This document shows positions 1 through 64,000 of a stretch of 64,000 nucleotides of DNA, piece after piece. Both the position numbers and the translations under genes were made by a program. Under the pieces are notes generated by a model that saw only the letters and a program-made list of their open reading frames with translations, did no database searches and was not told where the DNA came from. Each line of letters starts with the position of its first letter. Position 1 is the stretch's first letter. The stretch covers positions 13,968 through 77,967 of the forward strand of contig JAFGCX010000035.1 of the NCBI GenBank assembly GCA_016932415.1. The letters are read 5' to 3'. The stretch comes from Candidatus Krumholzibacteriota bacterium. Its GTDB lineage: Bacteria; Krumholzibacteriota; Krumholzibacteriia; Krumholzibacteriales; Krumholzibacteriaceae.

Positions 1-113
1 GTTATCTTTCCAGCGTCAGCGAGAGTGACGGCAGCAAGGGAAAGAGTGAATAAAAGAAGCAGGCCTCGAAGAACAATTTTTCCAAATCCCGGCCGCGCTG
101 ATTTACCTGACAT
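1..113 (-). CDS. N-terminus of an exported protein, cut by the window edge
   Basis: Only the first 37 codons of this minus-strand gene are inside the window. An ATG whose A lies at position 113 is preceded by a good ribosome binding site (AGGGAGGT on the minus strand, about 120-127). The translation begins MSGKSARPGFGKIVLRG and runs into a leucine-rich hydrophobic segment followed by LADAGK, which looks like a Sec signal peptide. The gene lies 103 bp downstream of the small secreted protein at 217-666 on the same strand, so the two may be co-transcribed. Nothing about function can be read from the fragment. Confidence 0.6.
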   Translation of the reverse strand, partial: MSGKSARPGFGKIVLRGLLLLFTLSLAAVTLADAGKI

Positions 114-216
114 GGGCGGTACCTCCCTGGTTGAATCGGAGATGCTGTCCGACAGTTTGACTACCGGTCAGAAGCGTATCAATCAACTGCTGACTGCATT
201 TTTCATCCAAATATTC

Positions 217-666
217 TTATTTATGCCCGTGATAGACCTTGGCGACAATCTTCCAGCCGTCCTCGAATTTCAGGAGGGACAGATAGTCGGTATATATGAG
301 TTTTCCATCTCGTGACGCTTCGATCTTGGCGCTTGCGCATCCTCCCGTGACGTCAAGAGCGACTATTTTGCAGTCCATTCTGACTTTTGTCCTGTCAAAA
401 GAGGGATCACTTTTGCGCTTTTCGATCCCCGCGATCCAGGTATCTATCGGGTAACGGTTTATCTTGTTACCATCTGCCGAGAAAATTGCGAAATCAGGAT
501 GGAATCCATTGCGCATCGTAGCGGTGTCCTGGTCGTTGAAAGCGCCATTGAAGTAGCTTGACTCGATTACTTTCCTTACATCTGCCTGATCGTCGGCGTG
601 GATCGCTCCCGCGTAAAAAGCCGTAATCAGGAGAAGTGCTATAATGAGTGTAAAAGATTTTTTCAT
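217..666 (-). CDS. Small secreted SnoaL/NTF2-like (putative lumazine-binding type) protein
   Basis: A 149-residue protein with a clear N-terminal signal peptide (MKKSFTLIIALLLITAFYAG, cleavage probably after AIHA). The mature part has the pattern of the NTF2/SnoaL fold: an opening helix 'DQADVRKVIESSYFNGAFNDQD', a central beta sheet and a closing 'YTDYLSLLKFEDGWKIVAKVYH' strand pair, which is characteristic of the putative lumazine-binding family. Its ligand or reaction is unknown. The ATG at 666 is supported by AAGGAGGG a few bases upstream. It probably sits in the periplasm. The fold is inferred from sequence pattern only. Confidence 0.75.
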   Translation of the reverse strand: MKKSFTLIIALLLITAFYAGAIHADDQADVRKVIESSYFNGAFNDQDTATMRNGFHPDFAIFSADGNKINRYPIDTWIAGIEKRKSDPSFDRTKVRMDCKIVALDVTGGCASAKIEASRDGKLIYTDYLSLLKFEDGWKIVAKVYHGHK

Positions 667-790
667 AAGGCCCTCCTTTTTTCCGATCTTGTCAATCTAC
701 CATCGTATCGGCCTGTCCCGGCCGCCATTTCCATTCCGGAGACTCATTTTATCAATTACGACTGAATTTGAACAGGGATAATTATTCCTT

Positions 791-818
791 TTGACGATCA
801 GCCTATGCTTGATAGAAT
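791..818 (+). promoter_or_regulatory. Sigma70-like promoter for the DUF418 gene
   Basis: TTGACG at 791-796, a 16-base spacer and TAGAAT at 813-818, each one mismatch from consensus. It lies about 60 bases upstream of the start at 878 and is correctly oriented. The 211-base gap 667-877 has no other gene; it also carries the minus-strand leader of the small protein at 217-666. Confidence 0.5.
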
Positions 819-877
819 CATCCCCGCGGTCCAGGGCGATTGAATAATAATCAGGAATCGAAAGGGAGTCGCAGCGG

Positions 878-2119
878 ATGAATGATCTTAATGATAATAC
901 GACCGTCAACGTGCCGGTCGCGCCCCGCGAGCGGATCGCCGAGATCGACACTCTTCGCGGATTCGCGATGCTCGGCATCCTGATCATGAATATCCAGTCG
1001 TTTTCCATGATGAGCGCGGCATACCTGAACCCGACCGCGTATGGCGATCTCGAGGGGATCAACAGGTGGGTCTGGATCCTGAGCCACATATTCGCCAACA
1101 TGAAGTTCATGACGATCTTCTCGATGCTTTTCGGCGCCGGGATCGTGCTTATGACCGGCAGAATGGAGGAACGCGGAAAGAGCTCGGCCGGCATTCACTA
1201 CAGGCGGATCTTCTGGCTTATCGTTATCGGGCTTATTCACGCGCATCTTCTCTGGCACGGAGATATTCTCGTGCCGTACGCCCTCTGCGGCCTTCTGGCC
1301 TGGCTGTTCAGAAGGCTTTCTCCGGGCAGGCTTCTTTGGATCGGTTTGGCAGTTGTGGCCGTCTCATCCCTGCTCTTTATTTTTTTCGGGATCACGATGC
1401 CGTACTGGCCGAAAGAATCGGTCCGGGGAACGATGGCAAGCTGGATGCCGACCGCGGAGCAGATCGCCGAAGACCTCGCCAATCACAGGGCTGGATGGCT
1501 CGGTCAGATGGCTCACCGGAGCAGCGACTCCCTCAAGATGGAGACGGTATATTTCGTAATGGGTTCAGCCTGGAGAATAGGCGGTCTCATGCTTATGGGA
1601 ATGGCTTTTTTCAAATGGGGGATCCTCACGGGGAAAAGATCGGCGAGGTTCTATCTGTCGATGGCGATGACCGGCCTCGCGACAGGTCTTACTATTGTAA
1701 TCTTCGGACTGCAGAAGAATTTCGCCGCCGGCTGGGCCATGGAATATTCGTTCTTCCTCGGCTCCCAGTTCAATTACTGGGGAAGTATTCTCGTTTCCGG
1801 CGGATATATCGGCATTGTCATGCTGGCCTGCAGATCTGCTCTGTTAAGGGGGATCACCTCGAGACTCGCCGCGGTAGGAAGGATGGCCCTGACAAACTAT
1901 CTCTCCCAGACGCTGATCTGTACGACGATCTTCTACGGCCACGGATTCGGGCTCTACGGCAGCGTAGAGAGGAAATGGCAGATCATGATCGTATTCGCAA
2001 TATGGATCCTCCAGTTCTATCTTTCTCCTCTCTGGCTCAAGTATTTCAGATTCGGACCGATAGAGTGGGTCTGGCGCTCGCTTACGTACTGGAAAGTACA
2101 GCCGATGCGGCAGGTATAA
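878..2119 (+). CDS. DUF418 domain-containing integral membrane protein (YeiB-like)
   Basis: A 413-residue polytopic membrane protein with roughly ten hydrophobic segments. The start has the family's diagnostic 'RIAEIDTLRGFAMLGILIMN' (family pattern R-D-RG-A-GI---N), and the C-terminus has the conserved 'FRFGPIEWVWRSLTYWK' block of DUF418. Members (YeiB in E. coli) resemble acyltransferase-3/heparan-alpha-glucosaminide acetyltransferase-type membrane proteins, but the substrate is not established. The ATG at 878 follows AGGGAG at 863-868. It is monocistronic by position. Confidence is high for the family and low for any specific function. Confidence 0.9.
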   Translation: MNDLNDNTTVNVPVAPRERIAEIDTLRGFAMLGILIMNIQSFSMMSAAYLNPTAYGDLEGINRWVWILSHIFANMKFMTIFSMLFGAGIVLMTGRMEERGKSSAGIHYRRIFWLIVIGLIHAHLLWHGDILVPYALCGLLAWLFRRLSPGRLLWIGLAVVAVSSLLFIFFGITMPYWPKESVRGTMASWMPTAEQIAEDLANHRAGWLGQMAHRSSDSLKMETVYFVMGSAWRIGGLMLMGMAFFKWGILTGKRSARFYLSMAMTGLATGLTIVIFGLQKNFAAGWAMEYSFFLGSQFNYWGSILVSGGYIGIVMLACRSALLRGITSRLAAVGRMALTNYLSQTLICTTIFYGHGFGLYGSVERKWQIMIVFAIWILQFYLSPLWLKYFRFGPIEWVWRSLTYWKVQPMRQV

Positions 2120-2246
2120 TTATGGCATATCTGGTAATTTTTTCAGGATCTGCGATTTGGAACGGTTATTGATTCAATAATAGATAATTATTGACCTGGA
2201 GGGTATTTCGAATGATTTTCTGTCGTTTTCGACAAGGAGGCGCGAA

Positions 2247-3950
2247 ATGAGAGCTGGAAATCTTTCACAGGCTGTTTTCGCTTTATCGCTTATCTTTCTG
2301 GTATCGCTGGCTGGTTGTTCCGGATCGGACAGCGGAGGGAGCAATCCTGATCCTGATACTACAGCGCCTTATGTGACCGGAAGCTATCCGGCAGATGGCG
2401 CTACGGGAGTCTCAAGGACAGGTCCGTTCTGGATCTCCTTCAGCGAAGCGATGGACGAGGAAAGCTTCGATGGCAATATCATTGTCTCCGGGGCCGCGTC
2501 GTTCGATTTCTACGCGAACGATAATTGTGACACTCTTTTCTTTGCTCCCTATTCCCTGCTTTCGGCGAATACAACTTACGGGATCGGGATCGAAGCGGAT
2601 GTAGAGGATCTTGCCGCCAATCCGATGGGCGCCGCATATGATCTCTCTTTCACGACCAATTCCGATGTCGATAATACTCATCCCCAGGTCTTGTCGGTCT
2701 ATCCGGCCAATGGCGCTACCGGTGTAAGTTCAGGTGAAGTGATCGTTATCACCTTCACTGAACCGATTATTCAGTTCGACGACTGGGATACCCCGGCGCA
2801 CATCATAATCACCCCGATGCCTGAAGATGGATACTTCGAATTCCAGGGAAATTCAGTCTTTATCTATCATTCGCCATTCCCCTCCGAGACCCTGATCAGT
2901 GTCGAGATCACTTCCCTTGTCGAGGACCTGTCGGGAAATAATCTATCGCTGCCGTATTACTATTCATTTACGACAATCGCCGATAATGTCAGGCCATATC
3001 TGGCCAGCGCCTCTCCCTCGAATCACGCGACGGGGGTGTCGACCGAACTGGAGACGATGAGTTTTACATTCAGCGAACCGATGTATCCTGAATTCGATAT
3101 GCCTGACGAGAACGTCGACGCGAGGATAATGCAACTCTTTGCCGGAAACCCCGAATGGAACGAAGATTATTCCTCGCTGGAAATATCGCTTGCCAACGAT
3201 CTTCTTCCCGGGTGCACCTACTGGGTCTATTTCGAGGATGTCACCGATATGGCGGAAAATCTTATTACACCAAATCCGACATATTATTACTTCTCCACGG
3301 CCGGGGAGACTTCGTACTATCCGGTCGGAGATATGTACACATGGTATTTCATCAGTGAATATGCCGAACCGGCCAAGGTCGCCCAGGCAGAGCCCGATTA
3401 CGAAATGTACAGGAGAATAGAAAACTATAACCCGTCGACGGGATATTTCGATGATGTCTTCAAAAGATGGGATGGAACGATTGAAGACAAGTCGTTCCTC
3501 CGGCTCGATGGAAATACAGTCTATCATGTCGGTCGCGAGGAATATGATGACGGGGTCTCGGTAATGACGATGATTTGGGATGATCCGATGCCTTACATCA
3601 AGCTCCCGGTCCCCGATCATGCCGGTGAATCATGGTCCGTATCGGCGACGCTCACGGTCGAATCAGAATTGGTGATGTCGATCTCCGGTACATGCGAGAT
3701 CGAATCGGGGACAACGACTGTAGAAGCCCCCGGTATGACGGGAGTATTCCGTCAATGTTACGTGCACCATCTGTATGTGACCGTGCAGAACTATGACGAA
3801 GGAGAGCCGAGCGGCACGAGCGACGTTCATCAGATCACCTATCTGTGCGAAGGAGTCGGCCCGGTCATGTATACCGATTTCAGCAGCGATCCCCCTTATG
3901 AACAGTATGATTCATCGATCATAAACTGGTACTTTGGATCTCACGAGTAG
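2247..3950 (+). CDS. Lipoprotein with three bacterial Ig-like (Big_5/SbsA-type) domains
   Basis: A 567-residue lipoprotein. The signal peptide ends in the lipobox SLAGC (Cys about 26), followed by a Gly/Ser/Asp linker. Three tandem domains of about 100 residues each open with the same pattern: 'TAPYVTGSYPADGATGVS', 'THPQVLSVYPANGATGVS' and 'VRPYLASASPSNHATGVS', each followed by a '-FSEPM-' or '-FTEPI-' strand. This is the Big_5/SbsA Ig-like signature. The last 200 residues (from about 365) form an unrecognised beta-rich domain. A strong RBS (AAGGAGG) precedes the ATG. It is probably anchored in a membrane and surface- or periplasm-facing; no enzymatic motif is visible. Confidence 0.85.
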   Translation: MRAGNLSQAVFALSLIFLVSLAGCSGSDSGGSNPDPDTTAPYVTGSYPADGATGVSRTGPFWISFSEAMDEESFDGNIIVSGAASFDFYANDNCDTLFFAPYSLLSANTTYGIGIEADVEDLAANPMGAAYDLSFTTNSDVDNTHPQVLSVYPANGATGVSSGEVIVITFTEPIIQFDDWDTPAHIIITPMPEDGYFEFQGNSVFIYHSPFPSETLISVEITSLVEDLSGNNLSLPYYYSFTTIADNVRPYLASASPSNHATGVSTELETMSFTFSEPMYPEFDMPDENVDARIMQLFAGNPEWNEDYSSLEISLANDLLPGCTYWVYFEDVTDMAENLITPNPTYYYFSTAGETSYYPVGDMYTWYFISEYAEPAKVAQAEPDYEMYRRIENYNPSTGYFDDVFKRWDGTIEDKSFLRLDGNTVYHVGREEYDDGVSVMTMIWDDPMPYIKLPVPDHAGESWSVSATLTVESELVMSISGTCEIESGTTTVEAPGMTGVFRQCYVHHLYVTVQNYDEGEPSGTSDVHQITYLCEGVGPVMYTDFSSDPPYEQYDSSIINWYFGSHE

Positions 3951-3974
3951 GGCAATGACCGATCTTTACAATTC

Positions 3975-4009
3975 AGCCGGCGGATGGGAAAAGGTCCCGT
4001 CTGCCGGCT
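3975..4009 (+). terminator. Stem-loop terminator after the Ig-like lipoprotein
   Basis: A 15-bp stem (two G-U pairs) closes a short AAAGG loop 24 bases past the stop codon at 3950. No uridine run follows, so it may be a weak terminator or an RNA 3'-end stabiliser. Confidence 0.45.
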
Positions 4010-4077
4010 GTGTCTATGATTCGTTCAATAAAACCAGCTTAACCAGAGATTAATATAAATAGGAAAGGGTATCTCTC

Positions 4078-4106
4078 TTGACTTTTAGAGAGCCTCTATT
4101 TATGTT
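4078..4106 (+). promoter_or_regulatory. Sigma70-like promoter for glutamate dehydrogenase
   Basis: TTGACT at 4078-4083, a 17-base spacer and TATGTT at 4101-4106 lie about 40 bases upstream of the glutamate dehydrogenase ATG. An AGGAGGAAT ribosome site follows at about 4135. This arrangement gives a short leader and fits a well-expressed housekeeping gene. Confidence 0.55.
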
Positions 4107-4147
4107 GCCAACGAAAAGAGGTTCTCAACACGACAGGAGGAATATTA

Positions 4148-5434
4148 ATGGCTGATAAGTCGTTTAATGCCTTTGAAATGGCGCAATCGCAGTTTGACAA
4201 TGTGGCCAATATTCTGGATCTCGATGAAGGTACAAGGGATCTGCTTCGTTTTAACCAGAGAGAGTACCATGTGAGCATCCCCGTTCGCATGGATGATGGA
4301 AGCTTTAAAGTATTCAGGGGTTTCAGAGTTCAGCACAATGATTCCAGAGGTCCGGCAAAGGGTGGAATACGTTTTCATCCGATGGAAACAATAGATACTG
4401 TGAGAGCCCTTGCCATGTGGATGACATGGAAGTGTGCCGTAGTGGATATTCCTCTGGGAGGAGCCAAGGGTGGAGTGATATGTGATCCGCATAATCTCAG
4501 CGCCCGGGAACAGGAAGGCATATGCCGAGGGTGGATCCGTCAGCTCTCGAGGGATGTGGGACCTCTAAACGATGTTCCAGCGCCGGATGTAATGACATCA
4601 CCACAGCATATGTTATGGATGCTTGATGAATTTGAAACCATCAGGGGGGCTAAATACCCGGGATTTATTACTGGAAAACCTGTGGGGATGGGAGGCTCGC
4701 TTGGCAGGACAGAGGCGACCGGGTATGGAGTAGTATTCAATATTCGTGAGGCTCTCAAGGAGTTGAACATCTCCCCCGCTGATACGACAGCGAGCGTTCA
4801 GGGTTTCGGTAATGTCGCCCAGTACGCTGTCGAGCTTTACACAGAGATATGGGGAAAAGTCATCTGCATATCCTGCTGGGACCAGAAAGACCAGGTCTCT
4901 TACAGTTTTAAAAAAGCTGATGGGATCGATCTGAAGGAACTAAAAAATATTACGGACAGATTCGGTGGAGTTGACAAGAAGAAAGCCGAAAGTCTGGGAT
5001 ATGAGATTCTTCCTGGTGGCGCCTGGATCGAGCAGGAAGTCGATATTCTGATTCCGGCAGCTCTCGAAAACCAGATTACGATGGAGAATGTCGGTAAAAT
5101 CAGTGATAAGGTGAAGATTATTGCCGAGGGCGCGAATGGACCGACGACACCTGGAGCAGATAAAGAGATTGCCAAGCGCGGCATTTTCATGATTCCTGAT
5201 CTTCTGGCGAATGCCGGTGGCGTAACCTGCAGTTATTTTGAACAGGTCCAATGCAACATGAACTATTTCTGGGAGAAAGACGAAGTTCTTGGTAAGCTTG
5301 ACACGAAAATAACAAACGCATTCAACGCCGTCAATGAAATGGCAAAATCCCGAAAGCTGTATATGCGCGACGCGGCTTATGTCATAGCCGTGGGACGCGT
5401 GGTTGAAGCGTGCAGGGAACGTGGCTGGATCTGA
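4148..5434 (+). CDS. gdhA: Glutamate dehydrogenase (Glu/Leu/Phe/Val dehydrogenase family)
   Basis: A 428-residue cytoplasmic enzyme catalysing reversible oxidative deamination of glutamate to 2-oxoglutarate. The family landmarks are present: substrate-binding Lys71 in 'RGPAKGGIRFHP', Lys95 in 'MTWKCA', catalytic Lys107 in 'PLGGAKGGV', Asp147 in 'PAPDVMT', and the Rossmann glycine loop around 'QGFGNVA' (218-224). The C-terminal 'EGANGPTTPGAD' and 'PDLLANAGGVTCSYFE' blocks are also intact. Length matches the short hexameric class. Cofactor preference (NAD or NADP) cannot be read safely. The ATG follows a perfect AGGAGG. The gene stands alone between a promoter at 4078 and a 232-base gap. With the peptidases and permease in this window it fits amino-acid catabolism. 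Confidence 0.95.
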   Translation: MADKSFNAFEMAQSQFDNVANILDLDEGTRDLLRFNQREYHVSIPVRMDDGSFKVFRGFRVQHNDSRGPAKGGIRFHPMETIDTVRALAMWMTWKCAVVDIPLGGAKGGVICDPHNLSAREQEGICRGWIRQLSRDVGPLNDVPAPDVMTSPQHMLWMLDEFETIRGAKYPGFITGKPVGMGGSLGRTEATGYGVVFNIREALKELNISPADTTASVQGFGNVAQYAVELYTEIWGKVICISCWDQKDQVSYSFKKADGIDLKELKNITDRFGGVDKKKAESLGYEILPGGAWIEQEVDILIPAALENQITMENVGKISDKVKIIAEGANGPTTPGADKEIAKRGIFMIPDLLANAGGVTCSYFEQVQCNMNYFWEKDEVLGKLDTKITNAFNAVNEMAKSRKLYMRDAAYVIAVGRVVEACRERGWI

Positions 5435-5666
5435 TGGTAGAAAGAGATTAAAACCGGCATTCAACAGGAAATTTGATTCAGGACTGAAACGAAATCAGGC
5501 TTATCGTTTTGCCAGGGTTTGCCGTTGGTGATTCGATGGGATATTTATACTGGATATAGAGACTCACGAACGTGGGCCGGTGGGTATTTAATTACGATTT
5601 TCCTCCCGGGTTGACGGGAAACCCCGGTATACGCTGAGAGTATCTTCCTGCGAGAGGTGTTCGCTG

Positions 5667-7433
5667 ATGGCCAGGAAAAGATACAGTCCTCACAAAGGTT
5701 CACTTGTTCCGTTCGACCGCACTTTATTTTCAAACAAACATAAATTTACATATATCGGAAAGGGGGAAATCGGTGGCAAGGCCCACGGATTGGCCGAGTT
5801 CAAAGGTATTATTGAATCGGGGGTCTTCGACAGGTTTTCTCCGGATATTTCTGTAACGATACCCGCGTTAACGGTTATTACTACCGAATATTTCGATCAG
5901 TTCATCAGGCAGAATGACCTCAAAGAGATAGCGTTTTCAAGCGCGAGAGATGATTTGATCGCCAATACCTTTCTGCAGGCCAGGCTTCCGGTTCAGCTGC
6001 TTGGAGATCTGAGGTCGCTGGTTCAGCAGGTCCATACGCCTCTGGCGGTGCGTTCTTCGAGTATGTTGGAGGATGCCATGTTTGAACCGTTCGCAAGCGT
6101 GTACGGGACAAAAATGATACCGAATAATCAGCCGGGCGTGGACTCAAGATTCCATAAACTTGTCGAAGCGATAAAATATGTCTATGCTTCGACCTTTTTC
6201 AAAGCCGCGGCAAATTACATGAAAGCTACTCATCACACCCTTCATGACGAGAAAATGGCTGTCATCATCCAGGAAGTCATTGGGACAAGGTTTGGGGAGC
6301 GATTCTATCCACATATATCAGGCGTAGTGCGTTCATACAATTTTTATCCATACGGAAACGCCGAGCCGGAAGAAGGTGTGGTGGATCTGGCCCTGGGAAT
6401 GGGGAGAACTATAGTAGATGAAGGAACAGCCTGGTCGTATTCGCCAGCTTATCCTAAAACCGGCCCGCCGTTTAATTCTGTAAACGATATGATGAAAAGT
6501 TCCCAGACAAAATTCTGGGCTGTGAACATGCAGGCTCCGGGCAGGTACAATCCGGTGGATGAAGTCGAATATATGGAAAAATACGACCTTACCGCAGCGG
6601 AATATGATGGTTCCTTAAGTTACATAGCTTCAACACTGGATTTACAGGATGGAAGAATTACATCCGGCACTGGTATCACGGGCCCAAGAATCCTCGATTT
6701 CGCGCCGATTCTCAAATCAAAAATGATACCACTGAACGAGCTTCTGGAAACGCTTCTCAAGATAAGCGAAGATCGGCTCGGTATGAGAGTCGAGATCGAA
6801 TTCGCTTTGCGACTGGACAGGATGGACTGTTCTCCTGCCGATTTTGGTTTTCTTCAGATCAGGCCGATGGTTGTATCCGACACTGAGGTTGAATTGAACC
6901 AGAGTGAACTGATCGGAGATGGGGTTCTCGTCTCGTCAGAGACAGTACTTGGAAACGGGATCCTGGATACTATAAGAGATATCGTTTACATAGACCCCGA
7001 TCGGTTCGATGTAAGCAACTCGAGGGAAATCGCCGGGCAACTGGATAAATTCAACGAAATTCTTGTTGATTCAAAAAAACCCTATCTTCTCATAGGCTTC
7101 GGCAGGTTGGGAACATCGGATCCTTCATGTGGAGTGCCAGTTACGTTCGATCAGATATCCGGGGCAAAAGCGATAATCGAATCCTCACTTCCAGATCTGG
7201 CTTTCAATCTAAGCCAGGGATCGCATTTCTTTCATAATGTTACAAGTTTCAGGATTTTTTATTTTTCTGTAAATCACTGGAGCGAGTATGGTATTGACTG
7301 GGACTGGTTGAAGAAACAGAAAGTGATCAGAGAGACGGAGTTCCTGAAACATGTTGAGCTTCCTTCTGCTTTACTGGTCAAGGTGGACGGACGGAAGGGC
7401 AGGGGAGTCATATTTTATGAGCGAAAAAAATAA
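5667..7433 (+). CDS. PEP-synthase/PPDK N-terminal-like (ATP-grasp) protein lacking the phosphohistidine domain
   Basis: A 588-residue protein related to the ATP-binding N-terminal domain of pyruvate phosphate dikinase and PEP synthase. Visible motifs are 'GKGEIGGKAHGLAEFK' (31-46, the GGK-GL loop), 'PLAVRSSSMLEDAMFEPFAS' (Arg129 region) and 'MAVIIQEVIGTRFGERFYP'. The swivelling domain with its catalytic histidine (T-H-x-x-x-A type) and the C-terminal PEP/pyruvate barrel are absent, so it cannot perform the classical two-step phosphotransfer alone. The C-terminal 130 residues ('GFGRLGTSDPSCGVPVTF', 'GSHFFHNVTSF') match the equivalent region of the downstream gene, so the two are paralogues. 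The next gene starts 17 bases before this one stops, implying translational coupling. Function is unknown; an ATP-dependent kinase-like role is an inference. Confidence 0.85.
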   Translation: MARKRYSPHKGSLVPFDRTLFSNKHKFTYIGKGEIGGKAHGLAEFKGIIESGVFDRFSPDISVTIPALTVITTEYFDQFIRQNDLKEIAFSSARDDLIANTFLQARLPVQLLGDLRSLVQQVHTPLAVRSSSMLEDAMFEPFASVYGTKMIPNNQPGVDSRFHKLVEAIKYVYASTFFKAAANYMKATHHTLHDEKMAVIIQEVIGTRFGERFYPHISGVVRSYNFYPYGNAEPEEGVVDLALGMGRTIVDEGTAWSYSPAYPKTGPPFNSVNDMMKSSQTKFWAVNMQAPGRYNPVDEVEYMEKYDLTAAEYDGSLSYIASTLDLQDGRITSGTGITGPRILDFAPILKSKMIPLNELLETLLKISEDRLGMRVEIEFALRLDRMDCSPADFGFLQIRPMVVSDTEVELNQSELIGDGVLVSSETVLGNGILDTIRDIVYIDPDRFDVSNSREIAGQLDKFNEILVDSKKPYLLIGFGRLGTSDPSCGVPVTFDQISGAKAIIESSLPDLAFNLSQGSHFFHNVTSFRIFYFSVNHWSEYGIDWDWLKKQKVIRETEFLKHVELPSALLVKVDGRKGRGVIFYERKK

Positions 7434-10400
7434 TATTACAGACGATCTGATCAAATCTTTCCTTGAAAGGGAAAAGGAACTGAAATGTCTTTACAGGATC
7501 GAGGAGATCCTCAAACAGTCTGATAAAGATCAGGATCAGATTTACAGCAGGATCCTCGACGCCGTTCCGCCGGGGTTACAGTATCCGGATATTTGTAAAG
7601 CCAAAATAACGCTCGGAACGAAGATATTCGAACCTTACAGGTTTGTGGAGACGGAGTGGGTTTTAAAAGCTGATATTCTGGTCCAGGAAAAGAAGGCTGG
7701 AGAAATCAGTGTCTATTATTCAAGGGAAATGCCTCCGGAAGATGAGGGTCCTTTTCTTAAACATGAGAAAAGGTTGCTTGAAGCGATAGCGGACCGGCTC
7801 GGCAGTTCGATTCTTCACCAAAACCTCAAGGATGCGGAAGAAGAGTCCGGAACCGATCATGGAGATGAATCCCACGAATGGAACGTCGTACTCAACCTCC
7901 TGCGCCATACTGACAGAAACTTGTTTATAAGCCTTTCGGAGAGGATGCTGAATCATCTCAGCTGGACCGGATTATCAGAAATAGAGGATATCCCTCTGAT
8001 ATCAAAGAAAAACAGATTGGATGGGGCCGCTGATCTGGACAGGGAAAGCAACAAACCTCACATGAGAGAGAGATCTGAACTTTCAGACGCCAATTGCGAA
8101 CAGATATTCAAGGTTGCAGCCAAACACTATACTGATGAGAAGATCCTCGATTATCTGCAGAAATGGATAGCGGATGATAAATTGAAATACCTGGTGCACG
8201 TAGCTAACCGCAACCTTACTCTTGCCGAGATCATTTCGGCAGTAAGGAGATATAGGGATATCGCGCATGAGGGTATCGATCTATCTCCCGTCGCGAGAAA
8301 AGGTGTTATCGTATCTTTGATAAGAAGGTTTTTTTCAAGCCAGCTGAACTACATTCGATTGGCCAAGAATTACGTCAGAAACAATGACTTCTTTGATATC
8401 ATCGACAGAATAGTTTTTACAAGGGACAGTCACGGCAGGCTGGGAGGAAAAAACGCCGGCCTATTCCTGGCGGAAGCTATAATAAAGAAATCCAATGATT
8501 CCAACGATCTGTTGAGAGCGGTGAAATTTCCCAGGAGCTGGCACGTCACATCCGATGTCATCCTGGGATTCCTGAAGTACAACAATATGGATGAGGTGGT
8601 CGAACAGAAATACAAGGAAATAAACCAGATTCGGCAGGAATATCCATATGTCATCCGGACCTTTAAAAACGGGCAGTTTCCGCCGGAAGTCGTTCAGGGT
8701 CTTTCGATGGTTCTCGACGAATTCGATGAAAAACCGCTTATAGTAAGAAGTTCGAGCCTTCTCGAAGACAGCCTTGGCGCGGCCTTTTCCGGCAAGTACA
8801 AGAGTCTTTTTCTGGCGAACCAGGGAAGCAAGCAGCAGAGGCTGGAAGCGCTCATGGACGCGATCGCGGAAGTCTATTCATCGGTATTCGGCCCCGACCC
8901 GATACAGTACAGGGCTGAAAGGAATCTTCTCGATTTTGCCGAAGAGATGGGAATCATTATCCAGGAGGTCGTTGGAAGGCGGATCGGCGATTATTATTTA
9001 CCGGCTTTCGCCGGGGTGGCTTTCAGCAGGAACGACTTCAGGTGGTCTCCAAGAATAAAAAGGGAAGATGGATTGATGCGTCTCGTTCCCGGACTCGGAA
9101 CAAGAGCCGTGGACAGGATAAGCGAGGATTATCCGATCCTTATCGCTCCCGGGCAGCCAGGGCTCAGGGTCAACGTGACGGCGGAGGAAATCGTCTATTA
9201 TTCTCCGAAAAAGATAGATGTTATAAATTTAAAGACAAATTCCTTCGAAACGATCGATATAAAGGAACTGTTGAAGAAGCATGGCGCTGAACTGCCGCTC
9301 GTAAATAAAATAGTATCAAAATTTGAAGATGATCATCTGAAAAAACCTATGGCAATGAATGTCGATTTTGCCAGGGATGATCTTGCGGTTACGTTTGAAG
9401 GAATAATCAATGATTCCGACCTGATAAACCAGGTCAATGGGCTTCTAAAGCTTCTGGAAAACAAGATGGAATCATCCGTCGATATAGAGTTCGCTCATGA
9501 CGGCGAAAATTTTTATCTTCTTCAATGCAGGCCCCAGAGTTTCAATGTGGACAGCGCGCCGGTGGCGATACCAAAGGATGTACGGAGTGATAGAGTAATA
9601 TTCTCAGCTCATAAGTATGTTTCGAACGGCCGCGTTCCCGATCTCACTCACATCGTTTATGTGGATCCACAGAAGTATTCAGAACTTGGCAGGAGGGAAG
9701 ATCTGGTCAAGGTTGGAAGAGCTGTCGGGGAACTGAACAAGCTTTTACCAAAGCGTCAATTCATTCTCATGGGTCCCGGCCGCTGGGGGAGCCGTGGAGA
9801 TATCAAGCTTGGCGTCAGTGTCTCCTATTCAGATATTAACAACACGGCAGTGCTTGTGGAGATAGCCAAGAAGAAGGGCAACTATATGCCGGACCTTTCA
9901 TTCGGCACGCATTTCTTCCAGGATCTGGTCGAAGGGCAGATCCGCTATCTTCCGCTCTACCCTGACAACGCGAAAAACGCTTTTAACGAAAAATTTCTGC
10001 TTGGTTCGAAAAATATACTTGGAGATATGTTGCCGAAGTATTCATCGCTTTCCGATGTAATCCGTCTTATTGATATTCCGGAAGTGACCGGCGGTCTTGT
10101 TTTCAGGGTCCTGATGAACGCTGATCTGGGCGAAGCTCTGGGTATTCTTGACGAACCGGGAAAAGAAGCAGACACGGATGACCGAGAGATCGTTAACTAT
10201 GAGATTCCTACTGAAAAGTACTGGTTGTGGCGGCTTCGCATGGCTGAACAGATAGCGTCAGAGCTGGATCCGAACCGTTTCGGAGTCGCCGGTTTCTATG
10301 TCTTTGGAAGCACGAAGAACGCTACCGCGGGATTGAAGAGTGACATCGACATATTGATTCATTTCAGGGGAAATAAAAATCAGCGAGGGGATCTTACCGC

Positions 10401-10587
10401 ATGGCTGGAAGGTTGGAGCCTGTGCCTGGATGAAATCAATTATTTGAAGACCGGTTACAGGATCGGAGGATTGCTCGACGTCCATATAATTACCGATGAT
10501 GACATCCGTAACAAAACGAGCTATGCCGTCAAGATAGGGGCGATCACTGATGCTGCCAGAGAGATACCCCTCAAAGGGAAAGACTAG
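7417..10587 (+). CDS. PEP-synthase/PPDK-like ATP-grasp protein with N-terminal GAF-like region and C-terminal nucleotidyltransferase
   Basis: A 1056-residue multidomain protein. The ATG at 7417 is chosen because AGGGGAG lies just upstream and the start overlaps the previous gene by 17 bases; an upstream in-frame extension to 7351 looks non-coding. Residues about 10-140 resemble the degenerate GAF module of sensor kinases ('IYSRILDAVPPGLQYPDI'). A helical stretch follows, then the PPDK/PEP-synthase ATP-binding region ('GRLGGKNAGLF', 'LIVRSSSLLEDSLGAAFSG' with Arg444, 'GIIIQEVVGRRIGDYYLP'). Next is a 'GPGRWGSRGD...GTHFFQDLVEG' domain shared with its neighbour. From about 945 comes a minimal nucleotidyltransferase fold with Gly964-Ser965 and Asp976-x-Asp978. 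No phosphohistidine swivel or PEP-binding barrel is present. It is probably a cytoplasmic regulatory or modifying enzyme; substrate unknown. Confidence 0.85.
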   Translation: MSEKNNITDDLIKSFLEREKELKCLYRIEEILKQSDKDQDQIYSRILDAVPPGLQYPDICKAKITLGTKIFEPYRFVETEWVLKADILVQEKKAGEISVYYSREMPPEDEGPFLKHEKRLLEAIADRLGSSILHQNLKDAEEESGTDHGDESHEWNVVLNLLRHTDRNLFISLSERMLNHLSWTGLSEIEDIPLISKKNRLDGAADLDRESNKPHMRERSELSDANCEQIFKVAAKHYTDEKILDYLQKWIADDKLKYLVHVANRNLTLAEIISAVRRYRDIAHEGIDLSPVARKGVIVSLIRRFFSSQLNYIRLAKNYVRNNDFFDIIDRIVFTRDSHGRLGGKNAGLFLAEAIIKKSNDSNDLLRAVKFPRSWHVTSDVILGFLKYNNMDEVVEQKYKEINQIRQEYPYVIRTFKNGQFPPEVVQGLSMVLDEFDEKPLIVRSSSLLEDSLGAAFSGKYKSLFLANQGSKQQRLEALMDAIAEVYSSVFGPDPIQYRAERNLLDFAEEMGIIIQEVVGRRIGDYYLPAFAGVAFSRNDFRWSPRIKREDGLMRLVPGLGTRAVDRISEDYPILIAPGQPGLRVNVTAEEIVYYSPKKIDVINLKTNSFETIDIKELLKKHGAELPLVNKIVSKFEDDHLKKPMAMNVDFARDDLAVTFEGIINDSDLINQVNGLLKLLENKMESSVDIEFAHDGENFYLLQCRPQSFNVDSAPVAIPKDVRSDRVIFSAHKYVSNGRVPDLTHIVYVDPQKYSELGRREDLVKVGRAVGELNKLLPKRQFILMGPGRWGSRGDIKLGVSVSYSDINNTAVLVEIAKKKGNYMPDLSFGTHFFQDLVEGQIRYLPLYPDNAKNAFNEKFLLGSKNILGDMLPKYSSLSDVIRLIDIPEVTGGLVFRVLMNADLGEALGILDEPGKEADTDDREIVNYEIPTEKYWLWRLRMAEQIASELDPNRFGVAGFYVFGSTKNATAGLKSDIDILIHFRGNKNQRGDLTAWLEGWSLCLDEINYLKTGYRIGGLLDVHIITDDDIRNKTSYAVKIGAITDAAREIPLKGKD

Positions 10588-10589
10588 TC

Positions 10590-11456
10590 TTATACAAGTT
10601 CACGGCTGATCTCTTCGATATTTTCCAGGTCGAATCTTACAAGCGCGAGTTCCGGCCCGTCATGAGCTGCTGATACGGCGAGAGTCCTTCCGATGTGACA
10701 TTTCCAGGAACCGGTGATCCTGGCTGATTCGTGAATATGGCCGTGCATCGTCAGAAAAGGTTGCTTGTTCTCGATGAACCTTTTAATGGCGATACTACCG
10801 ACATTGACATCGAGTGGAGCGTGATCGACTTTGATGCCGTCCAGTGCCGCGCGGTCGAGGTCTGTCTGATAGGGTGGAGAGTGAAACAGGATAATGGCAT
10901 CGTTCAGTTCAAGGTCGCCGCTCAACCTGTCCAGGTCAGCCTTTATAGTTCCGAACTTCAGGTTATCCGGTTTTTCGGGCACAGAGCGGGTTCCTTCTTC
11001 AGGAGAGATACAACCTGGATCGACATATCTTGACACGTCATATTTTTCCCAATCCTTGAGCAGAAATGGAGTCGGTGGGACAAAAGAGTATCCAAAGATC
11101 ATTCTCCCTTTACAGGTCGTTATTTTCTCATGGATATAATCAATAGTGCCTTTTTCTGTCGCCTCTATCATCGTAGCTTCATCAGAACGCCCGTCATCGT
11201 TACCCAGGATCATGAAGATCTTCGGATACGATTTGCCGAGGTCATTGCGCAACTTTTCAAGCTCCTTAAGTAAGTATCCGTTAATAAAACCTTCAGGGCC
11301 GAATTCATCGCTCCAGGCATGAGGGAGTATGTCACCACCGATAAATACAACCGAAGGGTGTTCTTTTTTTATGGCATCGAACAGTTTCCCGAACCTGTCG
11401 ATTTTACCGTGAAGGTCGGAGACGAAAAAACATTTTAAATTTTGATCCTCACTCAT
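10590..11456 (-). CDS. Calcineurin-like metallophosphoesterase
   Basis: A 288-residue protein with the ordered metal-binding motifs of the calcineurin-like phosphoesterase fold: 'FFVSDLHGK' (D-x-H), 'VVFIGGDILPH' (GD), 'FMILGNDDGR' (GND with D in place of the usual H), 'ILFHSPPY' and 'LTMHGHIHES' (GHxH). The substitution of GNH by GND is notable but occurs in several subfamilies. The ATG at 11456 is preferred over an upstream in-frame start because AAGGAT lies 7 bases upstream. No signal peptide is visible, so it is likely cytoplasmic. It converges with the nucleotidyltransferase fusion, the two stops being 2 bases apart. Substrate cannot be inferred. Confidence 0.88.
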   Translation of the reverse strand: MSEDQNLKCFFVSDLHGKIDRFGKLFDAIKKEHPSVVFIGGDILPHAWSDEFGPEGFINGYLLKELEKLRNDLGKSYPKIFMILGNDDGRSDEATMIEATEKGTIDYIHEKITTCKGRMIFGYSFVPPTPFLLKDWEKYDVSRYVDPGCISPEEGTRSVPEKPDNLKFGTIKADLDRLSGDLELNDAIILFHSPPYQTDLDRAALDGIKVDHAPLDVNVGSIAIKRFIENKQPFLTMHGHIHESARITGSWKCHIGRTLAVSAAHDGPELALVRFDLENIEEISRELV

Positions 11457-11468
11457 CCGTAAATCCTT

Positions 11469-11493
11469 GCCAGGCAGAAACAGACTGCCTGGC
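11469..11493 (-). promoter_or_regulatory. Perfect 9-bp hairpin abutting the metallophosphoesterase ribosome site
   Basis: GCCAGGCAG at 11469-11477 pairs perfectly with CTGCCTGGC at 11485-11493 around a 7-base loop. Read on the minus strand, the hairpin ends directly against the AAGGAT ribosome site, only 12 bases from the start codon. It could modulate translation or mark an mRNA 5' end. There is no uridine tail, so a terminator is less likely. Confidence 0.45.
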
Positions 11494-11876
11494 GCGATTG
11501 AAATCATCAGACGCGCGGGTTTCCGCAGCGCATGGTCTTGCCAAGTATATCCCGATATAATGACATTACATAATATAAAGCAATTTCAACCCGTGCAACG
11601 CACAAAACCGTATTTTGTGGACATCGATATTTGGGATATGATAACATGCGCTACCACTAAATCACTTATGCCCGTCTTCGCGTGGTGAATGCCTTTTCCC
11701 AAAGGGCAGCAAAGAGGGGTAGATCGACAGGGGCTGCACAGGAGAAAGGAGACCATTACCGGCCGTTTTCAGTTGCGCAGGCACATAAATGCCGTACTTC
11801 CCACCAGTCAGATGCCCCGGGAGTACTCCCCGAAAAGTATTTCCAGGGTCAGCGACACAAACGGTTAGGAGTGAAA
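11494..11876 (+). other. Divergent intergenic region without a recognisable gene
   Basis: About 380 bases between the minus-strand phosphoesterase and the plus-strand subtilisin. It includes an AT-rich stretch (about 11550-11582, containing TATAAT on the plus strand and TATATT on the minus strand) that probably holds promoter elements, though no well-spaced -35/-10 pair stands out. The open frame upstream of 11877 has no hydrophobic or conserved pattern. A ribosome site TTAGGAG at about 11866 serves the subtilisin start. Confidence 0.5.
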
Positions 11877-14800
11877 ATGACAAAAAGATCGATACTTGTA
11901 TCAATCTGTCTGTTACTGATTTTGATGCCTCTCTCAAGCGTCCAGTCAGCCGCGCCGCGACAATTCTCTCCGGTGCAGAAAGGTTATGTGGGATCGGCAG
12001 AATCGGTCCTTCCATACGCCCCCAACCGGATACTGATTAAATTCACCGATTCAAGTTACAGGACTTCCAAGCTGAACATCAATCTCGACAGGGGCGCGAC
12101 TCCCATCGATGAGATGACAGGTCTCGCGTCGGTCGACGCGATAAGCCGCGATCTGGGCGTCCTCAAGATATCGAGGCCATACATAGAGCCAAAGAACAGG
12201 ATCCTCTCTGTTCAGCTCGGAGTCGACAGGTGGTTCCGGGTAGACCTGCCGAATGGCGTTGATATCGAGGATGTTGTTGCGCGATACGCCGCCGACCCCA
12301 ATATAGAATACGCAAAGCCCGACTATCGGGCTTTCCCGGCCGCCGTGCCAGGCGATCCCCTCTACGCCGACCACTGGGGACATAATAACACGGCGCAGCT
12401 TCCCGATCTCGACTGGGGAGGCACCTACAGCCATACGCTGCCGAACACAGTCGGGACCCCCGGTTTCGACGCCAACGCCCAGGGAGCGTGGGACGGAAGC
12501 CAGGGATTCGGAAGTTCCAGCATTATCATAGCCATCATTGATTCAGGAGTCGATATCGATCATCCCGACCTTAACCTGGTCAGCGGATATGATTTCGGCG
12601 ATAACGACAGCAATCCCGACGACAATTCCGCGGCGCCCGGGCATGGGACCTGCTGCGCCGGTGTCGCCGCGTCTCTGGCCAATAACGGCCGGGGCGCATG
12701 CGGAGCGGCGCCAGGATGCAGGATCATGCCGGTCAAGGTGGCCAACAGCGCCGGTTCGATGTACTTCTCATCGATTGAGAACGGCCTTTACTGGGCCGCA
12801 GATAACGGCGCGGATGTTATAAGTATCAGCCTTGGCGCTCCTATCAGCAGTGATCCCGCCACAGACGCTGCCATCGCCTACGCGTACAACTCAGGATGCG
12901 TCATAGTGGCGGCGACAGGTAACGAGAACGACAACGCGATCAGTTACCCGGCCATCAATGCCTATGTTGTCGGTGTAGGGGCAGCTTCGCCATGCGGCGA
13001 CCGCAAGCGATCGAGTAGCAGCAGCACTGAGTGCAACCCCGGCGTCAACACCGATCCGAACGGTTATACATGCGATGGTGAGCGCTGGTGGGGGTCTAAC
13101 TACGGAACAACCGTGAAAGACGCCGCCGGCGCGGTCGATATACTCGGCCCGACGATCCTTCCGACGACTGATATCGGCGGAAGCGGGGGATATACCAGCG
13201 GAGACTACGATCCGTTCTTCAACGGAACATCGTGCGCCACTCCTTACGTCGCGGGAGTCGCCGCCCTGGTAAAATCGAAGAACCCTGCCTGGACGGCTGC
13301 CCAGATCCGCGACCAGATCTGCGATACGGCGATCGATATAGTCAATGTCGAATCAGGCAGCGGTTGGGACCGTTACAGTGGATACGGTATGGTAGACGCT
13401 GAAGCGGCAGTCGGTGGAGGAGGACCGGTCGCTCCGGTCGCCGAGTTCTATGGCACTCCTACCAGTGGAACGGAACCTCTGACTGTGAACTTCACCGATC
13501 AGTCGACAGGCGCGCCTACCAGCTGGGCGTGGAGTTTCGGCGACGGCGGTACTTCGACGGCGCAGAATCCGAACCATACATATAACAATGACGGTAGTTA
13601 CACGGTGACTCTGACCGTCACGAATTCGGTCGGTTCCGACGCTGAGACAAAAAGCGGATACATCACGGTAAGTCCCTGCGTAGCCCCTGTCGCCGCTTTT
13701 ACCGGCTCGCCGACATCGGGAGACGCGCCTCTCGCGGTCAGCTTCACCGACCAGTCGACCGGGGCGGCCTCCTGGTCGTGGACTTTCGGTGACGGCGGCA
13801 CATCGACCGCGCAGAATCCATCCCACACCTATACTTCCGAAGGAACGTACACTGTCTCGCTGACTGTTGTGAACTCCTGCGGCAGCGACGGTGAGACGAA
13901 AAGCGGCTATATTACAGTGACCGAGGCTGTCGGCGGCTGGGAAGTCATCACCTACGACGATTTCGAAGGCGGATTCGGTAACTATACTTCCGGCGGAGGA
14001 GATTGTTCCCTCTATACGTCAGGCACTTATGCTCATCAGGGGAGCAACGCCGCCGATATCCAGGATAACAGTGGAGTAGCTTCGTCGTTCTATCATACGG
14101 CCAGTTACAACGTGTCCGGATATACAAGTCTTGAAGTCGATTTCTGGTTCTACGCCTACAGCATGGACAACACGAGCGAGGACTTCTGGGTGCAGTACTT
14201 CGACGGATCGACATGGCGTACCGTTGCTACGTACGCAAGGACGACCGATTTCGAAAACGGTGTTTTCTATCACAAGGTCGTTCAGATCCCCGCCAGCACT
14301 TATAATTACCCTGCGAACGCGAAGCTCCGGTTCATGTGCGACGCGAGCGGTAACGCAGACGACGTCTTTATCGATGAAGTCGAGTTCAGAGGCTTCGGCA
14401 CTGGTGGCGGATCTGTCGCTCCCGTGGCTGCGTTCACCGGAACACCTACTACCGGTGATTATCCACTGGAAGTGACATTCACCGATCAGTCGGAGAATGA
14501 TCCGGAAAGCTGGTCGTGGGCGTTCGGCGACGGCGGGACTTCGACCGCTCAGAATCCGACCCACACATACACAGCTGCCGGGACATATACGGTGACACTG
14601 ACTGCAGCCAACACGGCAGGTTCCGATGATGAGGTAAAAACAGGGTACATCACAGTGACCGAACCGTCGGCGGGAGGCTGGACGACGATCACTTACGACG
14701 ACTTCGAAGGCGGATTCGGCAGCTACACCGATGGCGGAGGAGACTGTTCGCTGTACGCTTATGGCACTTACGCGCATCAGGGGAGCCGAGCGGCCGATAT

Positions 14801-15458
14801 CCAGGACAACAGCGGTACGGCTTCTTCGTTCTATCACACAGCCAGTTACAATGTTTCCGGGTATTCGAATCTCGAGGTCGAGTTCTGGTTCATGGCGGTA
14901 AGCATGGACAGGAGCGAAGACTTCTGGGTCCAGTACTTCGATGGATCGGCATGGCGGACCGTCGCCAGTTACACCAGTTCGACCGATTACGACAATGGCA
15001 TCTTCTACAACAAGGTAGTTCAGATCCCGGCCGGGACGTATAACTACCCGACGAACGCGAAGATACGTTTCATGTGCGACGCGAGCAACAACACCGATGA
15101 TGTCTATATCGACGAGATCGAGTTCAGAGGGTACAGCGGTGGAGCGATGGCTTCCGGGGCGATAGCCCAGGTGGAGACTGGGTCTGATATTCCGGAGGCC
15201 TTCAAAGTCTGCCAGAACTATCCGAACCCGTTCAACCCGGTAACCACGATAAGGTTCGAACTTCCGAAGGAAGGGTACATGAGGCTGGATATATTCAACG
15301 TAGCCGGCCAGCGGGTAGCGAATCTTGTCAGCAGGAATATGGATGCCGGAGTGCATGAGATCCCGTGGAACGCGGCGGGCCAGGCATCAGGCGTCTATTT
15401 CTACAGGATCATGTACGGTGACAAGAGAGTGACGAAGAAGATGATCCTTCTCAGATGA
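11877..15458 (+). CDS. Secreted subtilisin-like (S8) serine protease with PKD domains and type-IX-type C-terminal domain
   Basis: A 1193-residue secreted protease. The ATG at 11877 has TTAGGAG upstream and opens a signal peptide ending near SSVQSA. A propeptide (about 35-165) precedes the S8 catalytic domain with Asp222 in 'IAIIDSGVDIDHPDL', His256 in 'GHGTCCAG' and Ser452 in 'NGTSCATPYVAG'. Two PKD domains follow (about 520-683, 'SWAWSFGDGGTSTAQNP' type), then a duplicated module of about 150 residues interrupted by a third PKD domain (about 847-928). The last 85 residues ('CQNYPNPFNPVTTIRFELP ... MILLR') are a FlgD-like/type IX secretion sorting domain. The enzyme probably degrades extracellular protein, and the PKD/beta modules may bind substrate or the cell surface. 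Confidence 0.95.
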   Translation: MTKRSILVSICLLLILMPLSSVQSAAPRQFSPVQKGYVGSAESVLPYAPNRILIKFTDSSYRTSKLNINLDRGATPIDEMTGLASVDAISRDLGVLKISRPYIEPKNRILSVQLGVDRWFRVDLPNGVDIEDVVARYAADPNIEYAKPDYRAFPAAVPGDPLYADHWGHNNTAQLPDLDWGGTYSHTLPNTVGTPGFDANAQGAWDGSQGFGSSSIIIAIIDSGVDIDHPDLNLVSGYDFGDNDSNPDDNSAAPGHGTCCAGVAASLANNGRGACGAAPGCRIMPVKVANSAGSMYFSSIENGLYWAADNGADVISISLGAPISSDPATDAAIAYAYNSGCVIVAATGNENDNAISYPAINAYVVGVGAASPCGDRKRSSSSSTECNPGVNTDPNGYTCDGERWWGSNYGTTVKDAAGAVDILGPTILPTTDIGGSGGYTSGDYDPFFNGTSCATPYVAGVAALVKSKNPAWTAAQIRDQICDTAIDIVNVESGSGWDRYSGYGMVDAEAAVGGGGPVAPVAEFYGTPTSGTEPLTVNFTDQSTGAPTSWAWSFGDGGTSTAQNPNHTYNNDGSYTVTLTVTNSVGSDAETKSGYITVSPCVAPVAAFTGSPTSGDAPLAVSFTDQSTGAASWSWTFGDGGTSTAQNPSHTYTSEGTYTVSLTVVNSCGSDGETKSGYITVTEAVGGWEVITYDDFEGGFGNYTSGGGDCSLYTSGTYAHQGSNAADIQDNSGVASSFYHTASYNVSGYTSLEVDFWFYAYSMDNTSEDFWVQYFDGSTWRTVATYARTTDFENGVFYHKVVQIPASTYNYPANAKLRFMCDASGNADDVFIDEVEFRGFGTGGGSVAPVAAFTGTPTTGDYPLEVTFTDQSENDPESWSWAFGDGGTSTAQNPTHTYTAAGTYTVTLTAANTAGSDDEVKTGYITVTEPSAGGWTTITYDDFEGGFGSYTDGGGDCSLYAYGTYAHQGSRAADIQDNSGTASSFYHTASYNVSGYSNLEVEFWFMAVSMDRSEDFWVQYFDGSAWRTVASYTSSTDYDNGIFYNKVVQIPAGTYNYPTNAKIRFMCDASNNTDDVYIDEIEFRGYSGGAMASGAIAQVETGSDIPEAFKVCQNYPNPFNPVTTIRFELPKEGYMRLDIFNVAGQRVANLVSRNMDAGVHEIPWNAAGQASGVYFYRIMYGDKRVTKKMILLR
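13938..14396 (+). repeat. Duplicated beta-sandwich module, copy 1, inside the subtilisin gene
   Basis: Encodes a module starting 'WEVITYDDFEGGFGNYT' and ending 'DEVEFRG'. The same module recurs at 14679-15134 with near-identical landmarks ('GTYAHQGS', 'AADIQDNSG', 'FYHTASYNVSGY', 'EDFWVQYFDGS'). It resembles MAM/LamG-like sandwich domains but I do not recognise the family with certainty. Confidence 0.85.
14679..15134 (+). repeat. Duplicated beta-sandwich module, copy 2, inside the subtilisin gene
   Basis: Second copy of the module, starting 'WTTITYDDFEGGFGSYT' and ending 'DEIEFRG'. It is separated from copy 1 by a PKD domain, so the unit of duplication was probably PKD plus module. The high similarity at both protein and DNA level suggests a fairly recent internal duplication. 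Confidence 0.85.
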
Positions 15459-15546
15459 TCGGGGCGATCATCGATCTGCCGCTACGGCCCTGGCAGCGCT
15501 TTTCCGGTAAGGAGAGTCGCTTGACTGGAAGTCTGTAGCAGTTGAA

Positions 15547-15586
15547 AAGGGAGGCCGGCTCTTTAAACAGGAGTCCGGCCTCTCTT
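15547..15586. terminator. Bidirectional terminator between subtilisin and alpha/beta hydrolase
   Basis: A GC-rich stem of 12 bp or more (15547-15558 with 15575-15586), with additional CTC/GAG pairing inside the loop. It lies between two converging genes. On the minus strand the stem is followed by TTTTC, giving a modest uridine tail; on the plus strand the tail is poor. Confidence 0.6.
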
Positions 15587-15609
15587 GCGTAGCATTTTGA
15601 TTTGAGTTC

Positions 15610-16704
15610 TTATCTGAGGACTCCGGCATCCGGTTTCACCCCTGATGATAGCCACTTGCGAAGCATGTCGAAAGCGTCGCCGGTCTGACCGGGAGTGAAT
15701 CTGCAATGTCCGTCAGCTTCGACCCTCATCATCACGAACTTATCCCCGTTGCCTGCTATCCTGACCGTTGTGTCATAATTGTCCTGCAGTGCAGGAGGTA
15801 CGCCGGCGTCATATGTCGTATGGACAGCGAGTACAGGATCGCTGATATTGCCGGTCGGCGTGTAGAAGCGGTGCAGGTAGTCGAAGGCGCCAGACTCGAG
15901 TCTATAGCGGGGAACATCGTTGTTGAGCGATCTTTCATCACCCAGGCCTGTATAGAGGCTGTTGCAGTTATCGATCGGGTTTCCACCGGCGCGAGCGGCG
16001 ATCTCCCTGTAAAAAAGGTGGTAGAAGGAGATCGTGGCGACGAGGTCGGACAGACGAATATCCCACTGGCGCGCGAAAAGCCGCGTCATGGAGGAATCGG
16101 CCGCAAATGCCGCGGCGACGATCTGCCCGGAAAGCTCGGGAGCTTCGATGACCGGTCTGGCGTCATCGGGGAGATACTGGCCGAAAAGCGCCTCGAAAGT
16201 GACGAGCATGTCGAATACCGTATCCTTTATGAAGACCAGAGAAGGTGCCAGCGGGCCGCAAAAAGGCAGAGCCCCGTCATAGTTTTCAGGATAGGTCTCT
16301 ATCGTGGCAAGAGTGATAATACCGCCCATCGAATGTCCTGTCACAAAAGTCGTATCGGGCCGGCCGTAATTTTTAGTGAAATGTTCCCGCAGCTGTTCGG
16401 TTTCCTCTATAGCCTCTGCCACCGCCCAACCCTGCCTTGAATATCCAGATTCGGCGAACGCGAAACCGCGCGAGAGGAAAACAGCACTCAAAGCGTCTGC
16501 AAGAGGCCTCCATTGACGGCCCTCGGTAAGGTAGCCGTGGGCGTACATGACAAGACCGTTGTTCCAGTTCTCCGGGATCTGGATCCGGTATGGAGCTTCT
16601 CCGAGTTCGCCGGTCTCGTCGACACGGTCGATGGCGACAGCGGTGCCGCATGCCGCAGTGAAGACGATCATTAACGCGATTATGAAAATAACTTGATGGT
16701 TCAC
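15610..16704 (-). CDS. Secreted alpha/beta hydrolase
   Basis: A 364-residue exported hydrolase starting at a GTG (16704) with AAAGGAG 7-8 bases upstream. The signal peptide is 'NHQVIFIIALMIVFTAACGTAVA'; the Cys makes a lipoprotein just conceivable. The fold motifs are 'VMYAHGYLTEG' (oxyanion HG), the nucleophile elbow 'TGHSMGG', a likely acid in 'HTTYDAGVPP' and the histidine in 'EADGHCRFT'. An esterase or lipase activity is likely; the substrate is unknown. The start overlaps the stop of the upstream membrane protein by 3-4 bases, so the pair is translationally coupled. Confidence 0.88.
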   Translation of the reverse strand: MNHQVIFIIALMIVFTAACGTAVAIDRVDETGELGEAPYRIQIPENWNNGLVMYAHGYLTEGRQWRPLADALSAVFLSRGFAFAESGYSRQGWAVAEAIEETEQLREHFTKNYGRPDTTFVTGHSMGGIITLATIETYPENYDGALPFCGPLAPSLVFIKDTVFDMLVTFEALFGQYLPDDARPVIEAPELSGQIVAAAFAADSSMTRLFARQWDIRLSDLVATISFYHLFYREIAARAGGNPIDNCNSLYTGLGDERSLNNDVPRYRLESGAFDYLHRFYTPTGNISDPVLAVHTTYDAGVPPALQDNYDTTVRIAGNGDKFVMMRVEADGHCRFTPGQTGDAFDMLRKWLSSGVKPDAGVLR

Positions 16705-17315
16705 ATCGATTCTCCTTTCAAGTTTCCGCCTGGCCGGCGTCTAACGCGCAATTCTACTCTTGCCATAAGGGCCATCAGTAGCGAGGTCGAAATGATCGCC
16801 CGGAAGGCATAGACAGAGGCGAGTATCCCCTTGCTCGAAAGGAGGGAAAAGACAGGCGCAAGGAGAAGAGCGAACCAGACGGCAAACGATTCGGTGTTTT
16901 CATCGGAGTTCCAGAGCCGCCTTACCACGGGGAAATAGGCGATCACCAGTATGGTCTGGATGAGCAGGTTCGCCGCGATATGTCTTCGGGTAAAAGCCCA
17001 GAAAGTGATGATCACAAGGACGGCTATCATGCAGCCGGTGTCAAATCGCGTGAATCTCGTGCTTCGGTCGCCGAGAAGGAAAATGACGATAGAAAGATAA
17101 ACGCAGAGGATAAGATCTGAGGAGTTCAGGATATTATCGAGAAGGTTGTAGTTACCTCCGAAAAGGTATGTCGTGAGGCTTCCTCCCACAGCGATCGAAA
17201 AGAATATCCACATCGCCAGCGCCGGTTTGATCTTTCTGCGCCTTATAAGAACGGTGTTTCTTACGGCGATGAAAAGGTTGATAGCCAGCACGGCGGCTAT
17301 TGAAAATGTCCTCAC
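16701..17315 (-). CDS. Polytopic membrane protein of unknown function
   Basis: A 204-residue hydrophobic protein with about six or seven transmembrane segments connected by short Arg/Lys-rich loops ('RNTVLIRRRKIKPALAMW', 'VVRRLWNSDENTESFAVW'). A GTG start at 17315 is chosen because AAGGAGA lies directly upstream on the minus strand; an in-frame ATG farther upstream at 17432 overlaps the preceding gene and gives a polar, unlikely extension. I do not recognise the family; the general look is that of small PQ-loop/SWEET-like or unknown inner-membrane proteins. It is coupled to the alpha/beta hydrolase by a stop-start overlap. Confidence 0.7.
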   Translation of the reverse strand: MRTFSIAAVLAINLFIAVRNTVLIRRRKIKPALAMWIFFSIAVGGSLTTYLFGGNYNLLDNILNSSDLILCVYLSIVIFLLGDRSTRFTRFDTGCMIAVLVIITFWAFTRRHIAANLLIQTILVIAYFPVVRRLWNSDENTESFAVWFALLLAPVFSLLSSKGILASVYAFRAIISTSLLMALMARVELRVRRRPGGNLKGESM

Positions 17316-17406
17316 CAGCGGTCTCCTTTTCGCGGGATCATAGTGGAAAATCAGCGGGAAGGGAAGGTCAGTTTCAAGGGAAAAGTAAAAATCTCGCGGG
17401 CCGCAG

Positions 17407-18648
17407 TCAGAGTTCTCTCCACCTGCCAGCAAGCTCCTTAGTGGCCGCGCCTCCGTTTCCTCCGGGAGGGGTCAATCCGGCGGGTAATGGGGAGGGGAGA
17501 TACCCGGTATTGCCGAGGATCTCAATACCTGAGGGGATACTCTGGTCAAGGAAGTCTTCTGTCCAGACAGCGCCGTTTATACCAATGCTGCCATTTAATC
17601 TGAAGAGGTCGCCGGCGTAGACAAATCCGTTGATCGTGGAGTGATTTTCGACCTGGCAGGTGTTTGGAGTAATGACAGCGCCATTTATCGCCGCCTGCTG
17701 AGAAAGGTATATGTTATTTCCGGTTGAGATGAGCAGATTTCCACTTCTTCCAGTTGTAGACCCGATCTCGATCGAGTTGCCTGACAGAGTGATAATACCG
17801 CTCGCTACGATCGAGATATTATCAGCCAGCGTTGAGTGATGGTTTATTGTGACATTTCCATTCACAACGATGAGGGCAGAGCTTCCCGAGACAGTCAGAT
17901 CAGTGTGGTGGCCCAGCGTAAGATTCCCGTTTACCAGCACCTCCGCGGCAAGGGCTCTGTCACCCCAGCTTTGGTTTCCAGTTGGCAGTATGGCGGCTTC
18001 GGCGATCTTTGCCTGGTATGATGAGAGATCAAGCTGTGGCGTTGAAGGCGCCGGGTTCATTTCGGTGCATGGAATAGCATCGCCTCCGATGTGATAGGCC
18101 GATTCGCCTTCGGGGACGTAAAACTCAGCGCCCGATATATTCGCCCCGCTATAGACCCTGATGCTTCCATTTCCATAAACATTGCCCGCTACCCTGCTCG
18201 AGTTCTCGAGCGTAAGATCATTGTCGCTCCACTGAAAGATCGAATAATCAGCGACTGAACCGGATGATTCGACCTCGTTCCTTACGCTTCTTCTCACTCC
18301 GTTTACAACACCTGAAGCTGTAATAATATCCATCGATTCAGCCGCCTGGAAACTGGCAACGACGCCCGTTTCAAAGATGACTGTTTGTGGACTGATCGTG
18401 CCGTATCCTTCTGAAGGGGGGCCGTAGAGTTTTTCAGAATATTTGATCTCCCAGAAAGAATCGTTCAGCCCCGCCTCGGCGAGAAAAAGAGCCCTCGCCC
18501 TTTCAAGAGCGACGACTCCTGAAGCTGAACTCTGACTGACCAGTACCTGGACTGCGAGGGCAAGAGTTCCGAAGATCGTGATCATGATCGCAAGTGTAAC
18601 GAGAGTCATACCTGACTGGTTGCCGCGTTTTTTTTTCATAATTTTCAC
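17407..18648 (-). CDS. PilX/type IV pilus-associated minor-pilin-like protein
   Basis: A 413-residue protein whose N-terminus 'NQSGMTLVTLAIMITIFGTLALAVQVLVSQ' is a positively charged, prepilin-like helix of the PilX type, followed by 'ALERARALFLAEAGLNDSFWE', the conserved block of PilX-like proteins. The rest is rich in short Gly/Asn beta repeats ('VNGNLTLGHHTDLTVSG', 'VNGNVTINHHSTLADN', 'SGNSIEIGSTTG'), like the polymer-type beta-helix domains often attached to these N-termini. It may start at the GTG (18648) or at the ATG three codons later; the ribosome site is weak for both. No pilus assembly genes are adjacent. It is the first gene of the minus-strand group running to 15610. Confidence 0.8.
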   Translation of the reverse strand: MKIMKKKRGNQSGMTLVTLAIMITIFGTLALAVQVLVSQSSASGVVALERARALFLAEAGLNDSFWEIKYSEKLYGPPSEGYGTISPQTVIFETGVVASFQAAESMDIITASGVVNGVRRSVRNEVESSGSVADYSIFQWSDNDLTLENSSRVAGNVYGNGSIRVYSGANISGAEFYVPEGESAYHIGGDAIPCTEMNPAPSTPQLDLSSYQAKIAEAAILPTGNQSWGDRALAAEVLVNGNLTLGHHTDLTVSGSSALIVVNGNVTINHHSTLADNISIVASGIITLSGNSIEIGSTTGRSGNLLISTGNNIYLSQQAAINGAVITPNTCQVENHSTINGFVYAGDLFRLNGSIGINGAVWTEDFLDQSIPSGIEILGNTGYLPSPLPAGLTPPGGNGGAATKELAGRWREL

Positions 18649-18910
18649 CAGCCAGCCGCTATTTGGGCGGCCGGCATCGTTTGCCAGGGTGAGGGTAACG
18701 TTCAGGGCGTTATAATCGATATAACTGACCTCCTGAAGTGGTTTTCGGTCATCTGAAGGAATAATTGATTAAATAATCACAGCAAATGGTTTTTGGTCTC
18801 TTCTCATCGGTTGAAGTGCAGAGTGTCGTGGGCGTTGAAAAGCGTAATAAAAGATTTACGTTCCACTGAGTGAAAATAACCGGGTGTATCCATCTAACCC
18901 TTAAAAATAA
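18649..18910. other. Intergenic region between PilX-like and TonB receptor genes
   Basis: Upstream part of a 377-base gap between divergent genes. I see no gene here and no structured RNA I can name; it presumably carries the minus-strand promoter of the PilX-like gene. The plus-strand promoter of the TonB receptor is listed separately. Confidence 0.5.
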
Positions 18911-18939
18911 TAGACATTTACAAAAATTTCTGATATATT
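18911..18939 (+). promoter_or_regulatory. Strong sigma70-like promoter for the TonB receptor cluster
   Basis: TAGACA at 18911-18916, exactly 17 bases, then TATATT at 18934-18939: one mismatch in each box. It gives an mRNA leader of about 80 bases before the ATG at 19026, where GAAGGG serves as ribosome site. Confidence 0.6.
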
Positions 18940-19025
18940 TCACATGCAGAAAAGAAATGGTTCTGCCAGGATTGAATACGACATTTTCAGATTGACCTAG
19001 AGGCCTTTCGCGGAAGGGTTTATAG

Positions 19026-21791
19026 ATGAGTCGATTCCGGGTATCCCTCCCCCTGCTGAAGGGGTATTTTTGTCTTTTTCTGGCCTTTGCCATTCTCCTT
19101 CCATCCTCCGCGGCAGCCCAGAAAAAGGGACGGCTGGCAGGCAAGGTCATCGATATACTCAGCAAAAAACCGGTAAAAGAGGCACTTGTCGCGATCCAGG
19201 GAACGACTCTCAGCACCCTGACAGATGAAAAGGGCCACTTTTCATTCGATCTTTCAGAGGGGAAGGTCTCGATTTCCGTATACCACCAGGAATATTTCGT
19301 CTCCAACTACCAGGACCTCGAGATATCGAAGGGCCGTATCACAACATATGAATGCGAGCTCGTCCCCGGCGACCCCGGCCATAATATTTTCTTTTCAATG
19401 GGGGGAATAAATGTCCTCGAATCGCGCGAACTGATCCCGGAAGAGATAGAGACGGTGCACATGATCTCGAGCGCCGAGATCGAGCACCAGCTCTCGACGA
19501 ACCTCGGTGACATACTCGATATAATACCTGGGGTGGAGAGAAACGCCCCGCCGGGGCTTTCGAAGAAGACCCAGGTCGGTCTGAGGGGCACAGCCGATAT
19601 CGTTGAAAACCAGAGCCTCGCCCTCGCTGGGACGAAGATCGTCCTTGACGATATCACCCTCTCGAACAACGCCAACCTCCAGACCGGCACAGGGACGGCG
19701 ACATCAGTGACGTCGTCGACCGCGGGAAGCGGTATCGACCTCAGGACGATCCCCGCCGACAATATAGAAAGTGTCGAGGTGATCACCGGAGTCCCTTCGG
19801 TCGAATACGGGGATGTCACAAGCGGTATAGTCAGGGTGAAGACGAAATCGGGGAGGGTGCCTCACAGGTTGAAGATAAAATCGAACCCCGATACGAAAGA
19901 GGGGAATATCAACGGCGGATTCATGATCGGCGGAACGAATATCACATATAATGCCAACACGGCGTACAGCCAGAGGGATATCAGGCGAGACGGAGACGAA
20001 TATGTCAGGTACGGAGGGCAGCTGTCGATCAGGAACGAGCTGATGGACAAACGCCTCAAGATAATGAACAAGCTCTATTACACCGGAGTCCACGACGAGA
20101 ACGACCTCGACCAGGATGATCCACTTTCAATGGAACAGAAGAACAGGGACAAGACGTTTATTTACGGGCATACTGTCGATTATGAGGCGAAGGATGACCT
20201 GAAACTCGAATGGAACGCAAATATCAGCTATACGAAACGGGACAGTTACTATCAGAGGTTGACCGGCGCCGATACGAGGATCATTACTGACGAGACCGAA
20301 CCGGGGACTTACGAAGGCATCTTCGGCGCGGGATCGTACCTTTCGCGGATATGGACCAAAGGAGAAGAGTGGAATTTCAGCGCCAAATCGAATCTCCGGT
20401 GGGATTTCAATCTGATCGACCACGACAACTCCCTTCTTGTCGGAGCGGAGTATACATTCGATGACAACGTCGGAGAGGGAAAGATCTTCGATCCGCTCTA
20501 TCCGCCGGGAGGCGCTACCGGTCGCAGGCCTCTTTCATTCGACGCTGTACCGGCCCTTCAGACAGCAAGCCTCTATATCGAAGATGAGATCGGTGGTTCG
20601 TTCCGGATGCGTCCGTGGAACCTCAATCTCGGTTTCAGGTATGAGATGTATACGCCGTTCAAGCTCCATCTCGACGGTATTTTCAACGAAAAGGGTGTCG
20701 TCGAATCGAAGAACGGGACGTATCTCAATCCCAGGGTAAGATTTAAATATGAACTGGCTGACAATTCCCAGGTAAGGCTGAGCTGGGGAAAGTCCTCGAA
20801 GATGTCGCCTATGACTAACATATTCCAGGGGCCGACATATATCGACGTGATTGAATTAAACACGACACCCCCGCCGGACTCCGTTCCGTTGATTACGACC
20901 TATGTCTATAACTATGATAACTCGCGACTGATGGGATACCAGGATGAAAAGTTCGAAGGTTCTTTCGACCAGAAGATAGGTCCTCTCGGCATAATCCTCA
21001 CTGGTTTTTATACTTCATCGAGCAAGATGCCGCGAAGCCAGGATTCCCCCGTGATGATAGAGAGGTATTCGTGGTCAGACTGGCCGGATCCGGAAAGTGC
21101 CGTACCAATCGATACAATATATACCGACAATAATGCCTATTACAAGAATGTAGGATGGTACGAGAATTACGGGCTGGAATTCCAGCTCTACACGAAGAGG
21201 ATCGAGAAGCTCTCGACCGTATTCCGCGTGAACGGTTCCCTCTACAGGTCAAGGTCGGGATCTGACGGGATATATATGTCAAGCCCAAGGCCTAACCTTG
21301 CGCTCGACAGGACTATCTATCCTTTCTATGAATATATCGACAAGGAGAGGGACAAGATGGTGATCAGCTACAGCGCCGACTGGCTGATCAAGAGACTCGG
21401 CATGTGGGTGACCTTCTTTGTCCAGCATACAGCGCTCGACAGGAGAAAGGACGCGATCGACCCGAACGCCAGCGCCACGGGGTATTACGACCCGATCGAA
21501 AACAGGTATATATCGATCTCTTCGGACCTTTCGACCGAGCTCGGGCTTGACAGGACGATCGACGATGAGGATATCATCTGGTACAGTAAACCGGGAGACC
21601 GGTTCCTCTTTAACATCAATGTGACAAAATCAGTGGGCCGTTCGGCGGAGATATCGATGTTCGTCCATAACGTTTTCGATGACGCTGCCTATTTTCTCAA
21701 TAGGCAGGAATCTATGGAGGCAAGAAATCACAGGATATTCTACGGCGTGGAGTTCAGCATGATGCTGAACGATCTTTTCCGCAAATTTTAG
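19026..21791 (+). CDS. TonB-dependent outer-membrane receptor with carboxypeptidase-regulatory-like N-terminal domain
   Basis: A 921-residue outer-membrane protein. After a signal peptide (cleaved near SSAAAQ) comes an Ig-like carboxypeptidase-D regulatory domain ('GRLAGKVIDILSKKPVKEALVAIQGT', about 36-115). The plug domain ('LGDILDIIPGVERN', 'VGLRGTADIVENQSLAL', 'DNIESVEVITGVPSVEYGDVTSGIVRVKTKSG') precedes a long series of amphipathic beta strands rich in Asp/Tyr, and the last residue is Phe, as in outer-membrane barrels. This architecture is typical of FCB-group receptors. It is first in a cluster with a lipoprotein (21810) and another barrel protein (22996). The ligand cannot be inferred; no TonB/ExbBD genes lie in the window. 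Confidence 0.93.
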   Translation: MSRFRVSLPLLKGYFCLFLAFAILLPSSAAAQKKGRLAGKVIDILSKKPVKEALVAIQGTTLSTLTDEKGHFSFDLSEGKVSISVYHQEYFVSNYQDLEISKGRITTYECELVPGDPGHNIFFSMGGINVLESRELIPEEIETVHMISSAEIEHQLSTNLGDILDIIPGVERNAPPGLSKKTQVGLRGTADIVENQSLALAGTKIVLDDITLSNNANLQTGTGTATSVTSSTAGSGIDLRTIPADNIESVEVITGVPSVEYGDVTSGIVRVKTKSGRVPHRLKIKSNPDTKEGNINGGFMIGGTNITYNANTAYSQRDIRRDGDEYVRYGGQLSIRNELMDKRLKIMNKLYYTGVHDENDLDQDDPLSMEQKNRDKTFIYGHTVDYEAKDDLKLEWNANISYTKRDSYYQRLTGADTRIITDETEPGTYEGIFGAGSYLSRIWTKGEEWNFSAKSNLRWDFNLIDHDNSLLVGAEYTFDDNVGEGKIFDPLYPPGGATGRRPLSFDAVPALQTASLYIEDEIGGSFRMRPWNLNLGFRYEMYTPFKLHLDGIFNEKGVVESKNGTYLNPRVRFKYELADNSQVRLSWGKSSKMSPMTNIFQGPTYIDVIELNTTPPPDSVPLITTYVYNYDNSRLMGYQDEKFEGSFDQKIGPLGIILTGFYTSSSKMPRSQDSPVMIERYSWSDWPDPESAVPIDTIYTDNNAYYKNVGWYENYGLEFQLYTKRIEKLSTVFRVNGSLYRSRSGSDGIYMSSPRPNLALDRTIYPFYEYIDKERDKMVISYSADWLIKRLGMWVTFFVQHTALDRRKDAIDPNASATGYYDPIENRYISISSDLSTELGLDRTIDDEDIIWYSKPGDRFLFNINVTKSVGRSAEISMFVHNVFDDAAYFLNRQESMEARNHRIFYGVEFSMMLNDLFRKF

Positions 21792-21809
21792 GTGAACCGA
21801 GGTGGCGAA

Positions 21810-22952
21810 GTGAAACGAATAGCGTTGATTCTGATGGCAGCTGCAGCTCTTACTATTTCCTGCGCCAACGAAAGACCCGATATGATCGACGGGGGGGGAA
21901 TGATCCTGGTAACGGTTGTCGATACCTCCGGGGTCGTTTCCGGCAGTTCTCCCGAAAATCCTGTCGTTCTTGGGGAGGCTAACGTGATCGTACAGGCCAG
22001 GACTCACGTCTACTCCAGCGAGGTAATGACAGGCGAGGAAGGCGATGCCGCCTTCCCTTTTCTTCCTTCAGGAGAATATTCGGTAATAGCGAGAAAAGAA
22101 CTCGTTTTCGGAGCGCAGAAAAAGATCTTCTCCGGATATGCAGATATAACGGTCGAGGGGAGCAATACGATCGAGGACACGATTTACACCACTTCAGCGA
22201 CCGTGACAGATGGCCTGATAATAAACGAGGTGTTCTATTGCGGGTCAGACAGGTCAAAATATTACTTCTATGACCAGTTCGTCGAGCTTTACAATCCTAC
22301 CGCCGATACTCTCTATCTCGACGGCGTGATCCTGACGAGAAACTCTCCCTCCGACCGCGATGAGATCGAGGATATAGACGTTGTAAGGGCGACATACGCC
22401 TTCCAGTTCCCAGGGACCCCGGTGACAGGGAGGGAATATCCCATAGCTCCCGGAAAATACCTCGTGATCGCCGCCGACGCTATCGACCATACCCAGTACG
22501 CCGACAACAGCATCGACCTCTCAGGCGCCGACTGGGAGTGCGTCAACTTTCTCGGGCACGACTATGATGTCCCCGGCGTGCCTAATCTGACAAGCATACA
22601 TCCCGAGAGCGGGACCGATTATATGATCAACCTCTCGCATGAAGCGGTAGTTATCACTACCGGAGAGGAATGGGACTGGGAGATATATATCAACAGCGCC
22701 GGATACGAGAGCATCAGATTGACGATGCCGCTGAGCACGGTGATCGACGGGGTCGAATATGCCTCCAGTGCCGATAATGTGAAGGAACTGACAGTCCGCG
22801 TCGACGCGGGGTTCGCCGGCATAGGATGCAGCAAGTACAGCGGCCAGTCGACCGAGAGAGGCGAGGTGGGAGTAGATACGAACAATTCGACGTTCGATTT
22901 CATTCTTCTTCCAAGGCCGACTCCCGGGTACTCGCATCTCGATGAGGAATAG
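21810..22952 (+). CDS. DUF4876-type surface lipoprotein with lamin-tail-like region
   Basis: A lipoprotein of 380 residues when started at the GTG at 21810, which has GAGGTGG 6-8 bases upstream; a GTG at 21792 is an alternative. The lipobox is LTISC. An N-terminal transthyretin-like domain ('GEANVIVQARTHVYSSEVMTGEEGDAAFPFLPSGEYSVIA') is followed by 'LIINEVFYCGS...YFYDQFVELYNPTADTLYLDG', the pattern seen in lamin-tail and DUF4876 proteins. In Bacteroidota, DUF4876 lipoproteins sit next to TonB receptors as here. It begins 18 bases after the receptor's stop codon and is probably co-transcribed with it. It may act as the receptor's surface-exposed partner; that role is an inference. Confidence 0.8.
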   Translation: MKRIALILMAAAALTISCANERPDMIDGGGMILVTVVDTSGVVSGSSPENPVVLGEANVIVQARTHVYSSEVMTGEEGDAAFPFLPSGEYSVIARKELVFGAQKKIFSGYADITVEGSNTIEDTIYTTSATVTDGLIINEVFYCGSDRSKYYFYDQFVELYNPTADTLYLDGVILTRNSPSDRDEIEDIDVVRATYAFQFPGTPVTGREYPIAPGKYLVIAADAIDHTQYADNSIDLSGADWECVNFLGHDYDVPGVPNLTSIHPESGTDYMINLSHEAVVITTGEEWDWEIYINSAGYESIRLTMPLSTVIDGVEYASSADNVKELTVRVDAGFAGIGCSKYSGQSTERGEVGVDTNNSTFDFILLPRPTPGYSHLDEE

Positions 22953-22995
22953 ATAAGAAGACAGGCATTAAAAAAATGAAGGGATAGAGGGCGTC

Positions 22996-24471
22996 GTGAG
23001 AATATTTGCGATGAGAACAAAAATATCTGCGGTCCTCCTGACGGTTTTTGTCTCCACCTTTGCCGCTGGAGCCGGAGCTGACGAGTTGAGGGTATCGACG
23101 CTGGCCGGGGCATCACTCGTCATTATCGACAGGGACACGGAGATCAATCCTTACGATTTCGGTAGGAATCCTGCCTGGATCCTTTCAGACATGGAATATT
23201 CCTATATCAGGTTTTTCTCGGGGTTGGAGGAGATCTCGGGCAACCTTCGCCGCAATTACGATCCGGGCCTGCAGACCGATCTTTACGCGGGGTTCCAGGG
23301 GATCAAGAAGCTCGGTGAGCGACACGCGGCCAGGGGAAGATTCGATTACCGCCGTCTCTGGCAGCGGGACGTATATCACAGCCTGGAGAAGGACCAGTAC
23401 AACGACCCGTTCTATCTTACCGATCTCAATAAAGGAAATTTTGAATATTACGGTCCGACAACGAGCGTCGACTATGCCTACCGGATATCCGACAGGATTT
23501 TTCTGGGAGGAGGATTCGATTACGAAATAGATACAGGGTTGAAACAGGAATATACGAGGCCCGAACTGGTGCATAACTACTTTCGCGGTAATCTAGGGGT
23601 AGTATGGGAAGCGAATGAAAAATATCAGTTCGGAATGATCTACAGGCCGACAAGGCTTCAGAACAAGACTTATTTCGATGACACGGACGAGGGAATAGAC
23701 AACCTCATACACGCGTATATCGGCGACGGCATTTATGAGACTCGGAATTTCGGATCGTACACCGTTGCCGAGGTCATGTACGGGCATGAAGCGGTAGCGC
23801 AAATCTTCCGCAGGGGTGAGGCGATAAAGGCCGGGCTTACCGCGGCATATTCGTTCGGGGAGAATGATGTAACTTTCGGTTCCTCGACACAGTACAAAAA
23901 GTTCCACTGGGAAGAAAACAGGTTCGACATACAGATGAAGGGAAGATGGACCGGGGAGTCTCCATTGTCGGTCGGCGCGAGCGCGAGGTATTTCCATGCC
24001 GACGGCTGGGCGACGCGGCCGGAGATCTCAAACAACGTGATCGTCTATGAAACGCCGTTCTCATTCATTGAAGCGGGAATCGGAGGGGCGTACACCTTCA
24101 AAGCGTCAGACCTCACCCTGGCCGCAGAATACCACGTCAGGCTTTACGACGCCAAGGTCAGCGATTACAGCGGGGGATTCCACAGGGAAAGCACCGTGAC
24201 GACCAATACGGGAAAGGTATCCCTTGAGAAGAGATTTTTGAATGTATACTCGATACGCACCGGGTTCGAATATATCGATTATCCTGTAGACAGGTGGCTC
24301 AAGCTGCCGCAGAACATAGATATCATGAAGTTTACGGCGGGGGGCGGATATTATATCAGGGGATGGGAGATCGATCTTCATCTCGAGTATGAGGACTGGT
24401 CGAAGGATGACCTTGACGTGGGCAGGCGCGGGCTTGGCGCGATCGTCTGGTTCACGAAGATAGTGGAATGA
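22996..24471 (+). CDS. Outer-membrane beta-barrel protein (DUF6850-like) linked to the TonB receptor
   Basis: A 491-residue protein with a signal peptide (cleavage near AGADEL) and a body of alternating amphipathic strands ending in 'GLGAIVWFTKIVE', consistent with an outer-membrane barrel. 'INPYDFGRNPAWILSDMEYSYI' near the N-terminus resembles the opening of barrel proteins that accompany DUF4876 genes in Bacteroidota (DUF6850). The GTG at 22996 has AGAGGG upstream; ATG at 23011 is possible. Third gene of the receptor cluster, 43 bases after the lipoprotein. Function in transport or assembly is inferred from context only. Confidence 0.7.
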   Translation: MRIFAMRTKISAVLLTVFVSTFAAGAGADELRVSTLAGASLVIIDRDTEINPYDFGRNPAWILSDMEYSYIRFFSGLEEISGNLRRNYDPGLQTDLYAGFQGIKKLGERHAARGRFDYRRLWQRDVYHSLEKDQYNDPFYLTDLNKGNFEYYGPTTSVDYAYRISDRIFLGGGFDYEIDTGLKQEYTRPELVHNYFRGNLGVVWEANEKYQFGMIYRPTRLQNKTYFDDTDEGIDNLIHAYIGDGIYETRNFGSYTVAEVMYGHEAVAQIFRRGEAIKAGLTAAYSFGENDVTFGSSTQYKKFHWEENRFDIQMKGRWTGESPLSVGASARYFHADGWATRPEISNNVIVYETPFSFIEAGIGGAYTFKASDLTLAAEYHVRLYDAKVSDYSGGFHRESTVTTNTGKVSLEKRFLNVYSIRTGFEYIDYPVDRWLKLPQNIDIMKFTAGGGYYIRGWEIDLHLEYEDWSKDDLDVGRRGLGAIVWFTKIVE

Positions 24472-24656
24472 AGCGCGGGAGGCCGGGAATGTGGATATCC
24501 GTTCATCAGCGGCCAGACGGGCCGCGCCGGCGCATGATTTGGATCAGAGAAGTTACAGGTTTTATTTATTGTATTCCGAGAGGGGGTGATCGATTTTCCG
24601 GGGGACTAAATTCAGATTTATACAGGTTCTGATACAACAGCACAGGAGGTGCACAA

Positions 24657-26870
24657 ATGAACAGACTATTCGCTGTTTGTATCGCTTTCGTCCTGATCTT
24701 CTCCGCGGGGTCTGCCAGCGCCCAGTGGAATGTCGAATACATGCAGGATCCGGACATCGACTTTAACGGAGTATGCTTTCCTTCCTCGACGGTGGGATAC
24801 GCTGTAGGCTCCGGAGGCGCCATATTCAAGACGACCAATGGCGGAGAAGACTGGATCGCGCAGACCTCACCGACAGCTCTTTCTCTTTTCGATGTTTTCT
24901 TCACAAGTACGACCGATGGATTTGCCGTCGGCGATAATGGCGTGATGATTTACACGAACGACGGAACGAACTGGTACGTACACGCCCAGAGCCAGGTCCT
25001 GACGACGGCAGATCTTAATTCCGTCTACTTCGTTGACAGCTACGCGTGGACAGGCGGAGATTCGGAAGATATCTTCCGCAGCACCGACAGCGGCGCTACG
25101 TGGTACCTTTCCGCCGCTCTCGGATCTAACTCCGAAGTAGAGGGAATCAGTTTCGTCGACACTCTCACCGGATACGCCGCTGTCGATGGAGACATGATTG
25201 CATATACGACAGATGGCGGAATGAGCTTTACCCTTTCGTCAAGTATCGATGTCGGACCGGCCCCGTATTCGAGATTCGATATGGAAGAGATCTTTACGAT
25301 CGACGATACTACGGCGATCGCGACCGGTTGGGGATCACTCGTCGGCGCGCAGCCGACGCTGATCATAATCAGCGAAGATGCCGGAGAAACATGGGATATC
25401 GCCAACGCCGATTACCACTGGGATACTTATACGTATGGATTCGGCATCACGATGTTCGATGACGGCGAGCTTATGATCGTCGGCGGCGGCTCGGGGTGTC
25501 CGGGAATCCTCCTTCACAGTACGGACGGATACAACTGGACCACATCGGCGGCCTTTACAGGTGAAACACTTAACGACGTCGCGGCTATTCCCGGAACGAA
25601 CACGGTAGTCGCCGTTGGCGCCGGCGGATTCATCGCCAGGTCGACAGACAAGGGATACACATGGAGCTATATGGGAACCCCCAGCTGGGGATTCGCCGGA
25701 TGGCAGAAGTATGTCGCGTATGGCAACAGGATGTACGGTGTCGGCGATGGCGGACTTTTCGGCGTTCTCGAGCACGATGGCAGCAGCTGGACAGGCGAGA
25801 TCCAGACAATAGCCGTCGATAACTTCGTATCGAGGCTATACGATGTGGCCGTCTTCCCCGAAGACGGTATCATCTACGCCTGCGGTTCGCAGGGATCGTT
25901 CTACAGGTCGAACGACATGGGGGCGAGCTGGACCATGCTTGAGCATTCGTTCAGCGCTACCGACGGGTTCTGGGGCATGCACTGGTTCGACAAGGATAAC
26001 GGCGTGCTTGTCGGAGAACTCGGCGGGGACGATGTGATCTACACGACGACGAACGGTGGGGATGACCTCACACAGGTCTGGTTGAACGTCACAACCCAGC
26101 AGCTCAACTCTGTCTCCTTCGCCCCTGGAAGTTCCACGATTGGAGTGGCGGTTGGCGATAATATGGGAATCGTATACACGACCGACGGTGGAGCGAACTG
26201 GGCCGTGGCGACGGAAGATGTCGTCTCGACACTGGATGATCTCGAGGAAGTCCATATGGTGACTGCCACCGACGGATGGGCAGTCGGCGACAACGGTACG
26301 ATCGTCAAGACGACTGACGGCGGCGCCAACTGGGCTCAGCAGCCTACATGGACGACCGTGACCGAGCTGAACGATGTCTATTTCAACAATCCCGGATTCG
26401 GCTGGATCTGCGGCAATGCCGGAGAATGCCACTATACGGACGATGGCGGGACGACGTGGAACGACATCAACACAACCGCTGAAACGGGCAATGATATAAA
26501 CACGATCTACATGCAGGGAGCACTCGGCATCCTCTGGGCCGGCGGCGATTATTTCGTGATGCTCACCGACGATAATCCTGTCGTCACCGATGTCGATCCG
26601 ATAAGCATACCGTTCGCGCTTGAACAGAACTATCCGAACCCGTTCAATCCTTCGACGACGATCAGGTTTACGATCAGCCAGAAGGGTTTCGTCTCGCTCA
26701 ATATCTTTGACGTAGCGGGACGGATGGTGGCGAAGGTAGTAAACAGGGAAATGGATGAAGGGGATCATGCCGTGAACTTCCAGGCAAACGGTCTTTCCTC
26801 CGGCGTCTATTTCTACAGGCTTGAGACAGGCGACGAGGTTCAGACCAGAAAGATGATTCTTCTTCGCTAG
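24657..26870 (+). CDS. Secreted YCF48/BNR-type beta-propeller protein with type-IX-type C-terminal domain
   Basis: A 737-residue secreted protein: signal peptide (cleavage near SASAQW), then a series of repeats of the form 'VGYAVGSGGAIFKTTNGGEDW', 'DGWAVGDNGTIVKTTDGG' and 'RSTDKGYTW', the signature of YCF48-like/BNR (Asp-box) propellers. The last 85 residues, 'ALEQNYPNPFNPSTTIRFTI ... TRKMILLR', form a FlgD-like/type IX sorting domain almost identical in layout to that of the subtilisin. The ATG at 24657 follows AGGAGGTG. The protein is probably an extracellular or surface propeller; there is no sialidase catalytic motif, so an enzymatic role is not supported. Confidence 0.9.
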   Translation: MNRLFAVCIAFVLIFSAGSASAQWNVEYMQDPDIDFNGVCFPSSTVGYAVGSGGAIFKTTNGGEDWIAQTSPTALSLFDVFFTSTTDGFAVGDNGVMIYTNDGTNWYVHAQSQVLTTADLNSVYFVDSYAWTGGDSEDIFRSTDSGATWYLSAALGSNSEVEGISFVDTLTGYAAVDGDMIAYTTDGGMSFTLSSSIDVGPAPYSRFDMEEIFTIDDTTAIATGWGSLVGAQPTLIIISEDAGETWDIANADYHWDTYTYGFGITMFDDGELMIVGGGSGCPGILLHSTDGYNWTTSAAFTGETLNDVAAIPGTNTVVAVGAGGFIARSTDKGYTWSYMGTPSWGFAGWQKYVAYGNRMYGVGDGGLFGVLEHDGSSWTGEIQTIAVDNFVSRLYDVAVFPEDGIIYACGSQGSFYRSNDMGASWTMLEHSFSATDGFWGMHWFDKDNGVLVGELGGDDVIYTTTNGGDDLTQVWLNVTTQQLNSVSFAPGSSTIGVAVGDNMGIVYTTDGGANWAVATEDVVSTLDDLEEVHMVTATDGWAVGDNGTIVKTTDGGANWAQQPTWTTVTELNDVYFNNPGFGWICGNAGECHYTDDGGTTWNDINTTAETGNDINTIYMQGALGILWAGGDYFVMLTDDNPVVTDVDPISIPFALEQNYPNPFNPSTTIRFTISQKGFVSLNIFDVAGRMVAKVVNREMDEGDHAVNFQANGLSSGVYFYRLETGDEVQTRKMILLR

Positions 26871-27065
26871 TATTAGAGTCTATATTTGTCGCGGGGGCGG
26901 TATTTACCGTCCCCGCAGGAAAAAGAATAAACAGTCCGGAGTAAAGTCAAGGGGATGCCGCGGGATAGGGTAAACTGCATCAGAGAAGATCAGGAATTCT
27001 GAAGGTTTCCCGTCAATATCAGTATTAAACCGACTTCTGAATTTCCGGGGGAGGAAGGAAGAAAT

Positions 27066-30000
27066 ATGAGAAAGAGCGTCTTGTTACTGGCGCTGATCGC
27101 AGTCCTTATGCCATTGAATATTGACGGTTCGGCTGCCGCAGATTCGATGATGGGAGAACCGATAAGGTTGATGCGTCATCCCGACATCAATAACGGGACA
27201 ATAGTATTCAGCTACCAGGGGGACCTGTGGTCGGTTCCCGAAAACGGAGGACTGGCCAGGCGTATTACTGTCCATGAAGGAACGGAAGATTACCCCAAAT
27301 TCTCTCCGGACGGCATGAGGATCGCGTTCACCGGCGACTATAACGAAAGAAGAAACGCCCTTTTCGTTATGCCGGCTGTCGGAGGGGTGCCGGAACCATT
27401 GACTTATCACTCCTCCTCGGCCCAGGCTGTGACCTGGACGAGAGATGGAAAATCGGTCATATTTTCATCGGCAAGAGAATCATTCACCCGGTTTTTCAAG
27501 CAGTTTTTCACCGTGCCGGCTGACGGCGGGCTTCCAGTCGAGATCGGACTGGGAAAGGCGAGTTTCGGCACTTTTTCCGATGATGGCGCCAGGATGGCTT
27601 ATAACAGGCACCCCGGGCGCTTCTGGTGGTGGAAGCGTTACAAGGGAAGTCAGAACACGGATGTCTGGATACACGATTTCGAAAAAGATACTTTCAAGCA
27701 GATAACAGATTACGAGGGTAACGACTCCTGGCCTATGTGGACGGGAGAGAAGATATACTTTATCTCCGACCGAAACGGCGATATCGCCAATCTATGGGTC
27801 CACGATCTTTCAACCGGCACGGAGAAGCAACTGACCAGCTTCGGGAAACACGGTATAACGTGGCCTTCCATCAGTCCGGACGGCTCGAAGATCGTCTTCG
27901 AAAGAGAAGCGAGGATATATCTTTTCGACACCGGCACTGAAGAGGCAAAGGAAGTCGTCGTATACGCGCCGATCGATGACCGGACAAACATGGTCTCCTG
28001 GGTCAGCCCGCTGGAATTCGTAAGAAGCTTCGATATCTCTCCGTCGGGCAAGAGGATCATCTTTGAGGCGCGAGGGGAGCTTTTTTCAGCTCCCGCGAAG
28101 CATGGCGATGTGCGAAACCTCACTGAATCGTCAGGATCGCGCGATTCATCCCCGGCATGGTCGCCTGACGGCAAATGGATAGCATATATATCCGACAAGA
28201 GTGGAGATGACGAAGTCTACCTGATCGACCAGATGGGAAAAGATCCCGAGCGAAAGCTTACCTCTTCAGGGCACTTCAAGAAAGGTCTCATGTGGTCGCC
28301 TGACAGCAAGTACATACTCTTTTCCAATGAAGATAATGCCCTTTATCTTCTCGATGCCGGAAACGGGGAAGAGACCCGGATCGTCAGGAATGAACATAGC
28401 GACATCACCACGTACAGCTGGTCGCCTGACAGCAAATGGATAGCGTATGATTTTTCCCGCCGCAACAGAAAAAGGGATATCTATTTTTACGACCTTAAGA
28501 AGAAGGAACATCATCAGCTTACGCATCATCTGGCCGACGATACCGAGCCGGTCTTTACGCCTGACGGTAAATATCTCCTGCTTATTTCCGAGCGTTATCA
28601 TGGAGCGCGCAAACTCTGCAGGCTGAGCCTTCTTCCGGAAGAGAAGGAACCGTTCATTTATCCCGACGATGAGGAGATCATTGATGACGACGGGACGGAC
28701 GCTATAGAAAAAGACGATGGCGACGATGAAAAGGACAAGAAAGACAAAAAGGATAAAAAGAAGGAAAAGAAAAAAGATGTAAAGGTCAGTATAGATTTCA
28801 CCGGTATCGAGGAGAGGATAAGACCTGTCCCGAAGACCGGAGGGCGGATGCTGAACAACGTCCAGGCGGCCGACAAGTATTACTATTATCTTGTCCTGAG
28901 CGCTCAAAGAGTGATGATGAGAGTCACCTATGACCTCTACGCTTTTGATACGGAAAAGTTCAAGACAGACAAGATCGCTTCGACTATTTCCGCTTACGGT
29001 CTGGCCTCGGGGAAAGAACATATCGGCATCTTCGATGGAAGCAATTTCATGATCGTCAAGGTAGGAAGCAAAGCGTCAGCGAAGAAGACCGACGATGACG
29101 AAGATAAAAGCGGCAAGCTAGAGATCAAGCGTAACACGACGATGATGCTGGATCGCCGCGCTGAATGGGGCCAGATATTCAACGAGGGCTGGCGGGTCAT
29201 CAAGTATCATTTTTACGATCAGAACACCCATGGGGTAGACTGGGATTATATCCGGGATTATTACGGAAGCCTCCTTCCTTACGTGAAGAGCCGCAGTGAA
29301 CTCAATACGATGATGACCGAGATGGTCGGCGAGCTCAATGCTTCCCACCAGGGAGTGAGCGGTGGCGATGGCGAGCAGGTTGAAAGAGTACCGATGGGAT
29401 TCATGGGAGCTCGTCTGTATCTCGATGAGGATTCCGGCCTGCCGAGATTCGACAGGATCTTCAGGGGGGACAAGCTGTCGATCAGAGACAGGTCCCCGCT
29501 CGACAACGAATTCGTGAAGATCAACAAGGATGATTATCTCCTCGCGATCGATGGCGTCGAGATCAAACCGTTTGAGAATTTCTACAAGCATCTGGTGGGT
29601 AAAACGAGAAACAAGGTTTCGATCATGACTAACGATAAGCCGACTTTGAAGGGCGCGATCGAGACGAAATTCCAGCCGATATACCAGGATATCACCCTTC
29701 AGTACAACGACTGGGTATATCAGAACGAAGAGGCAGTCGACAGGGCCAGCGAGGGACGGATCGGATATATGCATCTTCAGGATATGTCGGGATCGGGATG
29801 GACCGAATTCCGCGAAAAATTCGAACAGTACCGTTACAAGGACGCGATGATAATCGACGTTCGGTATAATGGTGGAGGCTCGATCGACACGAGGGTGATA
29901 GATTATCTCGAAAGGCGCCCATATCATATTCAGCAGTCGAGGGGAGAGTCACCGATCGAGAGGCCGACTGATGTCTTTGCCGGTGAAGTAGTCGTACTCT

Positions 30001-30347
30001 GCAACGAGTATTCATATTCCGACGCCGAGGTATTTCCAAGCGCGGTCAAGGAACGCGGGCTCGGAACGGTCATCGGCGTACCGACGCTCGGATTCGTGAT
30101 AGCGGTCGTGCCGCACTATCTGATTGACGGCGGCGCGATAAGGAAGACATTCATCGGTATATGGGAAGCGAGCAGCATGGCGCAGCTGGAGAGCCGTGGA
30201 GCGATACCCGATATCATAGTGCCGAGTCCTCCCGAAATGGAAAAAGCGGGGCGGGACGTGCAGCTTGAAAAAGCTATCGAGTTCCTGAAAGAGAAGTGCT
30301 GTGATCCGAGGAGCTACGATTACAAGACGAAAATCGAAGAAAGATAG
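27066..30347 (+). CDS. Tricorn-like S41 protease with TolB-type propeller and PDZ domain
   Basis: A 1093-residue exported protease. The signal peptide (to about 25) is followed by a large beta-propeller of TolB/WD40-like blades ('SWSPDSKWIAYDFSRRNR', 'AWSPDGKWIAYISDKSGDDE', 'FTPDGKYLLLISERYHG'). Next is a low-complexity Asp/Lys segment (about 535-575), a second propeller-like region, a PDZ domain and the tail-specific-protease core. Residues corresponding to tricorn's catalytic set are visible: Ser760-His761 in 'NASHQGV', Ser985 in 'YSYSDAEVF' and Glu1042 in 'QLESRGAIPD'. The signal peptide points to the periplasm, unlike archaeal cytosolic tricorn. A role in peptide breakdown is likely. The gene is monocistronic and followed by a strong terminator. 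Confidence 0.92.
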   Translation: MRKSVLLLALIAVLMPLNIDGSAAADSMMGEPIRLMRHPDINNGTIVFSYQGDLWSVPENGGLARRITVHEGTEDYPKFSPDGMRIAFTGDYNERRNALFVMPAVGGVPEPLTYHSSSAQAVTWTRDGKSVIFSSARESFTRFFKQFFTVPADGGLPVEIGLGKASFGTFSDDGARMAYNRHPGRFWWWKRYKGSQNTDVWIHDFEKDTFKQITDYEGNDSWPMWTGEKIYFISDRNGDIANLWVHDLSTGTEKQLTSFGKHGITWPSISPDGSKIVFEREARIYLFDTGTEEAKEVVVYAPIDDRTNMVSWVSPLEFVRSFDISPSGKRIIFEARGELFSAPAKHGDVRNLTESSGSRDSSPAWSPDGKWIAYISDKSGDDEVYLIDQMGKDPERKLTSSGHFKKGLMWSPDSKYILFSNEDNALYLLDAGNGEETRIVRNEHSDITTYSWSPDSKWIAYDFSRRNRKRDIYFYDLKKKEHHQLTHHLADDTEPVFTPDGKYLLLISERYHGARKLCRLSLLPEEKEPFIYPDDEEIIDDDGTDAIEKDDGDDEKDKKDKKDKKKEKKKDVKVSIDFTGIEERIRPVPKTGGRMLNNVQAADKYYYYLVLSAQRVMMRVTYDLYAFDTEKFKTDKIASTISAYGLASGKEHIGIFDGSNFMIVKVGSKASAKKTDDDEDKSGKLEIKRNTTMMLDRRAEWGQIFNEGWRVIKYHFYDQNTHGVDWDYIRDYYGSLLPYVKSRSELNTMMTEMVGELNASHQGVSGGDGEQVERVPMGFMGARLYLDEDSGLPRFDRIFRGDKLSIRDRSPLDNEFVKINKDDYLLAIDGVEIKPFENFYKHLVGKTRNKVSIMTNDKPTLKGAIETKFQPIYQDITLQYNDWVYQNEEAVDRASEGRIGYMHLQDMSGSGWTEFREKFEQYRYKDAMIIDVRYNGGGSIDTRVIDYLERRPYHIQQSRGESPIERPTDVFAGEVVVLCNEYSYSDAEVFPSAVKERGLGTVIGVPTLGFVIAVVPHYLIDGGAIRKTFIGIWEASSMAQLESRGAIPDIIVPSPPEMEKAGRDVQLEKAIEFLKEKCCDPRSYDYKTKIEER

Positions 30348-30362
30348 AGGAAGCTTTTCTTT

Positions 30363-30396
30363 AAAGGGGCTGGAGATATCTCCAGCCCCTTTTTTT
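30363..30396 (+). terminator. Rho-independent terminator after the tricorn-like protease
   Basis: A perfect palindromic stem (AAAGGGGCTGGAGAT and its complement, 30363-30392) runs into seven consecutive T residues (30390-30396). It is the clearest intrinsic terminator in the window, 16 bases past the stop. The A-run on the other side lets it also serve the converging gene at 30414-32429. Confidence 0.9.
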
Positions 30397-30413
30397 GTCC
30401 AAAAATGTGATCA

Positions 30414-32429
30414 TTATCTGTCAGCGCATCCGCTGGCGGTCTTCTCGGCGCATTCCGCCTTTTTCTTTCCATAGGCCAGATCCTCGATGAACGGTCTGGG
30501 ATCTATGATCTTTCCCTTCTTATAGATGAAGTGATCGCCGCGGTTTTCCGGCGCGACCATCCCTGTCTTGCTGAATTTTTCACTGATCCCGCCGATGAAT
30601 TCCCTGTAGGCGCTGCCGTCCGCGGAAGCATGCATCGGGATAAATACCATCGGTCTGAGTTTTTCAAGAGTGTATTCGATCCCTTCCTTCACCTGGTCAG
30701 GCTGACCGAGGCTGCAACCCCTGATCCCCATGAAGCAGATATCGGGGCGGGGACATCTCGCGGCAAGGAAATCGATCTCTTCAGTGAATTCATCCATCAG
30801 TCCGGTCTCCCCGTTAGCGTGGTCGCCAGCGTGGAATATCGTAAGGCCGTCTACCTCGACAAGCATCCCTACTCCCGCGTCGGTCGAATGGATCGTGGTA
30901 AGCTTTATATCACCGTATTTCTTTTCCATACGCTCCGTCATGAATTCATATGGCGGTACGCTGTCTCTCGGCTGGAGCCCGAGAAAATAGTTAATATCAG
31001 CGATCTGGTCCTTCCACTCGAATATTCCGGGATAGTAATGGTCCCCGTGGAAATGGGAAGCGAAGACGCTCACCATCTCTCCAGATAGTTCTGCCGGGTC
31101 GATCCTTCCGTTACAAAGGCCTGGCTTGTCGGGATCTTCGCGCTGTTTGAAATAATCGAATATCAGAAAGTGATTCCGGGTCCTGACCGCCCAGCCGCTG
31201 TGGCCGAGAAAATATATGGTGGCTTCATCCTTTCCCGGCCTTCCCAGTGAAGAAGGGGACCTGTCGATCGCTTTTGATCCGGCGCGAGCGCCTTTTGCCT
31301 TGAGCAGACTGGTGACCGCGCCATTCCCATAATATCCGGCAAGATCGACTGGGGATATGCCGCAGGCGCCCTTACTGTCCGGGTCGGCTCCGGCGGTGAT
31401 AAGCATGCGGGCTATATCGCTGTAACCGCCTATCGCTGCGAGCTGCAGAGCTGTCCTTCCGCACTTATCCTTTCCCAGTTCAGGCTTCGCGCCCGCTTTT
31501 ATCAAAGCTTCCACCTGACCGGCTTTTCCCTTTTCGGCTGCCAGCACAAGCGCCGTGGCTCCGTTTTCGTCGACAGCGTTCACATTGGCTCCATGCTCTA
31601 TGAGCAGGCTGGCCATTTCCATGGAACAGTTGTCAGCGGCGTTCATCAAAGCTGTTTTTCCCTGATATCCCCGGGTCTCCGTATTCGCGCCGTTTTCAAG
31701 CAGAATACGCGCTGATTCCACCGCGTCTCGCCATGTCGTGAAAATAAGGGGAGTGACATCGCCTTTTTTGACAGGGGGATTGGGGTTCGCTCCATTTTCA
31801 AGCAGCATGCGGACGATTTCAGTATTGTCAGACCCGGCGGCATAGGCGAGAGGAGTACCTCCGTTTATCGACTGGGTTTCCAGGTCGGTCCCGTTCGCGA
31901 CGATATGAGCGGCGAGCGCCGGAAGACCCCGTTGACAGGCATAGTGAAGCATGGTCTCTCCGTGGGGATTTCTGAAGTAGAGATCTGCTCCCGAATCGAT
32001 CAGGATCTGGACCATCTCGTCATTACCCCTATAGCAGGCAAAGCTGAGAGGGGTATCGGCCTTTCGGTCGCGGTGATTGACATCAGCTCCCTGTTCGAGC
32101 AGGAACCTGACCATTTCATGGTGCTTGCGCATCGCGGCGATCCCAAGCGCCGTACTGTTATCGCTGTCCCCGGCGTCGACATCGGCTCCAGCGTCGAGAA
32201 GGATACGGGCGATCTCGATATTTCCCACCGTTGCCGCAAAATGGATCGGCAGTTCGCGAAAAGTGTTGTCCGCGCGTTCATTGACCGCTTCGGGGACATT
32301 CCTCAGTATTTCTTTTACCCTGGCTGCATCTCCCGCCTCTATCGCGGCATGGATATCGCCAGCAACAGATGGAACTGTAGCTCCCAGGATAAGGACGGCG
32401 GCTACCAGGGGGATAATAAAAGATCTCAT
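30414..32429 (-). CDS. Exported ankyrin-repeat protein fused to a metallo-beta-lactamase-fold domain
   Basis: A 671-residue protein with a signal peptide (cleavage near SVAGD), about ten ankyrin repeats (residues about 25-390; for example 'LPIHFAATVGNIEIARILL' and 'TALQLAAIGGYSDIARMLI') and a C-terminal UlaG-like metallo-beta-lactamase domain. Its metal ligands are visible: 'FASHFHGDHYYPG' (HxHxDH), 'IFHAGDHANGE' and 'VFIPMHASADG'. 'ATIYFLGHSGWAVRT' is the typical first strand. The ATG has AAAGGAG upstream. It probably acts in the periplasm; the ankyrin stack may recruit a protein or sit over the active site. Substrate unknown; UlaG-like members hydrolyse phosphoesters or lactones. Confidence 0.9.
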   Translation of the reverse strand: MRSFIIPLVAAVLILGATVPSVAGDIHAAIEAGDAARVKEILRNVPEAVNERADNTFRELPIHFAATVGNIEIARILLDAGADVDAGDSDNSTALGIAAMRKHHEMVRFLLEQGADVNHRDRKADTPLSFACYRGNDEMVQILIDSGADLYFRNPHGETMLHYACQRGLPALAAHIVANGTDLETQSINGGTPLAYAAGSDNTEIVRMLLENGANPNPPVKKGDVTPLIFTTWRDAVESARILLENGANTETRGYQGKTALMNAADNCSMEMASLLIEHGANVNAVDENGATALVLAAEKGKAGQVEALIKAGAKPELGKDKCGRTALQLAAIGGYSDIARMLITAGADPDSKGACGISPVDLAGYYGNGAVTSLLKAKGARAGSKAIDRSPSSLGRPGKDEATIYFLGHSGWAVRTRNHFLIFDYFKQREDPDKPGLCNGRIDPAELSGEMVSVFASHFHGDHYYPGIFEWKDQIADINYFLGLQPRDSVPPYEFMTERMEKKYGDIKLTTIHSTDAGVGMLVEVDGLTIFHAGDHANGETGLMDEFTEEIDFLAARCPRPDICFMGIRGCSLGQPDQVKEGIEYTLEKLRPMVFIPMHASADGSAYREFIGGISEKFSKTGMVAPENRGDHFIYKKGKIIDPRPFIEDLAYGKKKAECAEKTASGCADR

Positions 32430-32597
32430 CCGTGTGCTCCTTTCGTTTTAAGATGGCGCGATGACCCTTCGTACTCCGATTGGGACGGGGCGGAAGCGGT
32501 AAGCCGCGCAATAATGCGAACAGATTAACATGTGTAAAAAATAACATCACCGTCGCTCGAAGTCAAATCTATTTTTACGCGGGGAGCGTGAAAAAGA

Positions 32598-33575
32598 TCA
32601 TTTCGCCTGGTAGATCACGAAATACTGTTCCGGAAGATAATCGTACGATCCGACGACTTTGAAACCGGCTCCTTCCATATCCTCATCCATCGTTTCGCGC
32701 GGGATCTGCTGCTCCGGAGGCGGTCCCCAGGGTCTTTCCTCCATCGGTTTAGGCCGATAGTCGATGATCACGAATTTACCGCCGGGTGCCAGCCCATCGA
32801 GGACTTTTTTCGCGTAGGCGGCGCGGTCCTTGACGTAATGGATCGTATCTATCATGAAGATCATATCCATAGATCCTTTTTCCAGAAGGGGATCTTCCGG
32901 TCCGACCTTTACCAGCTCGACATTGTCGATCTTCTCCACTTCAAGTCGTTTTTCGAGGTAGTCGAGCATCTCCTGCGAGATATCGCGCGCCCAGACCTTT
33001 CCATCCGGACCGACAGCTCTCGCGAAACGGACGGTGAAATAACCCGTTCCCGCACCGATGTCGGCTATACGGAGCCCGGGCTTGAGATCGAGGGATTCCA
33101 TCACCTTATCGGGGTACTGGCTCTCGCCGCGGTCCTCCCGTTCAAGAAGGGAAGCATATCCTTTAGACCAGGCGTACCTTACCAGTTCCCTGAACCACGG
33201 CTCAGCCCTGAATCTCTCAAGGTCTTTTTCGTCCATGATCCCGCGCGCCCACCAGTAACCGGCGTCGATCGCTCTTTTGAGCCAGATATAAGTCTCCATA
33301 TCATTGCCAAGGCGGCTGTGCGTCCGGGCGATATTGAATAAGGCTTCCGCGTGGTCCCATTCGAGAGTCTCATTCATTTTTTTCGCTTTCTCGAGAGCCG
33401 TCGAATAATCGCCGCTTTCATACGCTGTGGCGAACTCCTCCCGGAGAGTTTCGATATCGGCGGACTCCTTCTCCTGCGCGAAAAGGCGGGGTGTGGAGAA
33501 AAGGCAGAGAACAGAGAAGACAAACGCCATGACGGCGATGGATCGAGGCAACCTGGACGATAGACCGGTGTACAT
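32598..33575 (-). CDS. Exported class I SAM-dependent methyltransferase with TPR-like N-terminus
   Basis: A 325-residue protein. The ATG at 33575 is supported by AAGGAG and opens a signal peptide or anchor ('RSIAVMAFVFSVLCLFSTPRLFAQ'). Residues about 40-140 form TPR-like helices ('EEFATAYESGDYSTALEKAK', 'ALFNIARTHSRLGNDMETYI'). The methyltransferase domain follows: motif I 'IADIGAGTGYF' (about 171-181), 'VWARDISQEML' and 'MDMIFMIDTIHYVKDRAAY'. All SAM-binding landmarks look intact, which is odd for a protein with an export signal, because SAM is cytoplasmic. It may instead be membrane-tethered facing the cytoplasm. It lies in the same orientation as the ankyrin/MBL gene, 168 bases upstream of it. 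Confidence 0.85.
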   Translation of the reverse strand: MYTGLSSRLPRSIAVMAFVFSVLCLFSTPRLFAQEKESADIETLREEFATAYESGDYSTALEKAKKMNETLEWDHAEALFNIARTHSRLGNDMETYIWLKRAIDAGYWWARGIMDEKDLERFRAEPWFRELVRYAWSKGYASLLEREDRGESQYPDKVMESLDLKPGLRIADIGAGTGYFTVRFARAVGPDGKVWARDISQEMLDYLEKRLEVEKIDNVELVKVGPEDPLLEKGSMDMIFMIDTIHYVKDRAAYAKKVLDGLAPGGKFVIIDYRPKPMEERPWGPPPEQQIPRETMDEDMEGAGFKVVGSYDYLPEQYFVIYQAK

Positions 33576-33845
33576 GGAAAAACTCCTTTTTGAAAGATCC
33601 CGGAACGGCCTATGGACGATCATTTCCCATCATGACCGCCCGGTGGACGCGGCCAGAGGAAAACTCCGCAAAATCACGGTCCGCTTATAGAGAGGGACCA
33701 GTATTAATACGAATGAAAGCATCAAGAGTTTCCGGTAAATAATACGAAACATTTGGGTGCTCAGCGCGGTATACTAAACCGGTGGCAGCGCTTCCGTGAT
33801 TCCTTCGAAAGGATAGGCAGCCGGATCACATCGACTGGAGATAGA

Positions 33846-35234
33846 ATGAATACCGAGAAGAGGGAGCGCGGCATCACCCCGGGCATTTCAAGACAGATCG
33901 GAAGTTTTTCAGCAACGAATATCGTCGTCGCCAATATCATAGGGGCGGGGATATTCACTACATCGGGGATCCTTGCCGGCTATCTTCCCGGGCCCCTTGC
34001 CGTCCTTTCCTGCTGGCTCTTCGGCGGGTTAATAGCGATCGCCGGGGCTCTATGTTATGCCGAGCTTGCCACCAGGATGCCGTTTGAAGGAGCTGAATAT
34101 ATCTATCTCAAGACCCTTTACCATCCAGTCCTTGGTTTTCTTACCGGGTGGACAAGCCTGATCGTCGGATTTTCCGCGCCGATAGCTGCTTCGGCGATCG
34201 GCTTTTCCGAGTATACCTTCGCCGGTCTGAACGGAGATCTGATATCCCTTCAACCCGGCATGTTGATGATAGCGAAGAAAGCGGTCGCCGTCGCGATAAT
34301 AGCGATATTCACCGCTATTCACTATACCGGCGTAAGGAGAGGGTCGAGGATCCAGAACATACTTACGATCGTAAAGATCGCCATCGTGATCGGAATCGCC
34401 GTGGCGGGGCTTGCCGCAGGCAAAGGAGCCTGGTCAAACATCGGTTTCCGCGAAAGTGTCGGACCATGGTCATGGCCCTCTTTCGGAACGGCGATGATGC
34501 TGGTGATGTTCGCCTACAGTGGATGGAACGCCAGTGCCTATATCGCCGGGGAACTGAAGAATCCGCGGCGGACGCTCCGAGTTTCTCTTATCTCCGGGAC
34601 GGGGATAGTCATAGTACTGTATCTCGCGATCAATATATTCCTTTTCCATACGATCCCTTATCAGCAGATCAGGGGGACAGTAGTAGCCGTCGAACAGGCT
34701 TCCGTTATAGCTTTCGGCAGCTGGATGGGGAAGGGGCTTAGCCTGATGGTCGGTCTTGCCCTGCTTTCTTCCCTCAGCGCGTTCATAATTATAGGTCCGA
34801 GAGTATATTTCGCGATGGCCAGGGATAAGCTTTTCCTGCCGTTTGCTTCGAAAGTACATCCAGGATACGGGGTGCCGGGGCGTTCGATCATCATCCAGGG
34901 AGTCATCGCGATGGTGATGGTATCGATCGGATCGTTCGAGCAGCTGCTCGTCTACCTCGGGTTCGGGCTGAGCATCTTTCCCTGGCTCGCCGTCGCCGGC
35001 ATTTTTATCGCCAGGAAAAGAAAGACCGGTGAATCGACAGCGGTAAAGGTTCCATGGTATCCATTCGTCCCTCTGTTTTTCCTTATCAGCATGCTCGCCC
35101 TTATGGCAGTCGCATTCTATAACAGGCCCTTTGAATCGGGGGCGGCGATTGTATCTGTCGTCGCCGGTATCCCCGTATATTTCATCTGGGTCCGGGCGTT
35201 GGGCGGAGGGAAAAAGATTAACGAAAACTTCTGA
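33846..35234 (+). CDS. APC-superfamily amino-acid permease
   Basis: A 462-residue inner-membrane transporter with about twelve transmembrane segments. The N-terminus has 'FSATNIVVANIIGAGIFTTSG', the conserved unwound TM1 substrate site of APC/LAT-type transporters. 'GALCYAELATRMPFEGAEYIYL' and 'MLVMFAYSGWNASAYIAGELKNP' are the classic TM3 and TM6 family blocks. The ATG at 33846 has TGGAGA upstream; the in-frame extension to 33753 is polar and unconvincing. It probably imports or exchanges neutral amino acids; the exact substrate cannot be read. It fits the peptidase and glutamate dehydrogenase content of the window. Confidence 0.93.
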   Translation: MNTEKRERGITPGISRQIGSFSATNIVVANIIGAGIFTTSGILAGYLPGPLAVLSCWLFGGLIAIAGALCYAELATRMPFEGAEYIYLKTLYHPVLGFLTGWTSLIVGFSAPIAASAIGFSEYTFAGLNGDLISLQPGMLMIAKKAVAVAIIAIFTAIHYTGVRRGSRIQNILTIVKIAIVIGIAVAGLAAGKGAWSNIGFRESVGPWSWPSFGTAMMLVMFAYSGWNASAYIAGELKNPRRTLRVSLISGTGIVIVLYLAINIFLFHTIPYQQIRGTVVAVEQASVIAFGSWMGKGLSLMVGLALLSSLSAFIIIGPRVYFAMARDKLFLPFASKVHPGYGVPGRSIIIQGVIAMVMVSIGSFEQLLVYLGFGLSIFPWLAVAGIFIARKRKTGESTAVKVPWYPFVPLFFLISMLALMAVAFYNRPFESGAAIVSVVAGIPVYFIWVRALGGGKKINENF

Positions 35235-35251
35235 AAAAACAGAGTTTTTTC

Positions 35252-35279
35252 TTGACTGTGACGATAAATCTAGTATTAT
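35252..35279 (+). promoter_or_regulatory. Sigma70-like promoter of the BlaI/M56 operon
   Basis: TTGACT at 35252-35257, a 16-base spacer and TATTAT at 35274-35279. The -10 box lies within the first of two overlapping dyads at 35271-35295, so repressor binding there would block transcription. Confidence 0.6.
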
Positions 35280-35295
35280 TACTATAGATATAGTA
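35271..35295 (+). promoter_or_regulatory. Probable BlaI/MecI-type operator (overlapping dyads)
   Basis: TACTATA-GA-TATAGTA (35280-35295) is a perfect 7-bp inverted repeat with a 2-base centre, and TAGTA-TTAT-TACTA (35271-35284) is a second dyad sharing its half-site. Known MecI/BlaI operators are 16-base dyads with TACTA/TAGTA ends and TACA/TGTA cores; the ends match here, the cores differ slightly. The site covers the -10 box and lies 27 bases upstream of the BlaI-family gene, implying autorepression. Confidence 0.65.
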
Positions 35296-35321
35296 GATAT
35301 ATGGTCGTGTTAGGAGGATCG

Positions 35322-35720
35322 ATGAAGAGAAAACCGAAACTGACTCCGGCAGAGTGGGAGATCATGGAAGCTGTCTGGGATCTGGGGGGTGAGCCATCAG
35401 TACGCGAGGTCCTCGAACATCTCTTTCCGAACGGGGAAAAGGCTTATACGACGGTGCAGACTGTCTTGAACACTCTTGAGAAGAAAAAGCTGCTCACCCG
35501 GCACAAGACGGGACTGGTCAATTTCTATTCTCCAATCTGTTCGAGGGAGGAACTTACCAGAACAGAGTTATCGTCAATAGTCTCGAGGATCTTTGGAGGT
35601 TCGATCCCGGCATTTGCCAATTCGCTTCTTTCGCTTGATAGCGTCGATCTCGACGAGATCAAAAAGATCAAGAGACTTATCGATCGGCGCGAGAAGGAAC
35701 TCAGGGAGAAGGAATCATGA
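35322..35720 (+). CDS. BlaI/MecI/CopY-family winged-helix repressor
   Basis: A 132-residue cytoplasmic DNA-binding protein. 'LTPAEWEIMEAVWDLGGEPSVREVLEHL' and 'AYTTVQTVLNTLEKKKLLTRHKTGLVNFYSP' are the standard winged-helix sequence of this family, including the TTV-T-L--L--KG-L region. The C-terminal helices serve for dimerisation. In the classical system the paired membrane metalloprotease triggers cleavage of the repressor within its dimerisation part. The ATG at 35322 has AGGAGG directly upstream. It overlaps the M56 peptidase gene by 4 bases, and an operator-like dyad precedes it. Confidence 0.93.
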   Translation: MKRKPKLTPAEWEIMEAVWDLGGEPSVREVLEHLFPNGEKAYTTVQTVLNTLEKKKLLTRHKTGLVNFYSPICSREELTRTELSSIVSRIFGGSIPAFANSLLSLDSVDLDEIKKIKRLIDRREKELREKES

Positions 35721-37333
35721 CAGATCTGATAAACCAGTTCGCGCAGGCATGGGGAAAATACTTCGGAATCGCGATATTGCAGAACAGTATTTTTCTCACT
35801 CTAATTTTTATTTTACTTTACCGTCTTCGAAACAGCGGCGCCTGGATCAAATACATTATCGCGATGACAGGGATATTTAAACTCCTGTTGCCCCCTTTCA
35901 TCCCGTCGAGCCTGTTGCCGGCTTTCTCCAACATCGAAGTGGCCAGATCTCTCCATGGCACAGTGTCATCTGACTTCGGCTCCATTCCTTTCACGGCAGG
36001 TTCTGAATTTTCCGGTCAGGCCGAAAACGGGATCGGGATAATCGGCCTTGTATTTCTTCTCTGGATGGCAGGCGTGATCAGCTCTATTGCCTTATCAGCC
36101 TTTTCGACCATCCGCCTGCGCGAGAAGCTGAAAAAGGCGAAGCAGTTTCCCGATGAGTATTCCATGGTCTATACGGGAGACAGGAGGACAGGTATCTGTC
36201 TTTCCGGAGAGATATCATGCCCGCTGAGTCTCGGCATCTTCCCGCGAAAGATATTCGTTCCAGTTCAATGGAACGACTGGAGCATCGAGTGCCGCAGACT
36301 TGTCATCCTGCACGAAATGGCCCATATAAAAAGAAAAGACAGTGTCTTTCAGATATTTCAGTTATCAGCTCAGGCGATCTATTTCTTCCACCCGATGGTC
36401 AATATCCTTTGTTCGAAACTGAGGGAATACCGGGAGATGGCCTGCGACGATATTTCAGTGGGAAGTAAAAGAAGCACTTCAATAGAGTATTCCAGGTACC
36501 TGGTTGAAATCGCCGAGAAGATGGTAAGCGATCAGGTCGCTTGCCATTCGGCGTCTGCCCTGATCAGGCAGAAGAACGAACTGTTGAGTCGAGTCATCTA
36601 TCAGATGAGAGGAGGAATGATGCGTTCTATGACAAGAGGCAAGGCAGCAGTGATAACGGCTTTGTCTGCTATCATGATCCTGCCCTTTTCATGGTACTTC
36701 AGCAGCGCTTCAATCGAGCAACCAGGTTTTCAAAACGCGCCAGCAGCGTCACGATCGGAAAATTCAGCAAAAGACGATCTCCCGGCTCCCGACAGTGAAA
36801 AAGGTCTGAGAGTGACCGTCGATAGCGATAATTCGGTCTGGTTTGAAGAAAAGCGCGTCCCGATCGAAGAATTGTTGGAGATTCTTAAAGGCAGGTTCAA
36901 AGAGGCCGGTGAATATCCGATCATAGAGATAGATTGTGACGCAGATGTCGTAATGAATACGATCTTCAGTCTTCACAGGCTTCTTTCGGAAGCGGATATG
37001 ACGAAAGTCAGATACAAGGTAGAGGGAAACGGCGGAGTGCCGCTGAGGCTTCCCGACAGGGAGGTGATAAGGCGGATGGAAGAAGTACCGGAGCAGCATA
37101 TAGCTCCGGTGGTCATCGCCTCATCAGGAGAAGTGGACTTCGATGGCGATCAGATGGGGTTGGACAAGCTCCAGGCCGTCCTCAGAGATCGCCTGTCGAA
37201 AGACCCGGGGCTCGTTGTCTCTCTGTCGTCCGACAGTGATACGAGATATCTTGTCTTCATCAACGTACTGGAGAAAATCACAGGGGCGGGCGTGAAAAGA
37301 GTCTTTGTGGAAACGCCTGAAGTGAAAGACTGA
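35717..37333 (+). CDS. M56 (BlaR1/MecR1-like) membrane metalloprotease with two ExbD/TolR-like C-terminal domains
   Basis: A 538-residue protein. The first 130 residues contain several transmembrane helices; the cytoplasmic gluzincin domain has His199-Glu200-x-x-His203 in 'VILHEMAHIKRKDS' and the third ligand Glu240 in 'REYREMACDD', the M56 signature. A last transmembrane helix (about 308-330) leads to the outside. Unlike BlaR1 there is no penicillin-binding sensor. Instead there are two domains (about 363-435 and 463-534) that read like ExbD/TolR periplasmic domains: '-VDSDNSVWFEEKRVPIEEL-' and '-ASSGEVDFDGDQMGLDKLQ-', each followed by a strand/helix ending in a V-R/K-V strand. It probably senses an envelope signal and inactivates the BlaI partner. 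Overlap with the repressor gene is ATGA. Confidence 0.88.
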   Translation: MTDLINQFAQAWGKYFGIAILQNSIFLTLIFILLYRLRNSGAWIKYIIAMTGIFKLLLPPFIPSSLLPAFSNIEVARSLHGTVSSDFGSIPFTAGSEFSGQAENGIGIIGLVFLLWMAGVISSIALSAFSTIRLREKLKKAKQFPDEYSMVYTGDRRTGICLSGEISCPLSLGIFPRKIFVPVQWNDWSIECRRLVILHEMAHIKRKDSVFQIFQLSAQAIYFFHPMVNILCSKLREYREMACDDISVGSKRSTSIEYSRYLVEIAEKMVSDQVACHSASALIRQKNELLSRVIYQMRGGMMRSMTRGKAAVITALSAIMILPFSWYFSSASIEQPGFQNAPAASRSENSAKDDLPAPDSEKGLRVTVDSDNSVWFEEKRVPIEELLEILKGRFKEAGEYPIIEIDCDADVVMNTIFSLHRLLSEADMTKVRYKVEGNGGVPLRLPDREVIRRMEEVPEQHIAPVVIASSGEVDFDGDQMGLDKLQAVLRDRLSKDPGLVVSLSSDSDTRYLVFINVLEKITGAGVKRVFVETPEVKD

Positions 37334-37390
37334 AAGATCGTCGCGGGTTTTTCAACGTCGCCGCTCATCTGCCGCGAGTTATCCAAAAGA

Positions 37391-37430
37391 GATGATCCGG
37401 GGGCCGGGAACGCCCGTCTCCCGGATCATC
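37391..37430. terminator. Stem-loop between converging M56 and SGNH genes
   Basis: GATGATCCGGG (37391-37401) pairs perfectly with CCCGGATCATC (37420-37430) around an 18-base loop. It lies 58 bases after the M56 stop and immediately at the end of the minus-strand gene, so it can serve both. A uridine tail is lacking. Confidence 0.5.
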
Positions 37431-37431
37431 G

Positions 37432-38286
37432 TCAGTCTGCAAGTTTCCACAATTGACGTTTGGCAAGCACGGTTGTCGAGCCGACTTCCTGGAAATGCAG
37501 AGCTGTCGCTTCGCTTATCCCGGCGTAGTATTCTATCCCCTCGGCGGTTTCAAGATAGAGAGTCGAATATATGACGCAGGCGGCAAGGTACGATCCGAAC
37601 AATGACGGGTGATTCCAGTCATCCTGGTGAAGGTAGTGAAGTGGATTGTGAAGTTCCGTTATTATAGCGCGAAAAGCCGATCCCACCGGTGCTATGACGA
37701 AATCGACCTGTCCGGCGAATAGCAGCGTATTGTCGATTATCCTCTGCTGCATCACGTCATATGTCTCGAAGATCCACGGAAATTCTTTCATAAACGTCAT
37801 GCCGTCCTCGTAAGCCCATGGCATGAAATAGACCATCTTTGTCCGCTCGCAGTTCCCGTGTATCTTTGCTTCAAGGGTCACCAGGGAAGGCAGAAGGGGG
37901 TGGAGCAGCGTCGTCGAGCTGAAAGGGTTATCCGGTTCAGGATAGGCGATAGTGGTGCATCCACCCTGCAGGAATATATAATCCCATTCTTTTTCATTTA
38001 TCCTGAGCGCCGTGGCAGAGCTTTTGGCGTGATAGTCGAGGTACCTGCCTGGAACGATCTCGGTCGATATATTGATATCTTTTCCCGAAGCAGCGATAAG
38101 ATCTCCGACCATTGACGGCAGGTCGTTCGACGCGAAATAACTGCTGCCTATGAAAAGAATATCGAGCGGAGTGTCCGGTTTTGTTTCGGGAGCGCTCACA
38201 CTCTCCGGTCCGCAGGAAACAAGTAAAACAATAAGGCCGGGAATGGTCAATATCACCAATTGTCGCGGGAGCCTGTAATATTTCAT
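37432..38286 (-). CDS. SGNH/GDSL-type hydrolase-like lipoprotein
   Basis: A 284-residue lipoprotein. The ATG at 38286 has AAGGAG upstream; the signal peptide ends in the lipobox LVSCG. The mature part starts with 'LDILFIGSSYFASNDLPSMV', which matches block I of the SGNH fold (G-S-S/N-S/F), and includes 'DYIFLQGG' and a C-terminal 'HQDDWNHPSLFGSYLAACVI' with the Asp-x-x-His of block V. It therefore resembles DUF4886-like SGNH hydrolases, an esterase or carbohydrate-deacetylase fold. Whether the Ser of 'GSSY' is the nucleophile is likely but not proven. Substrate unknown. Confidence 0.75.
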   Translation of the reverse strand: MKYYRLPRQLVILTIPGLIVLLVSCGPESVSAPETKPDTPLDILFIGSSYFASNDLPSMVGDLIAASGKDINISTEIVPGRYLDYHAKSSATALRINEKEWDYIFLQGGCTTIAYPEPDNPFSSTTLLHPLLPSLVTLEAKIHGNCERTKMVYFMPWAYEDGMTFMKEFPWIFETYDVMQQRIIDNTLLFAGQVDFVIAPVGSAFRAIITELHNPLHYLHQDDWNHPSLFGSYLAACVIYSTLYLETAEGIEYYAGISEATALHFQEVGSTTVLAKRQLWKLAD

Positions 38287-38537
38287 CTCTACTCCTTCCT
38301 CGCGGATCACAATTCTCTTTTATATCCTGAATTTATCCTGTTCGAACGATAGAAAGAGAAATTTTAGATCAAAGACAGCTTCAGCTTCCCTGACAGCGCG
38401 ATTTCCCCGATGAATGACGCCTGGAGGTATTATCCCGCTGTTCATAAGTCTTTTTCCGCCTCCGGGCGATTTTAATTTTCATTAAATTGCCAGGAAGGTA
38501 TATTTATGGCGAATCTTCAATTCGGCGGGGAATTTCA

Positions 38538-39605
38538 ATGGCAGGTCCGATCATAAAATTCAACCATAGGCGCGTTCTATCCCATGCCGGGTTCTGGATC
38601 GCCTATCTCGCGATCAATACTTTCATCTATGGTTATCCCGAGGGGAATTACAAGCTCCAGTTATCTCTTTTTCTCCTCTATATGCCAGCGACAATGCTGG
38701 CGACGTACTTTACGACATATCTCCTGATTCCGTATTTTCTTCTGCGAAAAAAACTGACCCTCTTTTTTCTCCTTACCCTGGTCTCCTCTTTTCTGTTCGG
38801 CATGCTGCAGCAATTGAATGTCGTATATCTGGTCGTACCGAAGTATATGCCTGAATATACAGGTCGGTATACATTGATCTCGTTCGGGATCACATACCGG
38901 ATCGTTGCGATATATACCACCGTGGCGATAGCGGCGTCGATCAAGCTGCTCAAGTACTGGTACAGAACGGAGTATTTGAAGCAGCAGGTCGAGAAGGAAA
39001 AGCTAAGGGCAGAGCTCGCATACCTGAAGGCACAGATCCATCCTCATTTTCTCTTCAACACTCTTAACAACCTCTACGCGCTTACCCTGAAGAACGATTC
39101 CCGCGCTCCGGAGATCGTCCTTAAGCTTTCCGAGCTTCTCGACTATATTCTTTATGAATGCGGCACGCCGGTGATCAGTCTGAAGAAGGAGATCGCTCTT
39201 ATGGAAAACTATATCGAGCTTGAAAAACTGAGATATGGTACGAGGCTCAATATTGATTTCCGCGTCGACGGAAAAGATGACAGGATCGAGATCGCCCCGC
39301 TGCTTCTCCTGCCACTGGTGGAAAACGCCTTCAAGCACGGCACCAGCCATGATCCCAAAGATCCCTGGATGCGCATACGACTTGATATCGATGAGAACAG
39401 GATAGAATTTCTGGTAGAGAACGGAAAGTCAGGAAATGGAAAAGGCGAAAATGGGCAACATCAGGGGATAGGGCTGGAAAACGTCCAGAGGAGGCTTGAG
39501 CTTCTTTATCCGAAAAAACATGACTTCGAATTGTCTGACCTGGATGAGAGTTTTTCGGTAAAAGTCAGCATCATTTTCGATCAGACGGAGAAAGACGGCA
39601 TATGA
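38538..39605 (+). CDS. LytS/YehU-type sensor histidine kinase
   Basis: A 355-residue membrane kinase with four predicted transmembrane helices in the first 140 residues, a short coiled coil ('EYLKQQVEKEKLRAELAYLK') and the His_kinase (PF06580) motif 'LKAQIHPHFLFNTLNNLYAL', with His170 as the likely phosphorylation site. The ATP-binding part follows ('LPLVENAFKHG', 'GIGLENVQRRLELLYP'). No extracellular sensor domain is present, so the signal is probably perceived in the membrane. The ATG at 38538 has GGGGAAT upstream. It overlaps the response regulator gene by 4 bases. Such pairs commonly respond to envelope or metabolite signals; the target here is unknown. Confidence 0.92.
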   Translation: MAGPIIKFNHRRVLSHAGFWIAYLAINTFIYGYPEGNYKLQLSLFLLYMPATMLATYFTTYLLIPYFLLRKKLTLFFLLTLVSSFLFGMLQQLNVVYLVVPKYMPEYTGRYTLISFGITYRIVAIYTTVAIAASIKLLKYWYRTEYLKQQVEKEKLRAELAYLKAQIHPHFLFNTLNNLYALTLKNDSRAPEIVLKLSELLDYILYECGTPVISLKKEIALMENYIELEKLRYGTRLNIDFRVDGKDDRIEIAPLLLLPLVENAFKHGTSHDPKDPWMRIRLDIDENRIEFLVENGKSGNGKGENGQHQGIGLENVQRRLELLYPKKHDFELSDLDESFSVKVSIIFDQTEKDGI

Positions 39606-40324
39606 AAAACCGGTGTATTATCGTAGACGACGAACCGCTCGCGATAGAAGTGATCGCGAATCATCTCGAGCGGTTCAGCGAGTTCGAGATAGCGTCGACG
39701 TGCGCGAACGCCGCTGAAGCTCTGGAAGTCCTGAAATCTGAAAAGATCGACCTGATGTTTCTTGATATCCAGATGCCTGATATCAAGGGAACCGATTTTC
39801 TCAGGTTGCTCGACAATCCGCCGGCAGTGATATTCACGACCGCCTACCGCGATTTCGCGCTCGAAGGATACGAGCTTTCAGTTCTTGACTATCTTGTGAA
39901 ACCTGTCTCTTTTGACAGGTTCATGAAGGCGATCAACAGATATCTCGATAGCCGCGGAAAGAAAAAAGAACGATCCGCCGCCGATGAACCGATTCCGTCG
40001 GGCAATGGATATATCAACGTGAAAAGCGAACGGAAAACTGTCCGCGTTCCGCTGGACCGGATCATCTACCTTGAGGCGATGAAAGATTATGTCAATATAG
40101 TATCGACAGATGGTCATATCATGACGAACACGGCGATGCATATCCTTGAGGCAGGGCTGCCTCCGGAGAATTTTCTCCGTATCCACAGGTCGTATGTCGT
40201 GTCGATCGACAGGGTGAACTCATTCAATTCGGAGATGATAGAAACAGGTAAAAAGCAACTTCCGATCGGGAGAAGTTACAAAAAACGCGTGATGAAGATC
40301 CTCGAGTCGCCTCGAAGCGGATGA
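39602..40324 (+). CDS. LytTR-family response regulator
   Basis: A 240-residue two-domain regulator. The receiver domain has the acidic pocket 'VDDEP' (Asp9-Asp10), phospho-acceptor Asp55 in 'LMFLDIQMPD', Thr in 'IFTTAYRDFA' and Lys in 'YLVKPV'. The C-terminal LytTR DNA-binding domain contains 'RIIYLEAMKDYVNIVSTDG' and 'FLRIHRSYVVSIDRVNSF'. It is coupled to the histidine kinase by an ATGA overlap and completes a LytS/LytR-type two-component system. Confidence 0.95.
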   Translation: MKNRCIIVDDEPLAIEVIANHLERFSEFEIASTCANAAEALEVLKSEKIDLMFLDIQMPDIKGTDFLRLLDNPPAVIFTTAYRDFALEGYELSVLDYLVKPVSFDRFMKAINRYLDSRGKKKERSAADEPIPSGNGYINVKSERKTVRVPLDRIIYLEAMKDYVNIVSTDGHIMTNTAMHILEAGLPPENFLRIHRSYVVSIDRVNSFNSEMIETGKKQLPIGRSYKKRVMKILESPRSG

Positions 40325-40398
40325 TGACGTCAGATCTGCCGGTGTTCTTTTCCGTGATCGCGGCGCCGCGCGGCTGGCATCTTCAATTGCCCCGGATG

Positions 40399-41532
40399 TC
40401 ACTTTCCTTTGACTAATTCGCAAAGATTCTCGATGACATATTCGATCTCGCCGGCAGTGAGTTTCGGATAGAATGGGATGGTCAGCGTCCTCGATCCGAT
40501 CTCCTCTGCCGCTGGAAAATCCCCCTTTTTATAACCGAATCTTTCCCGGTAATATGTCATCAGGTGAAGGGGATGGAAATTTATCGACATTCCTATGCCC
40601 CTTTTCTGCATTCCCGCCATCACCGCGTCGCGCCTGTCAGGGTCTACCAGAAGAGTGATCAGGTGGAAGGCGTGAGTGGCTTCAGGCCTTACGGAGTGCA
40701 GTTCGATACCTTCGATCCCGGAAAAGGCGTCATGGTACCTGGCGTATATCTCCCGGCGCCTTTCAAGCATCGACGGGAGTTTTTTCATCTGTTCGTTGAG
40801 TATCGCGGCGTGGATATTGTCCATGTTGTATTTCCATCCGAGGATACTGACGTCGTACTGTTCGAAATGATCGGTATAGCGCTCCATCGCGTTGCGATCG
40901 AAACCGTGAAGCCTGAGCTGGCGGAGCAGTTCGTTCTTGTCATGGTCCTTCACCGATATCGCGCCTCCCTCGCCGGAGGTGATGTTCTTGGTCGCGTAAA
41001 AGCTGAAACAGGCATAGTCGCCGTAGTGGCCGGGTTTTTTGCCGTTCCACTCAGCCTCGAGAGAATGAGCGGCGTCTTCGACGATGAAGAGTCCGTGCCT
41101 GTCGGCGATCGCGCGGAGAGCTTCCATATCGCACATCTGGCCGTAGAGGTGTACTGGCAGGATCGCGCGGGTGCGCCCGGTGACGGCGGAGGCTACGGCC
41201 GCGGGATCGATATTCCCCGTAGACCGGTCGATATCGGCAAGGACAGGAGTCGCTCCGGTCATCAGGATGGCATTGACAGAGCCTATGAAGGTAAGCGGCG
41301 TGGTGATGACTTCATCCCCCGGACCGACGCCCCCGGCGAGAAGGGCGAGCTGCATCGCCGCCGTGCAGCTTGTGACAGCCGCCGTGAAGGGAAGGTCGAG
41401 GTAGCTGGCAAGGGTCGACTCGAATTCGGCCACTTCGTTACCGGTCGTAAGGAAGAGCGACCTGAGGACTCCGCCGACTCTCGCGATCTCCTCCTCCCCG
41501 ACGCTGTGCCTGAAGAATTCTACTTTTCTCAA
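40399..41532 (-). CDS. DegT/DnrJ/EryC1/StrS-family PLP-dependent sugar aminotransferase
   Basis: A 377-residue cytoplasmic enzyme of the sugar aminotransferase family, which typically makes amino sugars from nucleotide keto-sugars for surface glycans. Landmarks are 'TSCTAAMQLALLAGGVGPGD', 'TPLTFIGSVNAILMTGATPV', Asp153 in 'FIVEDAAHSLEA' (pyridine nitrogen), the Schiff-base Lys182 in 'FYATKNITSGEGG' and 'YNMDNIHAAI'. Length is normal. The closest role may be UDP-4-keto-sugar transamination (ArnB/PseC-like), but no other sugar-nucleotide genes are nearby. Its start overlaps the CDF transporter's stop by 4 bases, so the two are coupled despite unrelated functions. Confidence 0.93.
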   Translation of the reverse strand: MRKVEFFRHSVGEEEIARVGGVLRSLFLTTGNEVAEFESTLASYLDLPFTAAVTSCTAAMQLALLAGGVGPGDEVITTPLTFIGSVNAILMTGATPVLADIDRSTGNIDPAAVASAVTGRTRAILPVHLYGQMCDMEALRAIADRHGLFIVEDAAHSLEAEWNGKKPGHYGDYACFSFYATKNITSGEGGAISVKDHDKNELLRQLRLHGFDRNAMERYTDHFEQYDVSILGWKYNMDNIHAAILNEQMKKLPSMLERRREIYARYHDAFSGIEGIELHSVRPEATHAFHLITLLVDPDRRDAVMAGMQKRGIGMSINFHPLHLMTYYRERFGYKKGDFPAAEEIGSRTLTIPFYPKLTAGEIEYVIENLCELVKGK

Positions 41533-42440
41533 TCTTTCCTCTCTTCATATGGATCGACATGGACGAGTACTTTTTCGACTTCGGGGTACTCTTCAGTTAT
41601 CCTTTCGACGACGGCATCGACGATGCGATGGGAATCGGCAACCGTCATGAGCGGATCGACCTGTATGTGGATCTCCATTCTTATCCTGTCGGCATAATAC
41701 CTTGCCATAAGATCGTGGCATTCACGAACGCCGTCGATATCAGCGGTCAAGCCCCGGACGCGGTCGAGGAACTCTTTTGACGGCGAAGTATCTATGATCT
41801 TCTTAAAGGCGCTTTTGAGAATACCGAATGAGACTTTAATAATAAAGAAAGAAACGAGAAGGGCGGCATATGAATCAAGCACCCTGAGAGAAGGGTTGTA
41901 TATCGCCACCGTTATTCCGACGAGGGTTATCACGGAGGATATAGCGTCTGAACGATGGTGCCAGGCGTTGGCTATCATAGCTTCGCTTCGCGCCGTCCTG
42001 CCGATCCTCACCGTCAGATGATAGAGGATCTCCTTAAACGCCACTGAAAGGGCGGCGATTATTATGGTATACCCGTGGGGGATCGCGATCTCACCCCTGT
42101 ATATCGCCATCGAAGCGTCTATCCCTATTCTGAAAGCGGCGAGAAGGAGCGTCACCCCGACGAAGAGCGTGGCTACGCTTTCGATCTTGCCATGGCCATA
42201 GGGGTGGTCTTCGTCGCTTTCCTTCGCGAGGAAATGCAGGCCGATAAGTACGACAATATCGGAGATGAAGTCAGAGACTGAATGTATTCCGTCGGCGAGA
42301 AGGGCCCTGCTTTGGCCGAATATGCCTCCGAGGATCTTCAGAACGATAAGGAAAGCATTGATCCAGATACTGGCCCAGGTGATTTTTCTTCCAGATTCGA
42401 TCCCGTGACTGTGATGAGCGTGGCCGCTGTGACTGCTCAT
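41529..42440 (-). CDS. Cation diffusion facilitator (CDF) metal exporter
   Basis: A 303-residue inner-membrane transporter with six transmembrane helices and a C-terminal cytoplasmic ferredoxin-like domain ('EYPEVEKVLVHVDPYEE'). The N-terminus is histidine-rich ('SSHSGHAHHSHG'), as in zinc-type CDFs. TM2 carries 'LLADGIHSVSDFISD' (His53/Asp57) and TM5 'AWHHRSDAISS', i.e. H-x-x-x-D in both metal-binding sites, suggesting Zn2+ (or a similar divalent metal) efflux in exchange for protons. It is the first gene of a two-gene minus-strand unit with the DegT aminotransferase. Confidence 0.93.
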   Translation of the reverse strand: MSSHSGHAHHSHGIESGRKITWASIWINAFLIVLKILGGIFGQSRALLADGIHSVSDFISDIVVLIGLHFLAKESDEDHPYGHGKIESVATLFVGVTLLLAAFRIGIDASMAIYRGEIAIPHGYTIIIAALSVAFKEILYHLTVRIGRTARSEAMIANAWHHRSDAISSVITLVGITVAIYNPSLRVLDSYAALLVSFFIIKVSFGILKSAFKKIIDTSPSKEFLDRVRGLTADIDGVRECHDLMARYYADRIRMEIHIQVDPLMTVADSHRIVDAVVERITEEYPEVEKVLVHVDPYEERKD

Positions 42441-42470
42441 TATATCCTCTGCCGTTACTGTCCCATGAGA

Positions 42471-42499
42471 CGGGACCGCCCCGGTAAGGGGAGGTCCCG
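42471..42499 (-). terminator. GC-rich stem-loop after the papain-like protease gene
   Basis: CGGGACC-g-CCCC (42471-42482) pairs with GGGG-a-GGTCCCG (42488-42499) with a single G/A mismatch and a 5-base loop. It sits 33 bases past the protease stop and before the CDF start on the same strand. No uridine run follows. Confidence 0.5.
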
Positions 42500-42531
42500 C
42501 TTATGGCAGCGATTATATTCTTTGCTTGATC

Positions 42532-45500
42532 CTAGCGCAAGTAGACTATTTTCCTCGTCTGCCGGAATTTCCCCGCTTTTATCCTGCAGAAATAGACTCC
42601 CGAAGTGACGGAACGTTTCGCGCCGTCTTTTCCGTCCCAGGCGGTGAAATGCCTGCCCGGTTCCCTGGTGACCTTTTCAAGTGTTCTCACCAGGCGTCCG
42701 GCAGGATCGAAGATCGATAGTTCAACGTCGCATCTCTCTGAAAGGGTATACGCTATCGTCGTGTTTCCATTGAAAGGATTCGGGTAGTTCTGTTCCAGAG
42801 CGGTCGCGTATACCGGAGTGCCAGGTTCTTCCTCATCTTCTCCGACCCCCGTTGGATCGAAGACGGAGAAGAAATCGTCGCTGGTGTCCTCTCCCTCGTT
42901 CAATCCGGAGTCGAAGGCGACCACCCTGATCAGGCACGAGTCGGCGACCATGGAAGGAGCGAACCAAACATAAAGCGAATCGTTATCCTCTCCCTGGGCG
43001 ACAAGTTCAAAATCGTCTCCACCGTTCGAAGAGAACCAGATGCTGACTGAATCGACACCGATATTGTCCGTCGCTATCCAGGCGATATTTACCGGGTCTC
43101 CCGTCTCGAAATATTCTCCGCCGTTCGGCAGGGTCACTGTCACGACCGGATCGATATTATCGACGCCGGAGACGCACGCTCTGGCCTGGGGCGAATATCC
43201 CCCCGCGTATCCCGCGAGGTCCACGGCCGACACCCGGTAATAATGACATCCGTCAAGATGCGTTACGTCGAGAGTGGTCAGGCCTCCGGTGACAGTGCCG
43301 AGGAAGTTCGTCTCGAGCGGCCGGAACCGGTCGGTAAGTGAAGAGTATATGGCGTAATAGTCAAGCCCAGGAGATGACAGGGCGGACCATTCGATATGTA
43401 TCGTCGAATCGTTGAGCGCCGAGGCGGTAAGCCCGGCGATATGATCAGGAGCTGCAAAGAGAGCCCCTTCTCCTCCATACGCCCCCATATCGGCCGTCGA
43501 GCCGTCGGGGTCGCCGCCAAGGGAAGGATCGCCGCCGTCTATCCCAGCCGAGTGAAGGGCAAGGTGATAGTCCAGGGCCGTAGTGTCTGCATAATGGGGA
43601 TTTTCAAAGATATTCGTACTGTCCGAATCGATCATGAAGAGATCTTCAGGGAAATTTCCGAAGATGTCGTTGTACTGAAGAGTGATCTTCACCTGGCTTG
43701 TCGCCTGCAGCCCGTACTTGCGTCCGTAGGTGACGAGGTTGTTTGTTATCGACGTCGTTTCCATGTTGGCCAGAAAGAGATTGCCGCCGCCGAACGCCGC
43801 CGTGTTTCTGTCAACGGTATTGTTGATTATCTCGCCCCACGAGCTGTCGGCATAGACGCCGCCGCCGACGAAGGCGGCCTCATTGAGCGCTATTATCGAG
43901 TTTTTCAGCGAAAAGCTGGCGCATTTATGGAAAAGGCCCCCTGCCATACTTGTAGAATAATTATCAATGACGCTCATACGAGAGCCGGTGAATGAAGAAC
44001 GTTCGATATATAAGCCTCCGCCGGTGTTTTTTGAGGAATTTCCGGAGATCGTGTCGCCGGAAGATGTGACTGGGCTGAAACGGGCGTAGACACCTCCGCC
44101 GTAGACATACCCGGAGTTCGACGTTATGCTGTTATTTTCAAGTTCCACAGAGGAGTGGAGGGCATAGATTCCGCCGCCGTTCTTCGTTCCGCCATAGTCA
44201 GCATTCGGAAAAGACCTCGAGATGACATTCCCCGAAATCACGGCGTTTGTCTGATAGAGGTAAATCCCACCGCCCGACTGCGCCGAGCAGCTGTCGATCG
44301 TATTGTCCTCGATCGTTACATCGCCGTTGTAACATGAGATCCCCCCTCCGCCGCTGAAACCCGAGGCGTTAGTGTAACCGCAATCGAAGATCGTGTTGTT
44401 TCTTATCACGGGAGATGAGTTGTAGCAGAATATCCCTCCGCCATAGAGGCCATTTGACGGGATGAGGGCGCTTTTTCCCGTTCCACCGGCGATAGTGAAC
44501 CCGTCGATGCCGCAGGGGAGGGTCGTAGTGTTCATGAACGAGACTACGCTTCCCACCGACTGCAGCCTTGAGATATAGACCCGCGGGTCTCTCCCCGAGA
44601 ATCCGGCGTTCCAACCCCCGAGAAGCCAGACAGGTTTCGAGACGGTGACCGGCCCGACGTAGACGTGTTCTCCAGCGACCATGATCGTGTCGTTGTCGTC
44701 GGCGAAATCGACAGCGTCCTGCACGTTATGCGCCGCCCAGGCAGGTATCGAATATGGTTCGCGGTTGTCGCCGTCAGGCGAGACATATTTGTACGGCGGC
44801 CCGACTATCGTAAAATCAGCGTCGCTCTCGTCAAATCCGCCGATCACTCCGTCAAGCCAGGCTACGATCTTGATCCTCGCGCTTTTTACCGGAGTCTCGG
44901 TGACGGACCAGATCAGGCTGTCGACAGTCCCTTCAAGACCATTCGCCAGCGACATCTCGTAAGTGTCGCCGCTGTTGAAACTGAGAAAAACATTAACCGA
45001 ATCGGGCACTGCCCTTCCAAGAGTCCAGTTGATCTCGTAGAGCTCTTCCATGTCAAGCTCTTCGCCGCCGTTGGGATTATCGAGATGCACCAGGACGCTG
45101 CTCGGCTGATATTCTATCTGGTAAGGAAAAGAGCCGATGCTGCAGACGCCGTATTGTATATAGCAAAATCCATCGGTCCCCCAGTCCTCTCCCCAGCTGT
45201 TCTTCATTATCCACGCGCCCTCGCCGCCGCAGGCGTTATCGTCCCATCCGACAAGCAGGACGGCGTGGTTCGGCGTGTCAGCGTAATCGTGGTCGTAGCA
45301 GCCGGAGTAATAACTGCTGAAGTCATCATGGGCGAACATGCCGCACGCCACAGGACCGTAATCGTAGATAGCCTGCTTGATCTGCGAGGGCTGTGTGGAG
45401 ATCGACCAGAACGAGTTGATCCACGCCAGTTTTTCGCAGCCGTCCATCACGCACGGGAGTCCGTCCGTCGCCTGGTAAGGCATGCAGTTCTCATGGACAG

Positions 45501-46017
45501 CCCCCCTGTCGCGCAGGAGCTCATGCGCGCCTGCCACCCATCCGCCACCGCAGTCTCCTCCCCATGTGTCGCAATCGACGACCGCCTGTTCGGAGAGATC
45601 GAGGATCCTCTGGTCGTATATCCTCGCGTGCGCCTCGAGCTGGCCGATCGCGGCGAAAGCCCAGCATGAGCCGCAACTTCCCTGGTTTTTCGCGATCGTA
45701 ACGCCGCTGTGTCCGCGCCAGTCGTAGTAAGCTGGCAGGGCGGCTGATTCGGCAAGGACCCGAAGGGGCATCTGTTCCCATTCTTCTGCCGTCGGGGGTA
45801 TCATGCCGCTGAGACGCTGCCTTTCGGCGTAGGGAAGCGAACCGGCGGTGGTCAATCCCGCCGTCCAGTGGCCTCCCTTTTCGGCGATCTCACGGTTGAT
45901 CCTGTCGACTCTTTCCCGCGGCGATTCCTCTTCCGCGGAAAAGGCTGCCGCCGAGAAGGCGAAGACAGCGAGGAAGATAAGTGATATCAAGTAACTTTTT
46001 CGATGACGCTGAAACAT
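42532..46017 (-). CDS. Secreted papain-like (C1) cysteine protease with parallel beta-helix and type-IX-type C-terminal domain
   Basis: A 1161-residue secreted protein. A signal peptide (to about 28) and a short propeptide precede the C1 protease domain with oxyanion Gln112, catalytic Cys118 in 'NQGSCGSCWAF', His251 in 'TPNHAVLLVGWDD' and Asn273 in 'MKNSWGEDWG'. Then come an Ig-like domain ('NGGEELDMEELYEINW'), a right-handed beta-helix region with many 'GGGIY' repeats ('SGGGIYLYQTNAVISGN', 'KNGGGIYALHSSVELENN'), a fibronectin-like domain and another Ig-like domain. It ends in a FlgD-like/type IX sorting domain ('LEQNYPNPFNGNTTIAYTLS ... RKIVYLR', about 1075-1161). The ATG has AAGGAGAG upstream. 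It is probably an extracellular protease; the beta-helix suggests polysaccharide or surface binding. Confidence 0.93.
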   Translation of the reverse strand: MFQRHRKSYLISLIFLAVFAFSAAAFSAEEESPRERVDRINREIAEKGGHWTAGLTTAGSLPYAERQRLSGMIPPTAEEWEQMPLRVLAESAALPAYYDWRGHSGVTIAKNQGSCGSCWAFAAIGQLEAHARIYDQRILDLSEQAVVDCDTWGGDCGGGWVAGAHELLRDRGAVHENCMPYQATDGLPCVMDGCEKLAWINSFWSISTQPSQIKQAIYDYGPVACGMFAHDDFSSYYSGCYDHDYADTPNHAVLLVGWDDNACGGEGAWIMKNSWGEDWGTDGFCYIQYGVCSIGSFPYQIEYQPSSVLVHLDNPNGGEELDMEELYEINWTLGRAVPDSVNVFLSFNSGDTYEMSLANGLEGTVDSLIWSVTETPVKSARIKIVAWLDGVIGGFDESDADFTIVGPPYKYVSPDGDNREPYSIPAWAAHNVQDAVDFADDNDTIMVAGEHVYVGPVTVSKPVWLLGGWNAGFSGRDPRVYISRLQSVGSVVSFMNTTTLPCGIDGFTIAGGTGKSALIPSNGLYGGGIFCYNSSPVIRNNTIFDCGYTNASGFSGGGGISCYNGDVTIEDNTIDSCSAQSGGGIYLYQTNAVISGNVISRSFPNADYGGTKNGGGIYALHSSVELENNSITSNSGYVYGGGVYARFSPVTSSGDTISGNSSKNTGGGLYIERSSFTGSRMSVIDNYSTSMAGGLFHKCASFSLKNSIIALNEAAFVGGGVYADSSWGEIINNTVDRNTAAFGGGNLFLANMETTSITNNLVTYGRKYGLQATSQVKITLQYNDIFGNFPEDLFMIDSDSTNIFENPHYADTTALDYHLALHSAGIDGGDPSLGGDPDGSTADMGAYGGEGALFAAPDHIAGLTASALNDSTIHIEWSALSSPGLDYYAIYSSLTDRFRPLETNFLGTVTGGLTTLDVTHLDGCHYYRVSAVDLAGYAGGYSPQARACVSGVDNIDPVVTVTLPNGGEYFETGDPVNIAWIATDNIGVDSVSIWFSSNGGDDFELVAQGEDNDSLYVWFAPSMVADSCLIRVVAFDSGLNEGEDTSDDFFSVFDPTGVGEDEEEPGTPVYATALEQNYPNPFNGNTTIAYTLSERCDVELSIFDPAGRLVRTLEKVTREPGRHFTAWDGKDGAKRSVTSGVYFCRIKAGKFRQTRKIVYLR

Positions 46018-46233
46018 AAAGGCTCTCTCCTTGAGTATCCGTGCCTGGCTTCCGACCGGTTATCTACCGAGCAAAAGTCAAGCCATCCAGGATTCCTCCT
46101 TACCGGGCGGGTATTATGATTAACAATAGGGAACAATGAGCGTCGGTACAAGCGATTTTTACCTCTCCAGGCCGGTCACGAGGCAATGCCGCCGGGACCG
46201 ATAACGTCCATTATATGGACAATAACTTCTTTC

Positions 46234-46262
46234 TTGGAAAGTAGAGTATGATATAGTATATT
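46234..46262 (+). promoter_or_regulatory. Sigma70-like promoter for the NifU-like gene
   Basis: TTGGAA at 46234-46239, a 17-base spacer and TATATT at 46257-46262, 34 bases upstream of the ATG. The remaining gap 46018-46233 shows no gene and holds the leader of the minus-strand protease. Confidence 0.5.
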
Positions 46263-46295
46263 TTTTCCGACACAACTTATTTGGAGGTTAAAATA

Positions 46296-46523
46296 ATGTT
46301 CGAAAAAGTAAAAGCGGTACTCGAGGAGATCAGGCCAAACCTTCAGGCTGACGGAGGCGATATCAAGCTTGTATCGGTCGAGGATGGAGTGGTAATGGTA
46401 AGGCTCAAAGGGGCCTGCGCCGGCTGCCCGATGTCGCAGATGACATTGACGTTCGGAGTGGAGAAGGTCCTCAAGGAGAGGATCCCCGAGGTGGTCAAGG
46501 TAGTTCCGGTACCTTTCGAATAA
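46296..46523 (+). CDS. NifU-like C-terminal-domain iron-sulfur scaffold protein
   Basis: A 75-residue cytoplasmic protein equal to the stand-alone NifU C-terminal domain (Nfu type). 'VLEEIRPNLQADGGDIKLVSV' and 'VRLKGACAGCPMSQMTL' with its C-x-x-C pair are the family signature; the two cysteines hold an Fe-S cluster between protomers for delivery to apo-proteins. The ATG at 46296 is used because TTGGAGG sits 9 bases upstream. It is monocistronic, with its own promoter and terminator. The window's Fe-S client of note is the dehydratase activase at 56328; the connection is speculative. Confidence 0.93.
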   Translation: MFEKVKAVLEEIRPNLQADGGDIKLVSVEDGVVMVRLKGACAGCPMSQMTLTFGVEKVLKERIPEVVKVVPVPFE

Positions 46524-46551
46524 CGGTTTATACGAAGCCACAGAGAAGCAG

Positions 46552-46583
46552 AAGGAGGAGGACAGCGGTCCTCCTCCTTTTTT
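46552..46583 (+). terminator. Rho-independent terminator after the NifU-like gene
   Basis: AAGGAGGAGGAC (46552-46563) pairs perfectly with GTCCTCCTCCTT (46568-46579) around an AGCG tetraloop and runs into T residues to 46583. Confidence 0.9.
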
Positions 46584-46618
46584 GTCATGTTTTTTGCAAA
46601 GAAATCAGGCGAGATGGA

Positions 46619-47158
46619 ATGAAAAGGTTTTATACGCAGAAGGAGTGCATCTTGCGATTTTTCCGCGCTATGGCAGGTAGTAATGCAATCTGGACCGGAA
46701 GAAGGAAAAAGTCCCTTCTTCGAAGGATCGGAATAGCCGGATTTACCCTACTCGAACTTTTCATCGTGGTGGAGATCATCGGTTTTCTCGCCACGATCGT
46801 CGTCTCGAACTACTATCGCTCCAAAAAAGCCGCCCAGGTCGCCGTCACCGTGCAGAATATCAAGAATGTCCAGGTGGCGCTGACATCGTACTTCGCGATG
46901 GAAGGGGAATTCCCCGCTACTTTGAACTCGATCTGGCTCCAGTTCTATGGCGGAAGAGTCGTTGCAAACCTCGAATATATCGGCGGCGCCACAGCGGGGG
47001 ACCAGGGTGGATGGGAGTTTTTCGCGAGCCACAGCGATGATATCAGGTTCAACGGACCGACATTCCAGGAGTACGCGATCAGAAGCACCGAAGAACTTCT
47101 TCCATATGCCCTTTACGTCTACGGCGACGCAGCCACCTCGGCCAAGATCATCCATTAG
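46619..47158 (+). CDS. Orphan type IV/II prepilin-like protein with long leader
   Basis: A 179-residue pseudopilin-like protein. The cleavage motif is 'GIAG/FTLLELFIVVEIIGFLATIV', with Phe42 as mature +1 and the essential Glu at +5 (Glu46). The leader of 41 residues is unusually long, though a start at 46670 would shorten it to 24; neither start has a strong ribosome site. A second acidic residue (Glu at mature +11, where most pilins have Ala) lies within the hydrophobic helix. The C-terminal domain is small and not recognised. No prepilin peptidase, secretin or pilus ATPase lies in the window, so its assembly partner is elsewhere. Confidence 0.82.
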   Translation: MKRFYTQKECILRFFRAMAGSNAIWTGRRKKSLLRRIGIAGFTLLELFIVVEIIGFLATIVVSNYYRSKKAAQVAVTVQNIKNVQVALTSYFAMEGEFPATLNSIWLQFYGGRVVANLEYIGGATAGDQGGWEFFASHSDDIRFNGPTFQEYAIRSTEELLPYALYVYGDAATSAKIIH

Positions 47159-47270
47159 TGGCTTAAATCTTCTGTAATTAATATCACGGATATTTTATCA
47201 TCGTTCATCGCGTGGGGGATGCCTCTATCCCGGCGCCATTCAAGCGGCAGGCAACGTATGGAGGAGAAAT

Positions 47271-48371
47271 ATGGATTATAAAAAAGCGGGATTCATCTTT
47301 GACGCCCACTGCGATACGGCGACCAGGCTCAAGGGGGACGATACCATCGATCTCGGGAAACGCCTCTCCGAAGGGCATATCGATCTTCCCAGGATGAAAG
47401 AGGCCGGATATGGAGCCCAGGTCTTCGCCTGCTGGGTCGATCCCGATCTTCCCCCCGAAAGATGGAACAGCAGCACTCTCGAAATGGCGGAGAGGTTGCG
47501 GGGACAGGTCGAAAAGAACTCAGGCGCGGCGGAGATCGTCAGAAAAGGAACCGATATAAGGGAGATCGCCGGAAAAGGAAAAATAGCGTCGATCATAGGT
47601 GTCGAAGGGGGGCACGCGATCGGTTCCGATATCGAAGCGCTCCACAGGCTCTACGATAACAGCGTCAGGTGCATGACGCTGACCTGGAACAACAACAACG
47701 AGATCGCTGACTCCTGCGAGGGCGAGGAAAGATGGAGGGGGCTGAGCCGGTTCGGCAGGGAGGTTGTGGCCGGGATGAACGCGATCGGGATGGTCATAGA
47801 TACCTCGCACAGTTCAGACAGGACTTTTTTCGATACGCTGGAGCGTTCCTCGAACCCGATACTCGTCTCGCATTCCTGCATGCGTTCGATCTGCGACGTC
47901 CCGAGAAATATCACTGACGAGATGCTGAAAGCTCTCGCGCAGAACGGAGGAGTCGTCGGGATAAATTACTTTCCCGCCTTTCTCGAAGAGGTATGCAGCG
48001 AGAGAATAATGTCTGTCTGGAACAGGTACAAGGCGGAGAGAAAGACTCTGGCGGCGAAGTATGGCGGCGACGTGGCGCGTGTGGACAGGGAAATACTGGG
48101 CCGGTATATGCTCGAGATCGACAAGATCCCGATGCCCGGTATCGACGCCGTCGGCGATCATATAGAACACGCCGTGTCGGTAGCGGGGATCGATCATGTA
48201 GGGCTCGGCTCCGATTTTGACGGAACGCCTGTCATGCCGGTCGGGCTCGGCGATATATCAGGGGTTCCCCTGATAGCGGAGGAGCTTGAAAAACGGGGAT
48301 TTACCGCTGAGGAGACGGACCGCGTCATGGGAGCGAACCTGGTAAGGCTTTTCGAAACGGTCTGCCGGTGA
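47271..48371 (+). CDS. Membrane dipeptidase (M19, renal-dipeptidase family)
   Basis: A 366-residue zinc dipeptidase. The ligands of the binuclear site are visible: His13 and Asp15 in 'DAHCDTATRL', Glu112 in 'GVEGGHAIGSD', His180 in 'IDTSHSSDRT', His201 in 'LVSHSCMRSI', and the C-terminal 'LGSDFDGTP' Asp. The fold is a TIM barrel; members hydrolyse dipeptides, including some D-amino-acid and beta-lactam-like substrates. There is no signal peptide, so it is cytoplasmic. The ATG has GGAGGAG upstream. It fits with the amino-acid permease and glutamate dehydrogenase as a last step of peptide use. Confidence 0.95.
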   Translation: MDYKKAGFIFDAHCDTATRLKGDDTIDLGKRLSEGHIDLPRMKEAGYGAQVFACWVDPDLPPERWNSSTLEMAERLRGQVEKNSGAAEIVRKGTDIREIAGKGKIASIIGVEGGHAIGSDIEALHRLYDNSVRCMTLTWNNNNEIADSCEGEERWRGLSRFGREVVAGMNAIGMVIDTSHSSDRTFFDTLERSSNPILVSHSCMRSICDVPRNITDEMLKALAQNGGVVGINYFPAFLEEVCSERIMSVWNRYKAERKTLAAKYGGDVARVDREILGRYMLEIDKIPMPGIDAVGDHIEHAVSVAGIDHVGLGSDFDGTPVMPVGLGDISGVPLIAEELEKRGFTAEETDRVMGANLVRLFETVCR

Positions 48372-48405
48372 GCCTGCTTCGAGGGGCCGGGGCAGGTCAT
48401 ATCGA

Positions 48406-50868
48406 TCATTCGATATCTTCTCCGCTGATCGTCCTGTCGAAGTCGCTATCGCCTGAAGGCCAGAATCCGCGGGCCGCTTTGAGGATGCCGAGCGGGGAGA
48501 TCTCCCGCGAATTGAAAAAGAATCCCCTGAAAGCTCGAAAATAGAGCGTCGTGTAATCGTTATCTATCCCCGCCATACTTGCCGCGGCTTCCACGGCGTC
48601 CCACAGCCCTCCGAGTTTGTCGACCAGGCCAGCTTCAAGCGCCTGCGAACCGAGGTAGAGCCTTCCCCCGGCGAGAGGATAGACCTCTTCCTTTTCGATC
48701 TTTCTACCCTCCGATACTTTCGTTATGAAGATCTCGTATATATTGCTGATACGCTTTTCGACCATGACGGATTCTTCTTCGGTGGCGTGCCTGGCGCTTG
48801 AAAAAGCGTCGGAATATTCCCCCGATTTGAAGGTCTCGTTATTGATCCCCGCTTTCTCATACAGTCCCTGAAGTACAGGTTTTGCCGAAACGACTCCTAT
48901 CGAGCCTGTGATCGTAAAGGGGTCGGCGTATATGGCGTCTCCATACATCGATATCCAGTATCCACCGGACCCGGCGATATTTGACATCGATATCAGCACC
49001 GGGATCTTCCTTTTTTCCTGTATATCACGGATCTCTTCCAGTATCGCGTCGCTTGCCAGGGCCGATCCGCCGCCGCTGTCGACGCGAAAGACGATAGCTC
49101 TTACGCCCGGCCAGTTGGACGCTTTTCTAAGAGAATGGACGATCGACGATGATCCCATCTTTCTTGAACCCCTGATCGGGTCGAGGCTGTTTTTACCCGG
49201 TTCGATGCTTCCGTAAGCTCCGACTATTGCTACGGCGGGAGGGGGCGCCCACCGGTCATCCCAGTAGATTCTGCCCGATACATCCGTAGTGGGGGTCGAT
49301 TCCGGGTCTTTCCTTCCGGCGAGCTTGCCGAGTTCTTCCACAGCTTCAGCCTTCCATCCGACCCGGTCGATAAGGCCCTCATCGACCGCTTCTTCCGGCG
49401 AGAATATCTGCCCCTGTGCGAGGCGGCCCATCTTTTCACCGCTTATTCCCCGTCCTTCCGCGATCGCCGCGGTCAGAAGGCGGTACGATTCGTTGACAAG
49501 CCCCTGGATCTCCGCCGCCTGCGCCACGGTGGAAGTATCGGTATACTGCGTGTGGAAAGAGGACTTGTATTCTCCGGCCGTCGAATGGTCCCATTCGATG
49601 CCGAACTTGTTGAAAAGATTCTTCAGCCTCTTGACTTCGAGGGAAACGCCGATGTTGCCGACCGTGCCGAGCTGAGGCGAGACGATCCTGTCGGCAGCGG
49701 AGGCGAGGTAGAGCTCTGAAGCTCCTCCGCCGGATGTCAGATAGGCGACGACAGGTTTTCCCGCCGACCTGACCTGAGATATCGCCTGGCGGATCTCGTA
49801 GAGATTGCCGCTCACGGGGCCGATGAATCCGCCGCCGAGGTTGCCGACACTAAGAAGCAGCCCATTGATATCCTCGTCATCGCGGATGTTCCGGAGCTCT
49901 CTCAGGAGGGTGTGCAGGTTGTTGTTTTTCGACCCGACAAGCTGAAACCTTCCTCCTTCATCGAGATATTCGCCGCTCACTTCCACCCTGGCGAAAAGGT
50001 CTTTCCTCACCAGGGTATCTTTCCTGTACGCTTTGCTTCTTTCGATAGAGATCGAATTGACGCTGTAGTCTCTGTCTCCGTCAGGGAGCATGCGGGTGGC
50101 GGTCCTGACCCTGCCGTAATCGAAGGCAAAGGCCAGCCCGGCGGAAAACTCCTCGTAAGGGTCGTCGCCAGGCCTGGAAAGATCCCTCGCGTACGTCCCA
50201 TATATTTCGATACCGGGGATTATCGCGAGACTTCCTCCCATAAGATAACCCGGCTTGAGGCCGTCGTTCAGATCGGCCTGAAAGCTCATCGTAAGCCTTT
50301 CATCAAACGGTCTAAGCGACAGTGCCAGGGTAAAACGGTCCTCGATAGGCTCTCCGCCGAAGCCGGGGCGATTCATGTCATTCCATACTCCCCCGAGCGA
50401 GAAGCGCCGGGATGGCCGTATCATGAATCCGAGGCCGGCGGAGAAGGGAGAGCCGTCGAGATCGATATCGCTTTTATTCCACGCCATCGAACTGCCTATG
50501 GTAAACCTTTCGCCGACAGGAATGGCAAGGCCGAGAGAAAGGGAACTCGATTTGAAGAGGCCGTTATCGAGCCTTGAATATCCCATGCCGATGTGGGGAA
50601 AGGCCAGTCCCGCCGTCACTTCTCTCATCCTGTCATAGCTGTAGGCGCCCCTTAGAAGCATCGAACTGTAAGGGCGCATCGCCAGCCCGGCGGGATTGAC
50701 GAAAAGGGCCGACACATCGTCAGTCTCAGAAACGAATCGATACGTGTAGATATCGCTCCTGAGCGGATATGTCCAGGGCTGTCCGGTCTCTTCGGAACGA
50801 AGCGCTGCAGAGTGGACAATGATAGAAGCGATCACGATCAGCATGGGCAGAATCTTTGTATTCTTCAA
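48406..50868 (-). CDS. sppA: SppA-type signal peptide peptidase fused to an N-terminal outer-membrane-barrel-like domain
   Basis: An 820-residue protein starting at TTG (50868) with AGAGGT upstream. After a signal peptide (to about 22), residues about 30-285 resemble PorV/UPF0164-like barrels: 'DDVSALFVNPAGLAMRPYSS' and a series of amphipathic strands. From about 290 come two S49 domains of the long (67K) SppA type, with catalytic Lys435 in 'AGEYKSSFHTQY' and nucleophile Ser634 in 'NIAGSGGYWIS', the same K-in-first, S-in-second layout as E. coli SppA. Normal SppA is a ~620-residue inner-membrane enzyme, so the 250-residue barrel-like extension is unusual. It probably cleaves residual signal peptides or membrane protein fragments in the envelope. 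Confidence 0.88.
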   Translation of the reverse strand: MKNTKILPMLIVIASIIVHSAALRSEETGQPWTYPLRSDIYTYRFVSETDDVSALFVNPAGLAMRPYSSMLLRGAYSYDRMREVTAGLAFPHIGMGYSRLDNGLFKSSSLSLGLAIPVGERFTIGSSMAWNKSDIDLDGSPFSAGLGFMIRPSRRFSLGGVWNDMNRPGFGGEPIEDRFTLALSLRPFDERLTMSFQADLNDGLKPGYLMGGSLAIIPGIEIYGTYARDLSRPGDDPYEEFSAGLAFAFDYGRVRTATRMLPDGDRDYSVNSISIERSKAYRKDTLVRKDLFARVEVSGEYLDEGGRFQLVGSKNNNLHTLLRELRNIRDDEDINGLLLSVGNLGGGFIGPVSGNLYEIRQAISQVRSAGKPVVAYLTSGGGASELYLASAADRIVSPQLGTVGNIGVSLEVKRLKNLFNKFGIEWDHSTAGEYKSSFHTQYTDTSTVAQAAEIQGLVNESYRLLTAAIAEGRGISGEKMGRLAQGQIFSPEEAVDEGLIDRVGWKAEAVEELGKLAGRKDPESTPTTDVSGRIYWDDRWAPPPAVAIVGAYGSIEPGKNSLDPIRGSRKMGSSSIVHSLRKASNWPGVRAIVFRVDSGGGSALASDAILEEIRDIQEKRKIPVLISMSNIAGSGGYWISMYGDAIYADPFTITGSIGVVSAKPVLQGLYEKAGINNETFKSGEYSDAFSSARHATEEESVMVEKRISNIYEIFITKVSEGRKIEKEEVYPLAGGRLYLGSQALEAGLVDKLGGLWDAVEAAASMAGIDNDYTTLYFRAFRGFFFNSREISPLGILKAARGFWPSGDSDFDRTISGEDIE

Positions 50869-50948
50869 TTTTCGACCTCTCGATCAATAGATTGCGAATT
50901 TCGGACGAGCCGGATCACCGGTATTTAATACCATATATACGTGTAAAC

Positions 50949-50981
50949 GACAAGGGCCATGTCATTGACATGGCCCTTGTC
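50949..50981 (-). terminator. Perfect 16-bp inverted repeat downstream of the transketolase-like gene
   Basis: GACAAGGGCCATGTCA and its exact complement flank a single T (50949-50981). It ends about 40 bases past the stop of the minus-strand gene at 51022 and lies just ahead of the SppA start, separating the two transcripts. The minus-strand tail is GTTTAC, so termination may depend on stem strength. Confidence 0.65.
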
Positions 50982-51021
50982 TGTCTGATCCTGCCGCATC
51001 GGAAAAACCACCGGCCGGATG

Positions 51022-53397
51022 TCACTTCCGAGCGGTTTTCTTTTCCATCGAGTCGGCGTATTTTTTGACAGCGTTCCATTGACCGGCGCCGTGAAGGCCG
51101 GCCTCTTCCAGCACCTTGTGAGCCTGGCCGCTTCCGAGGTAATGGCCGGCGCGGAAAGCGTGGAGGCTAGATTCGCGTCCCTCGCTCGAAGTGATCCACC
51201 TGTACATAGTCGGCAGCGTCAGACCGGTTATGGCGATCGCTTCAGCCGCCAGCTTGTCGGGATAGATCTTTTTCTGTTCAGCGTCGGGAAGCATCGTGAA
51301 GAGCTCCGCGCTGGCGACATAGAAGATATTCATGTTAAGGCCGGCTTCATCGATCCTGGGAAGGACCTCTTCGATGAATGTGTTCGTAATGCCGCTGCCC
51401 TGGAGGATGACAGTGCCGTGATAAGGGCTCTTCGATCCATCGGCGCGCCGGAGGGCGTAAAGGCCCTTGACGGCCGCTGTCGCGGGAGGAAGCCCAAGCG
51501 CCTTACGGTCGAAGATCTTTTCGTTCGGCCTGGTTACGAATGGAGCGATTATCGCCGGGCGTTTTTTCAGCGCCTCTATCACTAGCGGGTAGAGCTCCTG
51601 AGGATCCCATGGAGTCAGCGTTATCATTATCCCTTTGGGGAAGTTTTCCTGCAGAAGCTGAAGAGCCTGCGGGTCGGCATGGGTCGGGCCGTCCTCACCG
51701 GTCTTCAGGCCGGCGTGAGCGCATACGAGGAAGAAGGGATTGAAAGGCTGCTTGATATAATCATGTTTCCCCTGCTGCCCGATGCCGTGGAGCCGCGCCG
51801 TTATGTGCGTAAGAGCGGCGATGAAGGCGCCGTAGGACGAACCGGCGCCGATATTATGGCCGAATGATGAAAGCCCGGCCATGATCCCTCCCATGCAGTC
51901 TTCGCAAATCCCGCCTGTCAGGAGGATCCTCGATCCGGGATTGGATACGGCGTTGAAGAATCCTTCGCCGAATCCATCGCCGGCCTTCAGGATCGAAGTC
52001 GAGCCGAGAAGATCGGCCGAGGCGGCAATGATGGCGCCACCGGATTTCCTGTTCAGCCAGTTGAGGGTCTCGCCAAGGGCAGCCCTGAGAGTCTGGCTCG
52101 TTCCCGGCTTGTATGTCAACTCGGCGGGGATCTCGGTCGAGACGATATCGTCGCCGTAGACCTTGCTGACGTCGCAGGCTCCTTCGCGAAGCTTCCTGCC
52201 CGCGCCGGTCAACCTGTCGTGGGCGTCAGAGAGGCTCTTGCCGAAGAAACCGGCGATCTCGCCGTTCTCTTCAAGGACCTTCCTTATTACCATCAGGGTG
52301 TCGTAGAAGTTCTTTTCTATATTCTCGGGTGTCTTTTCCCCTTTGAAGGCGGGGAATTTCACTCCGAAACGCTCTTCGAGAGGCTTCAGCGTCCTGAAAT
52401 ATTCGTCGGAGCAGAAATCATGTCCCGCGCCGTGCGATTTTCTTCCCTCGATGCCGTACTGCCATCCCTTGATAGTGCGGTAGATGATCGCCGTAGGCTG
52501 ATCGTTCTGGCGCTTCATAGCCAGTTCCTGAGCCGCGAGGACCTGGGCGATATCCTTGCCGTTTTCGACAAAAATGACGTTCCAGTCGTGGAGGTAGCAG
52601 AATTCAGCTGGAGACCACTGCACGTAGTCGCCTGGAGTCTCTCCGTCGCGGCAGACTTTGTCGGAGTCGATCGACGACTGGTTCCAGTCGACGTGGAGCA
52701 TGATATTCCACATCTGGGCCGACGCGGCAGTCGCCATCGCTTCTGCGACCCTTCCCGGGGTCATTCCGCCCTCTCCTTCAAGGACATGGACGAAGGGAGC
52801 CTCTTTTCCGTAGGCATCCATCGCTCCGAACCCGAGGCCGAAGGAGGTGGTCACTCCGACGCCCGAGGCGCCGGTCGACAGCTTGACGAACGGAGTGATC
52901 GGAGAGGGGTGTCCGTCGAGAGGTTTCGCCTTGAATTTTTTGAAGAGGGGAGTCTCCTGCGTCGGGTTTCTCCGGAAGCCGAGAAGGTCCTCGAGTCTCA
53001 GCTGCCTCTCTTCGCCCGGGAGCATTTTGGGAATGGAGACTCTGGCGCATTCGTTACGCAGCGCCCACATCGCGTAAAGCCCCATCGCCTTGTGCCCGGC
53101 AGCGTACGAGAGGATATCTGCCCCGAGACATTCAGGGTCGCTGATGCAATAATCCATCGTGTTGAAAAGAAGGCTTTCAACGATCCTTCCAGAGGAGATC
53201 GACCCTCCCGGGTGGCCCGATTTGGGAACAAAGTTATAGAGGATCCCACAGAGCGTTCTGTAGATGAGATCATAGTCATCAAACATCCTTATCGTCTCTT
53301 GCGTCCCCCGGCTGGATCTGCTTTCAGGCCCTATTTCCGCGTAATAAGCGCGCCTTGGACCAAAATCGAATTTCTTACTGGACCCTTGTTTTGACAA
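51022..53397 (-). CDS. Transketolase-superfamily thiamine-diphosphate enzyme
   Basis: A 791-residue enzyme with the two-domain ThDP layout plus C-terminal domain. 'KSGHPGGSISSGRIVESLLF' and 'AAGHKAMGLYAMWAL' are transketolase-like. The cofactor motif reads 'LEGEGGMTPGRVAEA ... HVDWNQSSID', i.e. GEG where transketolases usually have GDG. The pyrimidine domain has 'GGICEDCMGGIMAGLSSFGH', 'AHAGLKTGEDGPTHADPQA' and 'ITLTPWDPQEL'. It is longer than usual transketolase (about 660) and shorter than AceE (about 890), so the exact reaction is uncertain (ketol transfer most likely). The TTG start at 53397 has GGGAGGG upstream. Monocistronic by position. Confidence 0.8.
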   Translation of the reverse strand: MSKQGSSKKFDFGPRRAYYAEIGPESRSSRGTQETIRMFDDYDLIYRTLCGILYNFVPKSGHPGGSISSGRIVESLLFNTMDYCISDPECLGADILSYAAGHKAMGLYAMWALRNECARVSIPKMLPGEERQLRLEDLLGFRRNPTQETPLFKKFKAKPLDGHPSPITPFVKLSTGASGVGVTTSFGLGFGAMDAYGKEAPFVHVLEGEGGMTPGRVAEAMATAASAQMWNIMLHVDWNQSSIDSDKVCRDGETPGDYVQWSPAEFCYLHDWNVIFVENGKDIAQVLAAQELAMKRQNDQPTAIIYRTIKGWQYGIEGRKSHGAGHDFCSDEYFRTLKPLEERFGVKFPAFKGEKTPENIEKNFYDTLMVIRKVLEENGEIAGFFGKSLSDAHDRLTGAGRKLREGACDVSKVYGDDIVSTEIPAELTYKPGTSQTLRAALGETLNWLNRKSGGAIIAASADLLGSTSILKAGDGFGEGFFNAVSNPGSRILLTGGICEDCMGGIMAGLSSFGHNIGAGSSYGAFIAALTHITARLHGIGQQGKHDYIKQPFNPFFLVCAHAGLKTGEDGPTHADPQALQLLQENFPKGIMITLTPWDPQELYPLVIEALKKRPAIIAPFVTRPNEKIFDRKALGLPPATAAVKGLYALRRADGSKSPYHGTVILQGSGITNTFIEEVLPRIDEAGLNMNIFYVASAELFTMLPDAEQKKIYPDKLAAEAIAITGLTLPTMYRWITSSEGRESSLHAFRAGHYLGSGQAHKVLEEAGLHGAGQWNAVKKYADSMEKKTARK

Positions 53398-53659
53398 GAT
53401 CGACCCTCCCGTTTAATACTGGTTGACCGGCCGCCGATCGCGGCAGTCGATGGAATCCCGGCTGTATTCTATCAGAAGCCGGATGCTAAATATATAGGAT
53501 TTGCCCTTCCGGTGTCAACCGGCCAGAGTACGGTTTATCTTGCGCCATCGAGCAAAAACATGGTATCTAGAGCTGAGCCGGAGGAAAAGTGGATCAGGGC
53601 ATAGACAGGAAGTGGATCTGAATTGTCCTGGTTTTGTATTTCATGGGGGCAGTTTTCCC

Positions 53660-54535
53660 ATGAGCACCGGTGATAAAAGCGTGAAAGGACAACGCCGAGT
53701 GAGTGGTGAGGGCCTCAGAGTAAAAGAGCTTTTCTTCGATCATTTCTCCATAGGCGGGAAATTAGAGGAGTGCGATCTTCTGCGGCTCGTGATAACGCAT
53801 TTTTCAAAACTGCCGTATGAGAACATCACGAAGATAATAACAAAGTTCACACGGGACGATCCGGATGAGAGGCTCAGGGGGCCCGAGGACGTCATCAGGG
53901 GATATATAGACAGCAATACGGGAGGTACTTGTTTCTCACTAACATGGTGCCTCGGTTCGATACTTTCAGCTTCCGGATACCGATGCTACCCGGTGATGGC
54001 TGACATGAAAAGAACGAATATTCACTGCGCCCTGGTGGTACACGCTGCCGGGAAAAGGTATATCGTCGATCCAGGATATCTTCTCGGCGAGCCCGTCGAG
54101 CTCGGTCAATCCGTCGTCGTGAAGAAGACATCTTTCGGCACGCTGGAGTTGAGGCCGAGGGGATCTGAAAGTTACGATCTTTTCACAGTGACGGGGACTG
54201 AAAAGAAGTGGCGTTACCGGGTCAGGACGACACCGGTGGCCCAGGCGCAGTTTTTGAAGTACTGGAAAGAATCGTTCGCCCTGCCGATGATGGATTCGCT
54301 TCAGTTGACAAGGCTTACGGAAAACGGCCATCTATATATAAAGAACCATCATCTCAGGCTCCGGAGGGATGATTCGAGGATAAACGAGAATATAAGGACA
54401 AGTCTTGAATCGAGGATCGAGCGGGAATTCGGGATACCCGCCGGCGTGACGGCGCAGGCTCGAGAGCATATCGAGAGGATGAGGAAAGAATGGTCCACCC
54501 GAAAGCAGGAAAACCGGAAGATGGGGCGCCTGTAA
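53660..54535 (+). CDS. Arylamine N-acetyltransferase-family protein
   Basis: A 291-residue protein of the NAT fold. The Cys-His-Asp triad is visible: Cys91 in 'SNTGGTCFSLTWCLG', His122 in 'RTNIHCALVVH' and Asp137 in 'YIVDPGYLLG'. 'HFSKLPYENITKI' is the usual N-terminal block. Such enzymes transfer acetyl or other acyl groups from CoA to arylamines, or act as amide synthases in secondary metabolism. The ATG at 53660 is likely, but the ribosome site (GGGGG about 11 bases upstream) is imperfect, and frames farther upstream look non-coding. The 262-base gap 53398-53659 has no evident gene. Its 3' end overlaps the DUF4416 gene by 46 bases. Confidence 0.88.
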   Translation: MSTGDKSVKGQRRVSGEGLRVKELFFDHFSIGGKLEECDLLRLVITHFSKLPYENITKIITKFTRDDPDERLRGPEDVIRGYIDSNTGGTCFSLTWCLGSILSASGYRCYPVMADMKRTNIHCALVVHAAGKRYIVDPGYLLGEPVELGQSVVVKKTSFGTLELRPRGSESYDLFTVTGTEKKWRYRVRTTPVAQAQFLKYWKESFALPMMDSLQLTRLTENGHLYIKNHHLRLRRDDSRINENIRTSLESRIEREFGIPAGVTAQAREHIERMRKEWSTRKQENRKMGRL

Positions 54536-55050
54536 AGTATTTCGCCGCTGTGCTGCTGGGCAGCGGCACTGGAGCAGATCAGCTGGGCAGGATCCTCGAC
54601 GCGCTTGAGGGAGATTTCGGTCCGGTCGATTACCGCGGAAAGGCATTTCCTTTCGATATGACAGATTATTACGAGGAGGAAATGGGCCCTGATATATCGA
54701 GAATCATCGTCTCGTTCGCCCCTCTTGCCGGGGCGACCGACCTTGTCAGATTGAAACATTCTTCAAGGGTCCTGGAAGAGAGCTTCTCGACAGGTGGGAA
54801 GAGGACTGTAAATATCGATCCGGGATATATCGATTATTACAAGGCGGTACTTGCATCTTTCAAGGATGGGCCGCAGAAGATATACCTCGGCGAGGGAGTC
54901 TATGCCGATCCGGTCCTTATGTTCCAGGATGGAAAATGGATCACCCTGCCATGGACCTTCCCTGATTTCAGGAAAGGGCTGTACATGGATGACATGTCGG
55001 CAATAAGGGAGATATACAGGAAGGCCCGGAAAGCTGCCGGCAGGAGCTGA
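54490..55050 (+). CDS. DUF4416 family protein
   Basis: A 186-residue protein with the conserved blocks of DUF4416: 'KAFPFDMTDYYEEEMGPDISR', 'NIDPGYIDYYKAVLASFKD', 'KIYLGEGVYADPVLMF' and 'LPWTFPDFRKGLYM'. The family is widespread in anaerobes and candidate phyla and has no known function. Its start lies 46 bases inside the preceding NAT gene, with AGGAAAG as ribosome site, so translation is likely coupled. No signal peptide; cytoplasmic. Confidence 0.92.
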   Translation: MVHPKAGKPEDGAPVKYFAAVLLGSGTGADQLGRILDALEGDFGPVDYRGKAFPFDMTDYYEEEMGPDISRIIVSFAPLAGATDLVRLKHSSRVLEESFSTGGKRTVNIDPGYIDYYKAVLASFKDGPQKIYLGEGVYADPVLMFQDGKWITLPWTFPDFRKGLYMDDMSAIREIYRKARKAAGRS

Positions 55051-55059
55051 TAGCGCTTC

Positions 55060-55079
55060 CCGGCAGGCCTGTCGGGACC
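55060..55079. terminator. Short stem between converging DUF4416 and HDOD genes
   Basis: TCCCGGCAGG pairs with CCTGTCGGGA (one G-U pair) with essentially no loop, so the real fold would open the central pairs. It fills the 29-base gap between two convergent stop codons, suggesting a shared terminator, but has no uridine tail. Confidence 0.35.
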
Positions 55080-55970
55080 CTACGCCTTGACAGTCGAAGG
55101 CATATCCGATTTGATGCCGAGGACTTCGAGCGATATCGCCACTTCTTCCTTCAGCCTGGCGCTGTCGATCCCCTTGTCCGCCAGCGAGATACCGAAGAAT
55201 TTCCTGAATTCCGCGTCATCGAAAGAAAAGTCGGCATTCCCGCTCGATCCAAGGGAGAAATGGTGAGCAAGCTGGTTGGAGAAGTATATGAGGGCCGTCA
55301 GAGCGTCGGGAGAGACGGGGGAGATCATCTCGACCCTGGCCGAGTGATGGTTTTTCACCGCTCGCCTGGATTCTCTCGGAAGGTTCCATTTCCTGAATAG
55401 CCAGTTTCCTATCTCGGCATGGTCAGTTCCGAAGATCGCGGTCTCCGCTTCCTGGAGAGGAATATTCTTTGACCTGGACATATCGAGAGCCTGGAGATAC
55501 CGTTCCGAATGGTGTTCGAGAAGCAGCAGTTTTCCTATATCGTGGATCAGACCGATCGTGTAGCAGATATCCGATTCGATCTTGATGGTATCGATGGAGA
55601 GTTTTTTCGAGATCGTCGCCGTTCCTATCGAGTGCGCCCAGAAACCTGAATCTGAAAATCCATGCCCCGCTCCAAGATTCCTGAACTTTCCACAGATCGA
55701 CGACCCGAGGCATATCTGGCGTATCGTGGAAAATCCGAGCATCGTGACGGCGTTGTTGATATTCTGGACTTTTCCGCGCAGTCCGAAGAAAGATGAATTG
55801 ACCAGCTTGAGAACTCTCGCCGTAAGTGACTGGTCGCTCGTGATAATCTCGGCGAGTTGTTTCGCGCCTACCTTGGGATCGTTTATCGAAGCGAATATTT
55901 TCTGGACGACAACGGGAAGAGTCGGGAGCGTCTTTACATTCTTGAACAGTTCATCGATTTGCGTTTTCAT
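55080..55970 (-). CDS. HDOD-domain signalling protein
   Basis: A 296-residue cytoplasmic protein consisting of one HDOD domain ('LPTLPVVVQKIFASINDPKV', 'AEIITSDQSLTARVLKLVNS', 'INNAVTMLGFSTIRQICLG'). The HD dyad is retained in 'TIGLIHDIGKLLLLEHH' and there is 'HHSA' near the end, so weak metal binding is conceivable, but most HDOD proteins are non-catalytic and work in regulation of motility, competence or second-messenger circuits. No output domain is attached. It diverges from the activase gene. Confidence 0.93.
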   Translation of the reverse strand: MKTQIDELFKNVKTLPTLPVVVQKIFASINDPKVGAKQLAEIITSDQSLTARVLKLVNSSFFGLRGKVQNINNAVTMLGFSTIRQICLGSSICGKFRNLGAGHGFSDSGFWAHSIGTATISKKLSIDTIKIESDICYTIGLIHDIGKLLLLEHHSERYLQALDMSRSKNIPLQEAETAIFGTDHAEIGNWLFRKWNLPRESRRAVKNHHSARVEMISPVSPDALTALIYFSNQLAHHFSLGSSGNADFSFDDAEFRKFFGISLADKGIDSARLKEEVAISLEVLGIKSDMPSTVKA

Positions 55971-56188
55971 CTACCTTCATCCTCCTGATGCCGATTTTTA
56001 AGGCGCTTGACTCCGATCCAGTCCGGTCTGGCAGCTATTACACCTTTAAAGTCCGAATTTCCAGAATAACGCGTATTTTCCAGGCCTGGTGGGTGTCATT
56101 GCTTCTTCGCGGCTCTAAAAAGGCCCTTGGTCTTTCCCATATTTGTTTATTGTTTCGGATGTATCGTCATCTTACTTTAGGGAATTTC
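55971..56188. other. Divergent intergenic region upstream of the HDOD gene
   Basis: Part of a 357-base gap between the HDOD gene (minus) and the activase gene (plus). The minus-strand start is preceded by AGGATGAAGGTAG (about 55971-55983), a possible ribosome site. An open frame through 55988-56419 has no protein-like pattern. The activase promoter is listed separately. Confidence 0.5.
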
Positions 56189-56218
56189 TTGAGAATATGC
56201 TCCCATCAGGTATATTAT
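56189..56218 (+). promoter_or_regulatory. Sigma70-like promoter for the dehydratase-activase operon
   Basis: TTGAGA at 56189-56194, an 18-base spacer and TATTAT at 56213-56218, one mismatch each. The leader to the ATG at 56328 would be about 100 bases. Confidence 0.5.
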
Positions 56219-56327
56219 AACACCTGCCCCCCGCAGTTCTTACCAGCTCGCCGATCGGCCCGGGCTGAGGTTCCTGCAGAGGGAGCAATACGGACGACTG
56301 GCAGACTTGAGTGCTTTGAAAGGTATC

Positions 56328-59300
56328 ATGGTCTTCTCTCTTGGTATAGATACGGGATCGGTCAGCGCGAAGTGGGTCCTGACCGGCCAGCGCGAAGAGA
56401 TCGAAAAGCTGGTAAATAAGAACGGCGATCTATTTGCCGGTGTGGACAGGTTCGGACCAGACCTGGAGAAATCAATAGCAGTCTCACGATATACGAGGAT
56501 CCAGGGAGACCCTCTCGAGACGGTTACAGCTTCTCTGAGCGGACTGTTCAATGTCATCAGTCCGGCAAGGATAGGATCTGCCGCGGTTACGGGAGCTTCG
56601 GCCGCTCTGATATCGGAAGCGCTGGGTATACCGGTTGAAAATGAATTCCGGGCTGCCGCGGAAGCTGTCTCGTTCCTGTATCCCGGCGTGGTCAATATAT
56701 TCGAGATGGGCGGGGAGAACTCCAAGTATATAAGGATCACCGGCGAAAACGCCACGGCAGGCATAACCGAATACGAGACTAACGGGGATTGCGCAGCCGG
56801 GACAGGGTCGTTCATCGATCAGCAGGCGCTTCGCCTGCGCTACGCCGTTGAGGATGTGGGAGATCTCGTCGCTTCCACGAAGCGTTCTCCGAAGATCGCC
56901 GGGAGGTGCAGCGTATTCGCCAAATCGGACATGGTCCACGCACAGCAGAAAGGATACCGGCCGGAAGAAATCCTCAGGGGACTATGCGAGGCGGTCGCGA
57001 GGAATTTTAAAAGCAACATAACAAGAGGAAAAAAGATAGAGGGCCGGACAGCGTTTATCGGGGGAGTCGCCCTGAACGGCGGAGTCGCCGAAGCCGTACG
57101 AAACGTCTTCGGGCTCGACCGGGAAGAATTCATCGTTCCAGGCCAGTGCGCCTATACTGGAGCGATCGGAGCAGCGATTCTTGCTTCGAGGGTAAAAGGG
57201 GAAAAGTTCGACGGCGCGGCGCTGGCTGAAAAGATACGAGGGAATAGCAGGCCGGCACGGTCGTCCTTCCCTTCGTGGAAGAGGCTCTCGAGGGAGAATG
57301 TCAGTTTTCTCAGAGACAGGATCGACAGTTTCTCGATCGATGAGGCCGATATCCCCGTCGACGCCTGGCTAGGTCTCGATATCGGTTCTGTCAGCACGAA
57401 CCTTGCGCTTATCGCTAGGGATGGATCTGTGATAGATGAGGTCTATCTGCGAACAAACGCCAGGCCTATCGAGGTGGTCGGAGAAGGACTGAGAATCCTG
57501 TCTGAAAGGACAGGCGAAAAGATCAGGATCCGGGGAGCGGGCGCGACCGGGTCGGGACGCGAACTGATAGGCGAACTGGTCGGAGCGGACACCATCAATG
57601 ACGAGATCACCGCCCACAAGACAGGAGCTTCCTTTATCGGGGAAAAACTGCTCGGCAGGAAAGTCGATACGATCTTCGAGATAGGAGGGCAGGATTCTAA
57701 ATATATCTCGATCGATGACGGCATAGTCGTCGATTTCGCGATGAACGAAGCCTGCGCCGCCGGTACCGGATCGTTCCTTGAGGAACAGGCCGCCAAACTT
57801 GATATCGATATAATCGACGAGTTTTCCTGCGAAGCTTTCGCTTCGCAAGCTCCCCTGCGCCTTGGAGAAAGGTGCACCGTCTACATGGAACGGGACCTCT
57901 CTTCGTACCAGAAGGCCGGCGCCGGTAAAAGGGATCTGATCGCCGGGCTCGCCTGTTCGGTCGTCCAGAACTATCTCAACAGAGTGGTGCGTGGAAGAAA
58001 GATCGGCGATGTCGTATTCTTCCAGGGAGGAACGGCGTACAATGACGCCGTCGCCGCAGCTTTCAGCCAGATACTCGATCGCGAGATCATCGTCCCTCCC
58101 TACAACGGCGTCATGGGAGCGATCGGCGTAGCCCTGCTGGCGAAGGAAAAGACCATGGCTCTGGGAACGGCCAGTTCGTTCCGGGGGATGGATATCTCGA
58201 AAGTCGAATACAATATACGAGAGTTCTCCTGCAACGGATGCACGAACTTCTGCGATATCCAGGAGTTCACCGTGGAAGGGAGGAAGACGTACTGGGGCGA
58301 CAAATGCGGAGAAAAGTTCCATAAGAGGGTAAAGGGCGAGTCGGTTCCCGTGATCGGCGATCTGATGAAAGAATATATCAGTCTTCTTGAAAGGGATACG
58401 ATAGAACTTGTCGAGGAGAAGATTGGGAAAAAGATCGACACGAACCCTCCAGGCAGTAAGGGAAAAATTACAGCTGGGATACCGTCGGCGATGTTCTACT
58501 ACGATACATTCCCCTTCTGGAGCACCTTTCTCAGGGCGACCGGCCTGGAAGTGGTGACTACTCCGGAGACGAACAGGGAGACAGTCAACAGGGGGATAGA
58601 AGGATCTGTCGCCGAACCGTGCGCGCCTGTCCAGGTAGCCCATGGACATGTCGCCATGCTCCTCGAGGAGGAAATCGATCTCATCTTCATTCCGAATATC
58701 ATAGATACCGAGACAGATAACGACGCGGCGGGGTCGTATGTCTGCCCGTGGGGCCAGACGCTGCCTTTCGTCATAAGGAGCATGCCGGCCCTCGAAGGCA
58801 GGCAGGATATGCTCGCCTCGCCGATAGTGCACTTCAGGGAAGGGGAGAAGTTCGTCGAAAAGGAACTCTGGCGCTTCGCCCGGCAGTTCGGGGGGAGCAG
58901 AAAGCGCAACAGGCTGGCGGTTAGAGCGGCGTATACCGCACAGAAGCTTTTCGTCGACGCTATCAAGGAAGCGGGAAGAAAAGCACTCCGGCAACTGGAG
59001 GAAAAGAACGAACCGGGAATAATACTTGCCGGCAGGCCGTACAACCTGATGGACAGGGAGATAAATATCGACGTGCCGGGCAAGCTCAGAGATTATTATG
59101 GCGTCAACGTGATCCCTCTCTTTTTCCTGCCACTCGATGGCATCGATATATCGGAGGAAGGGAGCAATATGTTCTGGAATTACGGAAGAAAGATCCTTCA
59201 AGCGGCTAAATTCGCCTCGGAAAAAGAAAATCTTCATCTGATATATATGACCAATTTCAAATGCGGACCCGATTCATACATCAAACATTTCTGCGGCAGG

Positions 59301-59513
59301 GCTTCTTCGCGCCCCTGGCTTGCCCTGCAGTTCGACGCTCATGGAAATGACGCCGGCATGATGACCAGATGCGAGGCGTATCTTGACAGCAAGGGAGTGC
59401 TCAGGTGGTGGAAGAAAGAAGCTGGTCCCTCGAAGGCAGGACGCTCTTCATACCCCGAATGTCTTCGGGAGGATCCGAAGCTTTCGCGGCAGCGTTTCGG
59501 CACTTCGGGATAG
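56328..59513 (+). CDS. Acyl-CoA dehydratase activase (BadF/BcrA/HgdC type) with tandem ATPase domains and DUF2229
   Basis: A 1061-residue protein. Two ASKHA-type activase domains lie in tandem: the first begins 'VFSLGIDTGSVSAKWVLTG' and has its Fe-S cysteines in 'NGDCAAGTGSFIDQQ' and 'AGRCSVFAK'; the second begins 'WLGLDIGSVSTNLALIA' with cysteines in 'NEACAAGTGSFLEEQ' and 'GERCTVYMERD'. In HgdC the cluster bridges a homodimer, so this tandem protein could hold it internally. From about 640 a DUF2229/'CoA_activase' region follows ('CNGCTNFCDIQEF', 'AEPCAPVQVAHGHVAMLLEE', 'NFKCGPDSYIKHFCGRASSR'). It couples ATP hydrolysis to low-potential electron transfer to a dehydratase or reductase. The ATG at 56328 has AAAGGT upstream. 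It overlaps the next gene by 109 bases in another frame. Confidence 0.9.
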   Translation: MVFSLGIDTGSVSAKWVLTGQREEIEKLVNKNGDLFAGVDRFGPDLEKSIAVSRYTRIQGDPLETVTASLSGLFNVISPARIGSAAVTGASAALISEALGIPVENEFRAAAEAVSFLYPGVVNIFEMGGENSKYIRITGENATAGITEYETNGDCAAGTGSFIDQQALRLRYAVEDVGDLVASTKRSPKIAGRCSVFAKSDMVHAQQKGYRPEEILRGLCEAVARNFKSNITRGKKIEGRTAFIGGVALNGGVAEAVRNVFGLDREEFIVPGQCAYTGAIGAAILASRVKGEKFDGAALAEKIRGNSRPARSSFPSWKRLSRENVSFLRDRIDSFSIDEADIPVDAWLGLDIGSVSTNLALIARDGSVIDEVYLRTNARPIEVVGEGLRILSERTGEKIRIRGAGATGSGRELIGELVGADTINDEITAHKTGASFIGEKLLGRKVDTIFEIGGQDSKYISIDDGIVVDFAMNEACAAGTGSFLEEQAAKLDIDIIDEFSCEAFASQAPLRLGERCTVYMERDLSSYQKAGAGKRDLIAGLACSVVQNYLNRVVRGRKIGDVVFFQGGTAYNDAVAAAFSQILDREIIVPPYNGVMGAIGVALLAKEKTMALGTASSFRGMDISKVEYNIREFSCNGCTNFCDIQEFTVEGRKTYWGDKCGEKFHKRVKGESVPVIGDLMKEYISLLERDTIELVEEKIGKKIDTNPPGSKGKITAGIPSAMFYYDTFPFWSTFLRATGLEVVTTPETNRETVNRGIEGSVAEPCAPVQVAHGHVAMLLEEEIDLIFIPNIIDTETDNDAAGSYVCPWGQTLPFVIRSMPALEGRQDMLASPIVHFREGEKFVEKELWRFARQFGGSRKRNRLAVRAAYTAQKLFVDAIKEAGRKALRQLEEKNEPGIILAGRPYNLMDREINIDVPGKLRDYYGVNVIPLFFLPLDGIDISEEGSNMFWNYGRKILQAAKFASEKENLHLIYMTNFKCGPDSYIKHFCGRASSRPWLALQFDAHGNDAGMMTRCEAYLDSKGVLRWWKKEAGPSKAGRSSYPECLREDPKLSRQRFGTSG

Positions 59514-60682
59514 AGGCCCATGTCGTTCCCGAGGGAGACGAAAGGACATACGAACTTGCCGGCAGGTTCACTTCGGGGGACGAGTGCCTCCCCGAGAGGG
59601 TCACAGTCGGCAATTTTGTCAAGGTGATCGAGCAGCCAGGTTTCGATCCGGCGCGGACAGCCTTTCTCATGCCCACGGCGGGCGGCCCATGCAGGTTCGG
59701 CCAGTACGCCCCCTTTCTTCGACAGATACTCGATGACATGGGGTACCCCGAGCTGATGGTCTTCTCGCCGTCGAGCAGCAACGGGTACGGGGGGATCGGA
59801 AGATTCGCCGCTCCCCTGATGCAGCTCGCCTGGCTTGCCCTGGCCGGAAGCGATGCCCTTCGCAAGATGCTTCACATCCATCGTCCCCGCGAGACGAGTA
59901 GCGGAGCCGCCGACAAGGCGCACGAAGAGGCGCTGGGGGTCTTCTGCGGCGAGCTGGAACATTGCACATTCAGGCAGAACGCCGTCCCGGCGAGCCTGAC
60001 AGGTTCGATGGAGGCGGCGAGGGATATATTCCGCGCGGTGCCTGTCGACCGCGACCGCGAGATGATGCTTGTCGGAGTCGTCGGAGAGATATTCTGCCGC
60101 CTGAACACTTTCAGTAACGAAGACCTGATAAGAAAACTGGAAAAGTTCGGAGCGACGGCGTGGCTTTCAGATATTACCGAGTGGATATGGTATACAGACG
60201 AGGAACAGGTAAAGAACCTCAGGATCAGGGGCAGGGGGTTGACTTCTTCGATGGCGGGTGTGCAGATCAAGAAACTGGTCCAGAGAAGACTCGAACACAA
60301 GCTGCTCGGACCTCTTCAGGGACCGCTCGACGCGATGAAGGAACCGCGCAGGATAAGGGAGATACTCGATCTTGCCGAGCCTTACCTGCCGTGGCACGGA
60401 GCCCTGGGCGAGATGGTGCTCAGCGCCGGGAAAAGCATATACATGTATCAGAACGGCGCCGATGGAATAATAGATATCAGCCCCTTTACCTGCATGAACG
60501 GGATAGTCTCCGAATCGATATATCCGCGCCTGAGCAGGGATCATGACAATATACCGATCCGGTCGTTCTATTTCGACGGAAGCCGCGCCAACCTCGATAA
60601 TGATCTGGGAATATTTATGGAACTTGTATCGAATTACAATCGTAGGAAGAAGAGAAAAAGCCGCGGGATCAACGTGGCCTGA
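59405..60682 (+). CDS. Activase-associated 2-hydroxyacyl-CoA dehydratase-like component
   Basis: A 425-residue protein resembling the C-terminal part found fused to large activase proteins, related to 2-hydroxyacyl-CoA dehydratase (HgdB-like) subunits. 'GDECLPERVTVGNFVKVIE', 'MPTAGGPCRFGQYAPFLRQIL' and 'DISPFTCMNGIVSESIYPRL' carry possible Fe-S cysteines. The GTG at 59405 has AGGGAG 7-8 bases upstream. In many organisms this region is one polypeptide with the upstream activase; here it is encoded in a different frame with a 109-base overlap. That could be genuine gene splitting or a frameshift. It probably acts with the activase as an electron-transfer or substrate module; the CoA ester is unknown. 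Confidence 0.82.
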   Translation: MVEERSWSLEGRTLFIPRMSSGGSEAFAAAFRHFGIEAHVVPEGDERTYELAGRFTSGDECLPERVTVGNFVKVIEQPGFDPARTAFLMPTAGGPCRFGQYAPFLRQILDDMGYPELMVFSPSSSNGYGGIGRFAAPLMQLAWLALAGSDALRKMLHIHRPRETSSGAADKAHEEALGVFCGELEHCTFRQNAVPASLTGSMEAARDIFRAVPVDRDREMMLVGVVGEIFCRLNTFSNEDLIRKLEKFGATAWLSDITEWIWYTDEEQVKNLRIRGRGLTSSMAGVQIKKLVQRRLEHKLLGPLQGPLDAMKEPRRIREILDLAEPYLPWHGALGEMVLSAGKSIYMYQNGADGIIDISPFTCMNGIVSESIYPRLSRDHDNIPIRSFYFDGSRANLDNDLGIFMELVSNYNRRKKRKSRGINVA

Positions 60683-60734
60683 ACCCCGACATCTGATCGG
60701 ATGAGACGCCGGAAACGGCGCCTGAAAGGAGATA

Positions 60735-62087
60735 ATGATGAAGGTCCGGGGAATTATTTCAATGCTTCTGATGGCCGTCATGACGGTCCTCTGGCCGTCA
60801 GCGGGCGTTATGGCCGACGGCGGCGGAGAGATCGATCTCGACGTCACCGTAGAGAATCTTGATAACGGATTGAAGGTGATCCTGCTCGAGGATCATTCAG
60901 TCCCGGTAATAAGCTATCAGACATTTTTCCGGGTCGGGAGCAGAAACGAGGTTCCGGGGATAACCGGCATATCTCACTTCATGGAACACATGATGTTCAA
61001 CGGAGCGAAGAAATACGGCCCCAAGGAGTTCGACGCGATCCTTGAATCGAACGGAGGGTATTCGAACGCCTTCACGTCCAACGATATGACAGCGTACTAC
61101 GAGGATATCTCGAGCGACGGGCTCGAACTCGTCATAGATCTCGACACCGACAGGATGAAAGATCTCGCTCTCGATCCGAAATACCTTGTCTCGGAGATGG
61201 GAGTCGTCATGGAGGAACGAAGGCTCTCGATCGATAACTCGATCGACGGGCAGATGTGGGAGGACCTCAACGCGCTGGCGTTCAAGGCTCACCCCTACTG
61301 CTGGCCGGTCCTCGGGTGGATGTCAGATCTTGAGAAGATCGATCGCGGCGACTGTGTCGGGTATTTCAAAAAGTATTACGCGCCGAACAACGCTGTCCTC
61401 ATAGTAGCTGGCGATTTCAAGACAAAAGAGGCTCTCAGGCTGATCCACAGGTACTACGATGATATTCCGCGGCAGGTCCCTCCCCTTCCGGTAAGGACCG
61501 TGGAACCGGAACAGAAGGGTGAGAGAAGGGCGAAGTTTCACAAGGCGGCCGAACTTCCGGAAGCGCTGATCGGCTACCACGGCCCCGGCGTCGGGTCGGA
61601 TGATATTTACGCCCTCGACGTACTGCAGGCTGTGCTTTCGTCGGGGTACAGTTCGAGGCTCTATAGGAAGCTTGTCCGCGAGATGGACGCGGCGCTCAGG
61701 GTATACGCCTATTTCGGGTGGGCGATCGATCCCGATCTCTTCGTCTTCGGAGTGAAGATGAGGCCAGGGCGTTCGACTTCAGAGGGTGAAGAGGCGATAT
61801 ACAAGGTCCTCGAAGCGATAAAAAATGAAGGCGTCTCCGACATGGAACTCGAAAAGGCGAAAAATTCCCTCGAGGCCGATTTCGTCCGGAGCCTTCAGAC
61901 GGTAAACGGGAAGGCGAGGAAGATAGGCAGATACGAGGTCCTGTTCGGAGATTACGGCGAGATAATGAAGGTGCCGGGCAAATACAGGGCTGTCACGAGC
62001 GGCGATCTTCAGAGAGTCGTGGAAAAATATTTCAATGAAAAGAACAGGACTGTAATAACGCTGATCCCGGAAAGCAGCGAGGGATAA
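60735..62087 (+). CDS. M16-family zinc metallopeptidase, catalytic type
   Basis: A 450-residue exported peptidase (signal peptide about 1-27, cleavage near GVMADG). The inverted zinc motif His81-x-x-Glu84-His85 is in 'ISHFMEHMMFNG', and the distal Glu is in 'VVMEERRLSIDN' (about 160-161). The second half-domain starts 'LPEALIGYHGPGVGSDDIYA'. Length is that of a one-lobe (half-clam) M16B peptidase. It is followed 24 bases later by a related gene lacking the zinc motif, so the two probably form an alpha/beta heterodimer that degrades peptides in the periplasm. The ATG follows AAAGGAG. Confidence 0.93.
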   Translation: MMKVRGIISMLLMAVMTVLWPSAGVMADGGGEIDLDVTVENLDNGLKVILLEDHSVPVISYQTFFRVGSRNEVPGITGISHFMEHMMFNGAKKYGPKEFDAILESNGGYSNAFTSNDMTAYYEDISSDGLELVIDLDTDRMKDLALDPKYLVSEMGVVMEERRLSIDNSIDGQMWEDLNALAFKAHPYCWPVLGWMSDLEKIDRGDCVGYFKKYYAPNNAVLIVAGDFKTKEALRLIHRYYDDIPRQVPPLPVRTVEPEQKGERRAKFHKAAELPEALIGYHGPGVGSDDIYALDVLQAVLSSGYSSRLYRKLVREMDAALRVYAYFGWAIDPDLFVFGVKMRPGRSTSEGEEAIYKVLEAIKNEGVSDMELEKAKNSLEADFVRSLQTVNGKARKIGRYEVLFGDYGEIMKVPGKYRAVTSGDLQRVVEKYFNEKNRTVITLIPESSEG

Positions 62088-62111
62088 AATAGCCTTATGG
62101 AGGATGACAGT

Positions 62112-63503
62112 ATGAAAAGGATCATATTTACCGCGATAGCGACCGTGCTGATATCGTTGCCGCTTCTCGCCGGAAGCCCGAAGGACGTGAAGCTTCCCCC
62201 GATGGAAAGCGCCGTTATGGACAACGGCCTGAAGATCTTCGTCGTAAGGACCGACGAGATCCCGATGGTGACGATGAGGATGATGATACCTGCCGGATCG
62301 GCGCGCGATCCAAAGGGACTCGAGGGAGTAGCCGGCCTGACGGCGACGATGCTGATGAAAGGGGCAGCCGGGATGGGAGCGGAGGAGATCGCCGAGGCTA
62401 TAGAAAGCGTGGGAGGTTCTCTCAATACAGGGTCGAACAGGGATGGCACATTCATCATCGGCGATTTCATGTCGAGGGACTTCGCCCTCGCCCTGGAATT
62501 CATGTCAAAAGTCGTGATCTCTCCCGATTTTCTCGAGACCGAGCTCGAGAGGGAAAAGGGGATAGTCAAGGCGGGGCTTCTTGGCGAAAAGGAGAACCCG
62601 TCAGCGTTGACCTCGAAGTTTTTCGTAAAGAGCCTTCTAGGGGACCATCCGTACGCCGATCCGGTAGCCGGCTACGCTGAAAGCGTCGAAAAGATCACCA
62701 GGAAGGATATCGCCGGTTTTCACAAGGCCAATTTCGTTCCGGACGGGAGTATTCTCGCGATCGTGGGAGATGTCGACGCGAAAAAAGCGTTGAAGATGGT
62801 TGAAAAGCAGTTCGGCAAATGGAGCGGCAAGCGTTCCGGCCAGGCGGCGGTGGAGCCGCTGAGCCAGGAGGAGGGCCAGGCGAGGCGGGTCGTAGTCATA
62901 GATAAGCCGGACGCGACGCAGAGCCAGATAAGGATCGGCAATATCGGCACGTCGATGAACACCCCGGAATTCTTTCCCCTCGAGGTGTCGAACAATATCC
63001 TCGGTGGCGGATTCACGTCGAGACTGATGAACGAGATCAGGGTGAACAGGGGTCTTTCATACGGAGCGAGAAGCCGTATGGTCAAATACCTCAGCGGCGG
63101 ATATTTCATGATCTCGACATTCACCAAAAACGGATCGCTCAGGGAGACGATTGACGTCGCCCTCGCCGAAGCGGGGAAGATGAGAAGCGAGATGATCGAC
63201 GACGAGGAACTGGAAGGATCGAAAAGGTATATTTCGGGGCTTTTCCCCTTCGAACTGGAGACCAATTCCGATCTCTGCAAGTGGATCGTCGATATAGAGT
63301 TTTTCGGTCTTGGCAAAGATTTCGTCGAGAAGTACAGGAGCGGGATAAGCGCCGTCTCCGCCGGGGACGTACAGAGAGTGGTCCGCGAATATTTCAGGAC
63401 CGATGGCAACCTTGTAGTCGTGCTTACAGATTATGAATCGACGAAAGACCAGCTCGAGGGGCTCGGAGAGATCGAAGTGGTACGTATAGACGATGTCAGG
63501 TAG
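62112..63503 (+). CDS. M16-family non-catalytic partner subunit
   Basis: A 463-residue exported M16 homologue (signal peptide about 1-20). At the position of HxxEH it has 'GVAGLTATMLMKGAAG', so zinc cannot be bound. The Arg/Tyr pair of the partner subunit is present in 'INEIRVNRGLSYGARSRM', which in other heterodimers positions substrate in the catalytic subunit. The ATG at 62112 has TGGAGG 8 bases upstream. It is co-directional with the catalytic gene 24 bases upstream, and its last 8 bases overlap the converging OsmC gene. Confidence 0.93.
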   Translation: MKRIIFTAIATVLISLPLLAGSPKDVKLPPMESAVMDNGLKIFVVRTDEIPMVTMRMMIPAGSARDPKGLEGVAGLTATMLMKGAAGMGAEEIAEAIESVGGSLNTGSNRDGTFIIGDFMSRDFALALEFMSKVVISPDFLETELEREKGIVKAGLLGEKENPSALTSKFFVKSLLGDHPYADPVAGYAESVEKITRKDIAGFHKANFVPDGSILAIVGDVDAKKALKMVEKQFGKWSGKRSGQAAVEPLSQEEGQARRVVVIDKPDATQSQIRIGNIGTSMNTPEFFPLEVSNNILGGGFTSRLMNEIRVNRGLSYGARSRMVKYLSGGYFMISTFTKNGSLRETIDVALAEAGKMRSEMIDDEELEGSKRYISGLFPFELETNSDLCKWIVDIEFFGLGKDFVEKYRSGISAVSAGDVQRVVREYFRTDGNLVVVLTDYESTKDQLEGLGEIEVVRIDDVR

Positions 63504-63894
63504 CCACAACCGCTTCGAGTTCGAAGGCGGGCGCGTCGAGGATATGTTTTTTTACGGCGCACATATCGACCGACTTGAGCATCGGTTTTATGTATTTTTC
63601 GGGAAAGTCTGCGGGGATCTCGATATTTATTATCACTTTTCCGATCATTTTTTTTTCAGGGTCGATTTCCGTCTTTACGACAACGCTGATCTCATCGGTC
63701 GCGATTCCGCGTTTTTCGCAGAAATAATCGACATATACAGCGCTGCACGCCGAGATCGAGGCGAGGAAAAGATCGAACGGGGCGGGATCTTTGCCGTCTC
63801 CTCCGCTCATGACCGGCTGGCTTGTCTTTATCTCATATCCCTTGAAGAAAGTGCTGTTGCTGAAATTTCCCGTCAATTTCGTGATGATTTCCAT
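63496..63894 (-). CDS. OsmC/YhfA-family protein
   Basis: A 132-residue cytoplasmic protein. 'PAPFDLFLASISACSAVYVDYFCEKRG' and 'LKSVDMCAVKKHILDAP' contain the two conserved cysteines of the OsmC/Ohr fold, which in the peroxidase members reduce organic hydroperoxides; YhfA-like members have less certain roles. The ATG at 63894 has GGGGAGA upstream; the upstream in-frame extension would run into the tRNA gene and is rejected. Stop codons of this gene and the M16 partner overlap by 8 bases. Confidence 0.9.
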   Translation of the reverse strand: MEIITKLTGNFSNSTFFKGYEIKTSQPVMSGGDGKDPAPFDLFLASISACSAVYVDYFCEKRGIATDEISVVVKTEIDPEKKMIGKVIINIEIPADFPEKYIKPMLKSVDMCAVKKHILDAPAFELEAVVAT

Positions 63895-63918
63895 GATATT
63901 CTCCCCGGAGATGAAAAA

Positions 63919-64000
63919 TGCCTGAGGGGGGAGTCGAACCCCCACGGAGTTACCCCCACTGCGCCCTGAACGCAGCGCGTCTACCAGTTCCACCACTCAG
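63919..64000 (-). tRNA. tRNA-Leu (anticodon CAG), 5' end cut by the window edge
   Basis: Read on the minus strand the sequence folds as a class II tRNA. The acceptor 3' strand CTCAGGC plus discriminator A at 63919 pairs with CTGAG at the window edge, and the first two bases (expected GC) lie beyond 64000. Also visible are a D-arm with GGAACTGGTAGAC, an anticodon stem CTGCG/CGCAG with loop TTCAGGG (anticodon CAG), a long variable arm and a T-arm GGGGGTTCGACTCCCCC. CCA is not encoded. The long variable arm and CAG anticodon identify tRNA-Leu. Confidence 0.93.

Follow-up and report, generated by a model that had tools for sequence, protein, structure and literature searches.

The DNA analysed here, a stretch of 64,000 nucleotides that we call the window, contains a gene for a BlaI-family repressor that overlaps by 4 bases a gene for an M56 metalloprotease with a HEMAH motif. 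An earlier note on this DNA had described this arrangement, and both the open reading frames and the Pfam matches bear it out (Table 1). An alternative start of the repressor gene lies at 35301. The repressor has the Penicillinase_R winged helix and C-terminal dimer domain of BlaI/MecI proteins, and a dyad that is its putative operator lies at its own promoter. In the M56 protein, Pfam detected Peptidase_M56 (2.6e-27) and ExbD (1.5e-13, two stretches) and no other family over the cut-off.

Table 1 Features of the BlaI-M56 operon in the window
Feature	Position	Strand	Basis or remark
Operon promoter, -35 TTGACT 35252-35257, -10 TATTAT 35274-35279	35252..35279	+	read from sequence
Putative operator CTAGTATTATTACTATAGATATAGTA, core dyad TACTATA-GA-TATAGTA, over -10 box	35270..35295	.	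family consensus match
BlaI-family winged-helix repressor, 132 aa	35322..35720	+	Penicillinase_R 1.8e-27 (Pfam); PDB 1sd4 BlaI 7.3e-10
M56 metalloprotease with two ExbD domains, 538 aa	35717..37333	+	
M56 protease domain and first three membrane helices, residues 12-294	35750..36598	+	BlaR1 structures; Pfam 19-294
HEMAH zinc motif, residues 199-203	36311..36325	+	H, E and H invariant in 9/9 rows
EMACD, third zinc ligand motif ExxxD, residues 240-244	36434..36448	+	invariant
SALIRQ loop, residues 280-285, at the BlaR1 autocleavage place	36554..36571	+	profile alignment
Last transmembrane helix, residues 307-325, no Asp	36635..36691	+	model and sequence
ExbD-like domain 1, residues 362-436	36800..37024	+	ExbD 8vgd, Z 11.6, rmsd 1.6, 72 residues
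Inter-domain strand VPLRLP, residues 441-446	37037..37054	+	counterpart of ExbD/TolR swapped N-terminal strand
ExbD-like domain 2, residues 460-534	37094..37318	+	TolR 5by4, ExbD 8pek; Pfam ExbD 452-532

No beta-lactamase or PBP gene was seen adjoining the pair. ExbB/TolQ genes are absent among the neighbours of the M56 gene in the window (the relatives were checked by eye only), and the genome's own ExbD genes are located away from this locus; ExbB/ExbD/TonB-like and Tol-like gene sets are also encoded by the genome. Beside the loci of relatives, no conserved neighbour gene other than BlaI was evident by eye. An amino acid permease gene on the same strand (33753-35234, +) ends 87 bases upstream of the repressor gene, and transcription may read through from it into the BlaI-M56 operon; no such permease was seen beside the relatives of the pair.

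In nearly all relatives, a TTGACA-like box is found at an equal distance upstream of the repressor gene, followed downstream by a dyad like TTAGTATACTTACTATAGATATAGTA that lies over the -10 box at a fixed distance from the repressor. This fixed distance to the repressor start is common to the ExbD-type systems and to the TonB-type systems described below. The window operator agrees with the family consensus at 23 of 26 positions, and 500 shuffles all scored lower (best 18); the consensus letters were taken from a KSB1 relative, which therefore scores 26/26. At L053, L056, L057 and L060 the operator is weak, and at L063 and L067 it is not visible. Since the only perfect copy of the 17-base operator core in the window's genome is the one at this promoter, the safest reading of the conserved dyad is that it indicates autoregulation. 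The only one-mismatch copy elsewhere (G000:C15:31055) was considered as a further BlaI target and is probably a chance match, as it falls within the opening codons of a lipoprotein-like gene. A reversed control pattern gave more matches in the genome scan than the real pattern, so weak operator matches carry no meaning, and neither a further operator site in that scan nor a conserved neighbour gene points to regulated genes.

BlaR1-type membrane proteases switch on penicillin resistance in Staphylococcus, and the protease half of the window protein is built in the same way. An AlphaFold model of the whole protein, based on a nine-sequence alignment, predicts four membrane helices, a protease core, a disordered linker (residues 327-361) and two C-terminal domains, and the PDB fold search matched the protease half to S. 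aureus BlaR1 (Z 16.0, 236 residues). The HExxH and ExxxD motifs of a zinc protease lie in this four-helix membrane core, as in BlaR1-type M56 receptors, HEMAH being the counterpart of BlaR1 H201EXXH and EMACD that of E242XXXD. In a profile alignment, the BlaR1 autocleavage site Ser283|Phe284 aligns with L282|I283, of which L282 is invariant in the family alignment and position I283 is mostly bulky and hydrophobic; residues 273-280 are of low confidence and flexible in the model. A BlaI-family repressor gene lies upstream of every relative examined. The known BlaI cut position N101|F102 aligns with S101|L102 of the window's repressor, and a Leu follows the cleavage position in all partner repressors of the relatives but one, which has Met. 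Conserved cleavage-site positions would fit a protease that cleaves its BlaI upon a periplasmic signal.

The C-terminal part sets the protein apart from BlaR1/MecR1-BlaI/MecI of S. aureus. The two systems share the protease fold, both zinc motifs, the BlaI partner, the cleavage-site positions, a dyad on the shared promoter and a sensor placed C-terminal to the last helix, whereas the sensor binds penicillin in BlaR1/MecR1 and consists of two ExbD domains here. The NCBI BlaR1 equivalog model matches the protease half only, with 67 bits against a cut-off of 400, and neither this model nor Pfam found a class D beta-lactamase-like penicillin-binding domain at the C-terminus; the protein therefore falls outside the BlaR1/MecR1 beta-lactam receptors in the strict sense. 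The earlier note had placed two ExbD/TolR-like domains at about residues 363-435 and 463-534, in the position of the beta-lactam sensor of BlaR1, and the position holds, with modelled folds at about 364-433 and 462-531.

Modelled alone, the C-terminal 181 residues gave a pLDDT of 88.7 and a pTM of 0.85, and AlphaFold predicts in each domain the order strand-strand-strand-helix-strand-helix-strand. The PDB fold searches found the ExbD/TolR periplasmic fold for both domains, domain 2 matching TolR 5by4 (Z 11.7 over 98 residues) and ExbD 8pek (Z 11.4 over 94), and domain 1 has in addition a profile match to ExbD 8pek (7e-6). This is the comparison that the earlier note had proposed as a check: both predicted structures match the fold, and no clear match to another sensor family appeared, with no other Pfam family over the cut-off and with unrelated folds among the PDB hits, such as ribosomal S11 and pantothenate kinase, reaching about half the Z of ExbD/TolR. 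When the C-terminal region was aligned by hhalign with the genome's own ExbD proteins, the probability was 97.8%. A whole-genome ExbD scan recovered domain 2 over the cut-off (37049-37312, E 6.7e-8) and domain 1 under it (36740-37012, E 1.5e-4), together with six ordinary ExbD/TolR genes; the NCBI ExbD/TolR models gave weak matches to the M56 protein. A chance resemblance to ExbD is ruled out by the genome scan, Pfam, hhalign, the fold search and the family-wide matches. The modelled structures and these searches agree that the periplasmic C-terminus consists of two tandem ExbD/TolR periplasmic domains.

In E. coli, the two protomers of the ExbD homodimer form a groove that captures a single TonB strand (PMC10907165), and the N-terminal strand of ExbD (residues 44-49) swaps to close the dimer and opens for TonB (PMC10771500). 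The window protein has one counterpart of this strand, VPLRLP, which superposes on ExbD from residue 43 onward and on TolR from residue 38 onward, is included in the profile match to true ExbD proteins, and has an invariant L445-P446 in the family alignment. Because this invariant Leu-Pro strand superposes on the segment that closes the ExbD/TolR dimer, one chain probably supplies two protomers and one closing strand, and the pair probably works as a single-chain ExbD dimer, the mutual arrangement of the two domains being derived from one-chain superpositions. The position of ExbD Tyr112 is occupied by Met413 in domain 1 and Tyr511 in domain 2, and that of Leu132 by Tyr433 and Val531, respectively (equivalences from the profile alignment with 8pek for domain 1 and by eye for domain 2). 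Groove and interface positions are thus conserved across the family yet unequal between the halves, a pattern that would be as expected for a fixed pseudo-dimer. The fold, the profile, the Leu-Pro segment of the swapped strand and the dimer-interface Tyr of domain 2 are shared with ExbD/TolR periplasmic domains; the two domains per chain, the lack of the Asp motor helix and the attached protease are not.

A survey of other M56 proteins, suggested in the earlier note, found that the fusion recurs together with its BlaI partner. The BlaI-M56-ExbD-ExbD architecture is present in at least 11 genomes, which rules out a contaminant or an artefact of one genome. A search with the C-terminal profile located it in 8 of the 80 genomes of this Krumholzibacteriota-like phylum (G000, G003, G015, G044, G060, G074, G075 and G077). 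It is also present in 2 of the 82 KSB1-type genomes (G080 and G082, the latter frameshifted in its N-terminal part); a further genome that bears it is G086. In G014, the N-terminal half and BlaI are present, and the gene enters a stretch of N before the sensor. Protein searches across the 80 phylum genomes gave full-length relatives with 32-37% identity, and among the named records of relatives are bins labelled as Latescibacterota and one Krumholzibacteriia bacterium, on which the phylum assignment of the window rests. All nine proteins of family alignment A3 have both Pfam families (best ExbD 1.3e-17). No viral relatives of the M56-ExbD protein were found, and the defence-system models of PADLOC gave no match.

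The double ExbD-like region also occurs without the protease, in two free-standing proteins (L051:5707-6456, -, and L049:6793-7626, +), of which the one from G075 starts near the last membrane helix and the one from G057 seems to have a signal peptide. Pfam reports one ExbD stretch in each, and the C-terminal profile spans both domains; these proteins may be remnants, or else partners in soluble or anchored form. Two kinds of M56 C-terminus occur in one genome, where the protease of the second BlaI-M56 pair (L009:796-2915, -) ends, by eye, in a charged coil and TPR-like repeats.

The nearest relatives in KSB1-type genomes (L061-L066) have TonB C-terminal domains at the sensor place, usually as CarboxypepD_reg plus TonB_C. 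These proteases belong to the same M56 and BlaI subfamily and share the operator and the place of the sensor, and they differ in having a TonB_C-based sensor where the window protein has ExbD. One of them (L066:5983-7605) has two tandem TonB_C domains (Pfam 5.2e-46, two stretches), in parallel to the tandem ExbD pair. A phylogeny of the protease part separates the ExbD and TonB types by one branch with moderate support (83/88), so a single receptor lineage has acquired two different components of the Ton machinery. Another M56 relative (L067:5989-7362) has a C-terminus like a FlgD/Por-secretion sorting-type domain, with weak Pfam matches below the cut-offs.

BlaR1 is a dimer, and its extracellular loop fills the sensor site until the antibiotic displaces it (PMC9834060). 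We give about an even chance to the reading in which the window protein is a one-protein receptor of the BlaR1 type that senses through an ExbD/TolR periplasmic dimer reproduced in a single chain. In the resting state, the strand that connects the two ExbD domains would occupy the groove between them, perhaps joined there by the disordered loop that follows membrane helix 2, like EL1 in BlaR1. A natural ligand of ExbD/TolR, likeliest a D-box-type strand of a TonB/TolA-like protein and otherwise exposed peptidoglycan, would displace this strand, a step proposed by analogy with the BlaR1 loop displaced by antibiotic. Binding would move the sensor and free the cytoplasmic protease from its autocleavage loop; the protease would then cut BlaI at S101|L102, which would derepress the operon and any further BlaI targets. 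With two envelope-motor domains in place of the penicillin sensor, the receptor probably responds to the state of the cell wall or of the Ton/Tol machinery and not to antibiotics. Against a BlaR1-like explanation counts the alignment of the interchain Arg294 of BlaR1 with Val293 here.

A bolder form of this reading, which we hold tentatively and consider somewhat unlikely, is that these receptors listen in on the Ton/Tol motor: the ExbD pair, mimicking the dimer in one chain, would compete for the D-box strand of the force transducer, the TonB-domain mimic of the sister proteins for the Ton boxes of transporters, and expression would report motor engagement. The groove could instead bind peptidoglycan or muropeptides, fragments from wall damage or turnover leading to BlaI cleavage. 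The periplasmic domains of TolR and ExbD bind peptidoglycan (PMC4646322, PMC10771500), removal of the swapped segments exposes this binding in TolR (PMC4646322), the window protein's domains share the fold, and such a sensor would functionally resemble BlaR1 in its link to antibiotics that act on the wall; with the TonB-type sister receptors pointing rather to protein partners, we regard it as unlikely.

ExbD/TolR domains are also dimerisation modules (PMC10907165, PMC10771500, PMC4646322). Against any sensor explanation, the ExbD folds could be retained merely for dimerisation, or as a ligand-free anchor that either couples protease activity to envelope tension or does no more than stabilise the receptor. 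BlaR1 being a dimer would suit this explanation, as would the drift of the domain sequences to 20-26% identity. We consider it improbable, since the Leu-Pro strand and the groove positions are kept within this fast-changing region and the sister proteins have other envelope-machinery domains at the same spot. By far the least probable is an extra ExbD subunit of a Ton/Tol-like motor driven by proton-motive force, for which speaks the extension of the ExbD homology to the strand just after the ExbD membrane helix. The single N-terminal membrane helix with a proton-binding Asp that marks ExbD/TolR was not found: Asp is missing from the helix that precedes domain 1, and this helix and the domain are held apart by some 35 residues of disordered linker. 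Lacking the transmembrane Asp of true ExbD proteins, the protein is not a motor subunit.

To our knowledge, very little is known about what M56-BlaI pairs sense besides beta-lactams. The "new class" of sensor announced in the earlier note is too strong a term, as protease, repressor, operator logic and topology all follow BlaR1-BlaI and a sister lineage has TonB domains in the same place; what is new is a BlaR1-type receptor carrying sensor domains of the Ton/Tol machinery. The note's suggestion that the protease may sense peptidoglycan or the proton-motive machinery derives from the ligands of ExbD/TolR domains. The open-access literature yielded no paper joining peptidase M56 and ExbD, with or without BlaR1. 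If a TonB/TolA strand were bound, motor state would be read out directly in transcription, and the papers searched describe no such read-out for Ton or Tol. Structural studies could also make use of the tandem form, which would be an ExbD dimer already linked covalently.

Elsewhere in the window, two further genes were read by eye. One (30414-32429, -) encodes ankyrin repeats followed in one chain by what looks to be a metallo-beta-lactamase fold with the motif SHFHGDHYYPG. The other (42532-46017, -) encodes a papain-like cysteine protease followed by repeat-rich beta-helix-like and fibronectin-like parts, and its product ends in a sorting-type tail, YPNPFN.
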